Both the position numbers and the translations under genes were made by a program. This document shows, in pieces, positions 1 to 64,000 of a stretch of DNA of 64,000 bases (the stretch's first letter is position 1; every line of letters begins with the position of its first letter). The notes beneath the pieces were generated by a model. That model worked only from the letters and a program-made list of their open reading frames with translations. It did no database searches and was not told the DNA's origin. Source of the stretch: Corallococcus sp. EGB (lineage in GTDB: Bacteria > Myxococcota > Myxococcia > Myxococcales > Myxococcaceae); NCBI RefSeq assembly GCF_019968905.1, contig NZ_CP079946.1:2480001-2544000 (forward strand), read 5' to 3'.

Positions 1-64
1 AGGTGGCCGCCCCTTCTTAGGGAAACGGGTGCATTTCCGCGCCCTTTTTCAAGAGGAGTCCTAC

Positions 65-256
65 ATGTCGGCCAACGTCAACGTGAAGTTCAAGCTGCCT
101 GCCTCCATGCTGCGCGCGGTGAAGACGATGGAGAAGGCGGCTCAGGAGTGCGCCGCGCCGGAAGGGGCGGCGGAGGTGCCGTCGGAACTCACGGCGGAGC
201 AGCGCCGGGCCATCGAGCGCGCGGCGGCTGAAGTCTTCAAGAAGGCGCTCAGGTAG
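65..256 (+). CDS. Small phage protein of unknown function
   Basis: A 63-residue acidic/basic helical protein that I do not recognise. The ATG at 65 is chosen over an upstream in-frame ATG at 29 because AGAGGAG lies at 52-58, six bases before it. It opens the visible part of the rightward phage late region, about 150 bp before a small HTH protein and the terminase genes. Third positions are almost all G or C, matching its neighbours. The C-terminal half is predicted helical and rich in Ala, Glu and Arg. Confidence 0.6.
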   Translation: MSANVNVKFKLPASMLRAVKTMEKAAQECAAPEGAAEVPSELTAEQRRAIERAAAEVFKKALR

Positions 257-405
257 TAGTGCCTGTGCGTCAGAGGTAGAAGGGAAGCGGGCCGGCCGCG
301 CCAACGGCCGGGCCCGCGAAGTCCAGGAGCGCCAGGGAAAGCACCGCTGGGGACACCACCCATACCCGCCGCCGGGGACATTCCGCGCGGCCAGGGGAGG
401 ACTCC

Positions 406-627
406 ATGCCGTGCCTGACGAAGGAGCAGCGCGAGGCGAAGCGGACGCGCGCCCTCGCCATCCGAGAGAAGAATCCCAACCTGTCCGCCGCGGACATCGC
501 CGAGCGCCTGGGCCTGCACCGCAAGACGGTGGAGGGGTGGCTCACCGAAGCCGGCCTGGGCCAGACGCGCACCGAGGACGCCCGGGGGCAGCGGCCCGTG
601 CCCTCTGCCCCTGGCGAGGTGGGGTAG
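406..627 (+). CDS. Small helix-turn-helix DNA-binding phage protein
   Basis: A 73-residue protein with a clear HTH around residues 25-50 (pattern SAADIAERLGLHRKTVEGWL), the kind found in transposase, terminase-adjacent and Xre-like DNA-binding modules. GGGGAGG sits just before the ATG. It ends three bases before the small terminase gene, so the two are probably co-translated. By context it may help packaging-site recognition or regulate late genes; the sequence alone does not decide between these. Confidence 0.65.
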   Translation: MPCLTKEQREAKRTRALAIREKNPNLSAADIAERLGLHRKTVEGWLTEAGLGQTRTEDARGQRPVPSAPGEVG

Positions 628-630
628 GCC

Positions 631-1272
631 ATGGCGAAGAAGAGCGGCAGCCTCAACGACAGGCAGGCGGCCTTCGTGCGCGAGTACCTGGTGGACTTGA
701 ATGCCACCCGGGCCGCCATCCGCGCCGGGTACGCGGAGCGCAGCGCCGCGGCCATGGCCTCGGAGCTCCTGAGAAACCCGAAGGTTCAAGAGGCGGTGGA
801 GGCGGCCCAGAAGGCGAGGGCGGAGCGCGTCCAGCTGAAGGCGGACGACGTGCTGGTGGAGCTGGCGCGGCTGGCGACGTCGGACGTGGCCGACGCCTTC
901 GACGAGCACGGGGCGCTGCGCCCGCTGAAGGACATGCCGGTGGGCCTGCGCCGGGCCATCGCCAGCATCGAGGTGGAGCAGCTGAAGGTGGACGGGGCTG
1001 CCGTCGGCACCGTGGCGAAGGTGCGCATGTGGGACAAGCCGAAGTCGCTGGAGCTGCTGTCGAAACACCTGGGGCTGCTGAAGGAGAAGCTGGAGGTGAC
1101 GGGGAAGGACGGGGCGCCCGTCCAGGTAAACGCCCAACAAGACTTGTCGGGGTACACGGATGAAGAGCTGCAGGCCATCCACGCCATCCACGAGGCGGCC
1201 GCCCGGCGCCGAGACGCTGCCGAGCGCGGCGGCGGTGAAGGCGGAACTGGAGAGGCGCCAGAAGGCCCGTGA
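631..1272 (+). CDS. Phage terminase small subunit
   Basis: This 213-residue protein begins with the hallmark N-terminal segment of Terminase_2-type small subunits: a LNDRQAAFVREYLVDLNATR stretch followed by A-I-R-AGY and NPKV at residues 8-50. Small subunits bind the packaging site and recruit the large ATPase. The middle (about 65-140) is helical and probably oligomerises, and the C-terminal 40 residues are charged and low complexity. It sits directly before the large terminase, the standard order. Confidence 0.9.
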   Translation: MAKKSGSLNDRQAAFVREYLVDLNATRAAIRAGYAERSAAAMASELLRNPKVQEAVEAAQKARAERVQLKADDVLVELARLATSDVADAFDEHGALRPLKDMPVGLRRAIASIEVEQLKVDGAAVGTVAKVRMWDKPKSLELLSKHLGLLKEKLEVTGKDGAPVQVNAQQDLSGYTDEELQAIHAIHEAAARRRDAAERGGGEGGTGEAPEGP

Positions 1273-1282
1273 GAGGGAGCGC

Positions 1283-2935
1283 ATGGAGGCGGACTTCTCC
1301 GTCTTCGTGCGCGCCTCCTGGCCGGTGCTGGAGCCGACGGAGCCCCTCGTGTGGGGGTGGCCGCTGGCCGTGGTGTGCCAGCACGCCCAGGCGCTGGTGG
1401 AGGACTGGATGCGTGCGACGCTGGCCCGCATTGGCACGCTGCCGCCGCTGCCCACCGGGCCCCTTCCGACGGACGCGAAGGCGCGCGAGGAGGAAGAGAG
1501 GCGCCGGCACCACGTGGCCGGGCTGTGGCGGGAGGCCCGGCGCCTGGGCGTCCTCGAGGACGGGGGACGCGTGCGCGTGGTGCCCCAGCGCTTCCGGAAG
1601 CTGCTCGTCAACATCCCCCCGGGGTACGCGAAGTCGCGCATCCTCTCGGTGATGTTCCTCGCGTGGGTGTGGCTGCGCTGGCCCAGCTTCACCGCGCTGT
1701 GTCTCTCCAGCAACCCAGACGTGGCCCGCCGCGACGCGGAGAGGTGCCGCGAGCTGGTGAAGTCCTCCTGGTACCGGGACACCTTCGACGTCTGGTGGAG
1801 CTTCTCCGAGACGGAGGACGCGAAAGGGCACTACCGCACCAGCGCGGGCGGCTGGCGCCTCTCCAAGGGCTGGAAGGCGGTGGTGACGGGAGACCGCGCG
1901 GACGCGGAGATTCTGGACGACCCAAACGACGCGGAGGGCGTCTGGAGCGAGGCGGAGCGCGAGGGCGTCAACAACCGGTGGGACGACGCGCTGGAGTCCC
2001 GCGTGAATGACCCGGAGCGCTCCATCCGCTTGGGCGTCCAGCAGCGCGTGCACACCCAGGACTGGAGCCACCACGTCCTGAAGGAGGAGGGCGACTGGGA
2101 GCACCTGAAAATCAAGCAGGAGGCCGACGGGAAGAATGCCTGCGACTGCGCCACCTGTACCCGCGGGCACACGGCGCTGGGCTGGCGGGACGAGCGCGGC
2201 CCCGGCGTCCTCGCGCTGCCGGAGCGCTTCGGGCCCAGCTACGTCACCGCGCAGAAGCGCAAGTCCATGCGCTGGGCGGCGCAGCACCAGCAGGAGCCCA
2301 TGGTGGCCGAGGGCAACCTCTTCAAGGCCTCCTGGTGGCGCTTCTGGCGCTGGCCCTGGGAAGACGAGGTGCCGGAGCTGGCGTCGCGCACGATAGAGTT
2401 GAACCCGGATGAGCCCTTCGACCTGGAGGAACTCTCCTGGGACTGTGCCTTCAAGAAGACGGAGGGCAGCAGCAAGGTGGCCGGTGGCGCCTGGGCGAAG
2501 CGCGGGCCGCACAAGTACCTCATGGACCTGGTGTGGGAGCCGCTGTCCTTCACGGAGACGTGCGCGGCGCTGGAGGCCCAGGCCCTGCGCCGGCCGCGCG
2601 TGGGCGCGAAGGTGGTGGAGGACAAGGCCAACGGCCCTGCTGTCATCGACACCCTGGCGTCCAAGGTGCCCGGCCTGGTGCCCTTCCCGGTGTCCGAGTA
2701 CGGCAGCAAGGAGGCCCGCGCCGCCGCCACCGCGTGGCACGTGGAGGGCGGCAACGTCTTCCTGCCGCTACACGCCCCCTGGCGGGACAGGTACATCGCC
2801 GCCCACGGCTCCGCCCCAAAGGGCGAAGGCATGGACGCGGTGGATCAGCAGTCGCAAATCCTCCTACGCTGGCAGTCCGGCACCTCCGAGGCCCTCTATA
2901 GTGACTCGCTCGCGAGCCTCGTGGGGCTGGGGTGA
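1283..2935 (+). CDS. Phage terminase large subunit (ATPase/nuclease)
   Basis: The motor that packages DNA into proheads. The ATPase domain shows a Walker A-like NIPPGYAKS (about residues 110-118 from this start) and an ILDDP Walker B-like segment. The C-terminal half has the acidic patches expected of an RNase H-like nuclease (WDCAFKKTE, then VVEDKANGPAVID). ATG 1283 is chosen because AGAGGG precedes it by about five bases and it avoids overlapping the small subunit. In-frame starts at 1235 (GTG) and 1160 (ATG) are possible, and the residues before 1283 look coding, so the true start may be upstream. Confidence 0.92.
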   Translation: MEADFSVFVRASWPVLEPTEPLVWGWPLAVVCQHAQALVEDWMRATLARIGTLPPLPTGPLPTDAKAREEEERRRHHVAGLWREARRLGVLEDGGRVRVVPQRFRKLLVNIPPGYAKSRILSVMFLAWVWLRWPSFTALCLSSNPDVARRDAERCRELVKSSWYRDTFDVWWSFSETEDAKGHYRTSAGGWRLSKGWKAVVTGDRADAEILDDPNDAEGVWSEAEREGVNNRWDDALESRVNDPERSIRLGVQQRVHTQDWSHHVLKEEGDWEHLKIKQEADGKNACDCATCTRGHTALGWRDERGPGVLALPERFGPSYVTAQKRKSMRWAAQHQQEPMVAEGNLFKASWWRFWRWPWEDEVPELASRTIELNPDEPFDLEELSWDCAFKKTEGSSKVAGGAWAKRGPHKYLMDLVWEPLSFTETCAALEAQALRRPRVGAKVVEDKANGPAVIDTLASKVPGLVPFPVSEYGSKEARAAATAWHVEGGNVFLPLHAPWRDRYIAAHGSAPKGEGMDAVDQQSQILLRWQSGTSEALYSDSLASLVGLG

Positions 2936-3055
2936 GAATGTCCCAGCCACGGTTTGATCAAATCGACTGGGCGGGGCTTGAAAATGCCTTGCCGTTAGTG
3001 TTTGGATTTCGGTGCCTGTGATTGCTGGGCAACTCGTTGTGCTCGCTGGGGGGAT

Positions 3056-3586
3056 ATGAAAATTCAAATATTGGCGTTGCTCTCACTGCTTGCGTCTGGG
3101 TGTGCGAATCGCGGCTTCTACGCACATATGCCCCTGGCCAGTTCAGCGCTGATGCACTCATGCGCCCTGGCTGAGACGAATTATCAGATTCAGAAGGCAG
3201 GCGGAAAGATCGCCAGCCAGATGGATATCGAGCTGGAGGCCCAAGGAGAATCGGGACCTGATGGTGCCATCAAGATTCAAGATGTAGGGCCGGGTTTTTC
3301 CGCGAAGGCTTTTTCATCGAAGAAAATCATCTTCAAGGTTGAAGCCCTTCCCTCGCTAGATTCGTGTCTTGCATGGGGTTACACGCCGCAGCTCGGGCTC
3401 AATGGGTGTTTTCCGACGACTACCGAATCGACGCCATGTGTTGCGGCTCGCAAAGGCACGACGGCGGAGGAAGGCACACTCTGGGCCTTGCTTCATCCAG
3501 AGAAACCTCAAGACGGCAAGGCTGACTCGAAAGATGGTTCGGCCAATCCGGTAGCCAAGGATTCTCCGGGTACTGAGCAGCAGTAG
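3056..3586 (+). CDS. Predicted lipoprotein inserted between terminase and portal
   Basis: A 176-residue predicted lipoprotein: MKIQILALLSLLASGC is a type II signal with the lipobox Cys at residue 16. The ATG at 3056 is chosen for the signal peptide and for GGGG before it. The gene is visibly AT-richer than both neighbours and interrupts the packaging module, the pattern of a phage moron (an added cargo gene). A weak promoter, TTGAAA at 2978 and TTTGGA at 3001 with 17 bp between, precedes it. No known domain recognised; the tail is Lys/Asp/Ser rich. It could alter the surface of the lysogen. Confidence 0.7.
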   Translation: MKIQILALLSLLASGCANRGFYAHMPLASSALMHSCALAETNYQIQKAGGKIASQMDIELEAQGESGPDGAIKIQDVGPGFSAKAFSSKKIIFKVEALPSLDSCLAWGYTPQLGLNGCFPTTTESTPCVAARKGTTAEEGTLWALLHPEKPQDGKADSKDGSANPVAKDSPGTEQQ

Positions 3587-3634
3587 CGTCTGCCTCAGGT
3601 GACAAGACGGGAGGAGCGCCGGTAGCCGCGAGGC

Positions 3635-5068
3635 ATGGGTAAGCCTCGCCCCTCCTCCTCGCGAAGTAGCGCCGCCGTCGCCCGGGCGGACGCCATGCAG
3701 AACCTGGCCACGGGCCTGGGCGTCGCCGGGCAGGACTCGCGCACGGCCGTAGTGCCGGTGGTGCAGCGCCGGGCGCCGACGTACTGGGAGGCCATGTGGC
3801 GCGCGGACGCGTACTCCGCCCGCATCATCGAGAAGCCCGCCGAGGCGATGACGATGAGGCGCGGGGACGTGCGCCTGGGGGAGGATAAGGCCGCGGAGGA
3901 GCGCGTCGCGGCGGAGCTGGACGACCTGGACGTCTGGGCCCGGCTCGCCACCGCGCTGAAGTACGCGCGGGCCTACGGCGGCGGGGCTCTCCTCCTGGGT
4001 GTGGATGACGGGCTCGGGACGGACCTGCCGCTGGACTCCCGGGCGGTGCGACGCCTCACGCACCTGACGCCCATCACCCGGCAGGAGCTCACCCCCGTCC
4101 GCTGGTACCGCGACCCGCTGCGCCCGCGCTTCGGAGAGGTGGAGGTGTACGCGTGGCAGCCCGTGTCCCCGGGCGGGGGCGCGGCGCGGCTGCTGGTGCA
4201 CGAGTCGCGGCTGCTCGTCTTCACGGGCGTGACGACGAGTCCCCACCACCGGGTGGAGGAGCAGGGCTGGGGGGACAGCATCCTGGCCCGGTGCGTGGAC
4301 GCCCTCTGGGACGCGGCGGGCGGCTCGGGCACCCTGGCGGCCCTCCTGGCCAGCAACGGGGAGACGGTGCTGGGGCTGAAGGATTTGGCCAACCTCCTCT
4401 CCGGCGCGGACGGCAAGGCGAAGCTGCGCGCGCGGCTGGACGCCATCCGGATGGCACGCTCCGCCATCGGCTACACCGTGGTGGACAAGGACGACGCCCT
4501 CCAGCGCCAGGCCGCGCCCCTCTCCGGCGCGGGTGACGCCTTCGACCGCCTCCTGCGCGTGCTGGCCGCCGCCGCGGACATCCCCCTGTCCGTCCTCATG
4601 GGCGAGGCGCCGGCGGGCCTGTCCGCGACGGGGAGCGCGGACATGGACAACTGGCACGCCTACGTGGAGGCCCAGCAGGAGGCCGTCCTGCGCCCGCGCT
4701 TCAACCGGCTGCTGCGCGTCCTCTTTCGCAGCCAGCAGGGGCCCACGGGCGGCGTGGAGCCTCCGAAGTGGATGCTCGTCTTCCGGCCCCTGCGCCAGGA
4801 GACGCAGAAGGAGGTGGCGGAGCGCCGCAAGCTGGTGGCGGACACCGACGCCCTCTACATCAACTCCGGCGTGCTGACGCCCGAGGAGGTGGCCCTCAGT
4901 CGCTTCGGCGGGCCGGAGTGGAGTGCCGAGACGAAGCTGGAGACGAAGGACAGGGCCGCCCTGGCCGCCGCGCGCGGGGGGACGCCGGAGACAGGTGAGG
5001 GCGCGGAGGCGCCCGCACCGGAGCTGCCCGCCCTCCCGCCGCTGACGACGAGTGAGGTGCCGGCATGA
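3635..5068 (+). CDS. Phage portal protein (DUF1073 type)
   Basis: A 477-residue protein matching the DUF1073 portal family. The N-terminal region has a W-E-A-MWRADAYSARIIEKPAE motif, then LKYARAYGGGALLLG around residue 110, and a PLSVLMGEAPAGLSATG segment near residue 320. Portals form the dodecameric ring at the unique capsid vertex through which DNA enters and leaves. It follows the terminase (with one cargo gene between) and overlaps the MuF-like gene by 4 bp (ATGA), implying coupled translation. The C-terminal 40 residues are Pro/Glu/Ala rich. Confidence 0.9.
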   Translation: MGKPRPSSSRSSAAVARADAMQNLATGLGVAGQDSRTAVVPVVQRRAPTYWEAMWRADAYSARIIEKPAEAMTMRRGDVRLGEDKAAEERVAAELDDLDVWARLATALKYARAYGGGALLLGVDDGLGTDLPLDSRAVRRLTHLTPITRQELTPVRWYRDPLRPRFGEVEVYAWQPVSPGGGAARLLVHESRLLVFTGVTTSPHHRVEEQGWGDSILARCVDALWDAAGGSGTLAALLASNGETVLGLKDLANLLSGADGKAKLRARLDAIRMARSAIGYTVVDKDDALQRQAAPLSGAGDAFDRLLRVLAAAADIPLSVLMGEAPAGLSATGSADMDNWHAYVEAQQEAVLRPRFNRLLRVLFRSQQGPTGGVEPPKWMLVFRPLRQETQKEVAERRKLVADTDALYINSGVLTPEEVALSRFGGPEWSAETKLETKDRAALAAARGGTPETGEGAEAPAPELPALPPLTTSEVPA

Positions 5069-5940
5069 AGACGCTCGCCTCTCTCATGGCCGAGCGCCGC
5101 GCCGCCATGGCGGGCCGGGCCCCACCGCGTCGCGGCCCGCGACGTCTGCCCCGGCAGGCGGAGCCCGAGTCCCAGCGCCTTCTGTACCTGCGCCTCCTGC
5201 GTCCGCTGCTTCGCGACGCGCACTCCATTCTCAAGGCGGAACTGCGCCCCGTGCTGGAGGGCATGCGCGCGGAGGATGCCCAGCGCGCGGACGCGCCGTC
5301 CCCGGACGGCGGCTTCGGCCGCCCCGGGCCCACCGTGGAGGCGCGCGCGGCCGTGCGCCGGGCCGCGAAGCAGTGGCTGGCCGAGGTGCCGACGCCGAAG
5401 CTGCTGCGCCTCGCGGGCGTGGTGGCGGGGAAGGTGTCCGACTTCCAGCGCGCGCAGTTCCGCCGCGTCTTCAAGGAGGGTTTCAGCGTGGACGTCCTCT
5501 CCGCGGAGCCCAGTCTGCGCCCGCTAGTGGAGTCCTTCACGCGGGACAACGTCGCCCTCATCCAGTCCATGGCCTCCAGCTACTTCGAGGAGGTGGAGGC
5601 GCACCTGGTGCAGGCACTCACCACCGGCGCGCGCGCGGAGCAGCTCGCCGAGGTGCTGCAGCAGCGCTACTCCGTCAGCGAGTCGAAGGCCGCCCTCATC
5701 GCGAATGACCAGGTGGGCAAGCTGTACGGCAGCCTCAACAAGACGCGCCAGGAGGGACTGGGCATCACCCACTACGTCTGGCGCACCGCGCGCGACAACC
5801 GCGTGCGGCCGGAGCACGTCGCCCTCTCCGGCAAGCGCATTCCCTGGGACAAGCCCCCGCCGGAGGGGCACCCCGGGCAGGCCGTCAACTGCCGCTGCTA
5901 CGCGGACCCTGACGTCGAATCGGTGCTCGACACCCTCTGA
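5065..5940 (+). CDS. Phage Mu F-like minor head protein
   Basis: A 291-residue minor head protein. The C-terminal 100 residues carry the Phage_Mu_F/SPP1 gp7 signature: ALIANDQVGKLYGSLNKTR, then a WRTARDNRVRPEH segment and the terminal GQAVNCRCYADP motif. These proteins attach to the portal and a few copies enter or coat the capsid interior. The N-terminal 60 residues are basic and may contact DNA. It starts in a 4-bp overlap with the portal gene. Confidence 0.9.
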   Translation: MKTLASLMAERRAAMAGRAPPRRGPRRLPRQAEPESQRLLYLRLLRPLLRDAHSILKAELRPVLEGMRAEDAQRADAPSPDGGFGRPGPTVEARAAVRRAAKQWLAEVPTPKLLRLAGVVAGKVSDFQRAQFRRVFKEGFSVDVLSAEPSLRPLVESFTRDNVALIQSMASSYFEEVEAHLVQALTTGARAEQLAEVLQQRYSVSESKAALIANDQVGKLYGSLNKTRQEGLGITHYVWRTARDNRVRPEHVALSGKRIPWDKPPPEGHPGQAVNCRCYADPDVESVLDTL

Positions 5941-5950
5941 AGGACACCCC

Positions 5951-7156
5951 ATGGCCCCCGTCCGACGCTACGACTCCGGAGGCACGCTGGCGCCTCCGAC
6001 GCGACTCCCCAACGGCTGGCTGCGCGCGGAAGGGCTGCCCACGCGCGTCGGCATCTTCAACTACCGGTTGCCGGACGGCCGCATCCGCAAGGAGTTGCGC
6101 CTGCCGGAGGAAGTCTTCCACCCGGACTCCATGGCCAGCTTCCGCAGCGTCCCCATCACCAGCGAGCACCCGCCGGAGCACCTCACCGCGGCCAACACCC
6201 GGCTGTACCAGCGCGGGCACGTGGACGGCGAGGTGGTGCGCGACGGGGACTACGTGCGCGCCACGCTCCTCGTCACCGACGACGAGCTGATTCGGGACAT
6301 GGAGTCCGGCGTCCGCGCGGAGCTCTCCAACGGGTACGCGTGCGAGTTGGAGGAGACGCCCGGACTCTGGGAGGGCCAGCCCTACGACGCCATTCAGCGG
6401 AACATCCGCGGCAACCACCTGGCCGTGGTGACGGCCGGCCGCGCGGGCCCCGCGTGCGCGGTACGCATGGACGCATGCGACGCGGTGCAGGTGACGCCCG
6501 ACGTTGACATGGCGGGAGGTGCGGCGGTGCCGTCCGAGGCCGCAAGCAGTCCAACTTCCGAAGGAGTGGCAATGGAGACGGTGCCCGTCATCATCGGCGG
6601 CAAGGCGTATGCGGTGCCCAAGGACGTGGCCGAGGCGTTGACGGCGCAGGCCGCGCAGTACCAGCAGGCCATCGACGCGGCGAAGGAGGAGACGGAGACG
6701 GCGAAGGAGGAGTCCGCCACTCAGGTGGAGGAGTCGAAGAAGGCCACCGACACCGCCAACGCCAAGGTGGACTCCCTGACGCGCGAGCTGGAGGCCATGA
6801 AGAAGGCCCGGCAGGACGCGGAGGATCCGGTGAAGCTGCGCGAGCGCGTGCAGGCCCGCGTCTCCCTGGAGAAGCGCTCCAGCGCGGTGCTGGGCGCGGC
6901 CGTGAAGATGGACGCGCTGGACGACAAGGCGGTGAAGCTGGCCGTCCTCGGCAAGCTGGCGCCCGACGTGAAGCTGGACGGCAAGTCCGACGACTATGTC
7001 CAGGCCCTCTTCGACATGGAGGTGGCGCGCTTCGAGAAGGACAGGGGCAGCCTCCACGCGGACGCGGCGGTGGCCCCGCCCGGTGACGCCCCGTCGTCGC
7101 GCGCGGCCTACGAGAAGACGCTCACCTCCTCGTGGAAGCGCGACGCGCGCAGGTAG
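5951..7156 (+). CDS. DUF2213 head protein (protease-like) with C-terminal scaffold
   Basis: A 401-residue protein. Residues 1-190 match the DUF2213 phage family (LPDGRIRKELRLPEEVF, VPITSEHPPEHL, VDGEVVRDGDYV, ELSNGYACELEETPG), usually placed where the prohead protease/scaffold sits. Residues 240-290 form a Lys/Glu-rich coiled coil and the remainder is helical, as expected of a scaffold. ATG 5951 follows the MuF gene by 10 bp. An internal in-frame start at 6572 probably makes the scaffold portion separately. Confidence 0.85.
   Translation: MAPVRRYDSGGTLAPPTRLPNGWLRAEGLPTRVGIFNYRLPDGRIRKELRLPEEVFHPDSMASFRSVPITSEHPPEHLTAANTRLYQRGHVDGEVVRDGDYVRATLLVTDDELIRDMESGVRAELSNGYACELEETPGLWEGQPYDAIQRNIRGNHLAVVTAGRAGPACAVRMDACDAVQVTPDVDMAGGAAVPSEAASSPTSEGVAMETVPVIIGGKAYAVPKDVAEALTAQAAQYQQAIDAAKEETETAKEESATQVEESKKATDTANAKVDSLTRELEAMKKARQDAEDPVKLRERVQARVSLEKRSSAVLGAAVKMDALDDKAVKLAVLGKLAPDVKLDGKSDDYVQALFDMEVARFEKDRGSLHADAAVAPPGDAPSSRAAYEKTLTSSWKRDARR
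6572..7156 (+). CDS. Nested internal start: probable separate scaffold protein
   Basis: Within the DUF2213 gene, AAGGAG at 6561-6566 lies five bases before an in-frame ATG at 6572. Initiation there would give a 194-residue protein holding only the coiled-coil and helical C-terminal part. This is the arrangement known for lambda C/Nu3 and many head protease/scaffold pairs. The residues just upstream (Ala/Ser/Pro rich) look like a linker between the two parts. The ribosome site and frame are visible; use of the start is inferred. Confidence 0.6.
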   Translation: METVPVIIGGKAYAVPKDVAEALTAQAAQYQQAIDAAKEETETAKEESATQVEESKKATDTANAKVDSLTRELEAMKKARQDAEDPVKLRERVQARVSLEKRSSAVLGAAVKMDALDDKAVKLAVLGKLAPDVKLDGKSDDYVQALFDMEVARFEKDRGSLHADAAVAPPGDAPSSRAAYEKTLTSSWKRDARR

Positions 7157-7198
7157 CCGCGCCCCTCCACCACCCCTTTCCGCACCTTCGAGGCACGC

Positions 7199-7702
7199 AT
7201 GCAGACGACGATTCCGCAGTACCAGATGGAGCGCGGCTTCCCGGGCCAGCTCGCGGAGCACGACACGCCCCAGCGCATCGTCTCCCGCTTCAATGCCGAG
7301 TCCACGGCGGCCATTCCGTGGGGCGTCCTCGTGGCCGAGGACACCACCAGCGCCCAAGGCGTGAAGCTGCTGGCGGCGGCCACCGACAAGGTGGCGGGCG
7401 TCACCGTCTACTCGGCCCGTCACGGGTACGAGGCCTATTCCGGCACCGGCCTGAAGCCGAAGGAAATCCTCAACGTCCTGGCCCAGGGCGCGGTGCTGGT
7501 GCGCGTGGAGCAGGCGGTGGTGAAGGGCGACAGGGCCTTCGCGCGCTTCTCCGGCACCGGCCAGAAGGGCGCCTTCCGCAAGGACGCCGACACCACCAAC
7601 GCCGTCGAGTTGAAGGGCGCCATGTACCTCACCAGCGCCGCGGCGAATGGCATCGCCGTCCTCCTCCTCGACGCCAACACCATCCGCGCGGGCCAGGCGT
7701 AA
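7199..7702 (+). CDS. Capsid structural cement / decoration protein
   Basis: A 167-residue protein resembling the Gp24-like/DUF2190 head cement proteins that stabilise capsids: an N-terminal segment with PAIPWGVLV-like spacing (AAIPWGVLVAED), a GVTVYSARHGYEAYSGTGLKP core and a C-terminal GIAVLLLDANTIR strand. Its position between the scaffold and the major capsid gene fits. The ATG at 7199 follows a weak ribosome site. Confidence 0.75.
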   Translation: MQTTIPQYQMERGFPGQLAEHDTPQRIVSRFNAESTAAIPWGVLVAEDTTSAQGVKLLAAATDKVAGVTVYSARHGYEAYSGTGLKPKEILNVLAQGAVLVRVEQAVVKGDRAFARFSGTGQKGAFRKDADTTNAVELKGAMYLTSAAANGIAVLLLDANTIRAGQA

Positions 7703-7745
7703 CCGCGCCGGCCGCAACCACCTCTTCCCGGAGCCCCCCCCCCTC

Positions 7746-8699
7746 ATGGCCCCTCGCAACCCCTACCAGTCGGCCTTCCGCAACGACGCGGAGGCGCTCG
7801 CCTTCTTCCAGCAGCAGCAACTCCAGTACCTCGACCCGGCCGTCTACAACGTCGAGCACGCGGAGGTGGAGTACGCGAAGCACATCCCCGTGGACACCTC
7901 CATTCCCCGGGGCGCGGAGTCCATCGCTTACGACATGTACGACAGGCTGGGCGTGGCCCAGTGGCTGTCCGCGGATGCGGAGGACCTGCCCGTCGTCAAC
8001 GTGAGCGCCAAGCGCTTCTCCAGCCCCATCAAGGACTTCGGCACCGCCTACCAGTACACCGAGGCGGAGCTGGAGGCAGCGGCCTTCTCCGGCGTGCCGC
8101 TGGACGTGCCGCGCGCCGAGGCCGCGCGCATGGCGGTGGAGGAGTTCCACGAGCAGGTGTCCCTCTTCGGTGCGCCGGAGCTGGGCCTGCTGGGCTTCGC
8201 GCGGCTGCCCAACGCCAACGTCTACACCTGCGAGCCGGGCGCGGCTGCGGGCAACCCCACCGAGTGGACGGACAAGACGCCGGCCGAAATCCTCAAGGAC
8301 TTGAACAACGCGGCCAACCTCGGCCCCATCCTGACGAAGAACGTGGCGCCCATGCGGCCCAACCGCATGCTGCTGGACTTGGACCGCTTCACCCTCATCG
8401 CCACCACGAAGCTGTCCGAGGCGAGCGACACCACCGTCCTCGAATTCTTCACCTCGAAGCACCCGTGGGTGAAGACGGTGGAGCCCTGGCCCCGGCTGGC
8501 CGAGGCGGGCACCGGCGGCACGCGGCTGGGCATCGTCTACCGGGCCGACCCGCGGGCGCTGCGCTACCGCACCGGCATCCAGTTCGAGCAGGCCGCGCCC
8601 CAGGTGCGCGGCTTCAAAACGCGGGTTCCGTGCCGGGCGAACAGCGCGGGCGTGCAGTGCATGTACCCGCTGTCCGTCACCTACGTCACCGGCCACTGA
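7746..8699 (+). CDS. Major capsid protein (DUF2184 type)
   Basis: A 317-residue protein of the DUF2184 family, a HK97-fold major capsid group. Diagnostic features are the N-terminal LQYLDPAVYNVEHAEVEYA region, PVDTSIPRGAESIAYD at about residue 55, and the VTYVTGH ending. The start at 7746 gives the family's usual length; an upstream extension to 7647 is an artefact of the cement gene overlap. It is expected to be the most abundant virion protein. Confidence 0.88.
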   Translation: MAPRNPYQSAFRNDAEALAFFQQQQLQYLDPAVYNVEHAEVEYAKHIPVDTSIPRGAESIAYDMYDRLGVAQWLSADAEDLPVVNVSAKRFSSPIKDFGTAYQYTEAELEAAAFSGVPLDVPRAEAARMAVEEFHEQVSLFGAPELGLLGFARLPNANVYTCEPGAAAGNPTEWTDKTPAEILKDLNNAANLGPILTKNVAPMRPNRMLLDLDRFTLIATTKLSEASDTTVLEFFTSKHPWVKTVEPWPRLAEAGTGGTRLGIVYRADPRALRYRTGIQFEQAAPQVRGFKTRVPCRANSAGVQCMYPLSVTYVTGH

Positions 8700-8801
8700 C
8701 TTGGCGCGGGGCCGGGCCCTCTTGCTGCATCCCCCCTCCTCCTCGCTGCGGAGGGCCTGGCCTCGCGTCGTTTCCTCTCCACCCTCTGGGACACCTGCCG
8801 C

Positions 8802-9149
8802 ATGCACATCGAAAACAACGACGCCCGCGTCTACGCCTTCGGCCCCGTCATCCTCCGGCCCGGCGCCAACCCCAACGTGGACGACGCGGCCTGGAAGAAG
8901 GCCACGCAGACGAAGGAGGGTAAGTACACGCCGGCCGTCCAGGCGCTGCTGGACGCGCGCTCGCTGGAGGTGAAGTCCTCCGGCCCGGTGGACTTCGCGA
9001 AGCTGGCCACCGAGGACGCGGTGAAGCTGGTGGGCGACACGCTGGACAAGGCCACCCTGGAGGGCTGGCTGAAGGGGGAGAAGCGCGCCGAGGTGAAGGC
9101 GGCGCTGGAGAAGCAACTGGCCAGCCTGAAGGCGCCGAAGAAGGAGTAG
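8802..9149 (+). CDS. Phage head-tail region protein of unknown function
   Basis: A 115-residue protein with a beta-rich N-terminus (MHIENNDARVYAFGPVILRPG) and a Lys/Glu-rich helical C-terminus ending KAPKKE. The first 30 residues look like a tail- or head-attached beta strand set. The gene lies between the major capsid and DUF4054 connector genes, where small head-completion proteins are usual. I do not recognise the family. Confidence 0.65.
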   Translation: MHIENNDARVYAFGPVILRPGANPNVDDAAWKKATQTKEGKYTPAVQALLDARSLEVKSSGPVDFAKLATEDAVKLVGDTLDKATLEGWLKGEKRAEVKAALEKQLASLKAPKKE

Positions 9150-9156
9150 TCGCCCC

Positions 9157-9516
9157 GTGGCCCTCGTCACTCGCCAGGAGTTGGAGGCCGTCTGCGCGGA
9201 GGCGCACGCGGCCACGGACGCGCAGGTGGACGTGGCGCTGCGCCACGCGGAAGCGCGCCTGGACGTGGAGTGGTGGGGCTCCCGGCTGGCGGAAGGGGTG
9301 ACGTACCTCGCGGCGCACCTGCTGCTTTCGTACAACCCGGGCCTGGGCGCCAGCATGGCGCAGGGCCCGGTGCAGTCCGTCTCCGTGGGCGGCGTCTCGC
9401 AGTCCTTCGCCGTGGCCTCCGCCGCGAGTGCCGGGGGCGCCCACGGCACCACGCGCTACGGCGTCCTCTTCGACGAGCTGGTGGCCAGCCTGGGCCCGGC
9501 CCTCTTCGCGGGGTAG
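9157..9516 (+). CDS. Head-tail connector protein (DUF4054-like)
   Basis: A 119-residue protein starting with GTG at 9157, eight bases after the previous gene. The N-terminal helical segment (TRQELEAVCAEAHAATDAQV), the YLAAHLLLSYNPG segment and the YGVLFDELVASLGPALFAG ending fit the DUF4054 head-tail adaptor family. These form a ring below the portal. Confidence 0.78.
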   Translation: MALVTRQELEAVCAEAHAATDAQVDVALRHAEARLDVEWWGSRLAEGVTYLAAHLLLSYNPGLGASMAQGPVQSVSVGGVSQSFAVASAASAGGAHGTTRYGVLFDELVASLGPALFAG

Positions 9517-9518
9517 CT

Positions 9519-10070
9519 GTGGCCACCACGCGCACCAGCTTCAAGCTGCACACCACCGGCAAGGGCCTCGCGGTGCTGAAGGCCAACCTGCGGCAGCTGC
9601 GCGACGGGGCCATTCACGTCCGCACGGGCTTCCTCGGGCAGGAGCGGGACAGGCCGGAAGGCGACGCCCTCACCATGCCGGAGCTCGCGGCGACGCACGA
9701 ATTCGGTGCGCCGGAGGTGGGCATTCCGGAGCGGCCCTTCGTGCGGCCCGCCTTCGACAAGCACCGGGAGGACTACGCGCGCCTGCTGGAGAAGGCGGTG
9801 GTGGCCATGTTGGACGGCCGCGTCTCTCTGCCGCAGGGCCTGGGGCTGGCGGGTGCGCGCATGGCCAACGACATCAAGAATTTCGTCACCCAGGGCGCGG
9901 AGGTGCCGCCCCCCAACGCCCCCTCCACGCTGGCGCGCAAGGAGGCCAAAGGCCGCCTGGGGAAGGACGGGAAGCCCACGGGCGAGGTGCGCACGCTGGT
10001 GGACACCGGGCGCATGGTGGACAGCGTCTCCTGGGCCGTGGAGCAGGGCGTGCCGAAGAGGGAGGAGTAG
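9519..10070 (+). CDS. Tail completion / neck protein (HK97 gp10-like)
   Basis: A 183-residue protein starting with GTG two bases after the DUF4054 gene. The segment ATHEFGAPEVGIPERPFVRPAF is the hallmark of gp10-like/virion-morphogenesis neck proteins that close the head-tail junction. The C-terminal half has LVDTGRMVDSVSWAVE, another recurrent motif of these proteins (the substrate-like DTG-R-M stretch). It belongs to the compact connector block. Confidence 0.8.
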   Translation: MATTRTSFKLHTTGKGLAVLKANLRQLRDGAIHVRTGFLGQERDRPEGDALTMPELAATHEFGAPEVGIPERPFVRPAFDKHREDYARLLEKAVVAMLDGRVSLPQGLGLAGARMANDIKNFVTQGAEVPPPNAPSTLARKEAKGRLGKDGKPTGEVRTLVDTGRMVDSVSWAVEQGVPKREE

Positions 10071-10072
10071 CC

Positions 10073-10438
10073 GTGCCGGTGGCCAACCTCGCGGGGGCCA
10101 TCGCCCTCCTGGCGAGCGGGACGTACCAGGTGCGGCGGCCGGGCCTCACGACGCTGGTGGATGGCGTGATGGTGGCGGCCCCGGAGGCGTCCTTCTCCAT
10201 TCTCGCCAGCGTGCAGCCCCTGTCCGGGCGCGAGCGGCAGCTGCTGCCGGAAGGGCAGCGCAGCGAGGAGCGCCTCCTCGTCGTCACCGCGACGGAGCTG
10301 CGCGCGGCCGATGTCTCCGCGAGCCGCGAGGGCGACGTGCTGGTGTACCGGGGCGAGTCCTTCGAGGTGGAGGCCGTGGAGCGCTGGGACGAGCTGGGCG
10401 GCTTCTGGAAAGCCCGCGCCGCGAAGGTGGGGCGGTAG
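10073..10438 (+). CDS. Phage head-tail joining protein
   Basis: A 121-residue beta-rich protein beginning with GTG two bases after the preceding gene. The LASVQPLSGRERQLLPEGQRSEERLLVVT core and the VYRGESFEVEAVERWDELGG C-terminus match small head-closure or stopper-type proteins. Its position between two neck proteins supports that role. Only the start codon is uncertain; spacing to the upstream stop argues for 10073. Confidence 0.75.
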   Translation: MPVANLAGAIALLASGTYQVRRPGLTTLVDGVMVAAPEASFSILASVQPLSGRERQLLPEGQRSEERLLVVTATELRAADVSASREGDVLVYRGESFEVEAVERWDELGGFWKARAAKVGR

Positions 10439-10963
10439 GTGGACACGGGTGCCATGCAGGCCGCGCTGCTGGCATGGGTGCAGGAGGGCACGGGCGTGCC
10501 GTGCGCGCTGGTACCGCAGAATGGACTCGTCCAGCCGGCGGGCGCCGCCTACGCCACGCTGCGCCTCACGACGCTGCGCCCCAGCGGTGGCGCCATCCTC
10601 ACGCAGGAGGTGGACATGTCCCGGCCTGGCGAGGAGGTGGAAGTCACCGCGTCCTCGCTGGTGGAGGTGGTGGCGGCCGTCCAGGTTTTCGAGGACTTGC
10701 CGAAGGGCGTCGCCCGGCCACTGGCCGTGGAGCGCCTGAGTCGCGCGCGCCAGCGCCTGGAGTTGCCCGGGGTGCTGGGACGGCTGGCGGAGGCGGGGCT
10801 GGGCCTCTTCGACGCGGGCGTGGTGCTGGACATAACGGGAGTTGCCGGGGTGGCTTGGCAGTCGAGGGCCTCGTTGGAGGTGCGGCTGTACGCGGTGGAG
10901 TCCGCGGCGGAGCGCACCACCTTCATTGAGACGGTGGGCGTCTCAACGTCCCTCCAGCGCTGA
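10439..10963 (+). CDS. Phage neck terminator protein gp12-like
   Basis: A 174-residue protein beginning with GTG immediately after the previous stop. The central VARPLAVERLSRARQRLELP segment and the C-terminal RASLEVRLYAVESAAERTTFIETV strand pair match the gp12-like neck/tail terminator family found before DUF3383 sheath genes. Such proteins cap the tail and meet the connector. Confidence 0.75.
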   Translation: MDTGAMQAALLAWVQEGTGVPCALVPQNGLVQPAGAAYATLRLTTLRPSGGAILTQEVDMSRPGEEVEVTASSLVEVVAAVQVFEDLPKGVARPLAVERLSRARQRLELPGVLGRLAEAGLGLFDAGVVLDITGVAGVAWQSRASLEVRLYAVESAAERTTFIETVGVSTSLQR

Positions 10964-10972
10964 GGAGCCGGC

Positions 10973-12298
10973 ATGGGCATTGAGTCCGTCGTCAACGTCG
11001 TCGTCACCTCCCTCACCGGCGGGGTGGCACAGCAGGGCTTCGGGGTGCCCCTCATTCTGGGCAGCAGCCAGCGCTTCCCGGAGAGGGTGCGCTACTACAG
11101 CACCACGCGCGCCATGGCGCAGGACGGCTTCCTCCCGACGGACGCCGAGTACCGCATTGCCGCCCGGGTGTTTTCCCAGTCGCCGCGCCCGCCGCGCGTC
11201 GCCGTGGGCCGCCGGGCCAACCGCCCGGTGCAGTCCTTCACCTTCACCCCCAGCGTCGCCAATGCCACGCGCTATGTCTTCCAGGTGGACGACGCCGTGG
11301 TGGAGTACACCTCGGACGCGACTGCCACCGGCGCCGAAGTCACCGCGGGCCTGGTGGCCGCGTGGACAGCCCTCACGGACAAGCCCGCCGTCACCATCAC
11401 CGATGTGGGCTCTGGCACTGCGGTGAAGGCTGTGGGCGCGGCGGGGGCGTGGCATGACGTGCGCGTGCTGACGCCCGGCGTGCTGGCCGTCGCGCAGGAC
11501 GGGGCCGACGCGGGCGTGGCCGCCGACTTGGACGCGTGCGCGACGGAGCAGCCGGACTGGTACGGCATCCTCACGCCCACGCCCTCACGCGCGGAGACGC
11601 TCGCCATCGCCGAGTGGACGGAGGCCAACGGGCGCCTCTTCGCTGTCGCCTCCATCGACTCCGCCCACCTGGGGCCCTTCAACGCGGCCCAGCCGACGGC
11701 GGACACCTTCGGTGCCCTCAAGGCAGGCAGCTACGCGCGCACGCTGGCCCTTCAGCAGGCCAGCACCGGGGACTTCGCGGACGCCGCCGCACTGGGCTAC
11801 CTCCTCGCGACGGAGCCCGGCAGCGTCACCCTCCACCTGAAGACGCTCGCGGGTGTCTCCGCGCTGCCTCTCACCGACACCCAGGTGGCCAACCTCCGGC
11901 AACGCAACGCCAACCCCTATGTCACCCTGGCCGGCCGCAACGTCGTCCTCGACGGGAAGGTGTCCGCCGACGAGTTTGCCGACAAGGTGCGCGACACGGA
12001 CTGGTTCGTCGCCCGGCTGAAGGAGGACGTCTTCCTGCTGGCGGCCAACAGCCTCAAGCTGCCCTTCACGGACCCGGGCATCACCGTCGTTACCAGCACC
12101 GTCGGGGCGCGGGCCCGGCTGGGCGTCAACGCGGGCTTCCTCGCGGAGGAGCCCGCGCCGGTGGTGTCCGCGCCGCGCGCTTCCGAGGTGCCCGCCGCGG
12201 ACAAGGCTGCGCGCCGCCTGCCGGGCGTCACCCTCACCGCGTACATCGCCGGCGCCATCCACTCGGTGGATCCGCTGGTTGTCACCCTCTCCGTCTGA
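10973..12298 (+). CDS. Contractile tail sheath protein (DUF3383)
   Basis: A 441-residue protein of the DUF3383 family, the tail sheath of a group of myoviruses. The N-terminal VNVVVTSLTGGVAQQGFGVPLIL segment, the central TPTPSRAETLAIAEWTEANG region and the C-terminal AAKSLKLPFTD-like segment (AANSLKLPFTDPGI) are typical. It shows that the virion has a contractile tail. It is followed after eight bases by the tube gene. Confidence 0.92.
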   Translation: MGIESVVNVVVTSLTGGVAQQGFGVPLILGSSQRFPERVRYYSTTRAMAQDGFLPTDAEYRIAARVFSQSPRPPRVAVGRRANRPVQSFTFTPSVANATRYVFQVDDAVVEYTSDATATGAEVTAGLVAAWTALTDKPAVTITDVGSGTAVKAVGAAGAWHDVRVLTPGVLAVAQDGADAGVAADLDACATEQPDWYGILTPTPSRAETLAIAEWTEANGRLFAVASIDSAHLGPFNAAQPTADTFGALKAGSYARTLALQQASTGDFADAAALGYLLATEPGSVTLHLKTLAGVSALPLTDTQVANLRQRNANPYVTLAGRNVVLDGKVSADEFADKVRDTDWFVARLKEDVFLLAANSLKLPFTDPGITVVTSTVGARARLGVNAGFLAEEPAPVVSAPRASEVPAADKAARRLPGVTLTAYIAGAIHSVDPLVVTLSV

Positions 12299-12306
12299 GG
12301 TAGTCC

Positions 12307-12720
12307 ATGCCCGGCCAGGTTTCTCAGTACAGCTCCCGGCTCGTCCCCGTCGTCTTCAACGGCCGCGTCCTCACGGGGATGGCGGACGGCACCTTCGTGA
12401 AAGTCTCCATGGCGTCTGACAGCGCCACCTCCTACGCGGGGGCGGACGGCAGCGTCGTCGTCTCGTGGAGCGCGGACGACAGGGCCACCGTCGCCGTCAC
12501 CCTGCACCAGTCCAGCCCGGACCACGCCTTCCTGGAGGCGGCCTCCGTCGGCCACGTCATTGGCCCGCTGGAGGTGCGTGACTTGCTGCAGGGCAAGGTG
12601 CTGGTGCGCGCCGCGACGGCGTGGGTGCAGCGCCGCGCCGACATCGAGAGAGGCAAGGAGGCGGGTGCCACGGAGTGGACTTTCGGCATCGCCAACCTGG
12701 AGCGCCACATCCCCGGGTAG
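12307..12720 (+). CDS. Tail tube protein (DUF3277)
   Basis: A 137-residue protein matching DUF3277 tail tube proteins. Features include the YSSRLVPVVFNGRVLTGMADG N-terminus, the ADDRATVAVTLHQSSPDHAFLEA centre and a C-terminal GKEAGATEWTFGIANLERHI. It forms the inner tube that the DUF3383 sheath contracts around; the two genes are neighbours, as in related phages. Confidence 0.9.
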   Translation: MPGQVSQYSSRLVPVVFNGRVLTGMADGTFVKVSMASDSATSYAGADGSVVVSWSADDRATVAVTLHQSSPDHAFLEAASVGHVIGPLEVRDLLQGKVLVRAATAWVQRRADIERGKEAGATEWTFGIANLERHIPG

Positions 12721-12745
12721 TCCCCTGGGCGAGGAGGAGGAAGAC

Positions 12746-13159
12746 ATGCAGACGCAGAAGGAAGTCACCGTCGGCGGGAAGCGCATTCTGTTGGGCAAGC
12801 TGACGCCCCGGGCCGCGGTGGGCCTGCTATTGGAGCTGGCCCGCGCCGGCCTCGCGCACGCGCTGGAGTCCGTCTTCAAGGGGCTGCGTGGGGGCATGAC
12901 GAAGGAGCAGGCCCTCTTCGCGCTGGGCGGGACGCTGGGGGCGCTGGTGGACAGACTGTCGCCCGCGGAGTTTGAGCGGCTCGCGGAGAAGGCGCTCGCG
13001 TGCAGCACCTTCAACGGCACGCCCGTGTGGCCCCAGGTGGACGCCGTCCTGGCCGGGCCCTTCGAGGTGCTGACGCTGGTGTACGAGGCGCTCAGCTGGC
13101 AGTTCGAGGATTTCTCCTCCGCCCTCGGCGTGAAGCTGTCCCCTCCGCCGGGGGCGTAG
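12746..13159 (+). CDS. Tail assembly chaperone (G-like)
   Basis: A 137-residue protein in the position of lambda gpG between tube and tape measure. GAGGAGGAGGAAG precedes the ATG. It begins with a beta segment (KEVTVGGKRILLGKLTPRAA) and then is helical, like XkdN-type chaperones. The last codons contain a run of five G (13150-13154), and the -1 frame stays open into the next small frame, so a -1 ribosomal frameshift fusion is likely. Confidence 0.78.
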   Translation: MQTQKEVTVGGKRILLGKLTPRAAVGLLLELARAGLAHALESVFKGLRGGMTKEQALFALGGTLGALVDRLSPAEFERLAEKALACSTFNGTPVWPQVDAVLAGPFEVLTLVYEALSWQFEDFSSALGVKLSPPPGA

Positions 13160-13191
13160 GACTCGCCTCCGTTGGGCACCTGTGCGCGCCC

Positions 13192-13338
13192 GTGTGGCGC
13201 GTCGTTGCCTCCGGCTACGCCACCCTGGCGGAGGTGGAGAGGGACTGGGACATCTGCGACGTGGCCGAGGCCAATGAGTGGCTGGATGCCGAGGGCGAGG
13301 CGCGTGAGGCGTTGGCCCAGAAAGAGGGTAGGGCGTGA
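13192..13338 (+). CDS. Tail chaperone second frame (T-like), probably made by -1 frameshift
   Basis: A 48-residue reading frame (from GTG 13192) in the -1 frame relative to the chaperone gene. Its ATLAEVERDWDICDVAEANEWLD segment matches the small proteins that follow G-like chaperones. There is no good ribosome site before 13192. The frame is open back through the end of the chaperone gene, and a tRNA-Gly slip from GGG 13151-13153 to GGG 13150-13152 would join them. It overlaps the tape-measure start by 4 bp. Confidence 0.6.
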   Translation: MWRVVASGYATLAEVERDWDICDVAEANEWLDAEGEAREALAQKEGRA

Positions 13339-15056
13339 GTGTCATCCGCGAGCTGACGGCCGTCCTCGGCATTCAGGTGGACGAGTCCAGCCTGGCGAAG
13401 GCGGACGCGGCCCTGGAGAAGGCGACGACGGTTGTCCTCGGCGTTGGGGCTGCCTGGGCCGGCGCGGGCGCGGCCCTCTTCGCGCTGGTGAAGCGGACGT
13501 CGGACGCGGCCATCCAGGTGGACAGGTTGGCGGCCTCCGTTGGCCTCACCACGGACTCCTTCCAGCTCCTCACCTACGCCGCGAAGTCGGTGGGCGTGGA
13601 CGCCAACGGCTTGGCCGGCGCCCTCGTCTCCCTGGCGGACAAGGCTGTCGCCGCGAAGGGCGGCAGCACAGAGTTGCAGGGCGCCTTCCGGAAGCTGGGC
13701 GTCAGCGTCGTCGACTCCAAGGGCAAGCTGAAGGACGTGGACGTGCTGCTGGCGGAGTTGGCGGAGGGCTTCGCGAAGCTGCCGGACAACGTCACGCGCG
13801 CCTCCCTCGCGCAGAAGCTGCTGGGAGGGCAGGGCGCCAAGCTGCTGCCACTCCTCACGCAGGGGCGTGACGGGCTGAAGGCCCAGGCCGACGAAGCCGC
13901 CAAGTTGGGCATCATCCTCAACTCGCAGGCCATCCAGGCCTCGAAGGACTTCGACGCGGCCCTCGGGCGGCTGATGGGCACTCTCGACGGGTTGGCGCTT
14001 TCGCTCGGCACCAACTTCATGAGGGCGGCTACCCACCTCGTGGAGAGGTTGCAGGAGATTGCAGAGGAGTTGGTGCCCATCATCAAGTCGAAGGCGAGCG
14101 AGTGGGCACGTGGTTTGGGCGTAGCCTTCGACTTCGTGGCGCGCGCCGGGGAGCACCTGGACTGGGTGCTGGGCGCCCTTGCCGTCGTCATGGTGACGAA
14201 GCTGCTGCTGGCGACGTCCGCCCTCACCGCGGCCCAGGTGGCCCAGGGACAGGCGGCCGTCGTGGCCAGCCTGCGCGCGGCGGCGGCGAGCGCCACCGCC
14301 ACTGTGGCTGCGTGGGCCGCCATTCTCCCGTGGGCCCTGCTGGCGGCGGCCATCGTCCTCGCGGCGGATGAGCTGTACGTCTTCTCCCAGGGCGGTGACT
14401 CCCTCTTCGGCCGCTTCATCAAGTGGGTGGACACCATCGACCCGGAGGACAACGCCCTCATCAACTTCTTCAAGCGCGGCATGTCCGTCCTCTTCGACTT
14501 GACGGACACGCGGAAGTGGAAGCTGTACCTGGAGTCCATTCTTCGCCTCTTCACCTCCTACGTGGACCTGATTGTGGAGCTCATCGGCTCCATCTTCGCC
14601 CCGCTGAAGAACATGAAGATTGGCTTTGGCGGCGGCCCCATCGCCGAGCTGCGCAGCACTGCGGTGACGGAGGCGGAGCGGCGCCGGCGCTTCGCGGACG
14701 TGGCCGCCGGGCCGACGCTGGAAAACCGGGTGACGGACGCAGCGGACGCTGTCGTCGGCTGGGGCCGCATGGTGGCGCGCGACACGAAGGTGACGGGCTT
14801 CTCCGTCGGCCGGGGCAGCGAGGACTTGACGCCCTTCTTCGGTGCTGGCGGCCGGGCTGACACCGCCATGTCCAGCGTCGCGCGCTCCCGCACCGCCGCC
14901 TCCTACATGGAGGTGAATGCCCCGGTGACTCTCAACCAGACGGTGCAGGCCGCCCCCGGGCAGTCCCCCGTGGACGTGGCCAACGCCTCCATGGACAGGG
15001 CCCAGGAGGCCCTCGAGGCCCAGCAGCGCGCCACCTACGAAGCCGTAAAGCAGTAG
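13335..15056 (+). CDS. Tail tape measure protein
   Basis: A 573-residue protein that sets tail length. It starts with GTG in a 4-bp overlap with the previous frame. The N-terminus (ELTAVLGIQVDESSLAKADAAL) is typical of tape measures, followed by long Ala-rich amphipathic helices and a hydrophobic stretch near residues 275-345, expected for the part that inserts into the host membrane during DNA ejection. It is short for a tape measure, implying a short contractile tail if length scales as usual. Confidence 0.88.
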   Translation: MSVIRELTAVLGIQVDESSLAKADAALEKATTVVLGVGAAWAGAGAALFALVKRTSDAAIQVDRLAASVGLTTDSFQLLTYAAKSVGVDANGLAGALVSLADKAVAAKGGSTELQGAFRKLGVSVVDSKGKLKDVDVLLAELAEGFAKLPDNVTRASLAQKLLGGQGAKLLPLLTQGRDGLKAQADEAAKLGIILNSQAIQASKDFDAALGRLMGTLDGLALSLGTNFMRAATHLVERLQEIAEELVPIIKSKASEWARGLGVAFDFVARAGEHLDWVLGALAVVMVTKLLLATSALTAAQVAQGQAAVVASLRAAAASATATVAAWAAILPWALLAAAIVLAADELYVFSQGGDSLFGRFIKWVDTIDPEDNALINFFKRGMSVLFDLTDTRKWKLYLESILRLFTSYVDLIVELIGSIFAPLKNMKIGFGGGPIAELRSTAVTEAERRRRFADVAAGPTLENRVTDAADAVVGWGRMVARDTKVTGFSVGRGSEDLTPFFGAGGRADTAMSSVARSRTAASYMEVNAPVTLNQTVQAAPGQSPVDVANASMDRAQEALEAQQRATYEAVKQ

Positions 15057-15091
15057 CTCCCAGCCCCGCAGCACGCAGCGAGGAGGCACCC

Positions 15092-15670
15092 ATGGCAAGG
15101 CCAGTCCTGTTCCGCTACTCCCCCACCACCGGGGAGCGCATTCTCACCCTGGAGGCGGACGCCATTCTGGAGGCCAACGTCACCCAGGAGGCCCAGCCCA
15201 CCGACAACCCTGTGGAGTCCGGCGCCGACGTCACGGACCACATGGTGCTGCGCCCCGACACCTGGGAGGTGCGCATTGCCATTTCCGACACGCCCGTGGA
15301 CGGGCCCGCGGAACCTGGCCGCGCCCGCTCCGCGCGGGAGCAACTGGGCCGCCTGCTGGAGGCGCGCGGCAAGCTGGTGCTGGCCCTCCCCATTGGGGAG
15401 CGGGAGCCCGTCGTCCTCACCCGCTTCAGCACCGCCTTCACCACCGCGACGCCCCACTGCGAAGTCCTCTCCCTCACCCTCCGGGAGATCCACACGGCCA
15501 ACTCCCTCATCGTCCCCGTCTTCCGCTCCGAGCACAAGGCTATGGGCGTCCTCAACCGCGGCAAGTTGGTGGCCAAGCCGGCGAGCGAGGAGCTGAAGAA
15601 GAAGACGGATGCTGGACTCAAGTCGGTCCTGATCGGCATCGCTCGAGCGGCGTCTTCGACCTTTGAGTGA
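15092..15670 (+). CDS. Dit-like phage tail protein
   Basis: A 192-residue protein after the tape measure. It has the N-terminal beta barrel pattern of Dit-like baseplate proteins: an ILEANVTQEAQPTDNPVESG strand region, ADVTDHMVLRPDTWEVRIAIS, and a central LLEARGKLVLALPIGE segment. A run GGAGG is found eight bases before the ATG. It probably joins tail tube and baseplate. Confidence 0.8.
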   Translation: MARPVLFRYSPTTGERILTLEADAILEANVTQEAQPTDNPVESGADVTDHMVLRPDTWEVRIAISDTPVDGPAEPGRARSAREQLGRLLEARGKLVLALPIGEREPVVLTRFSTAFTTATPHCEVLSLTLREIHTANSLIVPVFRSEHKAMGVLNRGKLVAKPASEELKKKTDAGLKSVLIGIARAASSTFE

Positions 15671-15673
15671 AAC

Positions 15674-16498
15674 TCAGCGCTGCAGCTGCGCTTGCGAGTC
15701 TTTCATGAGGCGCAGTTGGCACGCTGGCTCACGAGCGTGTTCGTCGTCTTCGCAGTAGAAAACCTGCTTTAGTAGTGGTGCGTCGCAAGGGATCGCAGTC
15801 TCGCCAGTCTCTGCGATATCTGCGCGCGCCTTCTTCTCCATATTTGCGATCGCTCCGCCTTGGTCGGTTGAGAGAAGGGCGGCACGAACCGCCTCTTCTG
15901 TGATAGCTCCGCCGTCTGGCAGGCGCGATTTCGTTGCCATGATATCTGCTGTCATCCACGTGAGGAGGCACAGTTCTGTTGAGCGGGCAATGTGGAGCGA
16001 TGCCTTCGGATCCACTTTCTCCTTCGCCTTCGGTCCGGCCCATGCGACGCGGCAGTCCTTGATGATGGGGCGCTTGAGGAATAGGCCACGCACGGTGCCA
16101 TGGAAGGCCACGAGCTGACCCTTCGACAGCTCCGCCACAGCCTGCATCTGCCCGTCCGGTACGAGGCACATGACGGCGCTCATCCTCTCGCCCACGTCCA
16201 GCGAGACGAGGATGTTGTCCGTGGCGTCCTTGGCGATGTCCTGGATGAGCCCCGTCACCTCCACCTGCTTGCCGCGGTACTTCATGTCCGCCGCTACCTC
16301 GTTATCGGCGTAGGCGTCCCAGAGCTGGCGCGGGCCCACGTGGATGAGGGCGGGCGCGGCAGGGGGCGGTGGGGGAGCGGGAGCCTTGGCGGTAGGGCCC
16401 GGGGCGTCACCAGGCGCTGCCGTCTGCCCGGGGGCTGTCCCCGCCTCCTTCTTGCACCCACCTACCGCCAGCACTGCCACGAGCCACCACGCGCGCAT
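15674..16498 (-). CDS. Lipoprotein with OB-fold (tRNA_anti-like) domain
   Basis: A 274-residue predicted lipoprotein (MRAWWLVAVLAVGGC, lipobox Cys at 15), followed by a Pro/Ala-rich linker and an OB-fold-like domain at about 75-160 (YRGKQVEVTGLIQDIA, LVAFHGTVRGLFLKRPIIKDC), the tRNA_anti-like type common in secreted bacterial proteins. The C-terminal 90 residues are Cys-containing and unknown. Start 16498 is chosen because GGAGGGG precedes it; 16501 is an adjacent ATG. It runs against the late operon and converges on the Dit-like gene within 4 bp, so it is cargo with its own promoter. Confidence 0.75.
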   Translation of the reverse strand: MRAWWLVAVLAVGGCKKEAGTAPGQTAAPGDAPGPTAKAPAPPPPPAAPALIHVGPRQLWDAYADNEVAADMKYRGKQVEVTGLIQDIAKDATDNILVSLDVGERMSAVMCLVPDGQMQAVAELSKGQLVAFHGTVRGLFLKRPIIKDCRVAWAGPKAKEKVDPKASLHIARSTELCLLTWMTADIMATKSRLPDGGAITEEAVRAALLSTDQGGAIANMEKKARADIAETGETAIPCDAPLLKQVFYCEDDEHAREPACQLRLMKDSQAQLQR

Positions 16499-16638
16499 CA
16501 TCCCCTCCAGTGAGAGGGGGGAGGACAGCATGGGCTGGCTTGCGATGGCAAGACATGGGGCGGAAAGACCCCAACCCAGCAGCTTGACGAACGAACTTGG
16601 TGCGCAGAGGCTCAACTACTCACTGGCCGGGAGACCCC

Positions 16639-17007
16639 ATGTCTGTTCCGTTTGCACTTCGCGCGACTCCATTCGAAGCCTCGTCCATTCGCATCGCAGC
16701 TGCAGTAGCCGGCCTATCCGTTGACCGGTTCATTGAGCATGCATCTGTCGATATGAGCGGACTCACGTCATTGGCAGATACTCAGACAGGGACGGACGCA
16801 TTGTTCCGATCCGTGGCAGTGTCGATGGGCGAGCTCGAGGCATCCGTGGCGGTTGACACTGCGGGGCGTCTAGGTCTTTCGCCCGAGAGGTATCCGGTGC
16901 TCGCTGCTCTTTGGTACATTCGCCGCCAGCGTCAGAGCAATCCTACGTCTTCCCAGTGGCGGTCGGTCCCTGTTCCTGGCTACGCCAAGGCGGTCTTTGG
17001 GGTTTGA
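16639..17007 (+). CDS. Small protein paired with DUF2971 gene; antitoxin-like N-terminus
   Basis: A 122-residue protein, AT-richer than phage structural genes. The start SVPFALRATPFEASSIRIAAAVAGLSVDRFIEHAS contains a helix pair reminiscent of DUF1778/RHH-type antitoxins (IR-AA--AGLS---FI), though the match is partial. The C-terminal part (LGLSPERYPVLAALWYIRRQRQ) is helical. It precedes the DUF2971 gene by 26 bp, so the two probably form one unit. Its role as an antitoxin or regulator is inference. Confidence 0.6.
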   Translation: MSVPFALRATPFEASSIRIAAAVAGLSVDRFIEHASVDMSGLTSLADTQTGTDALFRSVAVSMGELEASVAVDTAGRLGLSPERYPVLAALWYIRRQRQSNPTSSQWRSVPVPGYAKAVFGV

Positions 17008-17032
17008 TGGCTCAAGGATAGGAGTGAGTTGA

Positions 17033-17947
17033 ATGTCGAATCCACTGATGGATGATTTGTTTCCTCGGTTTTTTGATTTTGATAGAAATCCACCGGAGAC
17101 GATTTACCACTATACGACGCCATTTGGATTTTTGGAGATTTTGAGGACAAAGAATTTGTGGTTTAGTCAGACGGGTTTTCTGAATGACATGGTGGAGGCA
17201 GATTATGCGTACTGCATGATTCGGGATGCCATTGAGGGGCGGCTAAAATCGCCAGGGTCCGAGTTTGAGCGGAGTATGCTGGGTGAGACTCTTTTGTGGT
17301 CGAAGAGGCTTGGTGCGGATTCGGCAGACTTTGCATCGTATGTTGCCTGTTTTTGTGAGGATGGCGATGCCTTGGGGCAGTGGCGTGGGTATGGATCGTC
17401 GGGGTCTGGGTATGCCATTGGAATGGAGGCAAGGTGGCTTGAGGCATGTACGAAAGGGAATGGCGTCTCCAGTCACTTGAAAAAAGTGGTGTATGACGCT
17501 GATGTGCAGCAGGCTTATGTTCTTCAGCAGATTGATTGGTTTTGTCAGCAGGTTAAACGGGCGGTGGAGATGGGGAAAGAATCGGAGCAGGAGCATCTGC
17601 GGGTCCTTCATTTTCAGTTTCGCCTGTCCCTTGCTGAGGCCTATTTTAGGTTTAAGCATCCGAGTTTTCGTGATGAGCGTGAGTGGCGCTTGGTTGTGTT
17701 CGGTAAGCAGAATAATGGGAGGCTGAAATTTCGGTCGTCAGGTTCGTTTATTGTTCCGTATTTGGAGGTTGGAATGGGCAGGATTGACGGGGGGCAAGAC
17801 AAGGGACTGCCCATCGCCAAGATTGTGTGCGGGCCATCGCCTCATCGCGATTTGGCGGCACGTGCAGTGTCTCTCAGGGTTGCGGAGTACGATTCAGCTG
17901 GAGTCGTAAAGGTCGAAACGTCGCGTGTTCCGTTTCGGCCTTCGTGA
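17033..17947 (+). CDS. DUF2971 domain protein (possible defence or toxin effector)
   Basis: A 304-residue protein with the DUF2971 signature: IYHYTTPFGFLEILRTKNLWFS at residues 19-40, LNDMVEADYAY, and near the C-terminus FRDEREWRLVVFG. The family is of unresolved biochemical function and often sits in accessory regions. GGAG lies eight bases before the ATG. Codon use is strikingly AT-rich (many third-position T/A) against the roughly 70% GC background, so this gene was acquired recently from a different genome. It sits in the baseplate gene cluster, a moron position. It could protect the lysogen against other phages; that is inference. Confidence 0.82.
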   Translation: MSNPLMDDLFPRFFDFDRNPPETIYHYTTPFGFLEILRTKNLWFSQTGFLNDMVEADYAYCMIRDAIEGRLKSPGSEFERSMLGETLLWSKRLGADSADFASYVACFCEDGDALGQWRGYGSSGSGYAIGMEARWLEACTKGNGVSSHLKKVVYDADVQQAYVLQQIDWFCQQVKRAVEMGKESEQEHLRVLHFQFRLSLAEAYFRFKHPSFRDEREWRLVVFGKQNNGRLKFRSSGSFIVPYLEVGMGRIDGGQDKGLPIAKIVCGPSPHRDLAARAVSLRVAEYDSAGVVKVETSRVPFRPS

Positions 17948-18077
17948 CTTGTCCCAATGTCGGGCAGTGAGAGGGCTGTCAGTATTTTGTGTCTGCCTCT
18001 AAATGTGGAGGCCCTGACCTGATCCCGCATGCCGGAGATGGGTGACAAGACGGGGGGTCCCTGCGTAGGCCAGCGGC

Positions 18078-18428
18078 ATGGCCACCACGGAACTCCCTCT
18101 TCTCCCCGGCGTCCCCCTCCAGCGCTTCCAGGTGGAGCTGGACGGACGCACGTACGGCTTCGACGTCTGCTGGAACCACCGCGTGCTGTGGTGGGTGGTG
18201 AACCTCTACGACGCGGACTGGAACCTCCTGCGCGCGAGCGTCCGCATCTGCAAGGGCGCGCGTCTCCAGCGCCCCAGCCGCCCGGGCACGCACCCGCCGG
18301 GTGAATTCCTGGTGCAGTGCCTGGAGGGCAAGGCGGAGCCGGGCTTCGACGACTTGGGGACTCGCGTCGTCGTCACGTACACGGACGCGGCGGACGTGAA
18401 GGCGCTACTCGCCGGGCTGGCCGCGTGA
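18078..18428 (+). CDS. Baseplate plug protein (Pam3 gp18-like)
   Basis: A 116-residue protein matching the cyanophage Pam3-type baseplate plug domain: LPGVPLQRFQVELDGRTYGF, then a W-N-H---WWVVNLYDADW core and the VRICKGARL strand. In the solved baseplates of this type the plug closes the hub. It overlaps the hub gene by 4 bp. Confidence 0.78.
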   Translation: MATTELPLLPGVPLQRFQVELDGRTYGFDVCWNHRVLWWVVNLYDADWNLLRASVRICKGARLQRPSRPGTHPPGEFLVQCLEGKAEPGFDDLGTRVVVTYTDAADVKALLAGLAA

Positions 18429-19261
18429 GCGAGCTCTTCGGCCGGCAGGTGGTGGTACAGGTGGAGGACACGCAGGTGACGGGCCTGCGGTGTGTCTTCC
18501 GCGTGGTGCGCACCAGCGGCGTCGAGCCCAACACCGCCGAGGTGACGCTGTACAACCTCGCGGAGACGACGCGGCGCCACCTGTCGCAGGTGCACCGGGC
18601 GCAGGTGCGCCTCTCGGCCGGGTACACGGGGACGGTGGGGCTCCTCTTCTCCGGGCAGGCGCGGCGCGTGGGTGGCGTGCAGCACGTGCGCGCGGGGCCG
18701 GACTGGTTGACGAAGGTGGAGTGTGGTGACGGGGAGACGGCCCTCACCACGTCGCGCATCAGCCGCTCCTTTGCACCCGGCACCTCCGTACGCCAGGTGG
18801 CGCGGGCGCTGGCGGACACCCTCAAGGGCGTGGACATGGGCAACCTGGAGAAGGCCCTCACGCAGGTACAGGACGTGCCCTTCCCGCATGGCTTCAGCAC
18901 GCAAGGCCGGACGGCGGACGAGCTGACGACGCTGCTGGCCAGCCGGGGACTCTCGTGGAGCATCCAGGACGGACGCCTCCAGGTGCTGGGGGCCTCGGAG
19001 GTGGATCCCGGCAAGGCGGTGCTACTGACGCCGGAGACGGGCTTGGTGGGCAGCCCCGAGTACAACACGCCGGACAAGGCGAAGGGGCCACCCACCCTGA
19101 AGGTGCGCTCGCTGTTGCAGCCGTCGCTGCGCCCGGGCGTGTTGGTGCAGGTGCGCGCCGCCGCGGTGCAGGGCGACTTCAAGGTACTGAAGGTGACGCA
19201 CAGCGGGGACACGCACGGCCCCGGCTGGCTGTCGGAGTGCGAGACGGTGGCGAGGAAGTAA
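18425..19261 (+). CDS. Baseplate hub protein (gp27/XkdQ-like)
   Basis: A 278-residue protein beginning with GTG at 18425 in a 4-bp overlap. The N-terminal VVVQVEDTQVTGLRCVFRV strands, SGVEPNTAEVTLYNLAE and the C-terminal QPSLRPGVLVQVRAAAVQG, VLKVTHSGDTHG are typical of hub proteins of the late control D/gp27 superfamily. The central FSTQGRTADELTTLLASRGLSW helix-strand also fits. The hub holds the spike. Confidence 0.85.
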   Translation: MSELFGRQVVVQVEDTQVTGLRCVFRVVRTSGVEPNTAEVTLYNLAETTRRHLSQVHRAQVRLSAGYTGTVGLLFSGQARRVGGVQHVRAGPDWLTKVECGDGETALTTSRISRSFAPGTSVRQVARALADTLKGVDMGNLEKALTQVQDVPFPHGFSTQGRTADELTTLLASRGLSWSIQDGRLQVLGASEVDPGKAVLLTPETGLVGSPEYNTPDKAKGPPTLKVRSLLQPSLRPGVLVQVRAAAVQGDFKVLKVTHSGDTHGPGWLSECETVARK

Positions 19262-19264
19262 CCC

Positions 19265-19975
19265 ATGGACAGCACGCGGCAGACGCCCACCTGGGCGCAA
19301 ATCATCCGCGCGGCGGTGGACGCGGGCGCGGCGCGGTTGCGCGTGCACCTGCCCGCGCGCGTGGAGTCCTACAACGAGGCGCGTGGCACCGTGTCGGTGG
19401 TGCCGCTGCTGCGCGAGGTGGCGGACGACGGAGACGGAGGGCAGGTGGTGGAGGATTTGCCTGTCCTCAACGAGGTGCCCGTGGAGTGGCCCGGCGCGGG
19501 GGGCTTCCGCCTCACCTTCCCGGTGCAGCGCGGGGACACCGGCGTCCTCTCCTTCCATGACAGGGCGCTGGACGAGTGGAAGTCGAGCACGGAGGCGCGG
19601 CTTGTCACGCCGCAGGACGTGCGCCGTCACCACCTCGCGGACGCCACCTTCCGCCCCGGAGTTCGCTCGCCGGCGGCGCCCTGGACGGGAGCGCGGCTGG
19701 ACGCGGTGACGCTGGGCTTCGACGACGGCCGGGGCGGTGGCATGCAGTTGCATCTGACGAAGCAGGGCATTGCCCTGGGCGAGTCGGCACCGGCCTACGC
19801 GGTGGCGCTCGCGGAGAAGGTGCTGTCAGCCCTCCAGGACATCGCCAGCAAGTTCAACGGGCACACCCACGGTACCTCGCAGGGCCCGACGACGACGCCA
19901 GCGGACGCCCCGACTCCAACGCAAATCACGGCGCCCACCAGCGTCGGTAGCTCCACAGTGAAGGTGAAGGAGTAG
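19265..19975 (+). CDS. Baseplate spike protein (Gp138 N-terminal OB-fold type)
   Basis: A 236-residue spike. The N-terminal part (VHLPARVESYNEARGTVSVVPLL to RLTFPVQRGDTGVLSFHDRALDEW) is the Gp138/gpV OB-fold that sits on the hub. The C-terminus is Ser/Thr/Pro-rich with a GHTHGTSQGPTTTPADAPTPTQ stretch, similar to the His/Thr tips of membrane-piercing spikes. It follows the hub by 3 bp. Confidence 0.85.
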   Translation: MDSTRQTPTWAQIIRAAVDAGAARLRVHLPARVESYNEARGTVSVVPLLREVADDGDGGQVVEDLPVLNEVPVEWPGAGGFRLTFPVQRGDTGVLSFHDRALDEWKSSTEARLVTPQDVRRHHLADATFRPGVRSPAAPWTGARLDAVTLGFDDGRGGGMQLHLTKQGIALGESAPAYAVALAEKVLSALQDIASKFNGHTHGTSQGPTTTPADAPTPTQITAPTSVGSSTVKVKE

Positions 19976-19984
19976 GCTCCGAGC

Positions 19985-20587
19985 ATGCGAAAGACTCTCC
20001 TGGTGGCAGTGATGGTAGCGATTGTGGGGTGTACGAAGGCTGCATCCGGCGGAGATGGCTCCGATGGCGAGCGAGGCCTTCCTGGTCCGCAGGGACCCGC
20101 CGGTCCGCAGGGACCCGCCGGTCCGCAGGGGCCTCAAGGAGAGCGCGGGTTGCCGGGGGCGGGTGTCGATCTGCCGCGACTCGTGTATGTCGATGCCAAT
20201 GGTGTCGCCGCTGGAGACTATCTCGTTTCCTGTATCGACGAGGTGGGCAGGGTTTGGAGTCTTGATCCGGAAACCGCGACGTGTTCCCCGAACACTGGGG
20301 TGTCATATTTTGAGGCGGGAGGATGTGTCGGCGCGGAGATGACAAGTGCCGTGCTGCCGCGTGCGGTTTTTCAGACGCGAGCGGACGGAGGCGTTCACGC
20401 GCGTCCGGATGATCAGCAGTCGATCATCATGCGAATTCGGTCCCATCGAAACGCGAGCGGCGGTTGCGGCGCATTCTCTTCGGATGACGCTGGCATTGAG
20501 CTTCGAGTGATTCCAATGCCGCCCGAGCAATTCGTTGCTCCGCCAACCACGGGCCTCCGAGGCCCGCTGCACCTCGAAAAGCGATGA
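19985..20587 (+). CDS. Predicted lipoprotein with collagen-like repeat
   Basis: A 200-residue predicted lipoprotein: MRKTLLVAVMVAIVGC gives the lipobox Cys at residue 16, then a Gly-X-Y tract of about 11 triplets (residues 25-57, e.g. GERGLPGPQGPAGPQ). The C-terminal 140 residues are Cys-containing and unknown. Such lipoprotein/collagen architecture is known in bacterial surface and phage proteins, but a lipobox is odd for a virion part. It ends in a 4-bp overlap with the gp25 wedge gene, so it is transcribed with the baseplate operon. It may be a cargo lipoprotein shown on the lysogen, less likely a tail fibre. Confidence 0.72.
   Translation: MRKTLLVAVMVAIVGCTKAASGGDGSDGERGLPGPQGPAGPQGPAGPQGPQGERGLPGAGVDLPRLVYVDANGVAAGDYLVSCIDEVGRVWSLDPETATCSPNTGVSYFEAGGCVGAEMTSAVLPRAVFQTRADGGVHARPDDQQSIIMRIRSHRNASGGCGAFSSDDAGIELRVIPMPPEQFVAPPTTGLRGPLHLEKR
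20084..20133. repeat. Tandem 18-bp repeat encoding the collagen-like tract
   Basis: Two identical copies of GGTCCGCAGGGACCCGCC (20084-20101 and 20102-20119) and a third partial copy (20120-20133) encode GPQGPA units. Such exact repeats can expand or contract by slippage, so the tract length may vary between strains. Confidence 0.85.
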
Positions 20588-20988
20588 CGGACTCCCTCAA
20601 CGACACCGCCCTCAACCTGGGCGAGGGGGCCGCGCGAGGCTGGGCCCTCAACGAGGACGGAGACCTGGCCTTCGTCGGTGGCGGCGCCGTCCTTGTGCGC
20701 GGCGCGGCGGCCATCGCCCAGGAGTGCCGCCTCGCGCTGCTGCTGGTGCGCGGCGAGTGGTTCCTCGACGTGCGCGACGGGGTGGACTACTTCGGCCGCG
20801 TCTGGGTGAAGCCGCCCAACGCCGAGGACTCGAGCGCCGCCTTCCGGGCCGCGCTGCTGACGGTGCCCGGCGTGGAGTCCGTGCGGCAGGTGCAGCTGTC
20901 CCTCAACGCGGCGGAGCGCCGCCTCTCCGTCACCTACGCGGCCACGGCGACGGACGGCACCCAGATGGCCGACACAGTGGAGGTGTAG
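20584..20988 (+). CDS. Baseplate wedge protein (gp25/GPW-like)
   Basis: A 134-residue gp25-like wedge protein. GAAAIAQECRLALLLVRGEWFLDVRDG-type segment (residues 41-63 region) and the YAATATDGTQMADTVEV ending match the GPW/gp25 lysozyme-like fold that starts wedge assembly. It overlaps the collagen lipoprotein gene by 4 bp and precedes baseplate J by 3 bp. Confidence 0.88.
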   Translation: MTDSLNDTALNLGEGAARGWALNEDGDLAFVGGGAVLVRGAAAIAQECRLALLLVRGEWFLDVRDGVDYFGRVWVKPPNAEDSSAAFRAALLTVPGVESVRQVQLSLNAAERRLSVTYAATATDGTQMADTVEV

Positions 20989-20991
20989 CGC

Positions 20992-22365
20992 ATGGCCACG
21001 GAGTACGGCGTCACCAGCAAGGGCTTCGTCCCGCGCACGCTGGACGAGTCCCACCAGGCGGTGGTGGCCAGCTTGCGGACGCAGCTGGGCCCCGCGCTGG
21101 CCCTCACCGCGCGCACGCCGGACGGCGTTCTGGCGGGACTCGTTGGAGACATGCTGGGCGAAGTGTGGGCCGCGGGCGGAGGACTCTGGGGCGCCTTCGA
21201 CGGCGACGCGGCGGAGGGCGAGGCGCTGGACGGACTCTGCGCCCTCACCGGCACCCAACGCCTCCAGGCCACCGCCTCCACCGTGGTGCTGGCGCTGACA
21301 GGAGACGCGGGCACCACGGTGCCGGCGGGGAGCGTCGCGTCCGTCACGGGTGTGGGGGCGCGCTTCGCCACGGCCGCGTCCGCGACGCTGGTGGCCGTGC
21401 CCGCGTGGGCACCCGCCACGGTGTACGCGGTAGGGGACGTCGTGGTGGGCGATGGGCGGGTGTGGCGCTGCCGTGTGGCGGGCGCGTCCGCGAGCTCGGG
21501 CGGGCCGTCCGGCAGCGGCCCGGAGGTGGTGGACGGCGGCGTCACCTGGCGCCTCCTCGGCGCGGGCGGGGCGCTGGCCTCCGTCGCGGCCTCCGCGGAG
21601 GAGGTGGGGCCGCTCGCCGCCCCGGCCCACAGCCTCACGTCCATTGAAACTCCGGTGGCGGGCTGGCGCGGCGTCGCTAATCCGCTGGACGCGGAGGAGG
21701 GGAGACAGACGGAAGAGGACGACGCGCTGCGGGCCCGCCGCGTCCTCGACTTGCGTGCCCAGGGCAACGCCTCGGCGGAGGCCATCCGCGCGCGCATGCT
21801 GGACGCGTCCACGGGCGCGGGGGCCACCTCCTGCATCGTCTTCGAGAATGCCACGGCCGACGTGGACGCGGACGGCGTGCCGCCCCACGCGGTGGAGGTG
21901 CTGGTGGAGGGCGGGGAGGCGCAGCGGATTCTGGAAACGCTGTGGCAGGCGAAGGCGGCTGGCATCCAGACGCATGGCACCGAAAGCGGCACGGTGCTGG
22001 ACTCCCAGGGCAAGCCCCACGTGCTGCATTTCAGCCGGCCCGAGCTGCTGGACGTGTACGTCGAGGCGACGGCGTACCTCACGCCGGACGCGCCCGCGGA
22101 CGACGAGGTGGCGAAGGCGACGCTGCGCGCGGCCGTGGTGGCGCTGGGGGACTCCCTCCAGGTGGGCCGCAACGTGGTGCGCACGAAGGTGGAGGGCGCG
22201 CTGGTGAAAGTGGCGTGGGTGGAGGACGTCTCCGGCCTCGTCATCGGCACCCGTCCCGGCAGCCTGGGCACCGCCAACATCGACGTCACCACTCGCCAGC
22301 GGGCGCGCCTCGACTCCAGTCGCGTCGCGCTGACGCTGGTGCGCTTGGGCGTGGAGGACTTGTAG
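20992..22365 (+). CDS. Baseplate J-like protein
   Basis: A 457-residue baseplate wedge protein of the Baseplate_J family. It opens with YGVTSKGFVPRTLDESHQAVVASL, then GEALDGLCALTGTQRLQAT and VPAGSVASVTG, followed by a C-terminal DEVAKATLRAAVVALGDSLQVG-RNVVRTKVEGAL segment, all usual landmarks. The middle carries a small chitin-binding-like Trp region (WAPATVYAVGDVVVGDGRVWRC), perhaps a surface domain inserted into the wedge. Confidence 0.9.
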   Translation: MATEYGVTSKGFVPRTLDESHQAVVASLRTQLGPALALTARTPDGVLAGLVGDMLGEVWAAGGGLWGAFDGDAAEGEALDGLCALTGTQRLQATASTVVLALTGDAGTTVPAGSVASVTGVGARFATAASATLVAVPAWAPATVYAVGDVVVGDGRVWRCRVAGASASSGGPSGSGPEVVDGGVTWRLLGAGGALASVAASAEEVGPLAAPAHSLTSIETPVAGWRGVANPLDAEEGRQTEEDDALRARRVLDLRAQGNASAEAIRARMLDASTGAGATSCIVFENATADVDADGVPPHAVEVLVEGGEAQRILETLWQAKAAGIQTHGTESGTVLDSQGKPHVLHFSRPELLDVYVEATAYLTPDAPADDEVAKATLRAAVVALGDSLQVGRNVVRTKVEGALVKVAWVEDVSGLVIGTRPGSLGTANIDVTTRQRARLDSSRVALTLVRLGVEDL

Positions 22366-22368
22366 CCC

Positions 22369-23559
22369 ATGCTCCTCCAGCCACAGGACGACTACGAGGC
22401 GCGCGCCCTGGCCCGGGTGCCCCAGGCGCTGCGAGGGAAGCCTCGCTTCGAGGCCTTCGTGCGCGGGCTGGCCGCACCCTTCCAGGAGGTGGACGGCGCG
22501 CTGGTGGCCCTCCTCACGTCGCGGCAGCTGGCCACGGCTACCCATGCGGCGCTGGACGTCCTCGGCCGCGTCGTGGGTGCGGAGCGCCTCGGGCTGGGTG
22601 ACGAGGTGTTCCGCCAGCGAATCCGCCAGCGCCTGGCCCTCAACCGCAGCAGCGGGGAGGCGGAGCGGGTGCTGCTCCTCTTCCGGCTGCTGACGCCCCT
22701 GGCGCTGGAGTTGCGCGAGGAGTTTCCCGCCGCCTTCACCCTCCACGTGGGTGGCGGAGCGCTCGCGCGGGTGACGGAGTTCGCCGCCCTCCTTCGGCAG
22801 GCGAAGGCCGCAGGCGTGCGGGCCCTGCTGGAGTACCAGCCAGCAGCCGACGCGGACACGTTCGCCTTCGCGGGCGGCGGTGCGGGCATGGGTTTCGCCG
22901 GCCTGCAGGAGGACGTACTGGGCGCGCGCGAAGAGGTGGTGGCACCGCCCATCCTGGGCCCCGCCGTCGAAGTCGAAAACGGCAATGGCAGCGCAGCACC
23001 CACTCTTGGGCTCGTCGCGGGTGGCGCGCCTGTGTCCGGCGTCTACCGGGTGGAGGTGTTGGACCCCGCGCCCGACTGGACGTTCATGTGGTTCCTGGAC
23101 GAGGACTTCCAGGGTAGCGGGTACATGTACCCAGGGGGCTCCTCTGGCGTGCCGGTACCGCTCGACTTCGCTGCGACGGGCTTGCCTTCGGGGCTGGTGG
23201 TGACGTGGCCGGACGGCAAGCCCTACCTGTCGGGAGACTCCTGGCAGTGGACGGTGAAGGCGCCCTTGGCGCCCACGCTGGCGCTGGTGGCGTCTCTCGC
23301 CGCGTCGCTACGTGTCGTGGTGGAGGTGGTGAGCGGCACGGCCCGGACGTTCCGCTACTCGTTGAATGGCGGCGCGACGTGGAGCGCGGCCACGGGCATG
23401 GGGACGGGGTTGGTGCCGCTTCTCTCCGGCGGGAGCCCTTCCGGCGTGGCTATCCAGTGGGCGCCCTCCACCGGCTATGCGGTGGGCGCGTCATGGGCCT
23501 GGAATGCAGTGCGGGCATCGCCAGAGGGCGGGCGGCTCTCGGGTGCCATGGCCGTGTAG
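22369..23559 (+). CDS. Tail protein with N-terminal DUF2612 domain
   Basis: A 396-residue protein. Residues 1-170 match the DUF2612/gpI-like wedge-associated region (DYEARALARVPQALRGKPR, LDVLGRVVGAERLGLGDEVFRQRIRQR, VLLLFRLLTPLALELREE). The C-terminal 200 residues are beta-rich with Gly/Trp, including a DWTFMWFLDEDFQGSGYMYPGG stretch, and may be a surface or carbohydrate-binding extension. It links the baseplate and fibre. Confidence 0.75.
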   Translation: MLLQPQDDYEARALARVPQALRGKPRFEAFVRGLAAPFQEVDGALVALLTSRQLATATHAALDVLGRVVGAERLGLGDEVFRQRIRQRLALNRSSGEAERVLLLFRLLTPLALELREEFPAAFTLHVGGGALARVTEFAALLRQAKAAGVRALLEYQPAADADTFAFAGGGAGMGFAGLQEDVLGAREEVVAPPILGPAVEVENGNGSAAPTLGLVAGGAPVSGVYRVEVLDPAPDWTFMWFLDEDFQGSGYMYPGGSSGVPVPLDFAATGLPSGLVVTWPDGKPYLSGDSWQWTVKAPLAPTLALVASLAASLRVVVEVVSGTARTFRYSLNGGATWSAATGMGTGLVPLLSGGSPSGVAIQWAPSTGYAVGASWAWNAVRASPEGGRLSGAMAV

Positions 23560-23611
23560 CCATGGCTGGGGGAGCGCTGGTAGCCGGGATGGCACCCTCC
23601 AGGAGAAGTCC

Positions 23612-24682
23612 ATGCCCTTCGGCAACCCCCTCCCCAAGCCCAGCAAGGTGCCGCGCTGGGCCACCACCGCGCCCACCGTGGAGCAGCTTTCCCAGCAGGG
23701 CATCGTCGAGCCCAACGAGGGGCGGAAGGACACGGGCTGGTTGCTGGGGGACAGGCCTCCGGCCCAGCACTTCAATTGGTTCTGGAATCTCGTGGGGCGG
23801 TGGCTCGCGTACCTGGACGACTTCCCCAACCAGGAGGTGATGTGGCGCGGGAAGCAGTCCTTCGGCGCCGCCGTGGACTTCCTGGAGGGCAACGCCGTGC
23901 GCTTCCTGGAGGGGGCCAGATTCCTCAAGTCACTGGCCCTCGGCGCCGTGGGGGACACCGTCGAGGACCTTCGCTTCGACGTCGCCCCCAACGTCCGCAA
24001 GCTGCGCGTCGTCCTGGAGCTCGGCGGCGGCATGCGTGCGCGCGTGTACTCCAATGCCGGAGTGCACTCTCTCGTCGTGAATGCGGCGTGGAATGGCTCC
24101 GCGTGGGTGGCAGACGTTCCGGGCACGGCCAGCTACCGCGCCAGCTTGTCCTCCGCTGGGCTCGTCCTGCACACGTACACCGCACCTGACGCCGCGCCCT
24201 TCACCGAAGCCACCTTCAACACCCGGGCGTCCGCTGTCACCGCGGGCGGCTCCAAGGGGCAGGTGCTGGGGTACACCGCCGACAACGCGGCGGCCTTCAC
24301 GAATACCCTCCGCTACGGAGAGGTATTCATCGGCTCGGCGGGTGCACCCGCGCTCCAGGGTATCTTCGCGGGGCAGGCCATCGCTGGGTTGCACATCTAC
24401 CGAAGCATCACGGGCTATGCCGGCATGGGTGGACTGGTGGGGGTCAACTTGAGCAGCGCCAGCAGTAGCTCGCAAAACATGCTCGTCCTGCCGGACAGCC
24501 CCATCAACTTCCGCCCCGGTCACCCGGTCGGGCAGCCCGTCTACGCCAAGACTCCGTCGGGCGCGCTGCTGACGGTCCTGCTCACCGTCAGCACTGCGGG
24601 CCAGGTGGCCGTAGAGGGACTGGCGTCCTCCTCCGGCGCCGGGCAGCTCATGGTTGACGGCGTTATGTGGCGGGCGGCGTAG
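23612..24682 (+). CDS. Tail fibre protein
   Basis: A 356-residue probable tail fibre. AGGAGAAG precedes the ATG at 23612. The N-terminus (PFGNPLPKPSKVPRWATTA) and GWLLGDRPPAQHFNWFWN segment are typical of baseplate-attached fibres; the rest is beta-rich and Ser/Gly/Ala-rich, with a Ser-rich SSASSSSQNM stretch near the C-terminus. Host receptor binding is expected but the receptor cannot be read from sequence. Confidence 0.78.
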   Translation: MPFGNPLPKPSKVPRWATTAPTVEQLSQQGIVEPNEGRKDTGWLLGDRPPAQHFNWFWNLVGRWLAYLDDFPNQEVMWRGKQSFGAAVDFLEGNAVRFLEGARFLKSLALGAVGDTVEDLRFDVAPNVRKLRVVLELGGGMRARVYSNAGVHSLVVNAAWNGSAWVADVPGTASYRASLSSAGLVLHTYTAPDAAPFTEATFNTRASAVTAGGSKGQVLGYTADNAAAFTNTLRYGEVFIGSAGAPALQGIFAGQAIAGLHIYRSITGYAGMGGLVGVNLSSASSSSQNMLVLPDSPINFRPGHPVGQPVYAKTPSGALLTVLLTVSTAGQVAVEGLASSSGAGQLMVDGVMWRAA

Positions 24683-24911
24683 CAACGCCTGCTGGTGGCT
24701 TCCCGGCAGGGGTGGGCAGTTCCTCCGACACTGGGCACTCACACCCCATGCGGCACGTGTAGCGGGCAATGCACCGCCCGCCACCGCACACCCAGTCCGC
24801 CGTCCACGGGTCCGCACAAGCCCCTGCGTCGGGGTGGGACGGCAGCGGCGGAGCGCCACCGCACGCGGTGCACAGCAGGGCGACAACGAGACTCAAGCGT
24901 CGAAGCGTCAT
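24663..24911 (-). CDS. Small Cys-rich predicted lipoprotein
   Basis: An 82-residue protein starting MTLRRLSLVVALLCTAC, with the lipobox Cys at residue 17 and six further Cys in the mature part (CADPWTADWVCGGGRCIARYTC and so on), a pattern common in small myxobacterial secreted proteins. It is antisense to the end of the tail fibre gene (20 bp overlap). It is probably another moron with its own promoter. Function unknown. Confidence 0.62.
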   Translation of the reverse strand: MTLRRLSLVVALLCTACGGAPPLPSHPDAGACADPWTADWVCGGGRCIARYTCRMGCECPVSEELPTPAGKPPAGVATPPAT

Positions 24912-24982
24912 GCCCCGGGTGTACTCCCGGCTGGGGACATGCCCTGTTGCCATGGCGGGAGGAGCGCTCGTACCCGGCAGGA

Positions 24983-25513
24983 ATGCCGCCTGAGCCCCGC
25001 CGCCCCTCCTCCACCCGCGAAGAGCTCGCCCGCATGGGTGCGACGCAGGAGGCGCTGAAGGAGGCCTCGACGCGCCTGGCGGTGGATCTCCACCGGATGT
25101 TGGAGGGCGTCAACGAGGGACTGCGCGACGTCGGCGAGCGCATGGCCACAGCCGAGCAGGTGCACCGGCTAGAGGACCGCATTGGAGACCTGGACCGCCG
25201 GGTGACGGAGCACACGCCGGCAGTCCGCGCCGTGCCGGAGCTGCGCGAGAAGGTGGAGCAGCTCGCGACACAGGTTTCCGAAATGAAGGAGACCGTGAAG
25301 GTCGTTCCGGTGCTCAAGGAGCGCCAGGACGCGCAGGACCACCGCAACTCCCGGCAGGCTGGGGCGCTCTGGGTGCTGGGTTTCATCGTCGGGCTGCTGG
25401 GCATCACGGGCCTACGCGAGTGCGGAGGGTGGTTCGTCCAGGCCCAGGTGCCCGCGCAGCACCAGCAAGTGCAGGACGCGCCCGAGCCCGCCTCCTCGAC
25501 GAGGCGCCGGTGA
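24983..25513 (+). CDS. Coiled-coil protein with C-terminal membrane anchor (lysis region)
   Basis: A 176-residue protein with a long heptad-rich region (about 20-120; e.g. HRLEDRIGDLDRRVTEH, ELREKVEQLATQVSEMKETV) and one membrane segment at about 134-150 (ALWVLGFIVGLLGITGL). The start is uncertain; 24983 and 25034 are both possible. Such proteins (DUF1515/DUF2730-like) are common before phage lysis genes. It overlaps the next small membrane gene by 4 bp. Confidence 0.65.
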   Translation: MPPEPRRPSSTREELARMGATQEALKEASTRLAVDLHRMLEGVNEGLRDVGERMATAEQVHRLEDRIGDLDRRVTEHTPAVRAVPELREKVEQLATQVSEMKETVKVVPVLKERQDAQDHRNSRQAGALWVLGFIVGLLGITGLRECGGWFVQAQVPAQHQQVQDAPEPASSTRRR

Positions 25514-25620
25514 GCCTCGCCCTCTTCGCCGCGCACGTGCTCGCCGCGTGCGCCTTCCTGGTCCTGGCCGCGTGGCGCGTCGGCGGGCCTTCGACTCCTG
25601 CGCCACCGGAGAACCGATGA
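25510..25620 (+). CDS. Very short membrane protein in the lysis cassette
   Basis: A 36-residue peptide from GTG 25510 that overlaps both neighbours by 4 bp (GTGA and ATGA), which is strong evidence that it is translated. It has one hydrophobic segment (LALFAAHVLAACAFLVLAAW) and a short polar tail. By size and context it could be a pinholin-like or spanin-like lysis helper. No family match claimed. Confidence 0.55.
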   Translation: MSLALFAAHVLAACAFLVLAAWRVGGPSTPAPPENR

Positions 25621-26162
25621 CGTCCCTCGCCGAGTTGGAGCAGCGCCTGCCGAAGCACCTGGCGCAGTGGAGTCGCGAGCTTCACGCCGCGTCCACGGTG
25701 GCTCGCCTGTGCCCGTACCTGCTCGCGGCCGTCTGTGACCGCGAGTCTCGCGGTGGACTCGCGCTCAAGCCCCCGGGCCCGGCGGGCACTGGGGACTTCG
25801 GGCACGGACGCGGGCTGATGCAGGTGGACGACCGGTTCCACCCGGGCTTCCTCATGGCCTCCGACAGCGCCGGGAAGCACCTGTGGAAGCTGCCCGCGTA
25901 CAACATCCTCTACGGGGCGCTGCTCCTCCGCGCCAACGTGGACGCGCTCAAGGACGTGCACCTCGCGCTCGCCGCTTACAACGCGGGCGTGAGCAAGGTG
26001 CGTCGGGCGGCTGATGCCATTACGATGGGCGGGGACGCGGCGAAGATCATGGAGCAGCGCCGCGCCGCCGCTGACGCGCTGACGTCCGGTGGCGACTACG
26101 GCCGGGATGTCCTCCGGCGCCGCGCGCAGTGGGCGCCCGCCGAAGCGCCGCTGGAGTGCTGA
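25617..26162 (+). CDS. Endolysin (transglycosylase/lysozyme-like)
   Basis: A 181-residue lytic enzyme with a lysozyme-like fold. The catalytic Glu is in CDRESRGG (about residue 43), followed by GHGRGLMQVDDRFH and the AAYNAGVSKVRRA helix, the order seen in soluble lytic transglycosylases and goose-type lysozymes. There is no signal peptide, so release should depend on a holin. Start ATG 25617 overlaps the previous stop (ATGA). Confidence 0.85.
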   Translation: MTSLAELEQRLPKHLAQWSRELHAASTVARLCPYLLAAVCDRESRGGLALKPPGPAGTGDFGHGRGLMQVDDRFHPGFLMASDSAGKHLWKLPAYNILYGALLLRANVDALKDVHLALAAYNAGVSKVRRAADAITMGGDAAKIMEQRRAAADALTSGGDYGRDVLRRRAQWAPAEAPLEC

Positions 26163-26291
26163 GCATGGGCTCGCCTCCTCGATGCCGCCTGTGTGGCAGG
26201 CGCCTGGGCCAGTGCGACCACCCGCGCTGGCTGCTGCGCCGCTGAGCCGCCCTCTCGCAGTCCTACCCGTAGCACCACCAGGAGCACCTGC

Positions 26292-26504
26292 ATGTCCACC
26301 CAGAAGCCCAGCATTGGCCGCGTCGTCCACTTCCAGCACGGGGATACGCCGTGCGCCGCCGACGTCCTTGCCGTCAACCCGGACGGCTCCCTCGCCTTGC
26401 TGGTGAAGCCGCCCAACCAGCAGCCCTACACCACGGACAACGTGGAGCAGGCCCCGGAGGGCGCCACTGAGTCCGCGAAGTGGAACTGGCCGCCGCGCGC
26501 CTGA
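26292..26504 (+). CDS. Small conserved phage protein
   Basis: A 70-residue protein (STQKPSIGRVVHFQHGDTP then AADVLAVNPDGSLALLVKPP), probably a small beta barrel. Similar short proteins with the opening IGRVVHF are frequent in lysis regions of phages of high-GC hosts. Function unknown. It lies between endolysin and the holin candidate. Confidence 0.65.
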   Translation: MSTQKPSIGRVVHFQHGDTPCAADVLAVNPDGSLALLVKPPNQQPYTTDNVEQAPEGATESAKWNWPPRA

Positions 26505-26581
26505 CGCCGTCCTCCGGCCTCGTGCCGGCGCCTGCCCGGGGCGCTTCCTGGGAGCCCCACACCCCTCGAAGGAGCAACACC

Positions 26582-27097
26582 ATGAAGAAGCGTCTCACCC
26601 TGGCCGCGTGCCTCACGGCCCTCCTCACCGCGCCGGCGGCCCTCGCCCAGGCTTCCACCGGCACCAGCTCCAGCATCCTGGACGCGCTGTTCACGCCCAC
26701 GGCCATCGGCATCGTGTTGGCCACCCTGACCGGCATCATCGGGGCATTCGCGGGCGGCCGCGCCTGGCTCACCGCGAAGCGCAAGCGCATCATCGCCACG
26801 GGCGCCTTCCACGCCTTCCACATCGTCGAGGACTGGGCGGCGATGGACGAGGAGGAGAACGTCGTGGACAAGGCCGCGAAGGGACTCCAGGCGCTCGATG
26901 CGTGGCTGCTCGCCAACGGTTGGCGCCCCGCGAAGCCGTGGGAGCAGGATGCCGCGCGGCTGGAGTTCGCCTCCATCCACGGCGCGCAGAAGGCCGACGT
27001 GAAGGCGCGTGCGGAGGCACTCCAGGAGGCGCTCGGCGCCATCGGCAGCACCGCTGCGCTGGAGCCTGCCGTCGCGGCGGTGGCGTCGGTCCCTTAG
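26582..27097 (+). CDS. Holin-like membrane protein
   Basis: A 171-residue protein with a cleavable signal-like N-terminus (MKKRLTLAACLTALLTAPAALAQA) and one membrane segment at about 36-60 (LFTPTAIGIVLATLTGIIGAFAG), followed by a basic stretch and a helical soluble tail. GGAG is present before the ATG. The topology and position after the endolysin suggest an LLH-type holin or related lysis protein; no catalytic motif is seen. Confidence 0.6.
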   Translation: MKKRLTLAACLTALLTAPAALAQASTGTSSSILDALFTPTAIGIVLATLTGIIGAFAGGRAWLTAKRKRIIATGAFHAFHIVEDWAAMDEEENVVDKAAKGLQALDAWLLANGWRPAKPWEQDAARLEFASIHGAQKADVKARAEALQEALGAIGSTAALEPAVAAVASVP

Positions 27098-27135
27098 ATG
27101 CCCCGCGGCGTGAAGTCGCCGCGGGGCTGTCGCGG

Positions 27136-27321
27136 GTGCTGAGCGACGTGCCGGTGCGCCACGGGTATGCCGAGATCACCGCCACCGTGGCATCGGGTAG
27201 CGGATGGCGAGTTCGCGGAGAGGTTGGCTATCGACCGACCAGCCATCTCGGCGCCTTCGCATTCGCCGAAGCCTCGTCAGGAACTCGGATGGCAGGGGCT
27301 GGTCTCAGGTGGTTTTTCTGA
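27136..27321 (+). CDS. Short beta-rich protein, copy 1 of a tandem pair
   Basis: A short frame whose C-terminus, LGAFAFAEASSGTRMAGAGLRWFF, closely resembles the end of the frame at 27900-28121. Start is uncertain (GTG 27136 gives 61 aa). The beta-strand pattern ending in an aromatic residue suggests an outer membrane-type strand set. The 3' end is overlapped by the 3' end of the HNH gene on the other strand (27277-27321). Confidence 0.5.
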   Translation: MLSDVPVRHGYAEITATVASGSGWRVRGEVGYRPTSHLGAFAFAEASSGTRMAGAGLRWFF

Positions 27322-27918
27322 AACGACGTGCGCCCATAGCGTCTTCTTGACGACTCGGTAAATCAGATGACGGCTCACGCCGAAGCGTTCCGCCAGAGCC
27401 TTGGCCAAGACGCCTTCGGCGTGAGCCGCCCTGATTTCAAGAACAACCTCGCGGGTGAGCTTCGCGTTCGGATGCGACTCGCCGCGCTTGAGCTTCTCCC
27501 GAAGCCTTCGAGACGGATTCGCGTCGCCGCGCTGTAGGCGATCGGGTTGCCGACGAGTCCAGTGCTCGTCACCGCGTGGGAGGGTGCGCGGCACAACTTT
27601 TGCGCCACGGGCTTGGCGTCCCTTCGAGTCCCTGTCTGCGTTGTTGTCGGCATTTGAGCCCAGGAAGAGATGGTCAGGCCTGACGCACCCCGGATTGTCG
27701 CAGTGGTGGCAGACCAATACGCCTTCTGGGATGGGACCGTTGGTCAGCTCCCATGCGACCCGGTGCGCCCGCAGGTGCTTTCCGTTCGCTGTGAAGACCC
27801 CGTATCCCCGCAGGTGGGCAAGGGTCCACTCCCAACACCCCTCTCCCTTGCGGACCTTTTCCCAGAATCGCTCGGCAATATTGCGACGCTTCCGAGGTTT
27901 TGGCTGGCAGTTTGGCAT
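27277..27918 (-). CDS. HNH homing-type endonuclease with C-terminal HTH
   Basis: A 213-residue HNH endonuclease (HNH_3 type). The motif spans about 50-90: RAHRVAWELTNGPIPEG, then VCHHCDNPGCVRPDHL with HH at 71-72 and zinc-type Cys 70, 73 and 78, then a GSNADNNADR tail. Residues 149-198 form a separate HTH of the kind that reads DNA in homing enzymes (HPNAKLTREVVLEIRAAH then ALAERFGVSRHLIYRVV). It is oriented against the phage late operon and sits between two related short frames, as expected of a selfish insertion. AT-richer than the structural genes. Confidence 0.88.
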   Translation of the reverse strand: MPNCQPKPRKRRNIAERFWEKVRKGEGCWEWTLAHLRGYGVFTANGKHLRAHRVAWELTNGPIPEGVLVCHHCDNPGCVRPDHLFLGSNADNNADRDSKGRQARGAKVVPRTLPRGDEHWTRRQPDRLQRGDANPSRRLREKLKRGESHPNAKLTREVVLEIRAAHAEGVLAKALAERFGVSRHLIYRVVKKTLWAHVVSEKPPETSPCHPSS

Positions 27919-28121
27919 GGCCCCAACCTACGACGGCGGTCCGACATACCGGTTCGGGCTACCTGGAAGCCCAGGCGGGCGTCTCGTCCCTCACAGGTGC
28001 CTACGCGCGCCTTGAGGGTGGGGCGCGGCTCCGGGAGAACCTGGGCGTCTTCGGCTTCGCGGAAACCAACCAGCGCGAGCGGATGGCTGGCGCGGGCGTG
28101 CGATGGACGTTCGGCTGGTAG
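27900..28121 (+). CDS. Short beta-rich protein, copy 2, 5' end probably lost
   Basis: This frame ends LGVFGFAETNQRERMAGAGVRWTFGW and matches the end of copy 1 at 27136-27321. It lacks a convincing start (only TTG at 27900 and 27912, no ribosome site), and its 5' end lies inside the 5' end of the HNH gene. The simplest reading is that an insertion or recombination involving the HNH gene removed its start. Alternatively it is expressed by read-through from upstream. Confidence 0.45.
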   Translation: MAGSLAWPQPTTAVRHTGSGYLEAQAGVSSLTGAYARLEGGARLRENLGVFGFAETNQRERMAGAGVRWTFGW

Positions 28122-28159
28122 TCCCGCCGTTAGAAGCACGCCGCCATCCCTCAGACGAC

Positions 28160-28199
28160 AACGCCCGCCCAGGATGGTCCTGGGCGGGCGTTTCTGTTT
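28160..28199 (+). terminator. Strong intrinsic terminator ending the late region
   Basis: A 14-bp perfect stem (28160-28173 with 28177-28190) around a TGG loop, followed by TTCTGTTTA. It lies 39 bp after the last rightward late frame and marks the end of the structural/lysis region. Confidence 0.85.
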
Positions 28200-28235
28200 A
28201 CTCCGGTCGCGCCACTCTTCTGCCCGGGAGGAGAT

Positions 28236-28299
28236 TAACGCGAGCCCCCGGCCAAGGTTCGGCTATGACCCACCAAGCTTCACTCGGCCAGAGGACTAG
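28236..28299. repeat. Left arm of a 64-bp inverted repeat flanking the parA-like gene
   Basis: This 64-bp sequence, from TAACGCGAG to GAGGACTAG, recurs as its reverse complement at 29516-29579 with one mismatch (at 28255; the base is A here and corresponds to G in the other arm). The repeats enclose 1,216 bp that hold only the ParA-like gene. The arm starts with TAA and ends with CTAG. Confidence 0.92.
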
Positions 28300-28367
28300 G
28301 AGGTCGAATCCGAATGTGCTCAGGAACGCGATTTGACGGTCGCGATTCAAAGTCGGCGCGGAACGTC

Positions 28368-29393
28368 TCATATCCCAGTGAGCGTAATGACGCTCTTTGC
28401 GAGTGCTTCAAAGGTTTCGTTAAAGTCGTCCCTGCTCTTCTTCATGTTATCGAGCACGTCGCCCCCCACTTGGAGTTCAGAGTCGGTGAGCGCAAACGGC
28501 GGCTTCTGGAGTGCTTGAGAACGTGCGATTAGTCCGTTGAAGTCCGCGATATTCGCTAGGTTGAACGGGGTATCGCCACACCCCGCGCTCGCGAACTGCT
28601 TCGCTGTAACCGACATTTGCTGCGCAGCAAGAGCAGGCACGAGGCTAGAACTCACGCGAGTTTTGACAGCATCAATCCAATGCTGGAACGCCTTCGCCGG
28701 GCTTCCGTTTCTTGGTCGATACTTCTGCGAGATCATTCCAATGAAGGTGGGCCCGTTTGGAGGAAGGGGATAGGTAACTCCAGTGCGGAAACTCGTAGCA
28801 CCTGCATTCCACTTCGGGAGCACTTTCGCTAGCGAGTCGACTGCGAGGAGGCAGAAGTAATCGGGGCTAGTGGGCACAAAGAAAAAGTCTGAGCCAAGGA
28901 ATATCGCTTGATTGAATGCTCCGATGCTTGGACTCATATCGACGAGGACGACATCCACTTCGTTCTCTTCCGCTGTCATCCGAAGAAGCGCGCCAACAGA
29001 GCCCGGCATGTTGCGAAGGGCGGGGAGCGCTACGGGCGTGGTGAACGCCACCGCCATTTGCGCTTCGTAGTCCGAGAGGTCGATATGGCCGGCGAGAAGC
29101 TGCATACCAGACTTCGTCGTGGCTACAACTTTCGCTGGCGTGAGTGCTTTCTGCGACGCGAAGACGGGGGCCAAACCAGCGCAAAGGTTCGCGTCTGGGT
29201 TCTGAGTGTAGAAGACGTCGAAATCAGACTTCCCGTCGAACCCGAGGACCATTCCCGTCAGGTTGCACTGCGGGTCACCATCTACCAGCAGGACTCGCTT
29301 CCCGAGCGAGGCAAGCGCCCAGCCAAGGTTGAACGTCGTGGTCGTCTTGCTGACGCCGCCCTTGTGATTGAACAAGCTGACGATCTTCGCCAT
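28368..29393 (-). CDS. ParA/Soj-family ATPase, no ParB partner
   Basis: A 341-residue ParA-type ATPase. The deviant Walker A is KGGVSKTTT at residues 11-19 with both signature lysines, followed by LLVDGDPQCNLT (switch I region) and VDVVLVDMSPSIG (Walker B). AAGGAG precedes the ATG by six bases. No ParB-like gene is adjacent. The gene is AT-richer than the phage core and is bracketed by a 64-bp inverted repeat, so it arrived as a unit. Two short hairpins (29473-29492 and 29497-29511) lie between it and the right arm. Such lone ParA proteins act in DNA or cargo positioning; the role here is unknown. Confidence 0.88.
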   Translation of the reverse strand: MAKIVSLFNHKGGVSKTTTTFNLGWALASLGKRVLLVDGDPQCNLTGMVLGFDGKSDFDVFYTQNPDANLCAGLAPVFASQKALTPAKVVATTKSGMQLLAGHIDLSDYEAQMAVAFTTPVALPALRNMPGSVGALLRMTAEENEVDVVLVDMSPSIGAFNQAIFLGSDFFFVPTSPDYFCLLAVDSLAKVLPKWNAGATSFRTGVTYPLPPNGPTFIGMISQKYRPRNGSPAKAFQHWIDAVKTRVSSSLVPALAAQQMSVTAKQFASAGCGDTPFNLANIADFNGLIARSQALQKPPFALTDSELQVGGDVLDNMKKSRDDFNETFEALAKSVITLTGI

Positions 29394-29515
29394 TATGTAC
29401 TCCTTGCCAACCGCTGAACGTAGGCGATTGTCGCGACTGCGTGGTGAAGTTTCCGCAATCCTCCACTGACGCCCCTCGCTTGAGGGCGAGGGTCTCGGCT
29501 CAAGCTGAGCCGTAA

Positions 29516-29579
29516 CTAGTCCTCTGGCCGAGTGAAGCTTGGTGGGTCATAGCCGAACCTCGGCCGGGGGCTCGCGTTA
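29516..29579. repeat. Right arm of the 64-bp inverted repeat
   Basis: Reverse complement of 28236-28299 with 63 of 64 positions matching. On the minus strand this arm begins exactly at the TAA stop codon (29579-29577) of a decayed IS5-family transposase tail, which suggests that the repeat derives from the end region of that IS. Confidence 0.92.
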
Positions 29580-29690
29580 GAAGCGATCTGAGAATTGCCT
29601 CAAGCGAATGAGAACGCAGCCGAGGTGGCGGAATCCGAGGAAGTTCTCCACCTTCACCTAGTAGCGAGTGAGGTGGCGCCGGCGAGCGCC
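29577..29690 (-). pseudogene. IS5-family transposase C-terminal remnant
   Basis: On the minus strand the frame reads RHLTRY, a TAG stop (29660-29658), then VKVENFLGFRHLGCVLIRL...SDRF and TAA. This matches the conserved C-terminal end of IS5-family transposases (typically RYE-K-ENFLGFLHLACALI). The TAG replaces the usual Glu codon, so it is inactive. Nothing recognisable of the transposase remains beyond about 29690. The region from here to 29778 shows no gene. Confidence 0.65.
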
Positions 29691-29778
29691 CGGCGCCGCT
29701 CTGGCGGCGTCATCGCCTCGTCGTGAGTCGGCACGCCGCGACATCGCATGCGCGGTGCCCGCCGCCATCGGCCCAGAG

Positions 29779-30246
29779 TCAGCCCTTCAGCCAGAAGAAC
29801 TCGTCCCCGCTGGCCAGCGCCCTCTCCAGGAACTCGCTGAACGAGGCTGCGATGGGGCGTACCGCCTCCGGGAACGTCTCGTGGTACGCATCGAGGACCG
29901 GGTACTTGCCGTCCACCTGATGGGCCGCGTCCAGGATGACGTAGTCGGAGTCTTGGAGATCCACGAGCGTGTACCAGGAGGCTGGCCCGAAGCGGTCGTC
30001 ATCTGCCGGTCGCATCGCGACGCGGGCCCTGCGGATCTCCTTCAGCGGCAGCAGGTAGTAGTTGGCGTCCGGGAAGCGCTGGAAGAGGGCGGCGCCGTCG
30101 CAGTGGAGGTAGAAGGCGCGCAGATCCTCGTCCAGCTTCCAGCCCATGCGATCCTCGAAGGCTGCCACCTGTGCAGGCGTCGCGGGCGGCTTGGGGAAGT
30201 GATTGGCATCCACTTCAGCCAGGAGCTCCTTCATGGACTTGGGCAT
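29779..30246 (-). CDS. SMI1/KNR4 (SUKH) family immunity protein
   Basis: A 155-residue SUKH-fold protein: LAEVDANHFPKPPATPAQVAAFEDRMGWKLDEDLRAFYLHCDGA is the standard N-terminal half, followed by NYYLLPLKEIRRARV and the FSEFLERALASGDEFFWL ending. SUKH proteins are immunity proteins that neutralise polymorphic nuclease toxins. The start ATG 30246 is chosen because the family begins there. It lies eight bases after the stop of the upstream lipoprotein toxin candidate, in the same orientation. Confidence 0.85.
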   Translation of the reverse strand: MPKSMKELLAEVDANHFPKPPATPAQVAAFEDRMGWKLDEDLRAFYLHCDGAALFQRFPDANYYLLPLKEIRRARVAMRPADDDRFGPASWYTLVDLQDSDYVILDAAHQVDGKYPVLDAYHETFPEAVRPIAASFSEFLERALASGDEFFWLKG

Positions 30247-30254
30247 GGGAGTCC

Positions 30255-30896
30255 TCAGTCCACGTACGGACGCGCGGGCCCAGGCGTCAGCCACTTCCCC
30301 CCTGGCGCGTAGCAGGCTGGGTACTCGGCATTGAAGATGCTGTGCACGTCGTCCGGGGCAGGGAGGACGTTGTTCGGTGCGACGGGCGGCCCTCCGTGGC
30401 CCAAGTCGAAGATGTGGTGGCCTGGCCAGTACTTCCCGGTGGCTGACTGTGGCCACGCTCCGAACTCTCGGCCCCACGCCTCTCGGTACTCGGGCCGTGC
30501 GCGATTCCACACCTTCCGCAGGGCTTCACCGTCTGCCTTCGGGTAATCGCAGCAGCAGTGGGTGATGGCGAGGCGCCCGCCGGCCTCCGCAGGCATGAAG
30601 AGGTAGCGCCCCTTCCAGTCGCCTTTGATGTCGGCCAACCAGATGCAGCCCATCAGCGCGTAACCCTGCGCCGCGCATTTCGACTCGCACCGGCTGATGA
30701 ACGCGGCGCTGCACTGCCAGGGCCCGTAGTAGATGGTCGTTTGGAGCTGTCCGCCGTCGGGAGTGCTGACGATGGGGCTGACCCACTTCGCACGCGCCGG
30801 GCTGCCGCCCCCGCCGACTGTGGCCGAGCCGCACCCGACGAGGGTGAGGAGCGCGACAGCGCTCGTGGTACGGAAGATGGCGAAAGCGGCCGTCAT
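30255..30896 (-). CDS. Lipoprotein with C-terminal HNH/GHH-like toxin domain
   Basis: A 213-residue predicted lipoprotein: MTAAFAIFRTTSAVALLTLVGC has the lipobox Cys at residue 22. The mature region has several Cys (RCESKCAAQGYALMGC, THCCCDYP). The C-terminal 55 residues contain WPGHHIFDLGHGG, a His pattern like that of HNH-superfamily toxin domains, followed by APNNVLPAPDDVHSIFN. It is directly upstream of a SUKH immunity gene, as in polymorphic toxin pairs. In myxobacteria SitA lipoprotein toxins, often prophage-borne, are passed between kin by outer membrane exchange and are paired with SitI immunity proteins; this pair fits that layout, but the family assignment is inference. Confidence 0.7.
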   Translation of the reverse strand: MTAAFAIFRTTSAVALLTLVGCGSATVGGGGSPARAKWVSPIVSTPDGGQLQTTIYYGPWQCSAAFISRCESKCAAQGYALMGCIWLADIKGDWKGRYLFMPAEAGGRLAITHCCCDYPKADGEALRKVWNRARPEYREAWGREFGAWPQSATGKYWPGHHIFDLGHGGPPVAPNNVLPAPDDVHSIFNAEYPACYAPGGKWLTPGPARPYVD

Positions 30897-30947
30897 GTCA
30901 ATCCATGACAGCACGGTCAAAGCTGAGAGTTAAGTCGGCGCGAATGC

Positions 30948-30972
30948 GTGCGTCCTGTTGGGTAGGACGCAC
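30948..30972 (-). terminator. Hairpin between two lipoprotein genes
   Basis: A 9-bp perfect stem (GTGCGTCCT with AGGACGCAC) around a 7-base loop, placed 16 bp after the stop of the leftward gene at 30988-31404 and before the toxin lipoprotein. It probably ends the upstream transcript; the toxin pair then needs its own promoter in 30897-30947. Confidence 0.6.
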
Positions 30973-30987
30973 GGGCCAACCTGGGAG

Positions 30988-31404
30988 CTACTCCTTCTCG
31001 GGTTGCACGCTGCCGTCCTGCCCGACGATGAAGCGCAGCGTGCCCGCCGCCTCGCCGGACACCTGGATGCGGTAGAGCCTCCCCGGCTCCAGCGCCTGGG
31101 CGGGCTTTACCGCCTCGAAGCCCTCGGGCTCCTCGCCGTAGACGATGACGCGCTCCCGCTCCCCACCGAAGGACTGGGCGCGCGAGAACCAGACCTCTGT
31201 CCCGTCTTCCGCCAGCACGTGGACGACGTCGTACCGCGGCGGGCGTCCATCCTGGGCCGGCTCCTCAATGAGGAAGGCGGGGGCGGGGAGGCGCTCGGTG
31301 GAGGTGGCGAGCGTCACGTGCAGCCAGGGCTTGCACGCGGTGACGAGCGACAACTGGGCCAGTAGCAGCGGAAGGAGGAAGGCGCGGTGGATGCGCATGG
31401 TCAC
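30988..31404 (-). CDS. Predicted lipoprotein of unknown function
   Basis: A 138-residue predicted lipoprotein (MTMRIHRAFLLPLLLAQLSLVTAC, Cys at residue 24). The mature part is beta-rich (YDVVHVLAEDGTEVWFSRAQSF, GRLYRIQVSGEAAGTLRFIVG). GTG 31404 overlaps the upstream gene's stop by 4 bp, suggesting coupled translation; ATG 31398 is an alternative. It probably works with the HExxH protein encoded upstream. Confidence 0.7.
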   Translation of the reverse strand: MTMRIHRAFLLPLLLAQLSLVTACKPWLHVTLATSTERLPAPAFLIEEPAQDGRPPRYDVVHVLAEDGTEVWFSRAQSFGGERERVIVYGEEPEGFEAVKPAQALEPGRLYRIQVSGEAAGTLRFIVGQDGSVQPEKE

Positions 31405-32441
31405 GGAGCTCCCTGGCCGGCGCGCATGGACTTCTTCGCGGCCTCGAACTGCGCAGTGTAGTCGCGTCCGTCGACGATGAAAGGCGCGGGCGGGTTGTCG
31501 AAGCAGCCGTCCTGGTACGCCTGCTCAATCAGTGCGGCCTGCTGCTCCGGATTCATTTGCTCCCACGACTTGCCTTGGCGCAACGCCTTCTCGAAGTTGT
31601 AGCCGTCGCCGAAGAGCTGCGCGACGAGCGCCTCGCTCATGTAGTCGTTGCCACCTTGCTGGTGCTGCCACACGTGGGCGGCCTCATGCACCAGCGTGTC
31701 CTTCGTGAGCGGCAGCCAGTCCTTCGGGATGTAGATGGTGTCGCCGTGGGTGAAGGGGCGTCCGCCCACGGTGAGGAGGCCCGCGTTGCCCTCCTTGATC
31801 TCGATGCGCGTGTAGTCGATGGAGTCCCCGTACACCTCGTGCAGTGCCGCCAGTTCGTCGCCCGTCAGCTTGCGGCTGGTGGGCTCGACGAAGAGCATCG
31901 TCTGGATGGCGCTGAGGATGCTCCCGCCCAGGCGCAGGAAGCCGTCCGTCGGCGTCTGGATGGCCTTGAGGATGCTCAAGCCGAGCTGCGCGAAGCCCTC
32001 GCTGAAGCGGCCGGTGAAGATGTTGGCGATGCCCTTGCCGAACGTCTCCGCCATCTCCCAGGTGTTCTTCAAGGTGCCTTTGACGCTGTCGTAGATGCCC
32101 CTGCCGATGCCCGCGATGCCGTCCACCACGCGCCCGCCGAAGTCCTTCAGCGCGCCACCGACGGAGCTGAAGAAACCCTGTGCGGAGACGCGCGGCTCGC
32201 TCCCCGCCGCCTTCGTTAACCCCTCGGTCGGCGAACGGATGGTGATGGCTGTAGGCGTCGTCGCGCGCCGGGCCTGCTCGATGAGAGCCTTCTGGGTGGG
32301 CGTGTGCGGGGTGAAGGCGTCGATGGTGTTGACGACCCTCTCCAGCACCTGGGGCTTCGGGGCGGATCTCTGGGGCTGCTCTGCGGGCTCGCGGTAGGTG
32401 GTGGGGAGGAAGGTGGTGCGGCTGCGTGAGATGGGGTCCAT
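31401..32441 (-). CDS. DUF4157-like HExxH putative metallopeptidase/effector
   Basis: A 346-residue protein with no signal peptide. Residues 1-75 are disordered, 90-185 are Gly/Phe-rich amphipathic helices (FFSSVGGALKDFGGRVVDGIAG), and 205-270 hold the DUF4157-type core: YGDSIDYTRIEIKEG, GDTIYIPKDWL and LVHEAAHVWQHQQGG with the HExxH-like HEAAH. DUF4157 is frequent in cargo proteins loaded into contractile injection systems. A start at 32441 (MDPISRSRTT) is preferred to 32516. It is coupled to the following lipoprotein gene. Confidence 0.75.
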   Translation of the reverse strand: MDPISRSRTTFLPTTYREPAEQPQRSAPKPQVLERVVNTIDAFTPHTPTQKALIEQARRATTPTAITIRSPTEGLTKAAGSEPRVSAQGFFSSVGGALKDFGGRVVDGIAGIGRGIYDSVKGTLKNTWEMAETFGKGIANIFTGRFSEGFAQLGLSILKAIQTPTDGFLRLGGSILSAIQTMLFVEPTSRKLTGDELAALHEVYGDSIDYTRIEIKEGNAGLLTVGGRPFTHGDTIYIPKDWLPLTKDTLVHEAAHVWQHQQGGNDYMSEALVAQLFGDGYNFEKALRQGKSWEQMNPEQQAALIEQAYQDGCFDNPPAPFIVDGRDYTAQFEAAKKSMRAGQGAP

Positions 32442-32561
32442 GCTGGCTCCGTGCTGCGTGTCCCCCAGGAGCAGTGCAGCGCCTGTGCCCTCCGTCTTCC
32501 CTCTGAGGCCGCCCACGGTCCCATCTCGCGGCAGGGACGGCCGTCCACGAACGGGCGGGCG

Positions 32562-33503
32562 TCAGAAGCCGCAGGTGTGGAAGTTGCCGGACGCCGAGTA
32601 CTGGCACTGCGCGGGGTTGCTGCACAGCGAGCCGCACTGGTTGTTGCGCCCGGGCACGGAGCACGTGCCGCAGAAGCACGTCGTCTGGTTGCCGAACGAT
32701 GTGACGAAGGTTGAGCAGAAGCCCGCGGAAGAGCCTGTCGCCGCGGTGCAGTTGTTGGCGATGAGGACCCCGGCGCTCGTGGCACAGGTGAAGTGAACAC
32801 GGGGCGTCGCAGCGCTGGCGCCAGAGGCCGTGGCGCAGACTCCGTTGGAGTCGATGCTGCCGCACGTGCAGGCCCCGTTGCCGGCGGAGTCGAGCCGTTT
32901 GCACCGGCCCGGGCCGCACTCCATGGTGACGATGCCTTCCTGTGCATCGCACCGCACCCAGGTGTCGCCGGAGCAGTAGCCGTACTGGCTGACGCCTTCG
33001 CAGGCACCGCCGACGCGGACGCAGCCGTCGTGCGCCTGGTTGGGCACGTAGCCCGGCGCGCACGCGCAGGAGTTGCCCGCAGCGCTGCAGGTCGCGTTGC
33101 TGGGGCAGGTGCCGCATACGCCGCCGCAGCCATCCGGCCCGCACGTCTTGCCGTTGCACTGGGGGATGCAAACGCACGCCCCGGCAGCGCCGCATGTGGT
33201 GCCGCTCCGGCACGTCCCGCAGCTGCCGCCACACCCATCCGGCCCGCAGGACCTGCTGGAGCAGGAAGGTGTGCAGATGGGGCCGCTACCACCATCACGG
33301 GACGTGGAGCCCCCGTCCTGGATGGGCGTGCCGCTGTCCACTTGGCTCACACCGCCGTCCGTGGAACCTCCGTCCTGCGAGACAGGAGGCCGCGTGGGCG
33401 GACCCTCGTCCAGGTCCTCGGACGGGCCGCATCGTAGGGCTGTCACGGCAACGAGAAGAAGAAGGGCAAGGCGGGGCAGGGAGGAGGGGCGGCGCGGGCT
33501 CAA
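32562..33503 (-). CDS. Cys-rich myxobacterial lipoprotein
   Basis: A 313-residue predicted lipoprotein with the lipobox LLLLVAVTALRC. The mature part starts with an Asp/Gly/Ser linker and carries two CGPDGCGG-C-TC modules (SCGPDGCGGSCGTC and TCGPDGCGGVCGTC), then many Cys pairs, a pattern widespread among myxobacterial surface proteins. TTG 33503 is preferred because AGGA lies six bases before it and it directly precedes the signal; a GTG at 33584 would add 27 residues. No enzymatic domain is evident. Confidence 0.75.
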   Translation of the reverse strand: MSPRRPSSLPRLALLLLVAVTALRCGPSEDLDEGPPTRPPVSQDGGSTDGGVSQVDSGTPIQDGGSTSRDGGSGPICTPSCSSRSCGPDGCGGSCGTCRSGTTCGAAGACVCIPQCNGKTCGPDGCGGVCGTCPSNATCSAAGNSCACAPGYVPNQAHDGCVRVGGACEGVSQYGYCSGDTWVRCDAQEGIVTMECGPGRCKRLDSAGNGACTCGSIDSNGVCATASGASAATPRVHFTCATSAGVLIANNCTAATGSSAGFCSTFVTSFGNQTTCFCGTCSVPGRNNQCGSLCSNPAQCQYSASGNFHTCGF

Positions 33504-33571
33504 GGAAAGTCCTGGGTGGCACGCCGGAGCGAAGGCATTCGGCGCGAGAGCGCCGACCAAGAGCAGGAGGC

Positions 33572-34084
33572 ATGCCGCGAACACGGATCGCTGCCTGCGC
33601 GCGGCGTCGGGGTACCGTTTCGGAGGGCGCCTTCGGGCAGTGGATCGGTCGGCTCAACAAGGCCCGCCACGAGAAGACAGGGGCGCCCAGCCTCGTCCGG
33701 GTGCACACGGGCGCCCGGACGGGCCTGGCGACCGCGGACGACCTGGAACTGCGTGGCCGCACGTCCTCTTCCCCTGCCTTTATCGCCCTGGAAATGGAGG
33801 CCTGCCCGACGGCGCCCGCCAGCAATGTGGAGGCAGAGGTGGCCGACGGGACGGAGGACGTCACGGATGCGGCGCAGGCCCCGCAACCTCCCGCGCCCCG
33901 CCGCCGCCCCAGCCGTCCAATAGCCCGTGGTGAACGTGCGGGGCCTTGTACTTGTCGTACAGCCCGCCTGGTCCCGTTGACGGGGCGGCGCGGGGCGCGG
34001 GAGGCTGGGGGCACGGGCTCGGCATGGCCGGATATGTGCTGTCCCGTACGGAGTGTCGAATGCGCGTCTGGGTCTTGCTGGTAA
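33572..34084 (+). CDS. Uncertain small protein
   Basis: An ATG frame of 170 codons with strong third-position GC from about 33615 to 33900 (GQWIGRLNKARHEKTGAPS and so on), which is what makes it likely to be coding. The bias fades after about 33910, so the real gene may end earlier through a frameshift, and the last 25 bp overlap the next gene. AGGAGG is only one base from the ATG. It diverges from the Cys-rich lipoprotein gene. No family recognised. Confidence 0.38.
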   Translation: MPRTRIAACARRRGTVSEGAFGQWIGRLNKARHEKTGAPSLVRVHTGARTGLATADDLELRGRTSSSPAFIALEMEACPTAPASNVEAEVADGTEDVTDAAQAPQPPAPRRRPSRPIARGERAGPCTCRTARLVPLTGRRGAREAGGTGSAWPDMCCPVRSVECASGSCW

Positions 34085-34641
34085 TCGGGCTTCTATTGCT
34101 CCCGCGGCCTGCTGCTGCCGGAGGCGACGAAACGAGCGTCGCGGCACTTCGTGGACTGCCAGGCGTTCAAATCGTTATCGAGGACATTCCGGACCCCGAG
34201 GCCATCGACGCGCAGGCCATCGAAACGATGGTGGAGCTTGCGTTGCGCCGCTCCGGCATCACCATCCTCACGAGAGACCAAGCGGCGGTCAGTCGTGCCG
34301 CGCCGTTTCTCTACCTTCGGGTTGCCTCTCTGGAGATGTCAAATGGCCAGTACGTATATTCTGCCGACCTCTCGCTCGGCCAGCGGGCAACTCTTACTAA
34401 CGGGGTGACGTACTCGATAGCTGGCACGTGGCGAGCAACCTCTGTAATCGGGTTCGCTGGTCGAGCGGTTTTGATGACCGCGCTTCGCACCGTCGTCTCC
34501 CGCATGCTTGATAGCTTTTGCAACGACTTCTTGAGGGCAAACCCACCGCGCGTCCCAGCCGCGTCGACTCGGTCCGTCCGCCGTCGCGACCCAAAGATTG
34601 AAGAGGTCGACCCCGAACCAGTGAGCGACGCGCAGCCCTGA
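34060..34641 (+). CDS. Secreted protein of unknown function
   Basis: A 193-residue protein with a signal peptide (MRVWVLLVIGLLLLPRPAAA). The mature part has an alternating strand-helix pattern (VQIVIEDIPDPEAIDAQAIETMVELALRRSG then FLYLRVASLEMSNGQYVYSADLSL), similar in shape to small periplasmic domains, and a basic C-terminus. Moderately AT-richer than the phage core. It stands alone with the next small membrane gene. Confidence 0.65.
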   Translation: MRVWVLLVIGLLLLPRPAAAGGDETSVAALRGLPGVQIVIEDIPDPEAIDAQAIETMVELALRRSGITILTRDQAAVSRAAPFLYLRVASLEMSNGQYVYSADLSLGQRATLTNGVTYSIAGTWRATSVIGFAGRAVLMTALRTVVSRMLDSFCNDFLRANPPRVPAASTRSVRRRDPKIEEVDPEPVSDAQP

Positions 34642-34697
34642 GCCGCATCGTCCAGCGCCTCGTGTGGAAGCATGTGGGGTAGACCGAGGAGACAGCC

Positions 34698-35009
34698 ATG
34701 TTAGGGCGCAGAGGCGACAGGGAGCTGAAGGAACGCATTCGCCTGATAGAGGGGGAAGTTCCGAAGCTCCTTGAGCAGTTGAAGCGCATCGAACTTAAGC
34801 CGGAGATGTACGAAGCGAATTTTGCGGAGTTCGAGAGGCGTCGACGCGAAAGCCAAGCCATTGCCGTAATGGTGAAGTCATACCTTGAGGAGCACGCTAC
34901 CCTGGAATCCGTGTTCGACCGGCGGCGCACTCGGTTGCTTGCATGGGTAGCCTTCTTCGTTTCGCTCTTCTCGCTTGCGGTTGCTACCTACGGCGTATGG
35001 AAGAAGTAG
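34698..35009 (+). CDS. Small coiled-coil membrane protein
   Basis: A 103-residue protein with a charged helical N-terminal two thirds (ELKERIRLIEGEVPKLLEQL) and one membrane segment near the C-terminus (LLAWVAFFVSLFSLAVATYG). GAGGAGACAG precedes the ATG. It is AT-richer than the surrounding phage genes. A hairpin terminator follows its stop by 11 bp. Function unknown. Confidence 0.68.
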   Translation: MLGRRGDRELKERIRLIEGEVPKLLEQLKRIELKPEMYEANFAEFERRRRESQAIAVMVKSYLEEHATLESVFDRRRTRLLAWVAFFVSLFSLAVATYGVWKK

Positions 35010-35019
35010 CCGCGACTAA

Positions 35020-35046
35020 GGCCCGCTCTCAAGCGAGGAGCGGGCC
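35020..35046. terminator. Bidirectional hairpin between converging genes
   Basis: A perfect 9-bp stem (GGCCCGCTC at 35020-35028 with GAGCGGGCC at 35038-35046) and a 9-base loop, placed between the stops of the rightward 34698 gene and the leftward 35058 gene. It probably serves both. Confidence 0.7.
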
Positions 35047-35057
35047 GCGTTGCTGTG

Positions 35058-35309
35058 TCATCCTCGCTCGGCGTAGTCCTTCATGTATGTGTCCTGCACG
35101 AACTTCACACGCTCCTCTGGTGAGCTGAGTTCGCTGAAGCATTTGCCGCAGACGAAGAGGGACTCCTGCTTCGTCTCGCCAGTGGCGGGATTCCGCACGG
35201 GCGCCGCGAGACGATTCATCGTGCTCTCCGTGAGGTCGTCACTGAGCTTGGCATAGCGCCCGAAACCGGCTTTGCACCTCGTACAGCATCCAGGCTCAAA
35301 CACACTCAT
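35058..35309 (-). CDS. Small zinc-ribbon-like protein
   Basis: An 83-residue protein with two Cys pairs (PGCCTRCKAGFG near the start and FVCGKCFSEL near residue 60), consistent with a zinc-binding ribbon. The C-terminus is helical and charged. Two ATG codons lie side by side (35312 and 35309). Function unknown. Confidence 0.6.
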   Translation of the reverse strand: MSVFEPGCCTRCKAGFGRYAKLSDDLTESTMNRLAAPVRNPATGETKQESLFVCGKCFSELSSPEERVKFVQDTYMKDYAERG

Positions 35310-35417
35310 CATGCCCCTGTGGGTGAGGAGCCCAGTATCCGACCCTCCTGGAGTCCACACCAGCCCGCCTGTCCCATCCCCACGGAGGCCGACTCAGGGA
35401 CCGCGATGGCTGCTCCG

Positions 35418-35660
35418 TCACGCGGCCGCACGGGCCTCCTGGCTTGCGAGCACCTTGAAGGCATGAGCCTCCGCTGCCCGGTGTTCCTCGCGCGCCTCCG
35501 CCAGCCGCATCCGGGCCTGGAGACTCCCGTCCATTCCGTGCTGCGCTTGCTGCAACTCCCTCTCCGCCTGCCCTAGGCGCTGCGCCAGCGCCTCCCGCTC
35601 CGCTATCGTCATGCCGGGGGCGGAGAGCAGGAGACGTGCCGCCCACGCGGGAGACTTCAT
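35418..35660 (-). CDS. Small coiled-coil protein
   Basis: An 80-residue, mostly helical protein (MTIAEREALAQRLGQAERELQQ then ARMRLAEAREEHRAAEAHAF), with third-position GC bias typical of the host and phage. Its start overlaps the stop of an upstream leftward frame by 4 bp (ATGA). Function unknown. Confidence 0.5.
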   Translation of the reverse strand: MKSPAWAARLLLSAPGMTIAEREALAQRLGQAERELQQAQHGMDGSLQARMRLAEAREEHRAAEAHAFKVLASQEARAAA

Positions 35661-35881
35661 GCGACCGAACCGACCGCCGCTGGCTGCACGTCACCATCCG
35701 CGCCCGCGTACTCGCGTCCGCGCGAGCGCACCGTGTTGCGGACGCGCGGAGGAGGTTGCGTGCGATTGCCGCCGGGCCTGGGCGTGCGAGGCCCACGGCG
35801 AGACGCACCCGCCGTACCAGGATGCGTGATGGCCGCGCTACGGCACGGGCGAGTCCGCCGGAGGCGCGCTAGGGACTTCAT
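35657..35881 (-). CDS. Doubtful small basic frame
   Basis: A 74-codon frame rich in Arg and Pro that ends in an ATGA overlap with the 80-residue gene. The overlap is the main support; composition is low-complexity and no family is recognised. A rightward frame of similar size overlaps it, so the strand is not certain. Confidence 0.25.
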   Translation of the reverse strand: MKSLARLRRTRPCRSAAITHPGTAGASRRGPRTPRPGGNRTQPPPRVRNTVRSRGREYAGADGDVQPAAVGSVA

Positions 35882-36014
35882 GCCCGGCCGGGCGCGCTAG
35901 GTCCGCCAAAGCCGCGTCCACGCGGGAAAGGGCCAGACAAAGGCATGTGTTCGGATTGGCATCTGATGCAATTCGGAGTGGGGTGATGATCGGGTAATGC
36001 GCCGGAGCGAGAAG

Positions 36015-36776
36015 TCACAATGATTGGCGAAGGTTTTTTGATGTGTCGATATGTTTCAGGTAGTGGTAGTCCAGCTCCTTGGATTGCCTTGCAAGAGCGT
36101 TGTATTCGGCTATGATTTCGTTTACCCGGTCCCTGATGATTGCTGCTTGGTTGAGTATATGCGTCTTCTCCCAGCCGTCTATACGCATGGCCTCCTTTTC
36201 GCATTCAGACAGGTAGCGTGGCAGTTCCTCAACGAGTCGGTGTAGTGAGTCGTCGACGATTCGAGCTATTGGGATGCATTGCTCCGATGTTGCGCTCGGG
36301 GGAAGGTTTTTAAAGACCATGCAGTGTGCTCGCACGATCTCCCGGCGGAGATTGATCTCGGTTGTTGTCTTGCTGTTGAGGTAGTTTGGTAATTGGTCAA
36401 GGCCATAGGCTGCTGTGCTTGACTCTCCACGGGCAGGCGATAGCTGCTCGGTTGTCAAGGCTAATGCTTTGCTGGTGATCCCCGCGAAGGTTGAGAGCCG
36501 GGCTCGTTCAGCATGCTCGGCGACTCGGACCGCTTTTCGTTGCCTGTAGGTTTTCCGAATAAAAAGGAAGGAAAACGAAAGCATGACAGCGAATGTTATT
36601 GTAGCTGCTGTTATGCTTGCTGCTGGAGAGGAGTTGTATAAGCCAAAGATCGAGACGATTGCGCCGATTACGGTGCTGATTGCTACGACTGTTTCTGGCC
36701 AGTGCGGCCGATGTGGTGCGGGCTGCTGGGCAAGCAAATGGTTTAGTCCCTGCGGGCTGAAGGGGTTCAGCGACAC
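36015..36776 (-). CDS. Membrane protein with two N-terminal TM helices and helical cytoplasmic domain
   Basis: A 253-residue protein with two membrane segments at about 29-46 (VVAISTVIGAIVSIFGLY) and 52-73 (AASITAATITFAVMLSFSFLF), a basic loop, then about 170 residues of soluble helices. GTG start with GAGG seven bases before. It is among the most AT-rich genes of the window, pointing to recent acquisition. The layout (two TM helices then a helical domain) is like that of SLATT-type membrane effectors of defence systems, but I see no decisive motif. Confidence 0.72.
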   Translation of the reverse strand: MSLNPFSPQGLNHLLAQQPAPHRPHWPETVVAISTVIGAIVSIFGLYNSSPAASITAATITFAVMLSFSFLFIRKTYRQRKAVRVAEHAERARLSTFAGITSKALALTTEQLSPARGESSTAAYGLDQLPNYLNSKTTTEINLRREIVRAHCMVFKNLPPSATSEQCIPIARIVDDSLHRLVEELPRYLSECEKEAMRIDGWEKTHILNQAAIIRDRVNEIIAEYNALARQSKELDYHYLKHIDTSKNLRQSL

Positions 36777-36851
36777 TGAATGCCTCGAAGGTTAAGTGCG
36801 CTTAGATTGTAGTCGAGGTGGGAGCGTCCATTGCGACTCGTTGTGTAGCGA

Positions 36852-37562
36852 CTACAGCAGCAGCAGGTCCGCCTGCAGCGCGACGCCCGCGGTGACGTGG
36901 GTGCCCGTCAGGCCCGGCACCGGCGTGCCGCCGGCGGGCACGTGCGTCAGCGTCAGCCCCGCCGTCACCCGCTGCACCGTGACGGACGCCCCCACGGACA
37001 GGCCCAGCCAGGTGCCGCTGGCGTCCCCGGTGCGGCGGCGCAGCACGGGCCCTGCCTCCAGCGTCCCCAGCACCAACTGCGTGGGCGTGTGCACCTGCCA
37101 CCAGTGCGCGGCCACGCCCGCGTCCGCGCGCAGCGACGTCCAGGAGGCGCCGGACGCCGAGTCGAGGGACGCGCCCGCCGCGAGGTAGCCGCCCACCGTC
37201 AGCGGCAGCGCGCCGCGCTCGCCCAGCCGGTGGAGGCGCGCGGCCGCGCTCACGCCCAGGCGTCCACCGGGACGCAGCAGCAGCCCGCCGGCCGCGTCCC
37301 GTCCGTCCGCCGCGACGCTGGGTGCCAGGTGCGCGAGGACGTGGAGGGCGCCGCGCTCGCTCCAGCGTCCGTACCCGACGCCCAGGGCGAGGGGGCGCGG
37401 GTTGCCCCCGGGCGCGGCCGGGTTGAGGACGCCCTGCGCGGTGGCGGTGGCGATGAGGGAGCTCCACGCCGGGAAGGCGGCACCGTCGGCGGATGCTTCC
37501 TCCTGGGCGAGGGAGGTGGTGGAGAGGACGAGGGACAACAGGACGGCGGTGTGCTTCGACAT
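36852..37562 (-). CDS. Secreted beta-barrel-like protein
   Basis: A 236-residue protein with a signal peptide (MSKHTAVLLSLVLSTTSLAQ) and alternating hydrophobic strands (LALGVGYGRWSERGALHVLAHL, VTAGLTLTHVPAGG), ending in the strand VTAGVALQADLLLL. It is probably an outer membrane or secreted barrel. GC bias is like the host. It may be cargo in the prophage; function unknown. Confidence 0.68.
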   Translation of the reverse strand: MSKHTAVLLSLVLSTTSLAQEEASADGAAFPAWSSLIATATAQGVLNPAAPGGNPRPLALGVGYGRWSERGALHVLAHLAPSVAADGRDAAGGLLLRPGGRLGVSAAARLHRLGERGALPLTVGGYLAAGASLDSASGASWTSLRADAGVAAHWWQVHTPTQLVLGTLEAGPVLRRRTGDASGTWLGLSVGASVTVQRVTAGLTLTHVPAGGTPVPGLTGTHVTAGVALQADLLLL

Positions 37563-37654
37563 GGGGAGCCTCGGGGAGCGGGCGCACTGGTAGAGCCCTG
37601 CCGTCCGGCGCCCGGGCCGGCAGGTGGTGAAGGGGGGGGAGGTGGAGGGGACGG

Positions 37655-38209
37655 CTACGGGCTGGTGGCCGCTGCCGTCTCAGCCTGAAGCTGCGCGCGG
37701 ATGGCGGTGGCGAGGGCGGGCATCACGTTCTCGCAGAAGCCGCGCACGTCCGGCGGGTAGTCGTAGGCTGCGAACTCGTAGGGGGCGCTCACCGAGGTGT
37801 TGGTGCACCAGACGGAGAACTGGTCGATGGCGATCTCGTCGTAGTCCCTTGCGTCGCGCCGACTCCAAGCGCCGAGGGCGTCAGACAGAGACTCCCACGC
37901 CTCGGCCGCTTTCTCCTTCGAGTAGGTGCCGTCGCGCCGGCTGGTCAGGACGTGCTCACGGATGCGCTTCAGCGTCCGCGAGCCATCCCACCAGTCGCGG
38001 CTTTCCAGCTTGCTGCACACATAGTCGTCCTGGCGTTCCAGTTGCGCGACGAAGGCACGGAACTCCCCGCCAGCGGCCGTCCAGCGGAACGCGTAACTGC
38101 CCCAGTCGGACACCGTGGCGAAGAAGCCGTCGCTCCGGAGGATGACGTCCGCGAGCCACGCGCCCTTCTCGGTGCGTAGGCGGTACTGGTAGACGAGCGG
38201 CTCAGCCAC
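37655..38209 (-). CDS. Phage early-region protein of unknown function
   Basis: A 184-residue protein from GTG 38209, which overlaps the upstream gene by 8 bp. It opens EPLVYQYRLRTEKGAWLADVILRSDGFFATVSDWGSYAFRW, a beta-sheet-rich start, followed by a helical middle (KRIREHVLTSRR). It is the last gene of a three-gene overlapping block (40018 to 37655). No family recognised. Confidence 0.62.
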   Translation of the reverse strand: MAEPLVYQYRLRTEKGAWLADVILRSDGFFATVSDWGSYAFRWTAAGGEFRAFVAQLERQDDYVCSKLESRDWWDGSRTLKRIREHVLTSRRDGTYSKEKAAEAWESLSDALGAWSRRDARDYDEIAIDQFSVWCTNTSVSAPYEFAAYDYPPDVRGFCENVMPALATAIRAQLQAETAAATSP

Positions 38210-39620
38210 GGGGCACCTCTGCCACGGGCAGCGGGAGGTCGCGAATTCGCACGGCCAGCGCCCGCGCGAAGTGAGCCACCAGTTCGGACTTCGTCCCTGG
38301 CCAGTCATCGAAGAAGGACGCCGGAGTGGGTGCCGTCTCCTGGAGACTGGCCGCTCGCTCGCGCATGTCCTCTGCCCCGAGGCGCGCAGCCTCGGTGACG
38401 GCCTCGGCGAGTGCATTCCAGGCCAGGAGGCTGTCGGCTCCAGCGCGCGCGTTCGGCACTGGCAGCTCCGGGTACACGGCCCGGAGGACGGCGACAGCCA
38501 CGCCCTGGTGCGCGGTGGTGACGTGAAGGGCGCTCCACACCTGGGCGATCGCGTGGCGCACGGCCTCGGGGACGTGCGGGCTGCCGCACGCGTCGCAGCG
38601 GGCCCGGCACCAGGTGCACGTGCCCTCTCTCGCGCAGGTGCAGCGCCTGGACGGGTGCAGCGAATCCGCCGCAGCCGTCGTCAGGGGCGTCGGCTCGTGG
38701 CCGACCTTGGCCAAGCAGTGCTGGATGCGCTCGCTGAGGGGCAGCAGTGGCGGCACCGTGGGGCGCATGTCGAGCGCGGACAGCATCCGATACGGCTGCG
38801 CGGATGCGCCTTCCTTCGGGATGAGCGCGGGCGAGCCATCCGGTGCGGCCGGAGAGGATGGGGCGGGCATCGTCTCGGCGAGTGGGGCGGAGAGGGCGTC
38901 CTCCACGGCGTTGTGGGCCTTCTCCACGTCTGCGGGGCCTCCGACGAACAGCGCACGGGCCGCCTCGTCGCACTTCGCCTTCAGCGCCTCCACCTGTGCG
39001 CGGAGGCCGTCGCGCTCAGACTCGGCGCGCGCTTGTAGCTCGCGGACGGCCGCCACAGCCTGTCGCGCTCCCTCCAGTTGCCGCTCGTGTTGGCCCGCGT
39101 GCTCATCCCGCTCGCGCTCCAACTCCGCCACCCGGGCCTGGAGGGCGGACAGCTCGCGCTGGTGCGCTTCAAGTATGGTCGCGCCGGGATGTTCCTGTGC
39201 CAGAACACGACGGGTGATTTGAAGGGTGAAAGAGTCGGGCGTGTACGAGCCGTCGCGCACGCCGTCCATCAGGTTCGCCAACTCCGTCAGAGCGTCCACC
39301 AGCGCTGCATTGTCCGCCACGAGCGCGGGCACCTTCGCGCCCTGCAGCGCTGCGTCGCGAAGCATCCGTGCCATCATCGTTTCGGTGGAGCCCTCTGTCC
39401 GCGCGACCACCGCCCGGAACCACCGTTCCGCATCCTCGGTCGTGAACCTCAATGCGCCCGAAGCTGCCCCAGCCGACGGCAGGGCGGACGTCAGCGGTGC
39501 GACCCATGCCTGCGCCAACGCAGTCCGGACCTGTGCCTCATCGGCGGGCACTTCGCCCAGGGCGATGCGACGGACCTCCTCCAGCTCCTTCGGCATGCCG
39601 CTGACGTCCGCTGACTTCAT
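38202..39620 (-). CDS. Large phage protein with coiled coil and Cys cluster
   Basis: A 472-residue protein. Residues 150-220 form a coiled coil (QRELSALQARVAELERERDEH); residues 320-350 have a Cys cluster (RRCTCAREGTCTWCRARCDACGSPH) that probably binds zinc; the C-terminal 120 residues are helical. Starts and ends overlap neighbours by a few bases, so translation is coupled. It might be a DNA-handling early protein, but there is no recognised domain. Confidence 0.68.
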   Translation of the reverse strand: MKSADVSGMPKELEEVRRIALGEVPADEAQVRTALAQAWVAPLTSALPSAGAASGALRFTTEDAERWFRAVVARTEGSTETMMARMLRDAALQGAKVPALVADNAALVDALTELANLMDGVRDGSYTPDSFTLQITRRVLAQEHPGATILEAHQRELSALQARVAELERERDEHAGQHERQLEGARQAVAAVRELQARAESERDGLRAQVEALKAKCDEAARALFVGGPADVEKAHNAVEDALSAPLAETMPAPSSPAAPDGSPALIPKEGASAQPYRMLSALDMRPTVPPLLPLSERIQHCLAKVGHEPTPLTTAAADSLHPSRRCTCAREGTCTWCRARCDACGSPHVPEAVRHAIAQVWSALHVTTAHQGVAVAVLRAVYPELPVPNARAGADSLLAWNALAEAVTEAARLGAEDMRERAASLQETAPTPASFFDDWPGTKSELVAHFARALAVRIRDLPLPVAEVPRG

Positions 39621-40018
39621 TGGGCGCTCGCCTCAGCCAGCGCCTTCGAGGCCGCGCGGCCGCGCGGCAGCTGGACGTCCTCCACGCTGTTGGGGTTGGC
39701 GTTGTCCGCCCACGCGGCCGGGCGGCGGTTCGTCTTCTCCAGGTTGCGCAGCTTCTGGTAGTGCGCCGCGCAGTAGCCCTTCGTCCGGCTGGGCTTGCCG
39801 CAGCCCTTGATGGCGCACTCTCGGGTGCCGTCGGTCTGGGCCGCCTTCGACTTGCCAGGCTTCGCCGCCTTGGCCGCGCTCGTTGGGGGCGCCTTCATCG
39901 CGGGCGCGGGCGTCACCACGCCGCCCAGCTTCGCCACGGTGTCACGCAGCATCTGCGCGGCGTCCTCCAGCCTGTCTGCCAGCTCCAGCAAGCCACCGCT
40001 GCTCTTCGTCGTCGTCAC
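39617..40018 (-). CDS. Zinc-motif phage protein
   Basis: A 133-residue protein from GTG 40018. A helical N-terminus (LLELADRLEDAAQMLRDTVAKLGG), an Ala/Lys/Pro linker, and CAIKGCGKPSRTKGYCAAHYQKLRN at about 82-106, a C-x4-C-x8-C-x2-H pattern likely to bind zinc. The end is basic. Its stop overlaps the ATG of the next gene (ATGA). The start is uncertain because earlier in-frame codons are open. Confidence 0.65.
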   Translation of the reverse strand: MTTTKSSGGLLELADRLEDAAQMLRDTVAKLGGVVTPAPAMKAPPTSAAKAAKPGKSKAAQTDGTRECAIKGCGKPSRTKGYCAAHYQKLRNLEKTNRRPAAWADNANPNSVEDVQLPRGRAASKALAEASAQ

Positions 40019-40107
40019 GTTCGTCTCGTTGTTGTGGTTGAGCGCGCCGCCGTCGTGACGGCGCGCGGGAGCGCTGGGCGGCCCGTACTGCACCGCCCGG
40101 AGGAAGA

Positions 40108-40140
40108 CCGCAGGGGCGCAGCAGCACCGCGCCCCTGCGG
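40108..40140 (-). terminator. Hairpin after the secreted protein gene
   Basis: A perfect 12-bp stem (CCGCAGGGGCGC with GCGCCCCTGCGG) and a 9-base loop, 9 bp past the stop of the leftward gene 40149-40781. It separates that gene from the downstream early block. Confidence 0.75.
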
Positions 40141-40148
40141 ATGGACGG

Positions 40149-40781
40149 TTAGATGCCGTCCCGAGGGTCACCCTTCCGGTTGAACATCTCGGGATCCACG
40201 ATGGGGACGAGCATCCCGGCCGCCGTGGCGACCCGCGCCGCGCCCGCGCGCACCAGGAAGCCCGCCTTGATGAGGTACTCCACCCAGGGCGTGTCCCGCG
40301 TGGCCGTCACCTTGGCGCTGTTGTAGAGGCGGGCCGTGCTGTTGCGGAGGTCCACGACGTCCAGACCGGAGTCTTCAGGAGCCACGTAACGGAACATCGC
40401 TTCGACGGTGGCCCCCGTGCTGCCCGGCGGCCCGCCGTTGCACGAGTCGTCCATCTCGGACTGCGCCCGGGCACGCACCTTGCCCGCCGCCTTCGGGTCG
40501 ATGTTTCGCTTGAGGTCGTGCTCCGTCGTGTCACTCGACACGCCGATTTCAGTGGCCAACATCGCCTTCACAAAAATGGCCGTCAGGCATTTGGCGTTGG
40601 CGCCCTTGGCGAGCTTCGCGGCCTCGGAGCCTTGGCCTTCCGCCTGCTTCAACAGCTTCGCCCAGTCGCCCGCCTTGCCCACCCAGCCGTCGGGAGGAGT
40701 GCTGGGGCTCCACGCGGCCAGGGCGGGGGATGACATCAGCGAGACGGTGAGCACGGCGGACATCACGCACAGCTTCTTCAT
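40149..40781 (-). CDS. Secreted protein of unknown function
   Basis: A 210-residue protein with a signal peptide (MKKLCVMSAVLTVSLMSSPALA). The mature protein is Ala/Lys-rich and has a Cys near residue 57 (GANAKCLTAIFVKAMLATEIG) and one near 107 (DDSCNGGPPGS), possibly a disulfide pair, with a C-terminal hydrophobic helix and PIVDPEMFNRKGDPRDGI. It has its own terminator, so it is an independent cargo unit beside the amidohydrolase. Family not recognised. Confidence 0.68.
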   Translation of the reverse strand: MKKLCVMSAVLTVSLMSSPALAAWSPSTPPDGWVGKAGDWAKLLKQAEGQGSEAAKLAKGANAKCLTAIFVKAMLATEIGVSSDTTEHDLKRNIDPKAAGKVRARAQSEMDDSCNGGPPGSTGATVEAMFRYVAPEDSGLDVVDLRNSTARLYNSAKVTATRDTPWVEYLIKAGFLVRAGAARVATAAGMLVPIVDPEMFNRKGDPRDGI

Positions 40782-40947
40782 GGGTTTCTTTCGTTGGGGG
40801 TTGGACTGCGGTGCTGCATGGGCCGGGATGCGCTCCGGCGGGCGGACCGGGACTCGTGCGCAAAGGAATGGCGAGCGCGTCCGGGAGACGGCGCTCCTCG
40901 TCACCGCGGGGCACGCCGTGAGGACTCACCGGCGCGCGGAGAGACGG

Positions 40948-40972
40948 CGGGCCGCAGTCACTGCGCGGCCCG
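40948..40972 (-). terminator. Hairpin after the amidohydrolase gene
   Basis: An 8-bp stem (CGGGCCGC with GCGGCCCG) with a 9-base loop, 26 bp past the stop of the leftward amidohydrolase gene. It suggests that the amidohydrolase is a separate transcription unit. Confidence 0.6.
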
Positions 40973-40997
40973 CGACGTCAGGCACTGCGGAGTGGCG

Positions 40998-42809
40998 CTA
41001 CGGCGCGCTGAAGGCCACCTTGCCGCGGACAATGACCTGCTCCGGCTTGGCGGCGCGCATGTCCTCGGCCTGGCCGCTGAGGAGGTTTCGGTCCCACCGC
41101 ACGAGCGTGGCCGGGTAGCCCAGGCCGAGCAGGCCCGCCTTTTCATGCCGGGCGATGGCTGACTCGCGGGTGTACCGGACGAAGGCGTCCTCCGCCGTCA
41201 TCCGCTCATAGGCAGGGACGGAGTCCATCAGCGCGGCGATTTGCACGTTGGGCGGGGTGCTGTTGGGCCCGAACTCGTCACCGCCGAACGCGAACCGCAG
41301 ACTCTCCTTCCGAAGGCTGTCGAAGCGCAGCGCGTCCGCAGCCTCCGAGGGCTGGTAGTGCGAGTTGATGTCGCCACGCAGCGCCAGGTGCGGCGGGTTC
41401 TGGATGATGGCGTACCCGAGCAGCGCGACACGGAAGCGCAGCGAGCTGTTGGCCATGTCCGCGTGTTCGAGGGTGACGCAGCGACGCGGCAGTCGCTGCC
41501 CCGTCCCATACAGGCGCTCCACCTTCTCGGCCGCCGTCACCACCTGTTCCACCGACGCGGCGCCGAAGGTGTGGATCATCGTGCAGGTGGTGTACTCCTG
41601 GGTGTCGTAGCCAGCCGACAAGATGGCCCATTCCAGGTCGAAGTTGCTCAGGTTGGGGCCGCCGTACCACGTGGGCGTGGACACGGACGGGCACTGGAGG
41701 TCAGGCGTGATGTACGGCTGCTTGCTCCAGCCACGGCAGGACTTGATGGCGCCCGATGCGAAGTACTTCTGGAGGAGCACGCCGCTTCGGCTGCGCAGGC
41801 TGTTCGGGCAGACGTCGCCCGGCGCCAGCGGGAGGCACGCCACCGTCAGGTCCACCGGGTGGTTGACGAGGGCGCGCACCGCAGCGGCCTTCTGCGGCCC
41901 ACCCGCGAAGAAGATGTCCGTCACCGAGGTGACGCCCTGGGAGAGCGCCACGTCCAGGCCGGCCTGGTACACCGCCGCGAGCTGCGCGTCGGAGAGGTCG
42001 CTGACGAGCGCCGCGAAGAAGGGCACCTGGGCCAGCTCCTGCGCCCAGCCGTCGAGCTCCATCAAGCCCGTGTACGGGTTGTAGACGCGGCCGTAGAAGC
42101 CGCTCCACGGGTCCACCACGCCGATGCCGTTGGGGTCCGTCGACGGGTTGAGGATGCCGGCCGCGGCGAACGCCAGCCGGTTGCCCCACAAGCCGTGGCC
42201 CTCGGTGGCGTCGAAGCCCACCGCCACCTTGTTCGGCGACGCGGCGGACAACTCCTGGAGAAGGTTGTGTCCCTTGCTCGTGGCGTAGAACCTCGCGCCG
42301 AAGAGGATGACGCTACGGCGCCGTGAGGCCTCGCCGTTGCAGCCCTGGAGCGCGGACACCACCTCGTCGAACGTCGGGTCGAAGTTGGGATAGGGGGTGC
42401 CGTCCGGCGCGAAGGCGAGGACGGGGCAAAGGTCGCCGAAGGGACGGCCGTGCGCTGCATCCGGGAACGAGTCGAAGGGCGGCACCTTGTGCTCGTGCGC
42501 GTCCACGATGCCGGCCGTGTACGTGGCACCGTGGCCGTCCTCCACGACGGTGCGCGGCCCAACGTAGGACTGCCAGGTGCTCCCACGGCCCACCCAGAGG
42601 ATGTCCTCGCCGCGCCAGGCGATGGCGGTGGCCCAGCGGCCCAACGCGTCCCCGTCCTGGCCGGTGTAGATGTTGGCGTTGTGGATGACGTGGTCCGCGT
42701 AGCCGCGCGGGATGCCGCTGGCGGACTCCGGCGGTGTGTCGCTGCCGGCGAGCGCCGGGGGTGCCGTGAGGCACACCAGTGCCGCGGCGAGAAGACGCCT
42801 TAAAGACAT
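40998..42809 (-). CDS. Secreted amidohydrolase (YtcJ-like, amidohydrolase_3)
   Basis: A 603-residue protein with a signal peptide (MSLRRLLAAALVCLTAPPALA). It has the amidohydrolase barrel: IHNANIYTGQDGD opens the beta sandwich, GATYTAGIVDAHEH is the metal site, and LEHADMANSS and FGGDEFGPN are later barrel motifs; the C-terminal RWDRNLLSGQ and EQVIVRGKVAF close the sandwich. Family members hydrolyse amides or related bonds; the substrate is unknown. It is unusual as prophage cargo and has its own terminator. There is also a tRNA-like sequence just upstream. Confidence 0.85.
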   Translation of the reverse strand: MSLRRLLAAALVCLTAPPALAGSDTPPESASGIPRGYADHVIHNANIYTGQDGDALGRWATAIAWRGEDILWVGRGSTWQSYVGPRTVVEDGHGATYTAGIVDAHEHKVPPFDSFPDAAHGRPFGDLCPVLAFAPDGTPYPNFDPTFDEVVSALQGCNGEASRRRSVILFGARFYATSKGHNLLQELSAASPNKVAVGFDATEGHGLWGNRLAFAAAGILNPSTDPNGIGVVDPWSGFYGRVYNPYTGLMELDGWAQELAQVPFFAALVSDLSDAQLAAVYQAGLDVALSQGVTSVTDIFFAGGPQKAAAVRALVNHPVDLTVACLPLAPGDVCPNSLRSRSGVLLQKYFASGAIKSCRGWSKQPYITPDLQCPSVSTPTWYGGPNLSNFDLEWAILSAGYDTQEYTTCTMIHTFGAASVEQVVTAAEKVERLYGTGQRLPRRCVTLEHADMANSSLRFRVALLGYAIIQNPPHLALRGDINSHYQPSEAADALRFDSLRKESLRFAFGGDEFGPNSTPPNVQIAALMDSVPAYERMTAEDAFVRYTRESAIARHEKAGLLGLGYPATLVRWDRNLLSGQAEDMRAAKPEQVIVRGKVAFSAP

Positions 42810-42847
42810 ACAGACTCCATGGGGGTTGGGGTTACGGCTGGACGGAG

Positions 42848-42914
42848 TGCCGGTGCCGGACTCGAACCGGGAGCGCTGAGACGTCCAGCGGGGGCCCACG
42901 CCCCGTCATCGGCA
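42848..42914 (-). other. tRNA-like sequence, degenerate
   Basis: On the minus strand this 67-base segment can fold like a tRNA: acceptor TGCCGAT with ACCGGCA (6 of 7 pairs), a GGGG/CCCC D-like stem, an anticodon-like stem CGCTG/CAGCG around GACGTCT, and a T arm with TTCGAGT. It is too short, has only two variable-loop bases, and lacks U33, so it is unlikely to be a working tRNA. It may be a pseudo-tRNA or att-like relic. Confidence 0.4.
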
Positions 42915-42946
42915 GGTGCTGCGGGTGCTGCGTGGCGCGGTGCTGC

Positions 42947-43396
42947 TCAGCCCTGCGCCAGTGCGACCGGCGACTCTGCGAGCGCGTCGAGCACTTCGGA
43001 CACCGTCAGGCAGAGCCGGTCCACCATGGAGAGCATGAGCTCCGGCTCATCTCCGCCGAGGAGTGCCACCGTGCGCTTCCCGGCCCCCGCGGCCCAGCCC
43101 AGCTCCAGATGCGCGCTTCGCCCGCACGGCGAGACGAGGACGCACGCGTCGCAGGATTCCAGCGCCCCCATGTCCAGCGCGAAGCCCTTCTCCGCCACCG
43201 GGTGCCGCAGCGCTTCGCGGAACTGCTCCGGCGTCCACGACCGCCAGTTTGGATCCACGCTGCTCCATGAGAAGCCGTCGTTGCCCGGCGCGGGCGCGCG
43301 GAAGTCGTAGACGTCGTGGCCGGCGGCACGCAGTGCCTGCACGACCTCCTGCTGCCGCTGCTCGTTCCGCCAGCTCGATGCGACGTAGACCTTCAT
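42947..43396 (-). CDS. Nucleoside 2-deoxyribosyltransferase-like protein
   Basis: A 149-residue protein of the NDT-like fold: KVYVASSWRNEQRQQEVVQALRAAGHDVYDF, then ALESCDACVLVSPCGRSAHLELGWAAGAGKRTVALLGG, which carries the typical nucleotide-binding loop and the acidic E residue of the active site. Members move deoxyribose between bases or act on nucleotides; phages use them in nucleotide salvage. GGAGG precedes the ATG. It is downstream of a hairpin-rich leader. Confidence 0.82.
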   Translation of the reverse strand: MKVYVASSWRNEQRQQEVVQALRAAGHDVYDFRAPAPGNDGFSWSSVDPNWRSWTPEQFREALRHPVAEKGFALDMGALESCDACVLVSPCGRSAHLELGWAAGAGKRTVALLGGDEPELMLSMVDRLCLTVSEVLDALAESPVALAQG

Positions 43397-43424
43397 GAGA
43401 GTGCCTCCTGCTGCGAGAGAAGGT

Positions 43425-43656
43425 CCCGGCGGGGGCGGGAGTGGGGACCGCCCCCGCCGGGCAGCGCTCAACATCAGCGCCGTGAGAGGCCCCGCGCGGC
43501 CCTATGCCGCGCGGGGTGAGGTGGAGCGCTCCGTCCAGCCAGGTGCGGCGCTGGCCACTCCACCGACAAGGCCCGGTGGCCCAATGCCACCGGGTTGCAA
43601 CCCCGCGCGTTGAGAGACCGGCCCGGGCCGCGTGATGCGGCTGACGGAACGCGCGG
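43425..43656 (-). other. Hairpin-rich non-coding segment (possible structured RNA)
   Basis: The 272-bp gap between the SSB-like and NDT-like genes has no gene but holds several strong inverted repeats: 43425-43461 (14-bp stem), 43490-43516 (11-bp stem, 5-base loop), 43572-43594 (9-bp stem, 5-base loop) and a 9-bp outer stem 43603-43611 with 43648-43656 enclosing a CCGC/GCGG hairpin. Three of the loops on the minus strand are five bases and start with AT. They would form a series of hairpins in the early leftward transcript. Confidence 0.55.
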
Positions 43657-43668
43657 TGCTGCGCAGAC

Positions 43669-44226
43669 TCAGAAGGGAATGTCGTCGTCCGTGAGCGGCG
43701 GAGGCTCGGGCGGGCCGCCATACGAAGGGGGACGCCCGCCTCCGCGTGACTGTTGTGGAGCGCCGCGGACATGAGCCGAGGAGGGCGCGCGACGTGGCGC
43801 GGTGCCCTGCTCCATCGCGAGGATGCGTCCCCGCATTTGCGCCGCAAAGCTGCGCGCCTGAGAGGGCTCCATCTGCTGCTTGAGGGCGAGGCCGCTACCG
43901 AGGGAATTCACCCAGCGCACCTTCGGACTCCACTTCCCCTCGTACTGCTCATTCTCGATGACGAGGGACACGTCGTTGGACTCGATGCCCGTGAGGTCCG
44001 AGACGTCGTCGCCCTGCCAGCCACAGGCGCGGAGCGCCTTGATGGTGTGCTCGAGCGTCGCGTCGGTGAAGAAGCCGAACCACGTGATGCTCTGCCCGGC
44101 GTAGGGCTCCGAGCCGTCGTTGCCCAGCAGGGTGAACTCGATGGCCACCTGCTCCTTTCCGCTCGACGTGAAGCCGAGAGCGCCCTGCGCGGCGCGCGCC
44201 TTGTACCGTCCGTTCTCCAGTTGCAT
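43669..44226 (-). CDS. Single-stranded DNA-binding-like phage protein
   Basis: A 185-residue protein with an OB-like N-terminal region (YKARAAQGALGFTSSGKEQVAIEFTLLG) and a disordered Gly/Pro/Arg tail that ends in LTDDDIPF. The acidic terminal hexapeptide is that of bacterial SSB, which recruits partner proteins. It lies one base after the Sak4-like gene, so the pair probably anneal or repair phage DNA together. Confidence 0.75.
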   Translation of the reverse strand: MQLENGRYKARAAQGALGFTSSGKEQVAIEFTLLGNDGSEPYAGQSITWFGFFTDATLEHTIKALRACGWQGDDVSDLTGIESNDVSLVIENEQYEGKWSPKVRWVNSLGSGLALKQQMEPSQARSFAAQMRGRILAMEQGTAPRRAPSSAHVRGAPQQSRGGGRPPSYGGPPEPPPLTDDDIPF

Positions 44227-44227
44227 G

Positions 44228-45202
44228 TCAGGCCACCTCGCCCAGCCGGGCGTTCGTCCAGTCGTTGAGCTTCGCCAGCTTCACCGCGTCTCCACCGGCC
44301 CTCTCGATGGCAGCCAGGGCGCTGCGCTTGTGCGCCTCGGAGAGCTGCTCCGCCTTCTCCCGGATGGCCGCCTCCAGCGCCTTCGGATCCGCCGGCTGGT
44401 GGGCCTCCAGGGCGGCAGTGAAGTCCGCCCACGAGAGGGGCAGGGACTCGGGCAGGTCGCCGCGGTTCTTCGCGTCATAGGCGGCGGTGCGCGTCGTGTA
44501 GATGAGGCGCGCGCCCGTCGAGACACCGCGCACGCGCTTCGTGCGCGCTTCCTTCGTGGTGTACGTCTCGTGGTTCGCGAAGAGGACGTGCTCCGCCCAC
44601 TCCTTCACCAGTCCGCTGGCCTTCGCGTTCAGCTTCAACTCGTACCGGTCGAAGTCCTCCCCCTCCGGGTTCTTGAAGGGCTTAATCCAGCAGTGCGCCA
44701 GCAGGACGATATGCATGCCCTTCTGACGCCGCAGCCTGTCGAGCGCGGCGAGGAAGACGCGCCACTCGTCGAGCGCCGCGCTGTAGCCTTTGCCGTACCC
44801 GTAGGACTCGATGTTCGCCTGCTCGTCGCGCTTGCAGATGTGAGCCCAGAGAAGGGGCTCCGCCCAGTCGAGGGTGTCCACGACGAGCGTCCGGTAGTCG
44901 TGCTGCTCGACGGTGAGGACACGGACGGCGTCCAGTACCTCCTGCCAACTCTCCGGTGACGGGAAGCGCGTGACGTCCAGGTGGTCCGTACCGTCCTCAG
45001 CGCCGAGGAAGATGGGGGCCGGCGCGTTAGCGCCGAAGGTGGACTTCCCGATGCCCTCGACGCCGTACAGCACGACGCGTAGAGGCGCCGCGCGCTTGCC
45101 GCGCACGAGCGCGTCCAGCGTCATGCGCGAAGGAGAGGGCGGCTTCGACTGGGGCCCGCCAGGAGTCCTGGGCGGTGGGCTGCCATTGCGTTGGGGTGAC
45201 AT
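44228..45202 (-). CDS. Sak4-like RecA-fold ATPase (AAA_24)
   Basis: A 324-residue ATPase with Walker A GVEGIGKST at about 47-55, Walker B TLVVDTLDWAEPLL, and LVLLAHCWIKPF-type segment (IVLLAHCWIKPF) of RecA-fold phage proteins. The AAA_24/Sak4 group acts with an SSB to anneal single-stranded DNA. AGAGGAG precedes ATG 45202 by eight bases. The C-terminal 80 residues are helical (KALEAAIREKAEQLSEAHKR), an extra domain. Confidence 0.82.
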   Translation of the reverse strand: MSPQRNGSPPPRTPGGPQSKPPSPSRMTLDALVRGKRAAPLRVVLYGVEGIGKSTFGANAPAPIFLGAEDGTDHLDVTRFPSPESWQEVLDAVRVLTVEQHDYRTLVVDTLDWAEPLLWAHICKRDEQANIESYGYGKGYSAALDEWRVFLAALDRLRRQKGMHIVLLAHCWIKPFKNPEGEDFDRYELKLNAKASGLVKEWAEHVLFANHETYTTKEARTKRVRGVSTGARLIYTTRTAAYDAKNRGDLPESLPLSWADFTAALEAHQPADPKALEAAIREKAEQLSEAHKRSALAAIERAGGDAVKLAKLNDWTNARLGEVA

Positions 45203-45258
45203 GCTTCGGTCTCCTCTTTCGACCGGGGTTGAAAAACTCAGGGACTGCGCTGCTGCTG

Positions 45259-45540
45259 TCAGCCGTCGTGCAGGCCCCATCCGCAGATGAGGCCGTCCTT
45301 GCCGTGGATGAGCGGGGCGCCGCAGTAGCAGTTGCCGTTGGGCGCGTTCTTCGCGGGCGGAGGCGGGGAGAACTCGATGCGTCCCGGCGCCGAGCCGGTG
45401 GGCGCCGCGGGCACGGGTGGTGGTGCCGGAGGCGTCGGCGGTGCGCGCCCGTGCAGTACGTCCAACTTGTGGAAGTACTCGGCGCGGTTGGCCCGGTGCC
45501 GGAGGGTTTCCGGGGAGGGCTTGCGTGAATGTCGTGACAT
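45259..45540 (-). CDS. Small Pro-rich protein with Cys motif
   Basis: A 93-residue protein. The N-terminus is basic and helical, the middle is Pro/Ala-rich, and the end contains NCYCGAPLIHGKDGLICGWGLHDG, a C-x-C, H, C arrangement that may bind zinc. It lies in the overlapping early block. Function unknown. Confidence 0.6.
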   Translation of the reverse strand: MSRHSRKPSPETLRHRANRAEYFHKLDVLHGRAPPTPPAPPPVPAAPTGSAPGRIEFSPPPPAKNAPNGNCYCGAPLIHGKDGLICGWGLHDG

Positions 45541-45558
45541 GCGCCCCTTGCTCCGCTC

Positions 45559-45768
45559 CTACTCGTAGCGCTCGCCCACGGCCTGCTCGGCCTGGCGCAG
45601 CAGTTCCCTCAACTCAGCCTCCACTTCGCCCTCGGGCGTGAGGCAGTCCCACTCCATGTCCTGACAGCGGTGCCGTCCCTCGTGTCCGTACTCCCGCTCG
45701 CACAGCACCCAGCATCTGTCCGGGTGCTCTGCGTAGGCGGGGCAAGGGGCGCGGCGTGCTTCCGGCAA
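45559..45768 (-). CDS. Small Cys-rich early protein
   Basis: A 69-residue protein from TTG 45768, with GAGAGG six bases before. Four Cys and His residues (CPAYAEHPDRCWVLCEREYGHEGRHRC) suggest a zinc-stabilised fold; the C-terminus is acidic and helical. A palindromic operator candidate (45771-45785) overlaps the ribosome site. Confidence 0.6.
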   Translation of the reverse strand: MPEARRAPCPAYAEHPDRCWVLCEREYGHEGRHRCQDMEWDCLTPEGEVEAELRELLRQAEQAVGERYE

Positions 45769-45770
45769 TG

Positions 45771-45785
45771 CAACCTCTCAGGTTG
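45771..45785. promoter_or_regulatory. Palindromic operator candidate CAACCT-CTC-AGGTTG
   Basis: A perfect 6+3+6 palindrome directly upstream of the leftward gene at 45768. The same half-sites with a TTC spacer occur at 48840-48854, upstream of the excisionase/integrase genes. Two such matches in one prophage are unlikely by chance and suggest one regulator for both transcripts. Confidence 0.6.
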
Positions 45786-45819
45786 AATGCCAGCTTCTTA
45801 CCTCTTGAGTCTGACGCGC

Positions 45820-46176
45820 CTACGCGGCGGCCCGGAGCACTTCCGCGCCCGCGCGCCGGTGCAGCGCGAGCCACAGCTGCCGCTCCACTTCCGCGCGGAG
45901 CAGCGCCTCCGCCTCCGCGATGCGGCCGAGCGACAGGCCCGCGTCCACCTGCCGCCGCTGGAGGCGGAGCCACCGCTCGAAGACGGGCAGGGTGCCGTCC
46001 GGCGTGCACGCGTCCATGGCGTCCTGAGCCGCGCGCAGCTTCTCCTGCACCTGAGCCTGCAGCGCTTCCATCTCGCGCACCTGCCGCTGGAGGTCCGCCA
46101 CGTCACAGGTGTCGCTCGTCCACCCCTCGCGGGCGAGGACGACGAGCGCCTCGGCCAGTTGGTGCAGGGGCTTCAC
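45820..46176 (-). CDS. Small helical early protein
   Basis: A 118-residue protein from GTG 46176 in a GTGA overlap with the upstream 56-residue gene. It is almost wholly helical (VADLQRQVREMEALQAQVQEKLRAAQDAM) with Ala/Leu/Gln-rich heptads and could oligomerise. Function unknown. Confidence 0.6.
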   Translation of the reverse strand: MKPLHQLAEALVVLAREGWTSDTCDVADLQRQVREMEALQAQVQEKLRAAQDAMDACTPDGTLPVFERWLRLQRRQVDAGLSLGRIAEAEALLRAEVERQLWLALHRRAGAEVLRAAA

Positions 46177-46343
46177 TTCGCGCCGCCCTTCAGCCGGGCC
46201 AGGTCGTCCGCCATGCGGAGCGTCACGCCCTCGATGGTGGTGTCCAGCTCCTTCCACGCCCGCAACACCTCCCGCTCAACCTCCTGCTCGTCGAAGTAGG
46301 CGCGCAGCACCTCGCGCGGCGTCTTCGTCTTCTTCTCAGGCAT
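46173..46343 (-). CDS. 56-residue early protein
   Basis: A short gene that encodes MPEKKTKTPREVLRAYFDEQ and a further 36 helical, charged residues, ending RLKGGAK. GGAGGAG precedes the ATG, the start overlaps the upstream stop by 8 bp, and the end overlaps the next start (GTGA). These overlaps and the GC bias show that it is real. Function unknown. Confidence 0.65.
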   Translation of the reverse strand: MPEKKTKTPREVLRAYFDEQEVEREVLRAWKELDTTIEGVTLRMADDLARLKGGAK

Positions 46344-46596
46344 GGCACTCCTCCTTCTGGGGCACCGCGTGCCCCGGGTTGCACAGCTGCTGCGCCTTGG
46401 CGCGCTTCGCGGTGGCGCGCTCGCGGAAGTCGGCCGCGTCGCGCTCGAGGAAGACGGCGCCCTCCGCGGAGCACCAGTCCGCGGAGGCCTGCTTCTCCTT
46501 GCGCGCCGCGCGCGCCTCCAACTCCTCCGCCTCCTTCAGCAGCGCCGCCGCGTCCGTCTGCGGGCGCACCTCTCCCGTCGCCATGTCGTTGGCCAT
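46336..46596 (-). CDS. Small Ala/Glu-rich early protein
   Basis: An 86-residue protein, helical and charged (DAAALLKEAEELEARAARKEKQ, RDAADFRERATAKRAKAQQ). GAGGAC precedes ATG 46596. It overlaps the following gene by 8 bp. Function unknown. Confidence 0.6.
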   Translation of the reverse strand: MANDMATGEVRPQTDAAALLKEAEELEARAARKEKQASADWCSAEGAVFLERDAADFRERATAKRAKAQQLCNPGHAVPQKEECHA

Positions 46597-46619
46597 TTCG
46601 TCCTCGTGGTGGATGGGGT

Positions 46620-46646
46620 GGGCGGGCGCCGTCGTGGCGCCCGCCC
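46620..46646 (-). terminator. Hairpin between two early genes
   Basis: A perfect 11-bp stem (GGGCGGGCGCC with GGCGCCCGCCC) around a 5-base loop, between the leftward 46654-46845 gene and the next gene. It may attenuate transcription from the first gene into the rest. Confidence 0.6.
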
Positions 46647-46653
46647 TGGGGTG

Positions 46654-46845
46654 CTACCGGCGCACTTCCAGCACGTCTGTGTGCCGGTGCAGTTCGCCCT
46701 TGGTGTCCGTGAAGGTGACGAGCGGCTTGCCCTGCTGCCGCGTCGCCTTCACCTCGCGGATCTGCCGGTCATCCACCGCCGGCCCGTCGTCCTTCCTCCG
46801 GAACCACTGGCCCTCCCGGGCCTTCGCCGCATCCATCGCTCGCAT
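46654..46845 (-). CDS. Small beta-rich early protein
   Basis: A 63-residue protein (EGQWFRRKDDGPAVDDRQIREVKATRQQ, then VTFTDTKGELHRHTDVLEVRR), probably a small barrel. It is the first visible gene of the leftward early region and starts about 135 bp from the operator array at 46980, which could control it. Function unknown. Confidence 0.6.
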   Translation of the reverse strand: MRAMDAAKAREGQWFRRKDDGPAVDDRQIREVKATRQQGKPLVTFTDTKGELHRHTDVLEVRR

Positions 46846-46979
46846 CGTCTACCCCCACTCATTCGTGTCCGTGCTGCGGTGCTGCTCCTGCTGGCGTCTC
46901 CGGTGGCGACCACCGAACTCCCGCTCCGCGACCATTCCCCCGAGGGGCAACGTCCGTCCGCCTTGATGAGATGCACACT

Positions 46980-47042
46980 GAACCCAATTGGGTTCTCAGT
47001 CAAGAACCCAATTGGGTTCTTGATGGGAACCTGATTGGGTGT
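46980..47042. promoter_or_regulatory. Operator array: three palindromes in 23-24 bp register
   Basis: GAACCCAATTGGGTTC occurs at 46980-46995 and 47004-47019, and a degenerate copy (12 of 16 bases) at 47027-47042. The spacing of 24 and 23 bp keeps the sites near the same helix face. The region lies between the leftward early genes and the rightward ribbon-helix-helix gene, and the third site sits inside the promoter. The ribbon-helix-helix protein encoded next to it is the obvious candidate to bind it. Confidence 0.75.
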
Positions 47043-47047
47043 ATCTT
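47020..47047 (+). promoter_or_regulatory. Sigma-70-like promoter of the RHH regulator
   Basis: TTGATG at 47020-47025 and TATCTT at 47042-47047 are separated by 16 bp. The spacer is almost exactly operator site 3, so a bound repressor would block it. It points at the RHH gene starting at 47087. Confidence 0.55.
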
Positions 47048-47086
47048 GACCGCCAGCAAACCCGCTGCTTAGTGAGGAGTTCCCAC

Positions 47087-47395
47087 GTGAAGAAGACACC
47101 CCGACGCGAGGTCGCTGAAGTGCCCCTGGAAGACCACGTTGAAGATCCCCCCAAGAAGGTCTCGGTCACGCTGCTCGACAGCCAGTGGAAAGACCTTGCT
47201 GCGGTCGCGCGTGCTCTGGGGCGCGACCGTCAAGACGTGATTGAGGAGATGCTGAAGGAGCAGACGAAGCAGTGGCTGGACGCCGCGAGCCCCGCGCAAC
47301 TCGAGCGCTACCGACATGCCCACGAGGAGCTGCGGAGGGCGATGGCGCCGCAGCCGACGGCGAAGGACAAGCCTGCCCGCCCTCAGAAGAAGTAG
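47087..47395 (+). CDS. Ribbon-helix-helix transcription regulator
   Basis: A 102-residue protein with a CopG/Arc-type ribbon-helix-helix at about 22-60: KKVSVTLLDSQWKDLAAVA is the strand and first helix, and ALGRDRQDVIEEMLKEQ the second. Start GTG 47087 has GAGGAG seven bases before it; a GTG at 47039 is less likely. The operator array lies directly upstream, so it should repress itself and perhaps the leftward early genes. It is the best candidate for the prophage's main repressor; no CI-like gene is seen. Confidence 0.82.
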   Translation: MKKTPRREVAEVPLEDHVEDPPKKVSVTLLDSQWKDLAAVARALGRDRQDVIEEMLKEQTKQWLDAASPAQLERYRHAHEELRRAMAPQPTAKDKPARPQKK

Positions 47396-47466
47396 CTCTG
47401 CGAGCCCAGAAATAAACGTAAAGTCGTGCGTCAGGATGCCGCCCAGGCGGGCGAGCGAGACACGAT

Positions 47467-48366
47467 ATGCCCGATGGCAGAATGAATACCCAGTGCCGTG
47501 GTTCGTCCCTGCGGCGGGACGGCATAGGGCCGTACCGATTCGGACAGCGCCTCAAGCGGCTGCCATGGCTGACGTACCTCGGCGAGGTCTATCGGGCTCG
47601 ACTGCGCGGGACGGATGAGGCGGAGGTTGTCCTGGTACGGAAGCAGCCGGGACGAGTCTCCGCTCAGCTTCGGCTCCGCATCGAGCCCGAATACCTCGCC
47701 GTGGGTGTGCAGGCAGACGCGCTCCCTGGAGGCCTGGCCGTGATGCGGTCGGAGCTGACGACGGCGATGCGCGACGCAGACGATGTGGTTGAGGCTGCCC
47801 TGGAGCAGGCCGGCGTGCTTGAGGATCTACTTACACGAGCGGCTTCGCGGCCCGTTCAGGCGCCGGCGAGCAGTTCACCGGAGCGCGCTGCGCATGGCGC
47901 GAAGCCCGCACCGATTGCTCCTATGGTGGAACCCCAGAAGCCTCGCCGGCATCTGCTGGGGCGGTGGGTATTGTCCAGTGGGCTTGCGGTAGCCGCCGTC
48001 GCGGGCATTTCGCTCTGGGCTAATCCGCCGCCCGCACCGCAGCCCATCGATGTAGAGCCTGTGGTGGACGTCCCCGCGACGCCCAGTAATGTCGTCTGGG
48101 CCGACGTCCTGACTGGTTCGTCGACGTCTTCGCCGATGGCGATTGAGCGGATCGTTGTCCCGAAGAAGCCGCTGCCAGGTCAAGCCGTCCCACCGTGCCC
48201 TTCGCCGGCCCGGGACCTCAACGGAGCCTGTTGGGTGAAGGTCGATTCGGATCCGCCGTGCCCGAAGAACACCGCCGAGTATCGGGGAGGTTGCTACATC
48301 CCGGTGCCTGAGAACCCCGACAAGAAGGTTCCGTTGAGCAGCAGTGCGCGCCCATTTCCGCAGTAG
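47467..48366 (+). CDS. Truncated protein kinase-like membrane protein
   Basis: A 299-residue protein. Residues 20-60 resemble the start of a Ser/Thr kinase N-lobe (GPYRFGQRLKRLPWLTYLGEVYRARL then VVLVRKQPG), but no catalytic loop or DFG follows. A TM helix lies at about 165-185 (WVLSSGLAVAAVAGISLWA), and the C-terminus has NGACWVKVDSDPPCPKNTAEYRGGCYIPVP, a tail I associate with myxobacterial membrane kinases. It therefore looks like a kinase without its catalytic core. The role may be regulatory or vestigial. Confidence 0.62.
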   Translation: MPDGRMNTQCRGSSLRRDGIGPYRFGQRLKRLPWLTYLGEVYRARLRGTDEAEVVLVRKQPGRVSAQLRLRIEPEYLAVGVQADALPGGLAVMRSELTTAMRDADDVVEAALEQAGVLEDLLTRAASRPVQAPASSSPERAAHGAKPAPIAPMVEPQKPRRHLLGRWVLSSGLAVAAVAGISLWANPPPAPQPIDVEPVVDVPATPSNVVWADVLTGSSTSSPMAIERIVVPKKPLPGQAVPPCPSPARDLNGACWVKVDSDPPCPKNTAEYRGGCYIPVPENPDKKVPLSSSARPFPQ

Positions 48367-48908
48367 CAGCATCTTGACGGTGGGCAGTACCCAGCCGCAT
48401 AGTGATTAAGAGCAGCAACGCAGGAACTCGCTGACGGATAGCAGCGAGAAAACCCCACAGCCGTTTTCGAACGGCACAACTTAGAGCGCTGGGCAACCCA
48501 GGCAGGTGCTGGGGGCGGGCGCTCCGGCGGTACGCGCACGGATCTATCCGACGTGCGCGTGCCCGCCGTCTTCGTGGGGTGCGCGATGACTCGGAATTCC
48601 CTTCGTAGCCGTCTCCAACTTCGGACGGTGCGTCCATGCATGGCACCTCCGTCGCTCACGCTCCCCACGTCGAGGCTCGGCCCTCGCGTGATTGGGGCGG
48701 TGCGCTGTCGCAGCTGCGGCCCCAGCGCGACCGCGCGGTTCGCACCCTTCTCGCACCCTCCCTGAGCTGGCGCGCAAGTTGCTCTTCGCGCGCGTGTCCT
48801 GGCCGGCCCTCCGGCGTGGGCACCGCGCTGCCCGGGTGACAACCTTTCAGGTTGTTGCCACATTTCAAACCTAGACCTTAGTTCAGTGCTGCGCGGCGGG
48901 GGTATTCG
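48367..48908. other. Non-coding stretch before the excisionase gene
   Basis: I see no convincing gene in these 542 bp. Short frames here lack ribosome sites and codon bias. The only signal is the palindrome at 48840-48854. The region may carry integrase arm sites or promoters. Confidence 0.5.
48840..48854. promoter_or_regulatory. Palindromic operator candidate CAACCT-TTC-AGGTTG
   Basis: Same half-sites as at 45771-45785 with one spacer base changed. It lies 55 bp before the excisionase candidate and is followed by a TTGCCA, a possible -35. It may control the excisionase/integrase transcript. Confidence 0.6.
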
Positions 48909-49199
48909 ATGACGGAGAACGATGTGGTGGAAGCTGGGCACCTTGAGGCGCGGGCCTCTGTGTCCCGCTCCGAGGATGCGTTGACGAAGAAGCGGCAGCG
49001 CCGCAAGCCGGTGCCACTGGAGGAGTTGCCGACGGGCCTGTGGACCGTGGGTGACTGCGCCCGCTACCTCGGGAAGTCGGACGACTGGGTCTACAAGCGG
49101 AGCGCCGACGGCACGCTGCCGATGCGCAAGCACGGCGCGGACAACCGCTACGTGCCCGCGGAAATCGTGGCCTGGGCCACACGGGCGAAGGGGCAGTAA
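48909..49199 (+). CDS. MerR-like HTH protein, excisionase candidate
   Basis: A 96-residue protein with a HTH_17/excisionase-type domain in the C-terminal half: LWTVGDCARYLGKSDDWVYKR, then GTLPMRKHGADNRYVPAEIVAW, the winged-helix pattern of Xis and phage AlpA proteins. The N-terminal 35 residues are charged and disordered. It is followed after 2 bp by the integrase gene, so it is probably co-expressed and assists or controls integration. Confidence 0.75.
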   Translation: MTENDVVEAGHLEARASVSRSEDALTKKRQRRKPVPLEELPTGLWTVGDCARYLGKSDDWVYKRSADGTLPMRKHGADNRYVPAEIVAWATRAKGQ

Positions 49200-49201
49200 C
49201 C

Positions 49202-50596
49202 GTGGGCTCCATTCACGCGCGAGGTCCCGGGGTATGGGAGCTGGTGTTCCGCAAGGCGAATAAGCACCGCGGCTACGACCGGGTGCATGGGACAAAGTCC
49301 GAGGCGAAGAAGCGGCTCGCGGAGCTGGAGGTGCGGGAGGAGCGCATCCGGCTCAACCTGGAGGTCCCGCCCATCCTGCAGACGGTCGAGGACGCCTACG
49401 AAGACCATCGCGACTCGCTGCGTGAGCTGCGCAGCTTCGCCAGCGTTGATGGCCGCTGGCGGAACCACATCCTCCCCACGCTGGGGCGGACCCTGGTCCA
49501 CCAGGTCACCCCGGAGGACATCTCCAAGCTGCTGCGCGCGAAGGCGAAGGCCGGGTCGATGCGCGGCGAGGGGGGAACTGCGCTCTCGCCCCAGACCGTG
49601 AGGCACCTGCGCATCCACCTCTTCCGGTTCTTCACGTGGGCCATCGAAGAGAAGCGGCTCTTCCGGGGCGAGAACCCGGTCGCGCGGGCATGGGAGCCGG
49701 AGGTGTTGGAGCCGGAGCCGCAGGCGCTCGAACTGGCACAGGTGGAGGCCATTGCTGCCGCCGCCCTGGACACGGACGTCGCCGACCTTATTCGCACGGC
49801 CGTCCTCACCGGGCTGCGCCGCGGGGAACTCATTGCCCTCATCTGGGCTGACGTGGACCTGGAGGACCGCATCATCCGCGTGAAGCGGAGCGGCGATAGC
49901 AAGACCACCAAGGGGGGGAAGAGTCGGCCCGTTCCCATCCCCCTCGCGCTCCTGCCCCACCTGGAGCGTCGCCGCCGCGAGAGCCGGAGCAACTATGTGT
50001 TTCCGTCGCCCGCGGGGGGCATGAACCGTCCGGACTGGGACGTAAACGCCCTCTTCCAGACGGCGCTGAAGCGGGCGGGACTCGTCGATGGCTACGAGCA
50101 CACCTGCGGCACAACGCGCGCGCCGGCCACCGGTGAGCGGCACGGACGCGCGAAGTTAAAGGCGGCCCAGGTCCGGGACGTTCGCCGCCGCGCTGCCGCA
50201 GGAGAGGGGCCCACGGCGCTCGCGAAGGCCTTCGGGGTGTCCCGGCGCACCATCGGACTCATCATCAAGGGTGAGCGCTGGGGCGGGGCCGCCCAAGCGG
50301 CAGGTGGGTGTGGGCACACCGAGACGCACCCGGACAACGCGGCCCGGGAGTGCCCGGCCTGCAAGGTGCAGATGCAGGCGAAGGCGCTCCCCGCGCGGTT
50401 CCTCTTCAAGCACCTGCGCTCCACGTACCTCACGCACGTGGTGGAACGGACTGGCGACCTCAAGGTGAGCCAGGACCTGGGCGGTCACAGCGATGACCGT
50501 GTCACCCGAAGGCACTACGCGAAGACGAAGGAGAAGCACCTCCGCGAGCAGGTGGACCGGGCCTTCGCGTCCGTGGTTGCGGATGAGGGGACTTAG
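49202..50596 (+). CDS. Tyrosine integrase with an inserted HTH domain
   Basis: A 464-residue phage integrase from GTG 49202. It has the SAM-like N-terminal core-binding part and the catalytic domain with Arg 206 (TGLRRGE), the beta-hairpin Lys region, K-H-L-R at 403-406 (Lys replaces the usual first His of HxxR), His 429 (LGGHSDD) and the nucleophile Tyr 439 (TRRHY). Residues about 303-367 are an insertion between GYEHTC and GCGHTETH. It contains an HTH (HGRAKLKAAQVRDVRRRAA, ALAKAFGVSRRTIGLI) that resembles the C-terminal HTH of the HNH endonuclease at 27277. The flanking Cys/His stretch (GCGHTETH, ECPAC) looks like a zinc ribbon split by the insert. Integration at the nearby tRNA-Arg fragment is expected. 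Confidence 0.88.
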   Translation: MGSIHARGPGVWELVFRKANKHRGYDRVHGTKSEAKKRLAELEVREERIRLNLEVPPILQTVEDAYEDHRDSLRELRSFASVDGRWRNHILPTLGRTLVHQVTPEDISKLLRAKAKAGSMRGEGGTALSPQTVRHLRIHLFRFFTWAIEEKRLFRGENPVARAWEPEVLEPEPQALELAQVEAIAAAALDTDVADLIRTAVLTGLRRGELIALIWADVDLEDRIIRVKRSGDSKTTKGGKSRPVPIPLALLPHLERRRRESRSNYVFPSPAGGMNRPDWDVNALFQTALKRAGLVDGYEHTCGTTRAPATGERHGRAKLKAAQVRDVRRRAAAGEGPTALAKAFGVSRRTIGLIIKGERWGGAAQAAGGCGHTETHPDNAARECPACKVQMQAKALPARFLFKHLRSTYLTHVVERTGDLKVSQDLGGHSDDRVTRRHYAKTKEKHLREQVDRAFASVVADEGT

Positions 50597-50744
50597 GAAT
50601 CCGCCACCAACAATTCACCAACAAACCGAGCCGAAAGCAGCCTGACGCAGCCCGACAGAACCTAACGACGTATCGAGAAAACCGAGGGAAAACGATGGGA
50701 TACGAGCGTAGCCGAACGCAACCAAAGGGAGCCAAAACCCGAAA

Positions 50745-50791
50745 CCGGCCTTCGAAGCCGAGGGTTGGGGGTTCAAGTCCCTCTGGGTGCA
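50745..50791 (+). other. Right attachment site: tRNA-Arg 3' fragment
   Basis: These 47 bases match the 3' part of a tRNA: an anticodon stem-loop with CTTCGAA (anticodon UCG, Arg), a variable segment, a T arm with GTTCAAGTC and the acceptor half TGGGTGC plus A. No 5' half precedes it. This is what a prophage integrated in a tRNA 3' end leaves at its far side; the complete gene should lie at the left end, outside the window. It starts 148 bp after the integrase stop. Confidence 0.75.
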
Positions 50792-50826
50792 CTCCCTTTC
50801 CCAGCTCCTTCCGGTTTGAAAGCGAG

Positions 50827-50860
50827 ACGCCCGCGCCCCTCTCTTCCGGGACGCGGGCGT
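50827..50860. terminator. Terminator after the tRNA-Arg site and before bet
   Basis: A perfect 9-bp stem (ACGCCCGCG with CGCGGGCGT) around a 16-base loop, followed by TGTTCATTT. It was probably the terminator of the original tRNA-Arg gene and may also serve the leftward bet-like gene, which ends at 50887. Confidence 0.65.
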
Positions 50861-50886
50861 TGTTCATTTCGCCATCACTCGGGCCT

Positions 50887-51969
50887 TCAGGCGTCCGGGT
50901 TCGTCGCGGCCCGGTCCTTGGCGGACGGCACCTGGCAGCGCAGCTCCGTCTCCGCCTCCAGCGCGGTGAGGTTCTCGCGCATGGCCTTGGCCCACTTGGC
51001 CCGGGGCTGCTCCATCAACTTCTCGTGCGCCAGGTCGATGGTCTCGCTCAGCTCGTCGTCGGACAGCTCGGACGTGGTCTTGCCCTTGTGCGGGCCGAAC
51101 GCCACCACCACCGCGGCGGCCTTGGGTCGCTCGGGCGTCTGCGCCACGGGCACCGCCGCCGCCGTCTTGGCCGGTGCCAGCGGCAGGTCCACGTCCAGCC
51201 GCGACTCCTCCTTCTCCGGGGCCCGCGCCGTCTCCACCTTGGGGGACTCCGCGGGGGCGGGGGCCAGGGTGGGGAAGGATGCCTTCACCGGCCCGGGCTT
51301 GGAGCCCAGCACCTCGTAGGCACCGGACGCGGGGGCCGGCTCGTCGTGCGCGTCGTACTCCTCGGCCGGCATCTCCTCGCGCACGTACAGGCCGCCGAAC
51401 GCCTCCGGGTACGCCTTGCGCAGCGCCGCCACGCGCGCGCACTTCTCGATCATCGTCGTGGGAATCTTGGCCCACAGGGGCGTCTGCTGGACGTAGCCGG
51501 AGAAGTCCAGCCACACGACGACGGGCAGCTTCCCCTCGCGCACCACGCGCGACCAGGCACCCACCAGGGCGCCCTTGCGCTTGGCCGGGTTGAATCGGTG
51601 CACCACTTCCCCCTTGCCCTGGTCCACGACGATTTCATCCTCGGCGAACACCGCGCTCGCCTGGATGCCCTTGAAGTCCGGGAAGCGCTCCGCCCGGGCG
51701 AGCATCCCCGCCTCCGACGGCTGGAACTCGTACTTCGTCACCCAGTTGGGCCGCTCGCGGTTGCCGATGTTCTGGCGGCGCGCCACGCAGAAGGCCTCCT
51801 TGAGGAGCGGATCCAACCCGCTGCGCTTGCACTGCTCGATGAAGAGGGCGAACTCGTCCTCGCTGATTCCCCGAGGGCAGATGGTCCGCTTCACCAGGTC
51901 CACCCGCTCCCGGTTCCAGGCCGCGCCCTGCGGCGACGTCGTTGCCTCCGCCTTCACATTCGCATCCAT
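50887..51969 (-). CDS. bet: Phage-type recombination protein Bet (annealing protein)
   Basis: A 360-residue protein of the Bet/RecT annealing group. Residues 20-200 hold the family landmarks: TICPRGISEDEFALFIEQCKRSGLDPLLKEAFCV, TKYEFQPSEAGMLARAERFPDF, then a KIPTTMIEKCARVAALRKAYPEAFGGLY segment. The C-terminal 160 residues are Pro/Ala-rich and then helical, a long added tail. GGAGA lies eight bases before ATG 51969. It lies outside the right attachment site, so it belongs to the host chromosome or an older element and not to this prophage's operons. Confidence 0.85.
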   Translation of the reverse strand: MDANVKAEATTSPQGAAWNRERVDLVKRTICPRGISEDEFALFIEQCKRSGLDPLLKEAFCVARRQNIGNRERPNWVTKYEFQPSEAGMLARAERFPDFKGIQASAVFAEDEIVVDQGKGEVVHRFNPAKRKGALVGAWSRVVREGKLPVVVWLDFSGYVQQTPLWAKIPTTMIEKCARVAALRKAYPEAFGGLYVREEMPAEEYDAHDEPAPASGAYEVLGSKPGPVKASFPTLAPAPAESPKVETARAPEKEESRLDVDLPLAPAKTAAAVPVAQTPERPKAAAVVVAFGPHKGKTTSELSDDELSETIDLAHEKLMEQPRAKWAKAMRENLTALEAETELRCQVPSAKDRAATNPDA

Positions 51970-52303
51970 CACTGTGTCTCCAGCACCGCTCGAAAAGGCG
52001 GACGACCCTCGCCCGCCCACATGGTTGCCGCGGGCTCACGGCGCATGACCGGTGGGGCAGGGGCCCGGAGGGGCACCTGCTACAGGCCTGCAGCGCGAAG
52101 CGCGGCGTGGATCAACATGCGAGCCGGGCAGACCCTTCGCATCGCTTCCCGGTGCCAGGGACGGCCGGCCGCACGCCGGGCATCCGGTTCCAGCGCGGAG
52201 AATGTGAGGGGTGTGCAAAAACGTTTTGACAGGACAGGCGGCGCCCGGTATTCACCGCGCCACCTCGGACGTCGCGCAGCCAACGCGGCAGACGGACCAA
52301 GCC
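51970..52303 (+). promoter_or_regulatory. Intergenic region with strong promoter for the tRNA pair
   Basis: Between the bet-like gene and tRNA-Lys the only clear signal is a near-consensus sigma-70 promoter: TTGACA at 52226-52231 and TATTCA at 52249-52254, 17 bp apart. It lies 50 bp before tRNA-Lys and would transcribe it. Nothing else is recognised. Confidence 0.75.
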
Positions 52304-52376
52304 GGGAGCGTAGCTCAATTGGCAGAGCAATGGACTCTTAATCCATAGGTTGTGGGTTCGATTCCCTCCGCTCTCA
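52304..52376 (+). tRNA. tRNA-Lys (anticodon CUU)
   Basis: A 73-base cloverleaf: acceptor GGGAGCG with CGCTCTC (one G-T pair), D arm TAGCTCAATTGGCAGAGC, anticodon stem ATGGA/TCCAT around CTCTTAA (anticodon CTT), and T arm GGGTTCGATTCCC. CCA is not encoded. A strong terminator follows. Confidence 0.95.
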
Positions 52377-52380
52377 CTCG

Positions 52381-52420
52381 CAGGGCCCCTTCTGGAAACG
52401 GAAGGGGCCCTGTGTCTTTT
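52381..52420 (+). terminator. Intrinsic terminator after tRNA-Lys
   Basis: A 12-bp stem (CAGGGCCCCTTC with GAAGGGGCCCTG) with an 8-base loop and TGTCTTTT after it, starting five bases past tRNA-Lys. Confidence 0.85.
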
Positions 52421-52506
52421 CCGGCATGCGCTGGCCTGTCCCGCCGCCTCTGGAAAGCCCCTGTCCCCTACGGACGTTTCGCGGTAGGACGGTCGCACGA
52501 CGCGTC

Positions 52507-52588
52507 GGGCGGGTGGCGAAACTGGTAGACGCGCCAGACTTAGGATCTGGTACCGCAAGGTGTGAGGGTTCGAGTCCCTCCTCGCCCA
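52507..52588 (+). tRNA. tRNA-Leu (anticodon UAG)
   Basis: An 82-base class II tRNA: acceptor GGGCGGG with CTCGCCC, D arm with GGTAGAC, anticodon stem CCAGA/TCTGG around CTTAGGA (anticodon TAG), an extended variable arm ACCGCAAGGT, and T arm GAGGGTTCGAGTCCCTC. CCA is not encoded. Confidence 0.95.
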
Positions 52589-52692
52589 TTTCGCGTTGAC
52601 CCGTTCGTGCCTATCCCCTAAAGCCGCACGTCCCACTTTCCGGTTGCCGCCCCGGGACGCGAAGGCCCGTGGAGGCGGCGAGCGAGGCCCGC

Positions 52693-53970
52693 ATGAAGGT
52701 CCAGGTCGAAGAGCTCTCTCCCATCGAGAAGAAGCTCTCCATCGAGGTCGACAACGCCCGCGTTGCTGAGGAGCTCAACCGCGCCTACGCCGCGCTCAGC
52801 GGCCAGGTGCGGCTGCCCGGCTTCCGCCAGGGCAAGGTTCCCCGCCGCATCCTCGAGCAGAAGTACCGCGAGCAGGTGGAGGACGACGTCATCCAGCGCG
52901 TCGTGCAGCGCGCCTACCTGGACGCCGTGCGCGAGCACAAGGTGGAGGCGGTCTCCTCCCCGCAGGTCACCAACTCCGGCCTCAAGCCCGGCGCCCCGTT
53001 CAACTTCGAGGCGCGCGTGGAGGTGAAGCCGCGCGTGGAGGCCAAGGACTTCGAGGGCCTGTCCCTCACCAAGGTGGACACCGCCGTCACCGACGACGCG
53101 GTGAACCAGCAGATCGAGCAGATGCGCCAGAACCTGGGCCGCATCGAGCCCGTCACCGACCGCGACACCGCGGCCCAGGGTGATCAGGTCACCATCGACT
53201 TCGAGGCGAAGGTGGACGGCAACGCCTTCCCGGGCAGCAAGGCGGACGGCATTGGCGTGCGCGTGCAGGACGGCGACCTCATCCAGGGCAACATCCCGCA
53301 GCTGGCGGGCGTGAAGGTCGGCGAGTCCAAGGACGTCGAGTACACCTTCGCCCAGGACTACCAGGCCGAAGAGGTCCGCGGGAAGACGGCCGTCTTCCAC
53401 ATCACCGTCAAGGAGCTGAAGAAGCCGGTGGTGCCGGAGCTCAACGACGACTTCGCCAAGCAGACGGGCATCGCGCAGACGGTGGACGAGCTGCGCGCCA
53501 AGGTCCGCTCGGACATGGAGAAGGCCCGGAAGAACCAGGCCACCGTGGACGAGCGCGACGCGCTCATCAAGGCGCTCCTGGAGAAGAACCCGTTCGACGT
53601 GCCCCGCGCCATGGTGGAGCGCGCCATCGACTCCATGATGGAGGGCGCCTTCCGCCAGATGCAGCGCCAGGGCATCGACCCGCGCCAGCTGGGCCTGGAC
53701 TTCAACCGCCTGCGCGACGAGATGCGGGAGAAGGCCACCCTGGAGGTGAAGGGCACGCTCCTGTTCGAGGCCATCGCCCAGCAGCAGAACATCCAGGCGT
53801 CCGACGAGGACGTGGAGAAGCGCATCGAGGACCTGGCCATTGAAGCCAACCAGCCGGTCGCCCAGGTGAAGAAGTACTTCAAGGGCCCGGACGAGCGCCT
53901 TGGGTTGTCTCTGCGACTTCGCGAGGAAAAGACGATTGAATTCCTCAAGGGCCGGGCGAAGTATTCTTGA
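52693..53970 (+). CDS. tig: Trigger factor (ribosome-associated chaperone/PPIase)
   Basis: A 425-residue trigger factor, close to the usual length. The ribosome-binding N-terminal domain has the signature [18 protein letters not shown] (GFRxGKxP). The PPIase domain follows at about 155-240 ([34 protein letters not shown]) and the helical C-terminal chaperone arms after that. ATG 52693 is chosen over a GTG at 52669 because the family starts at MKVQVE. It binds nascent chains at the exit tunnel. It leads the usual tig-clpP-clpX cluster. Confidence 0.95.
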
Positions 53971-54017
53971 GGCTTTTTCTTCAAGGCACCTGAGACCCTT
54001 CTAGAGGTTCATCCGAC

Positions 54018-54641
54018 ATGCCCTTCATGCCCGTCCCCTACGTCATCGAGCAGACCCACCGGGGTGAGCGCTCGTACGACATCTACAGCCGGCTCCTGAA
54101 GGACCGCATCGTCATGCTGGGAACGGAGATCGACGATGACGTGGCCAACGCCATCGTCGCCCAGCTCCTGTTCCTGGAGTCCGAGGACCCGGACAAGGAC
54201 ATCAACCTCTACATCAACTCGCCCGGTGGCTCGGTGACGGCCGGTTTGGCCATCTACGACACGATGCAGTACGTCAAGGCGCCCGTCTCCACCATCTGCG
54301 TGGGGCAGGCGGCCTCCATGGGCGCCGTGCTGCTGCTCGCCGGCGCGAAGGGCAAGCGCTACTCGCTGCCCTCCAGCCGCATCATGATCCACCAGCCGCT
54401 GGGTGGCGCACGCGGGCAGGCGACGGACATCGAAATCCAGGCCCGTGAAATCCTTCGCATGAAGGCCAAGCTCAACGAGCTCATCGTCAAGCACACCGGC
54501 CAGTCAATCGAGCGCGTGGAGAAGGACACGGACCGCGACTACTTCATGGGCGCCACGGAGGCGAAGGCGTACGGCATCATCGACGCCATCCAGGACCCCC
54601 GGAAGGTGCCGGGCGGCGTGAAGCAGGAAGAGAAGAAGTAG
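54018..54641 (+). CDS. clpP: ATP-dependent Clp protease proteolytic subunit
   Basis: A 207-residue ClpP. The catalytic triad is visible: Ser 100 in GQAASMGA, His 125 in MIHQP and Asp 174 in DRDYF, with the same spacing (25 and 49 residues) as in E. coli Clp[20 protein letters not shown] is the oxyanion-side segment. It forms the tetradecameric chamber fed by ClpX, encoded next. It lies 47 bp after tig. Confidence 0.97.
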
Positions 54642-54875
54642 ACACACCGACATGCGTGGCGGGCCGGGGCGTCAAGCACCCGGTCGGCGGCCGGGGGTGC
54701 TGGGAATCTTCTCCCGCGCCTCCGGCCTTCGCGTTTCTCCCATCGCCGGCATTTTCCCCTTGTTAAGTACCCGGAAGGTGCGTGGACGTCCCGGATGGGG
54801 GCTGACTAGATTGGGAAGGGGCAGGGGACCGGACGCGAAGCGGGTTGGGGCCTTTCAGGCGCAGCGAGGGATTTC

Positions 54876-56159
<1,284 letters not shown>

Positions 56160-56234
56160 GTTGAGGCGGCACATCCCTCGGCGCCCGTGAGGGCCTGAAG
56201 GAGATGGCGGGGCGCGTCACGGTCACGGACCGGG

Positions 56235-56293
56235 GCGCGCCCTTCGTCCTTTCCAGGGGGGCATCCGGGCGTGGGGGCGGGGCGCGCTTTTTT
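56235..56293 (+). terminator. Terminator after clpX
   Basis: An 8-bp stem (GCGCGCCC at 56235-56242 with GGGCGCGC at 56280-56287) with a long loop and a run of six T, 75 bp after clpX. It probably ends the clp transcript. Confidence 0.65.
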
Positions 56294-56333
56294 CCGGGCC
56301 GGGGGCGGGGGCTTCTTGTATCTGCTGTCCCCC

Positions 56334-58535
56334 ATGAGAAAGCTCCTCATGCCTGCCCTGCTGTCGCTCGCAGCCTGCACCTCCGCGAAGGAAGCCACGC
56401 GCGAAGAAGCCCCCGCCGCGTCCCAGCCGACGTCGAGCGCTCCGGCCCAGGAGGGCCCCTCTCGCATGGCCTACCCGGCGACCCGTTCCGAAGCGGTGAT
56501 GGACACGCTGCACGGCCAGCAGGTGGCGGACCCGTACCGCTGGCTGGAGGACGAGAAGGCTCCGGAGGTGCAGGCGTGGATGAAGGCGCAGGACGGCTTC
56601 GCTCGCGATGCGCTGGCGAAGCTGCCGGGCCGTGACGCGCTGGCGAAGCGCTTCACGGAGCTCTTCTACGTGGACTCGGTGACGGCGCCCTTCCGCCGCG
56701 GGCAGCGCTACTTCTACATGCGCACCCACAAGGACAAGGAGAAGGCCATCGTCTACTGGAAGGACGGCGAGTCCGGACAGGAGAAGGTGCTGCTGGACCC
56801 GAACGTCATGAGCAAGGACGGCCCGGTGTCCCTGGGCCGCTGGGTGCCGTCGTGGGACGGCAAGCGCGTGGCCTTCCCGGTGCGCCCCAACGCCGCGGAC
56901 GAGGCCACCCTGCACGTCATCGACGTGGACACCGGCGAGTGGTCCAAGGTGGATGTGATTGAGGGCGCGAAGTACGCCGACACGCACTGGACCCCGGACG
57001 GCAAGGGCTTCTACTACGAGTGGCTGCCCACGGACCCCTCCATCCCCGTGGACGCGCGCCCCGGCTACACCGAGCTCCGCTTCCACAAGCTGGGCGAGGA
57101 CCCGAAGAAGGACGCGGTGGTGCACGAGCGCACCGGCGACCCGACCACCTTCCTCCAGGGCGACCTGTCGCGCGACGGCAAGTACCTCTTCGCGTCCATC
57201 CTGCGCGGCTGGAGCGAGAACGACGTCTACTGGAAGCACCCGGGAGAGAAGGACTGGCGGCTGCTCGTGAAGGGCAAGGGCGCCAAGTACAGCGTCATCC
57301 CGTGGAAGGACCGCTTCTACGTCGTCACCGACGAGGGCGCCCCGCGCCAGCGCGTCTTCGCCGTGGACCCGAAGAAGTCCGAGCGCGCGAACTGGAAGGA
57401 AATCGTGGCGGAGGACCCGAAGGCGGCGCTGGAGAGCGTGTCGCTGGTGGGCGGCCACCTGGCGCTGGAGTACCTCAAGGACGCGACCACGGAGCTGCGC
57501 ATCGCCACGCTGGAGGGCAAGCCGGTGCGCACCGTGCAGCTGCCGGGCGTGGGCGCCGCCAGCAACCTCATGGGCCTGGAGGACCAGGACGACGCCTACT
57601 TCTCCTACAGCTCCTTCACCACGCCGCGGCAGGTGTACCGGACGTCCGTGAAGAGCGGGAAGGTGGACCTGTGGGCGAAGGTGGAAGTGCCCATGGACCC
57701 GGACGCGTACACGACGGAGCAGGTCTTCTACACGTCGAAGGACGGCACGCGCGTGCCCATGTTCCTCGTCTACAAGAAGGGCCTGAAGAAGGACGGCACC
57801 GCGCCCACGCTGCTGTACGGCTACGGCGGCTTCTTCGTCAGCATGCAGCCCACCTTCCGCGCGAGCATCCTCCCGTGGCTGGACGCGGGCGGCATCTACG
57901 CGGTGGCCAACCTGCGCGGCGGTGGTGAGTACGGCACCGCGTGGCACGAGGCGGGCCGGGGCGCGAACAAGCAGAACGTGTTCGACGACTTCGCGGGCGC
58001 GGCCGAGTACCTGGCGAAGGAGCAGTACACGCAAGCGAAGAAGCTGGCCATCTACGGCGGCAGCAACGGCGGCCTGCTGGTGGGCGCGGCGATGACGCAG
58101 CACCCGGAGCTGTACGGCGCGGTGGTGTGCGGCGTGCCGCTTCTGGACATGGTGCGCTTCCACCTCTTCGGCAGCGGGCGGACCTGGGTGCCGGAGTACG
58201 GGTCGGCGGAGGACGCGGCGCAGTTCAAGACGCTGTACGCCTACTCGCCCTACCACCACGTGCGGCAGGACGTGCGGTACCCGGCCCTCCTGATGATGAG
58301 CTCGGACCACGACGACCGCGTGGACCCCATGCATGCGCGCAAGTTCGTGGCGGCGGTGCAGAACGCGAAGGGCAATTCCGCGCCCACGCTGCTACGCATC
58401 GAGGCGAACGCCGGCCACGGCGGGGCGGACCAGGTGGCCAAGGCCATCGAGTCCAGCGTGGACATGTATGCCTTCCTCTTCCAGGCCCTGGACGTGGCCC
58501 GGCCGGATGCCGGGGTGGCGGCCGAGAGCCGCTAG
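56334..58535 (+). CDS. Prolyl oligopeptidase, lipoprotein (S9A)
   Basis: A 733-residue serine peptidase of the S9A family, which cuts short peptides after proline. [15 protein letters not shown] is a lipobox signal, so it is probably membrane-anchored on the periplasmic or outer side. The N-terminal DPYRWLED motif and seven-bladed propeller are followed by the hydrolase domain with Ser 577 (GGSNGGLL), an Asp in DHDDRVDP and a His in [11 protein letters not shown] 56334 is chosen because the signal starts there. Confidence 0.93.
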
Positions 58536-58572
58536 AATCGGGCCGGGACACCGTTCTGCCTTCGGGTGTTCC

Positions 58573-58600
58573 CTTGAAGGCAGGGTGCGGAACCCCCAAT
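58573..58600 (+). promoter_or_regulatory. Heat-shock-type promoter candidate for lon
   Basis: CTTGAA at 58573-58578 and CCCCCAAT at 58593-58600 resemble the sigma-32 consensus (CTTGAA, about 14 bp, CCCCAT-T), 130 bp before lon. The match is partial. Confidence 0.35.
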
Positions 58601-58729
58601 CTGTGCGGGGAACGGGTCCTGCGACCGGCGTGTTATAGAGCGGTGTTTCACCCTGCATGCGCGCTTGGGCGCCATGTGGGCAACTCTTGAAGGGCCTGCC
58701 TGTACGGCAGGCCAGCGGGTGGCGGATAC

Positions 58730-61183
<2,454 letters not shown>

Positions 61184-61230
61184 TGTTCGGTTGAGTTCCG
61201 GGCCCCTTGGTGGGCCCGGGCGGGGTGACG

Positions 61231-61284
61231 AAGCCAGGATGCCGGCCGACCAGGAGTCGCCGGTCTCCTGGCTTCTCTCTTTTC
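61231..61284 (+). terminator. Terminator after lon
   Basis: A 9-bp stem (AAGCCAGGA at 61231-61239 with TCCTGGCTT at 61266-61274) enclosing a smaller GC hairpin and followed by CTCTCTTTT. It separates lon from the transporter genes. Confidence 0.8.
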
Positions 61285-61312
61285 CGGAGCGTGTCGGGGT
61301 ACAACGTGGGCG

Positions 61313-63019
61313 GTGGCTCCCCGCGCGCGAATCCTGTCCTACTCCCTGGTGCTGGTGATGGCCGCGGCCTGCGGGCCGTGCGGCTTCCAGCCCGAGCCGG
61401 GCGTGAAGGTGGTGGTGCCGGCGATGCCCACCACGCTCGACTGGAGCCATTCGGATCCTCAGAGCTGGGTGAACTACCCGGTGATGCTGGCCACGCAGAA
61501 GGGGCTCACCACGTTGGGGGCGGACCACTCGGTCCAGCCGGGCCTGGCGGAGCGGTGGGAGCGTGAGACGGACGCGGCCGGGCATGAGGTCTACACGTTC
61601 CACCTTCGCCCGGACGTGACGTGGTCGGACGGTTCTCCCGTCACGGCGCGCGACTTCGTCTTCGGGTGGCACCGCGCCCTCCTGGGCCGCGAGCGCGGCG
61701 AGATGGCGGACCTGGAGGGGGCGGAAGGGGTGCTCGCGCTGCTGGAGCGTGGGGCGCCGGAGGCGGAGGTGCAGGCGGCGCTGGCTCGCGTGGGCGTGGA
61801 GGCGGTGGATGCCCGGACGCTGCGGGTGACGCTGGCGCGGCCTCGGAGCTACTTCCTGGCGCGGCTCGCGAACGTGTACCTGTTCTTTCCCGCTCCTTCC
61901 GCGGACCTGGAGGCGAAGTCCGAGGAGGCGGTGCGCGACTACTTCGACCGGCCTCGCGATGGGCGTCCGTTGGCGGTGGGGCCCTACCGCGTGGAGCGGT
62001 GGGATCGGGCGGGGGAGCGCGTGCGGCTGGTCTACAACCCTCGCAGCGCGTTTCCGCCTCCGCTGGAGCCCGGAGAGACACCGGCGCCGGTGTTGACGCT
62101 GATGAAGTCGGAGATCGGCCCCGCGCTGTATGAGCGGGGCCGGGTGGACTTCGTCTTCGTGGACAGCGCGGCGGCGTTGCGCGGGATGAAGGCCGCGGAC
62201 CTGAAGCGTGAGCCGCTGTTGTCCACGTACTTCCTGGGCTTCAACACGGAGCGCCCACCGTTGGACCGGCCGGAGGTGCGCCGGGCGGTGGCTCGGGCGC
62301 TGGACCGGGAGGCGCTGCTCGCGGGGCTGTTGCCGGCTGCTCGGGCAACGAACGTGCTGCTGCCTCCGGAGCTGCCGGATGCGGCGACGCCGGAGCAGGC
62401 GGCTCGACTGCCTCGCTATGAGCCGGAGCGGGCGAAGGCGGAGCTGGCGGGCGCGGTGGGATTGGACCGGCCGCTGCGGCTGGTGGTGAAGGCGGGGGAT
62501 TCGTTCGTGCCGGAGGAGGCGCTGGCGGAGCGCATCGCGGCGCAGCTTGCTCGGGTGGGCGTGCAGGTGGTGGTGGACGCGCGGTCGGACTTCTCCGCGG
62601 AGGTGGCGCGGAGGACGCCGCAGGGGCCTCGTGCGTATGACCTGTACCTGCGGCGGCTGGGCGCGGACTACGCGCACCCGAACACGTTCTTCACGCTGTT
62701 CGAGCGGCAGGGCAATCACCAGACGGGATGGGAGACGCAGGGCGGCGGCGAGCCGATGCGCCGCTTCGAGCAGTTGCTGGAGGAGGCGGACGGCGACCCC
62801 GACCCCGTGCACGCGCGGGAGCTGTACGTGAAGGCGCAGGAGCTGTTGGTGGGGGAGGAGGCCGTCATCGCGCCGCTGTACCACCCGGACCGCTACTTCC
62901 GGGCTCGGGCCCGGCTGCATGGCCTGGACGTGGATCCGTTCAACTTCCTCGCGTTGCGTGCACTGCGGCTGGGGCCGGATGAGAACCCCGCCGCCCGCGC
63001 GGAAGGGCAGGGGCCCTAG
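61313..63019 (+). CDS. Oligopeptide ABC transporter substrate-binding lipoprotein
   Basis: A 568-residue solute-binding protein of the SBP_bac_5 (OppA/DppA) family: a lipobox signal (VLVMAAAC), then [40 protein letters not shown] and LRDFN-like later segments ([25 protein letters not shown]). It probably binds peptides. GTG 61313 starts the signal. It is three bases ahead of the permease gene. Confidence 0.88.
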
Positions 63020-63022
63020 CGC

Positions 63023-63907
63023 ATGCGCCTCATCGCGGCACGCCTCGTGCGCCAGCTTGTGCTCGTCCCTGTCGTGGCGGTGGCCTCGTACTTCCTCATG
63101 GCCGCGTTGCCGCTCACCACGGAGAACGACAACAAGCGGCAGGTGTCCCCGGAGCTGGCGGCCTCGTATCAGCGAGACCTGGGCATTGGTGAACCGCTCG
63201 GGTTCCTGCGGCCGTGGGAGAAGCTCTTCGCGGGGGAACGCCTGGGCACCAGCGCTCAGGGCATCACCGGCGATGAGCTGTTGCAGAAGCTCTCTGGCAG
63301 CGTGGGCGTGGGCCTCGTCGCGCTGCCCCTGGCCCTTGCCTGGGCGGTGGGCTTCGCGCTTCTTCGTACCCGTTGGCGGCGCGGGCGCTTCGCCGTGATG
63401 GGCGACGTGCTCCCTGCCCTCGCGTTCGGGACACCTGTGTTCATCCCCGCGCTGCTCCTGGCCCCCGCCGTGGTGGAGCGCGGACACCTGTTGCCGGAGC
63501 TGTGCGCGGCGGTCGTCATCGCCATCTGGCCCGGGACGTTCCTGGGCACGCTCGTGGGCGATGCCCTGGAGACCGAGCTGTCCCGCGACTACGCGCGCAC
63601 CGCGCTCAGCAAGGGCCTGGACTCCGGCACCGTGCTGCGCCGCCATGTCCTCCCCAACGTGTGGCCCGCGCTCCTGGACGCGGTGACTCCCGTCGCCACG
63701 GCGTTGCTCGCGGGCTCGTTCGCCGCGGAGCGCGTCTTCGGCCTGCCGTACTTCGGCCAGCTCTACGTGCTCGCGGTCCTCAACAAGCAGGTCGCCGTCG
63801 TCGTCGTGTCCACCACCACGTTCGCCACCGTGCTCGTCGTCGTGAGCCTCACCGTGGAGCTCTTGCGCATGCTCGTGGATCCGCGCGCCCGGGAGGCCCG
63901 CGCTTGA
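63023..63907 (+). CDS. ABC transporter permease (OppB/DppB-like)
   Basis: A 294-residue permease. The N-terminal VRQLVLVPVVAVASYFLMAALP is the first TM, followed by a typical SBP-facing loop, then several TM helices, and the conserved DYARTALSKGLDSGTVLRRHVLPN segment (EAA loop) near residue 195-215 that contacts the ATPase. It overlaps the next permease gene by 4 bp. Confidence 0.88.
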   Translation: MRLIAARLVRQLVLVPVVAVASYFLMAALPLTTENDNKRQVSPELAASYQRDLGIGEPLGFLRPWEKLFAGERLGTSAQGITGDELLQKLSGSVGVGLVALPLALAWAVGFALLRTRWRRGRFAVMGDVLPALAFGTPVFIPALLLAPAVVERGHLLPELCAAVVIAIWPGTFLGTLVGDALETELSRDYARTALSKGLDSGTVLRRHVLPNVWPALLDAVTPVATALLAGSFAAERVFGLPYFGQLYVLAVLNKQVAVVVVSTTTFATVLVVVSLTVELLRMLVDPRAREARA

Positions 63908-64000
63908 GCCGCGTTCCCGTGCGCGCCTGGGTGGGACTGGTGCTCCTCGTGGGCCTGGGCGCGTTGAGCCTCGTCGCCGGCCGCCTGTTCCCGGAGGCGC
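63904..64000 (+). CDS. ABC transporter permease (OppC/DppC-like), cut by window end
   Basis: The start of a second permease. TTG 63904 overlaps the previous stop (TTGA); GTG 63919 is an alternative. Only about 32 residues are visible: VPVRAWVGLVLLVGLGALSLVAG is a first TM helix. The position after an OppB-like gene is the usual OppC place. Confidence 0.7.
   Translation, partial: MSRVPVRAWVGLVLLVGLGALSLVAGRLFPEA

Follow-up and report, generated by a model that had tools for sequence, protein, structure and literature searches.

The insertion of a DNA-binding domain into a tyrosine recombinase has been described for engineered enzymes. In Brec1-278-Zif268, the zinc finger Zif268 was placed at position 278/279 of Brec1, a position chosen partly for its closeness to DNA, and the fusion is described as impaired on the plain site and as regaining full activity when a zinc-finger site lies nearby; corresponding results have been presented for fusions of the D7L, D7R, RecHTLV, and Vika enzymes (PMC11631766). 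Natural insertions in the catalytic domain are also on record, namely the beta-hairpin of IntTn916/Tn1549 and the insertions of the integron integrases, and these are described as important for DNA handling (PMC8138268, PMC5871717). In Mx8, attP is located inside int, and integration changes the end of this gene (PMC6070905). In the open-access literature searched, no description was found of a helix-turn-helix (HTH) insertion in an integrase of the kind presented here.

The integrase of the present study, P0001, is encoded in a 64,000-nucleotide stretch of Corallococcus sp. EGB DNA (NZ_CP079946.1, positions 2,480,001 to 2,544,000; hereafter, the window), and the features of this locus are collected in Table 1. 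Genes for a terminase, a portal, a head protease, a tail sheath, and a tape-measure protein are present in the window, and the element is therefore a myophage-type prophage, with int at its right end and the HNH endonuclease gene inside the same element. An intact tRNA-Arg(tcg) gene was found at genome positions 2466003-2466076, and an empty site in another genome of the same genus (L297 of G006), where the flank matches overlap by 46 bp (1373-1418). The att core pair and this empty site place the size of the prophage at about 64.7 kb, with its left 14 kb outside the window. Together they are the marks of a past integration of the element, as judged from sequence, and do not tell which enzyme was responsible. 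The exact 46-bp core had no match in the viral contigs. In addition, ARAGORN predicted a tRNA-Thr(cgt) inside the prophage (window 42847-42913, minus strand). Beyond attR, on the host side, lies a RecT/Bet-type recombinase gene (window 50887-52020, minus strand); six other genomes have homologues (best copy 72-95% identity) at the equivalent place, with several kb of extra DNA ahead in two of them, and the gene therefore looks chromosomal rather than part of the prophage. In L296 (G010) and L298 (G001), tRNA-Arg(tcg) and the RecT gene are separated by about 4.5 and 3 kb of other sequence, respectively, accompanied by short repeats of the right flank; these are perhaps other insertions at the same site.

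Table 1. Features of the integrase locus (positions within the window).
Feature	Position	Strand	Remarks
HNH endonuclease encoded in this prophage; the module of the insert recurs as its C-terminal tail (about residues 149-198)	27277..27918	-	Pairwise and profile searches
Small HTH_17/excisionase-like protein	48909..49199	+	HTH_17 1.2e-4, weak, under the Pfam curated cut-off; phrog_66 1.7e-5
Tyrosine integrase P0001, 464 aa	49202..50596	+	GTG start, translation as described; Pfam Phage_integrase 5.9e-19
Cys ribbon interrupted by the insert (Cys302, Cys370, Cys384, Cys387)	50105..50362	+	Alignment; putative metal binding
Insert of 67 residues (303-369), flanked by Cys302 and Cys370	50108..50308	+	Alignment
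HTH helices 321-332, 337-344, 348-355	50162..50266	+	AlphaFold; block-mean pLDDT 90-95 (321-350), 77 (351-360)
Tandem CACCAACA, candidate arm-type site	50605..50623	+	Other copy across the core, L056:6150-6168
19-bp sequence, 51 bp from the core	50695..50713	+	Possible binding site of the HTH, of Xis, or of a bending protein
attR core, 46 bp identical to tRNA-Arg(tcg) positions 29-74	50746..50791	+	Partner copy at genome 2466031-2466076, left of the window

P0001 has the layout of a tyrosine integrase. An N-terminal part (residues 3-50, with three strands and one helix in the AlphaFold model), which may have an arm-binding role, is followed by a core-binding domain and a catalytic domain. Comparison with PDB structures returned the same two-domain fold, with Tn1549 Int as the top row (Z 20.5, rmsd 3.0, 286 aligned residues) and both XerA and lambda Int within 1 Z of it (lambda: Z 19.9, rmsd 8.1, 314 aligned). 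The catalytic residues are R206, K237, K403, R406, H429, and Y439, and R206, K237, R406, H429, and Y439 are invariant in the alignment of the four integrases carrying the insert, so the tyrosine recombinase motifs are present. Arg206, Cys302, Cys370, His429, and Tyr439 had been named in the first-pass annotation, made from the sequence alone, and stand where it placed them, without change among the four carriers. In box II, Lys403 replaces the His of most integrases, giving KxxR instead of HxxR. The same KxxR at residue 403 (window 50408-50410) was observed in L007-L011, L036, L037, and L038, and Mx4 has RxxR; for the IntBPP-1 subgroup, the first His of HxxR is likewise described as less conserved (PMC8138268).

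The main finding is an insert in the Cys ribbon. Against the approximately 65 extra residues previously counted between Cys302 and Cys370, the alignment gives 67. Among 44 aligned integrases, comprising that of the window and 43 loci from other myxobacterial genomes, the spacing between the first and second Cys is 1-8 residues in 37, the ribbon is absent in 3, and the spacing is exactly 67 in 4. Five further loci were omitted, namely L001 and L048 (the window itself), L004 (a second match to the L002 ORF), L005 (HNH), and L006 (a partial match). Integrase matches were obtained in 54 of 98 and in 98 of 195 genomes, and because the loci are best matches only, the count is no census of the integrases in those genomes. 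In the 37 rows with a short knuckle, the Cys370 column holds another residue in 4, and 5 others have Asp in the Cys387 column. The four Cys residues are invariant in the carriers, and the ribbon may bind zinc or another metal.

The four carriers are the window phage and phages or loci of G049, G145, and G141, whose integrases are 67, 53, and 43% identical to that of the window, respectively; thus, the insert is not unique to this phage. Its borders and its length of 67 are the same in all four, and the reading frame is open throughout. That all three closest relatives have the segment could indicate an ordinary part of the catalytic fold in this group of integrases, with no insertion at all. 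However, the ribbon of Mx4 Int is also of the short form and has no HTH, the knuckle is short in 37 of the 44 rows, and the segment forms a separate domain in the AlphaFold model. On the first two of these observations, an insert belonging to the normal fold was rejected, and this explanation is to be regarded as highly improbable. The match of the Mx9 integrase to P0001 ends at residue 304.

The distribution of the insert was narrow. With a profile of the four carriers, no fifth carrier was found in 96 family genomes, in which at most 16 best candidates per genome were scored and four full-length matches were obtained, and none was added by 30 places in 195 phylum genomes. Among the matches listed, the module was absent from the integrase ORFs of 79 viral loci, one of which (L226) has a weak module match (E 5e-4) in a separate ORF. 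A scan of contigs with two peptide patterns matched solely the Myxococcus sp. CA023 copy (carrier G049) and one distant integrase. In a tree calculated without the ribbon columns from the 44 aligned integrases and 11 of the 79 viral integrases, the four carriers need one change of state (SH-aLRT 98, quick method). The divergent, insert-free L038 joins them in an unresolved fork of this tree, and loss of the insert in L038 is therefore possible. A knuckle of the CVTRGTRKGC type is present in the insert-free L008, L010, and L011, and the insert of L036 begins CVARKTRAPGERN; for these reasons, the module may have entered a knuckle that was already lengthened, and since such knuckles comprise 8 residues, the captured module proper probably spans about 309-367. 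At L102:1495-2174 (G023), a 57-aa ORF of the endonuclease-tail HTH type lies immediately 5' of an integrase fragment that starts near the GLRxGE motif. This locus has the appearance of decayed debris and was discounted as a fifth carrier; it is perhaps what remains of another encounter between an endonuclease and an integrase.

Structure prediction is consistent with a module set into a ribbon. The AlphaFold model of P0001 (49 sequences; alignment A6, with 47 of the 79 viral integrases and the CA023 copy) had a mean pLDDT of 89 and a pTM of 0.74 and presents an ordinary integrase with a separate three-helix HTH. The HTH is held between linkers at 306-316 and 360-366 (about 11 and 7 low-confidence residues, pLDDT below 50), and predicted ribbon strands flank it on both sides (295-301, 373-376, and 392-397). 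When the insert was modeled alone with 47 viral tails, the same three helices were obtained (mean pLDDT 76 across 72 residues), and it is thus predicted to fold on its own. With Foldseek, the best match of the isolated HTH in the PDB reached an E-value of only 0.47; the rows include IstA and the HTHs of Sin, Hin, and gamma-delta resolvase at rmsd 0.7 to 4.8, which is no more than suggestive. A search of the PDB with the tail profile was headed by 8vd6 ('CAP REPEAT', E 4e-13) and 8tac ('DBP48', 1.1e-5), designed proteins as judged by name, and then by 1s7o (0.0014), the remainder of the 60 rows listed being general HTHs. In an hhalign comparison with P1 Cre, the ribbon and HTH fall at about Cre 282-286 (E 4.3e-6), and a second, smaller profile places the insert between Cre 272 and 273 at an E-value of only 0.16; the Cre position depends on the alignment of a loop. 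The two placements bracket 278/279, the zinc-finger insertion point of Brec1.

The module resembles the C-terminal tails of phage HNH endonucleases. The first-pass annotation had pointed to the HNH protein of the same prophage, and this similarity proved real: a whole-genome six-frame search aligned its tail with the insert at 38% identity over residues 310-365 (E 0.0086), and with a profile of the four inserts, the tail is the best match in the host genome after the integrase itself (E 1.4e-5, next 0.024). In the reverse direction, profile A8 of viral tails, searched against the 9.4-Mb genome, placed the insert first (E 1.1e-20, 76.8 bits), the HNH tail of the window second (E 1.2e-15), and another ORF third (E 3.1e-4, 24.2 bits); the first-place score is inflated because the tail loci were chosen with patterns from the insert. 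In both directions, therefore, the likeness to the HNH tail is much better than that to other HTHs of the genome, the comparison that had been proposed for telling kinship from a chance HTH pattern. The third match to A8 is a 128-aa open frame at genome 2478775-2478891, left of the window and in the same prophage, and an equally long frame is found at 2889380.

The viral loci had been found through two insert peptide patterns, with the best 80 of 94 kept, and profiles A7 and A8 comprise 47 and 46 of 59 distinct viral tails; HNH content played no part in this selection. Nevertheless, HNH_3 is present in 71 of these 80 module ORFs and GIY-YIG in 2. With 22 genome ORFs added (4 of the 26 genome loci were omitted from the Pfam scan as repeats of listed ORFs), HNH_3 is found in 85 of 102 (25 of 47 families listed). 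The 25 of 37 families listed for the viral module ORFs do not include Phage_integrase, and a local integrase profile matched none of those of the best 80 of 94 loci. The lead-in is also common to both kinds of protein, reading ATGERHGRAKL in the insert and ATGERHGRSKL in the HNH protein of L133, so the insert can be written as a GERxGR(A/S)KL lead-in followed by an HTH and a final Trp, and it outscores other HTHs of the genome in the A8 search. A spacing of 13 after HGRAKL had been given earlier; 19 residues in fact separate HGRAKL from ALAKAF. The insert scores weakly against Pfam HTH families and somewhat better against PHROG families of HNH endonucleases and of phage HTH proteins. Membership of the insert in the tail module family of phage HNH endonucleases is thus supported. 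The HNH gene of the window was considered as the evident donor and rejected because viral HNH tails are closer to the insert (60% identity for the best pair among the best 80 of 94 loci, as against 38%), and direct origin from that gene is not supported by the sequences. In L164 and L165, the same tail module occurs on ORFs resembling GIY-YIG/NUMOD3 endonucleases, which suggests sharing between nuclease families, and a 605-aa ORF in L104 (G143:C1, about 9689380-9690327) has at least three copies of a GExxxxAKL-HTH module.

The kinship with homing endonucleases raises the question of a splicing or still-homing element. The insert comprises only 201 bp, however, and no nuclease domain of its own was found; Pfam searches up to E 1 revealed neither an HNH catalytic family nor an intein splicing domain in P0001, and its matches to PHROG endonucleases are confined to the HTH. 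As the frame is also open in all four carriers and constrained as protein, we give this explanation almost no weight. The results are better described by the first-pass statement that the integrase had received a DNA-binding module, a statement borne out by the confinement of the insert to four related integrases, by its place in the HNH-tail family, and by its separate domain in the model. The other inquiries suggested at that time were answered as well: alignment with myxobacterial integrases yielded borders shared by all carriers and the short form in Mx4 Int, structure prediction yielded a separate three-helix HTH on low-confidence linkers, and the search for further integrases yielded the three relatives described above (43-67% identical). 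On whether homologues have the segment as an integral part, the answer was divided, in that three close relatives carry it and 37 of the 44 aligned integrases have a ribbon with a short knuckle.

The same annotation had also offered the scar of an endonuclease insertion. In this explanation, a homing-type endonuclease brought the insert in and was subsequently deleted, leaving the insert as a functionless passenger. Several observations would be consistent with such a history: the insert is the tail of homing-type endonucleases, Cre and its derivatives are reported to tolerate five-residue insertions in the corresponding region (PMC11631766), and an insertion in a phage methylase, open in frame, is described as hiding an HNH gene in another frame (PMC11855218). 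However, no Pfam domain was detected in four antisense ORFs over int, where a hidden HNH gene might have been placed, the length of 67 is kept in all four carriers, and the HTH motif is kept between proteins only 43% identical. Selection points in the same direction. By the Nei-Gojobori method, dN/dS of the HTH core (310-361) was 0.156 between the window integrase and L007 and 0.153 between L036 and L037, and that of the whole insert was 0.124 and 0.253; for the same two pairs, the values in two catalytic stretches were 0.181 and 0.246, and 0.352 and 0.168, and those in the N-terminal part were 0.427 and 0.301, all being point estimates without confidence intervals. In comparisons between subclades, whose dS values are high or saturated, dN/dS of the HTH core was 0.163, 0.353, and 0.256, and undefined in one case. 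The contrast with the other parts of the protein varies from pair to pair. These results support purifying selection on the HTH about as strong as that on the catalytic domain and so speak against a scar in decay. A scar is therefore possible as the origin of the insert and disfavored as its present state, since the HTH values in the two within-subclade pairs are no higher than those of the catalytic parts; as an explanation of the insert today, a tolerated scar is quite unlikely.

A tRNA-Arg fragment lies beside int in all four carriers: positions 29-74 of tRNA-Arg(tcg) at 100% in the window phage, positions 28-66 of the same tRNA at 92% in L007, and the last 43 and 47 positions of tRNA-Arg(tct) at 98% in L036 and L037, the two tRNA genes belonging to one cluster in the genome of the window. 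In the 20-kb surroundings of seven insert-free integrases, no tRNA gene was found in six, and the seventh has one unassigned tRNA-like call. The tRNA-Arg pattern of the carriers may reflect common descent alone. In L036 and L037, the int ORF continues in frame through the tRNA-Arg(tct) fragment, and integration would therefore alter the C-terminus of the integrase. The tandem CACCAACA is a good candidate for arm sites: the 84 kb searched contain only two copies, and these flank the core (at most 2 mismatches; mean 0.00 in shuffles). The 19-bp sequence is exact only in loci of the window genome and G049 (9 of 299 loci). No word of at least 8 nucleotides is common to all four carriers near the core; longer words are shared within the window phage/L007 and L036/L037 pairs, and one 8-mer (L007-L036) and some 7-mers are shared across the subclades. 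For a motif search, four sequences are too few.

The HTH could instead serve regulation rather than site recognition, for instance by binding close to an att arm or to the promoter of xis/int and thereby repressing int or setting the direction of recombination. A weak likeness of the module to the phage regulators phrog_836 and phrog_517 would fit this role, as would the xis-like gene, whose end directly abuts int on its upstream side, and the 19-bp element common to the closest relative. On the other hand, the insert does not sit at a terminus; it is internal to the catalytic domain, and the nearby Cre position is one described as lying close to DNA. In addition, the repeats found around 48650-49210 were limited to a 9-bp direct repeat and a 13-nt inverted repeat of 85%. 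We consider a regulatory role unlikely.

Herein, we propose that the HTH tail of a phage HNH or homing-type endonuclease was captured in the ribbon of the integrase and adds a specificity contact at the att site, a reading that we hold with somewhat better than even confidence. First, the ancestor of the four integrases would have taken up the GERxGR(A/S)KL-HTH tail, most simply once, and the module would have come to lie in the knuckle of the Cys ribbon ahead of catalytic box II. Second, the HTH may bind a short DNA sequence beside the core or in the arms. Third, this contact would add affinity or specificity to integration or excision, by analogy with the zinc finger inserted in Cre-type enzymes. 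Capture of the HTH module and constraint upon it are supported by the comparisons described above; the DNA target of the HTH and any gating are inferred. A bolder form of this proposal is a naturally gated recombinase, in which the catalytic domain becomes competent only once the HTH has engaged a short site of its own next to the core, the site lying in the tRNA-Arg gene region, in the attP arms, or in both; this we advance tentatively, as a possibility that is rather less than probable. If gating were true, the phage would have solved targeting through domain capture, as engineers have done with inserted zinc fingers, and the tails of homing endonucleases would be a portable natural source of targeting domains. 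Irrespective of gating, the integrase is a natural case of a tyrosine recombinase whose catalytic domain houses an inserted DNA-binding domain, and the kind of source of that domain can be traced. It makes the gain of new DNA contacts by integrases testable, provides recombinase engineering with linkers that are ready to use, and indicates that the tails of homing endonucleases are able to pass into DNA enzymes of unrelated kinds.

Compared with known systems, the capture of an endonuclease tail sets P0001 apart in some respects and joins it to others. The Cys ribbon is of the same kind as that of Mx4 Int, which differs in having no HTH insert, and the int ORFs of L036 and L037, running through a tRNA-Arg(tct) fragment, recall what has been described for Mx8. 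The module and its GERxGR(A/S)KL lead-in are those of phage HNH endonuclease tails (phrog_59, phrog_20467, and phrog_6156); in those enzymes, the module is mostly the tail of a nuclease, whereas here it is internal in a recombinase without a nuclease domain. Similarly, the ShiLan insertion in phage methylases (PMC11855218) is described as HNH-derived sequence open in frame inside a phage enzyme, but the methylase insertion conceals an entire nuclease in a different frame, and P0001 has the HTH tail alone, in the host frame. The insertions of IntTn916/Tn1549 and of the integron integrases differ from the HTH insert in being described as a beta-hairpin or short, and the terms helix-turn-helix and zinc are absent from the main text of PMC8138268. 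The closest counterpart is Brec1-278-Zif268, which, as described, also carries a small DNA-binding domain on linkers in the catalytic domain, shortly before box II. That fusion is engineered and Cre-type, with a zinc finger and a measured dependence on the nearby site; the integrase is natural, with an HTH and a presumed dependence. By this analogy, the natural HTH on its linkers could act as an extra short sequence-specific contact near the core.
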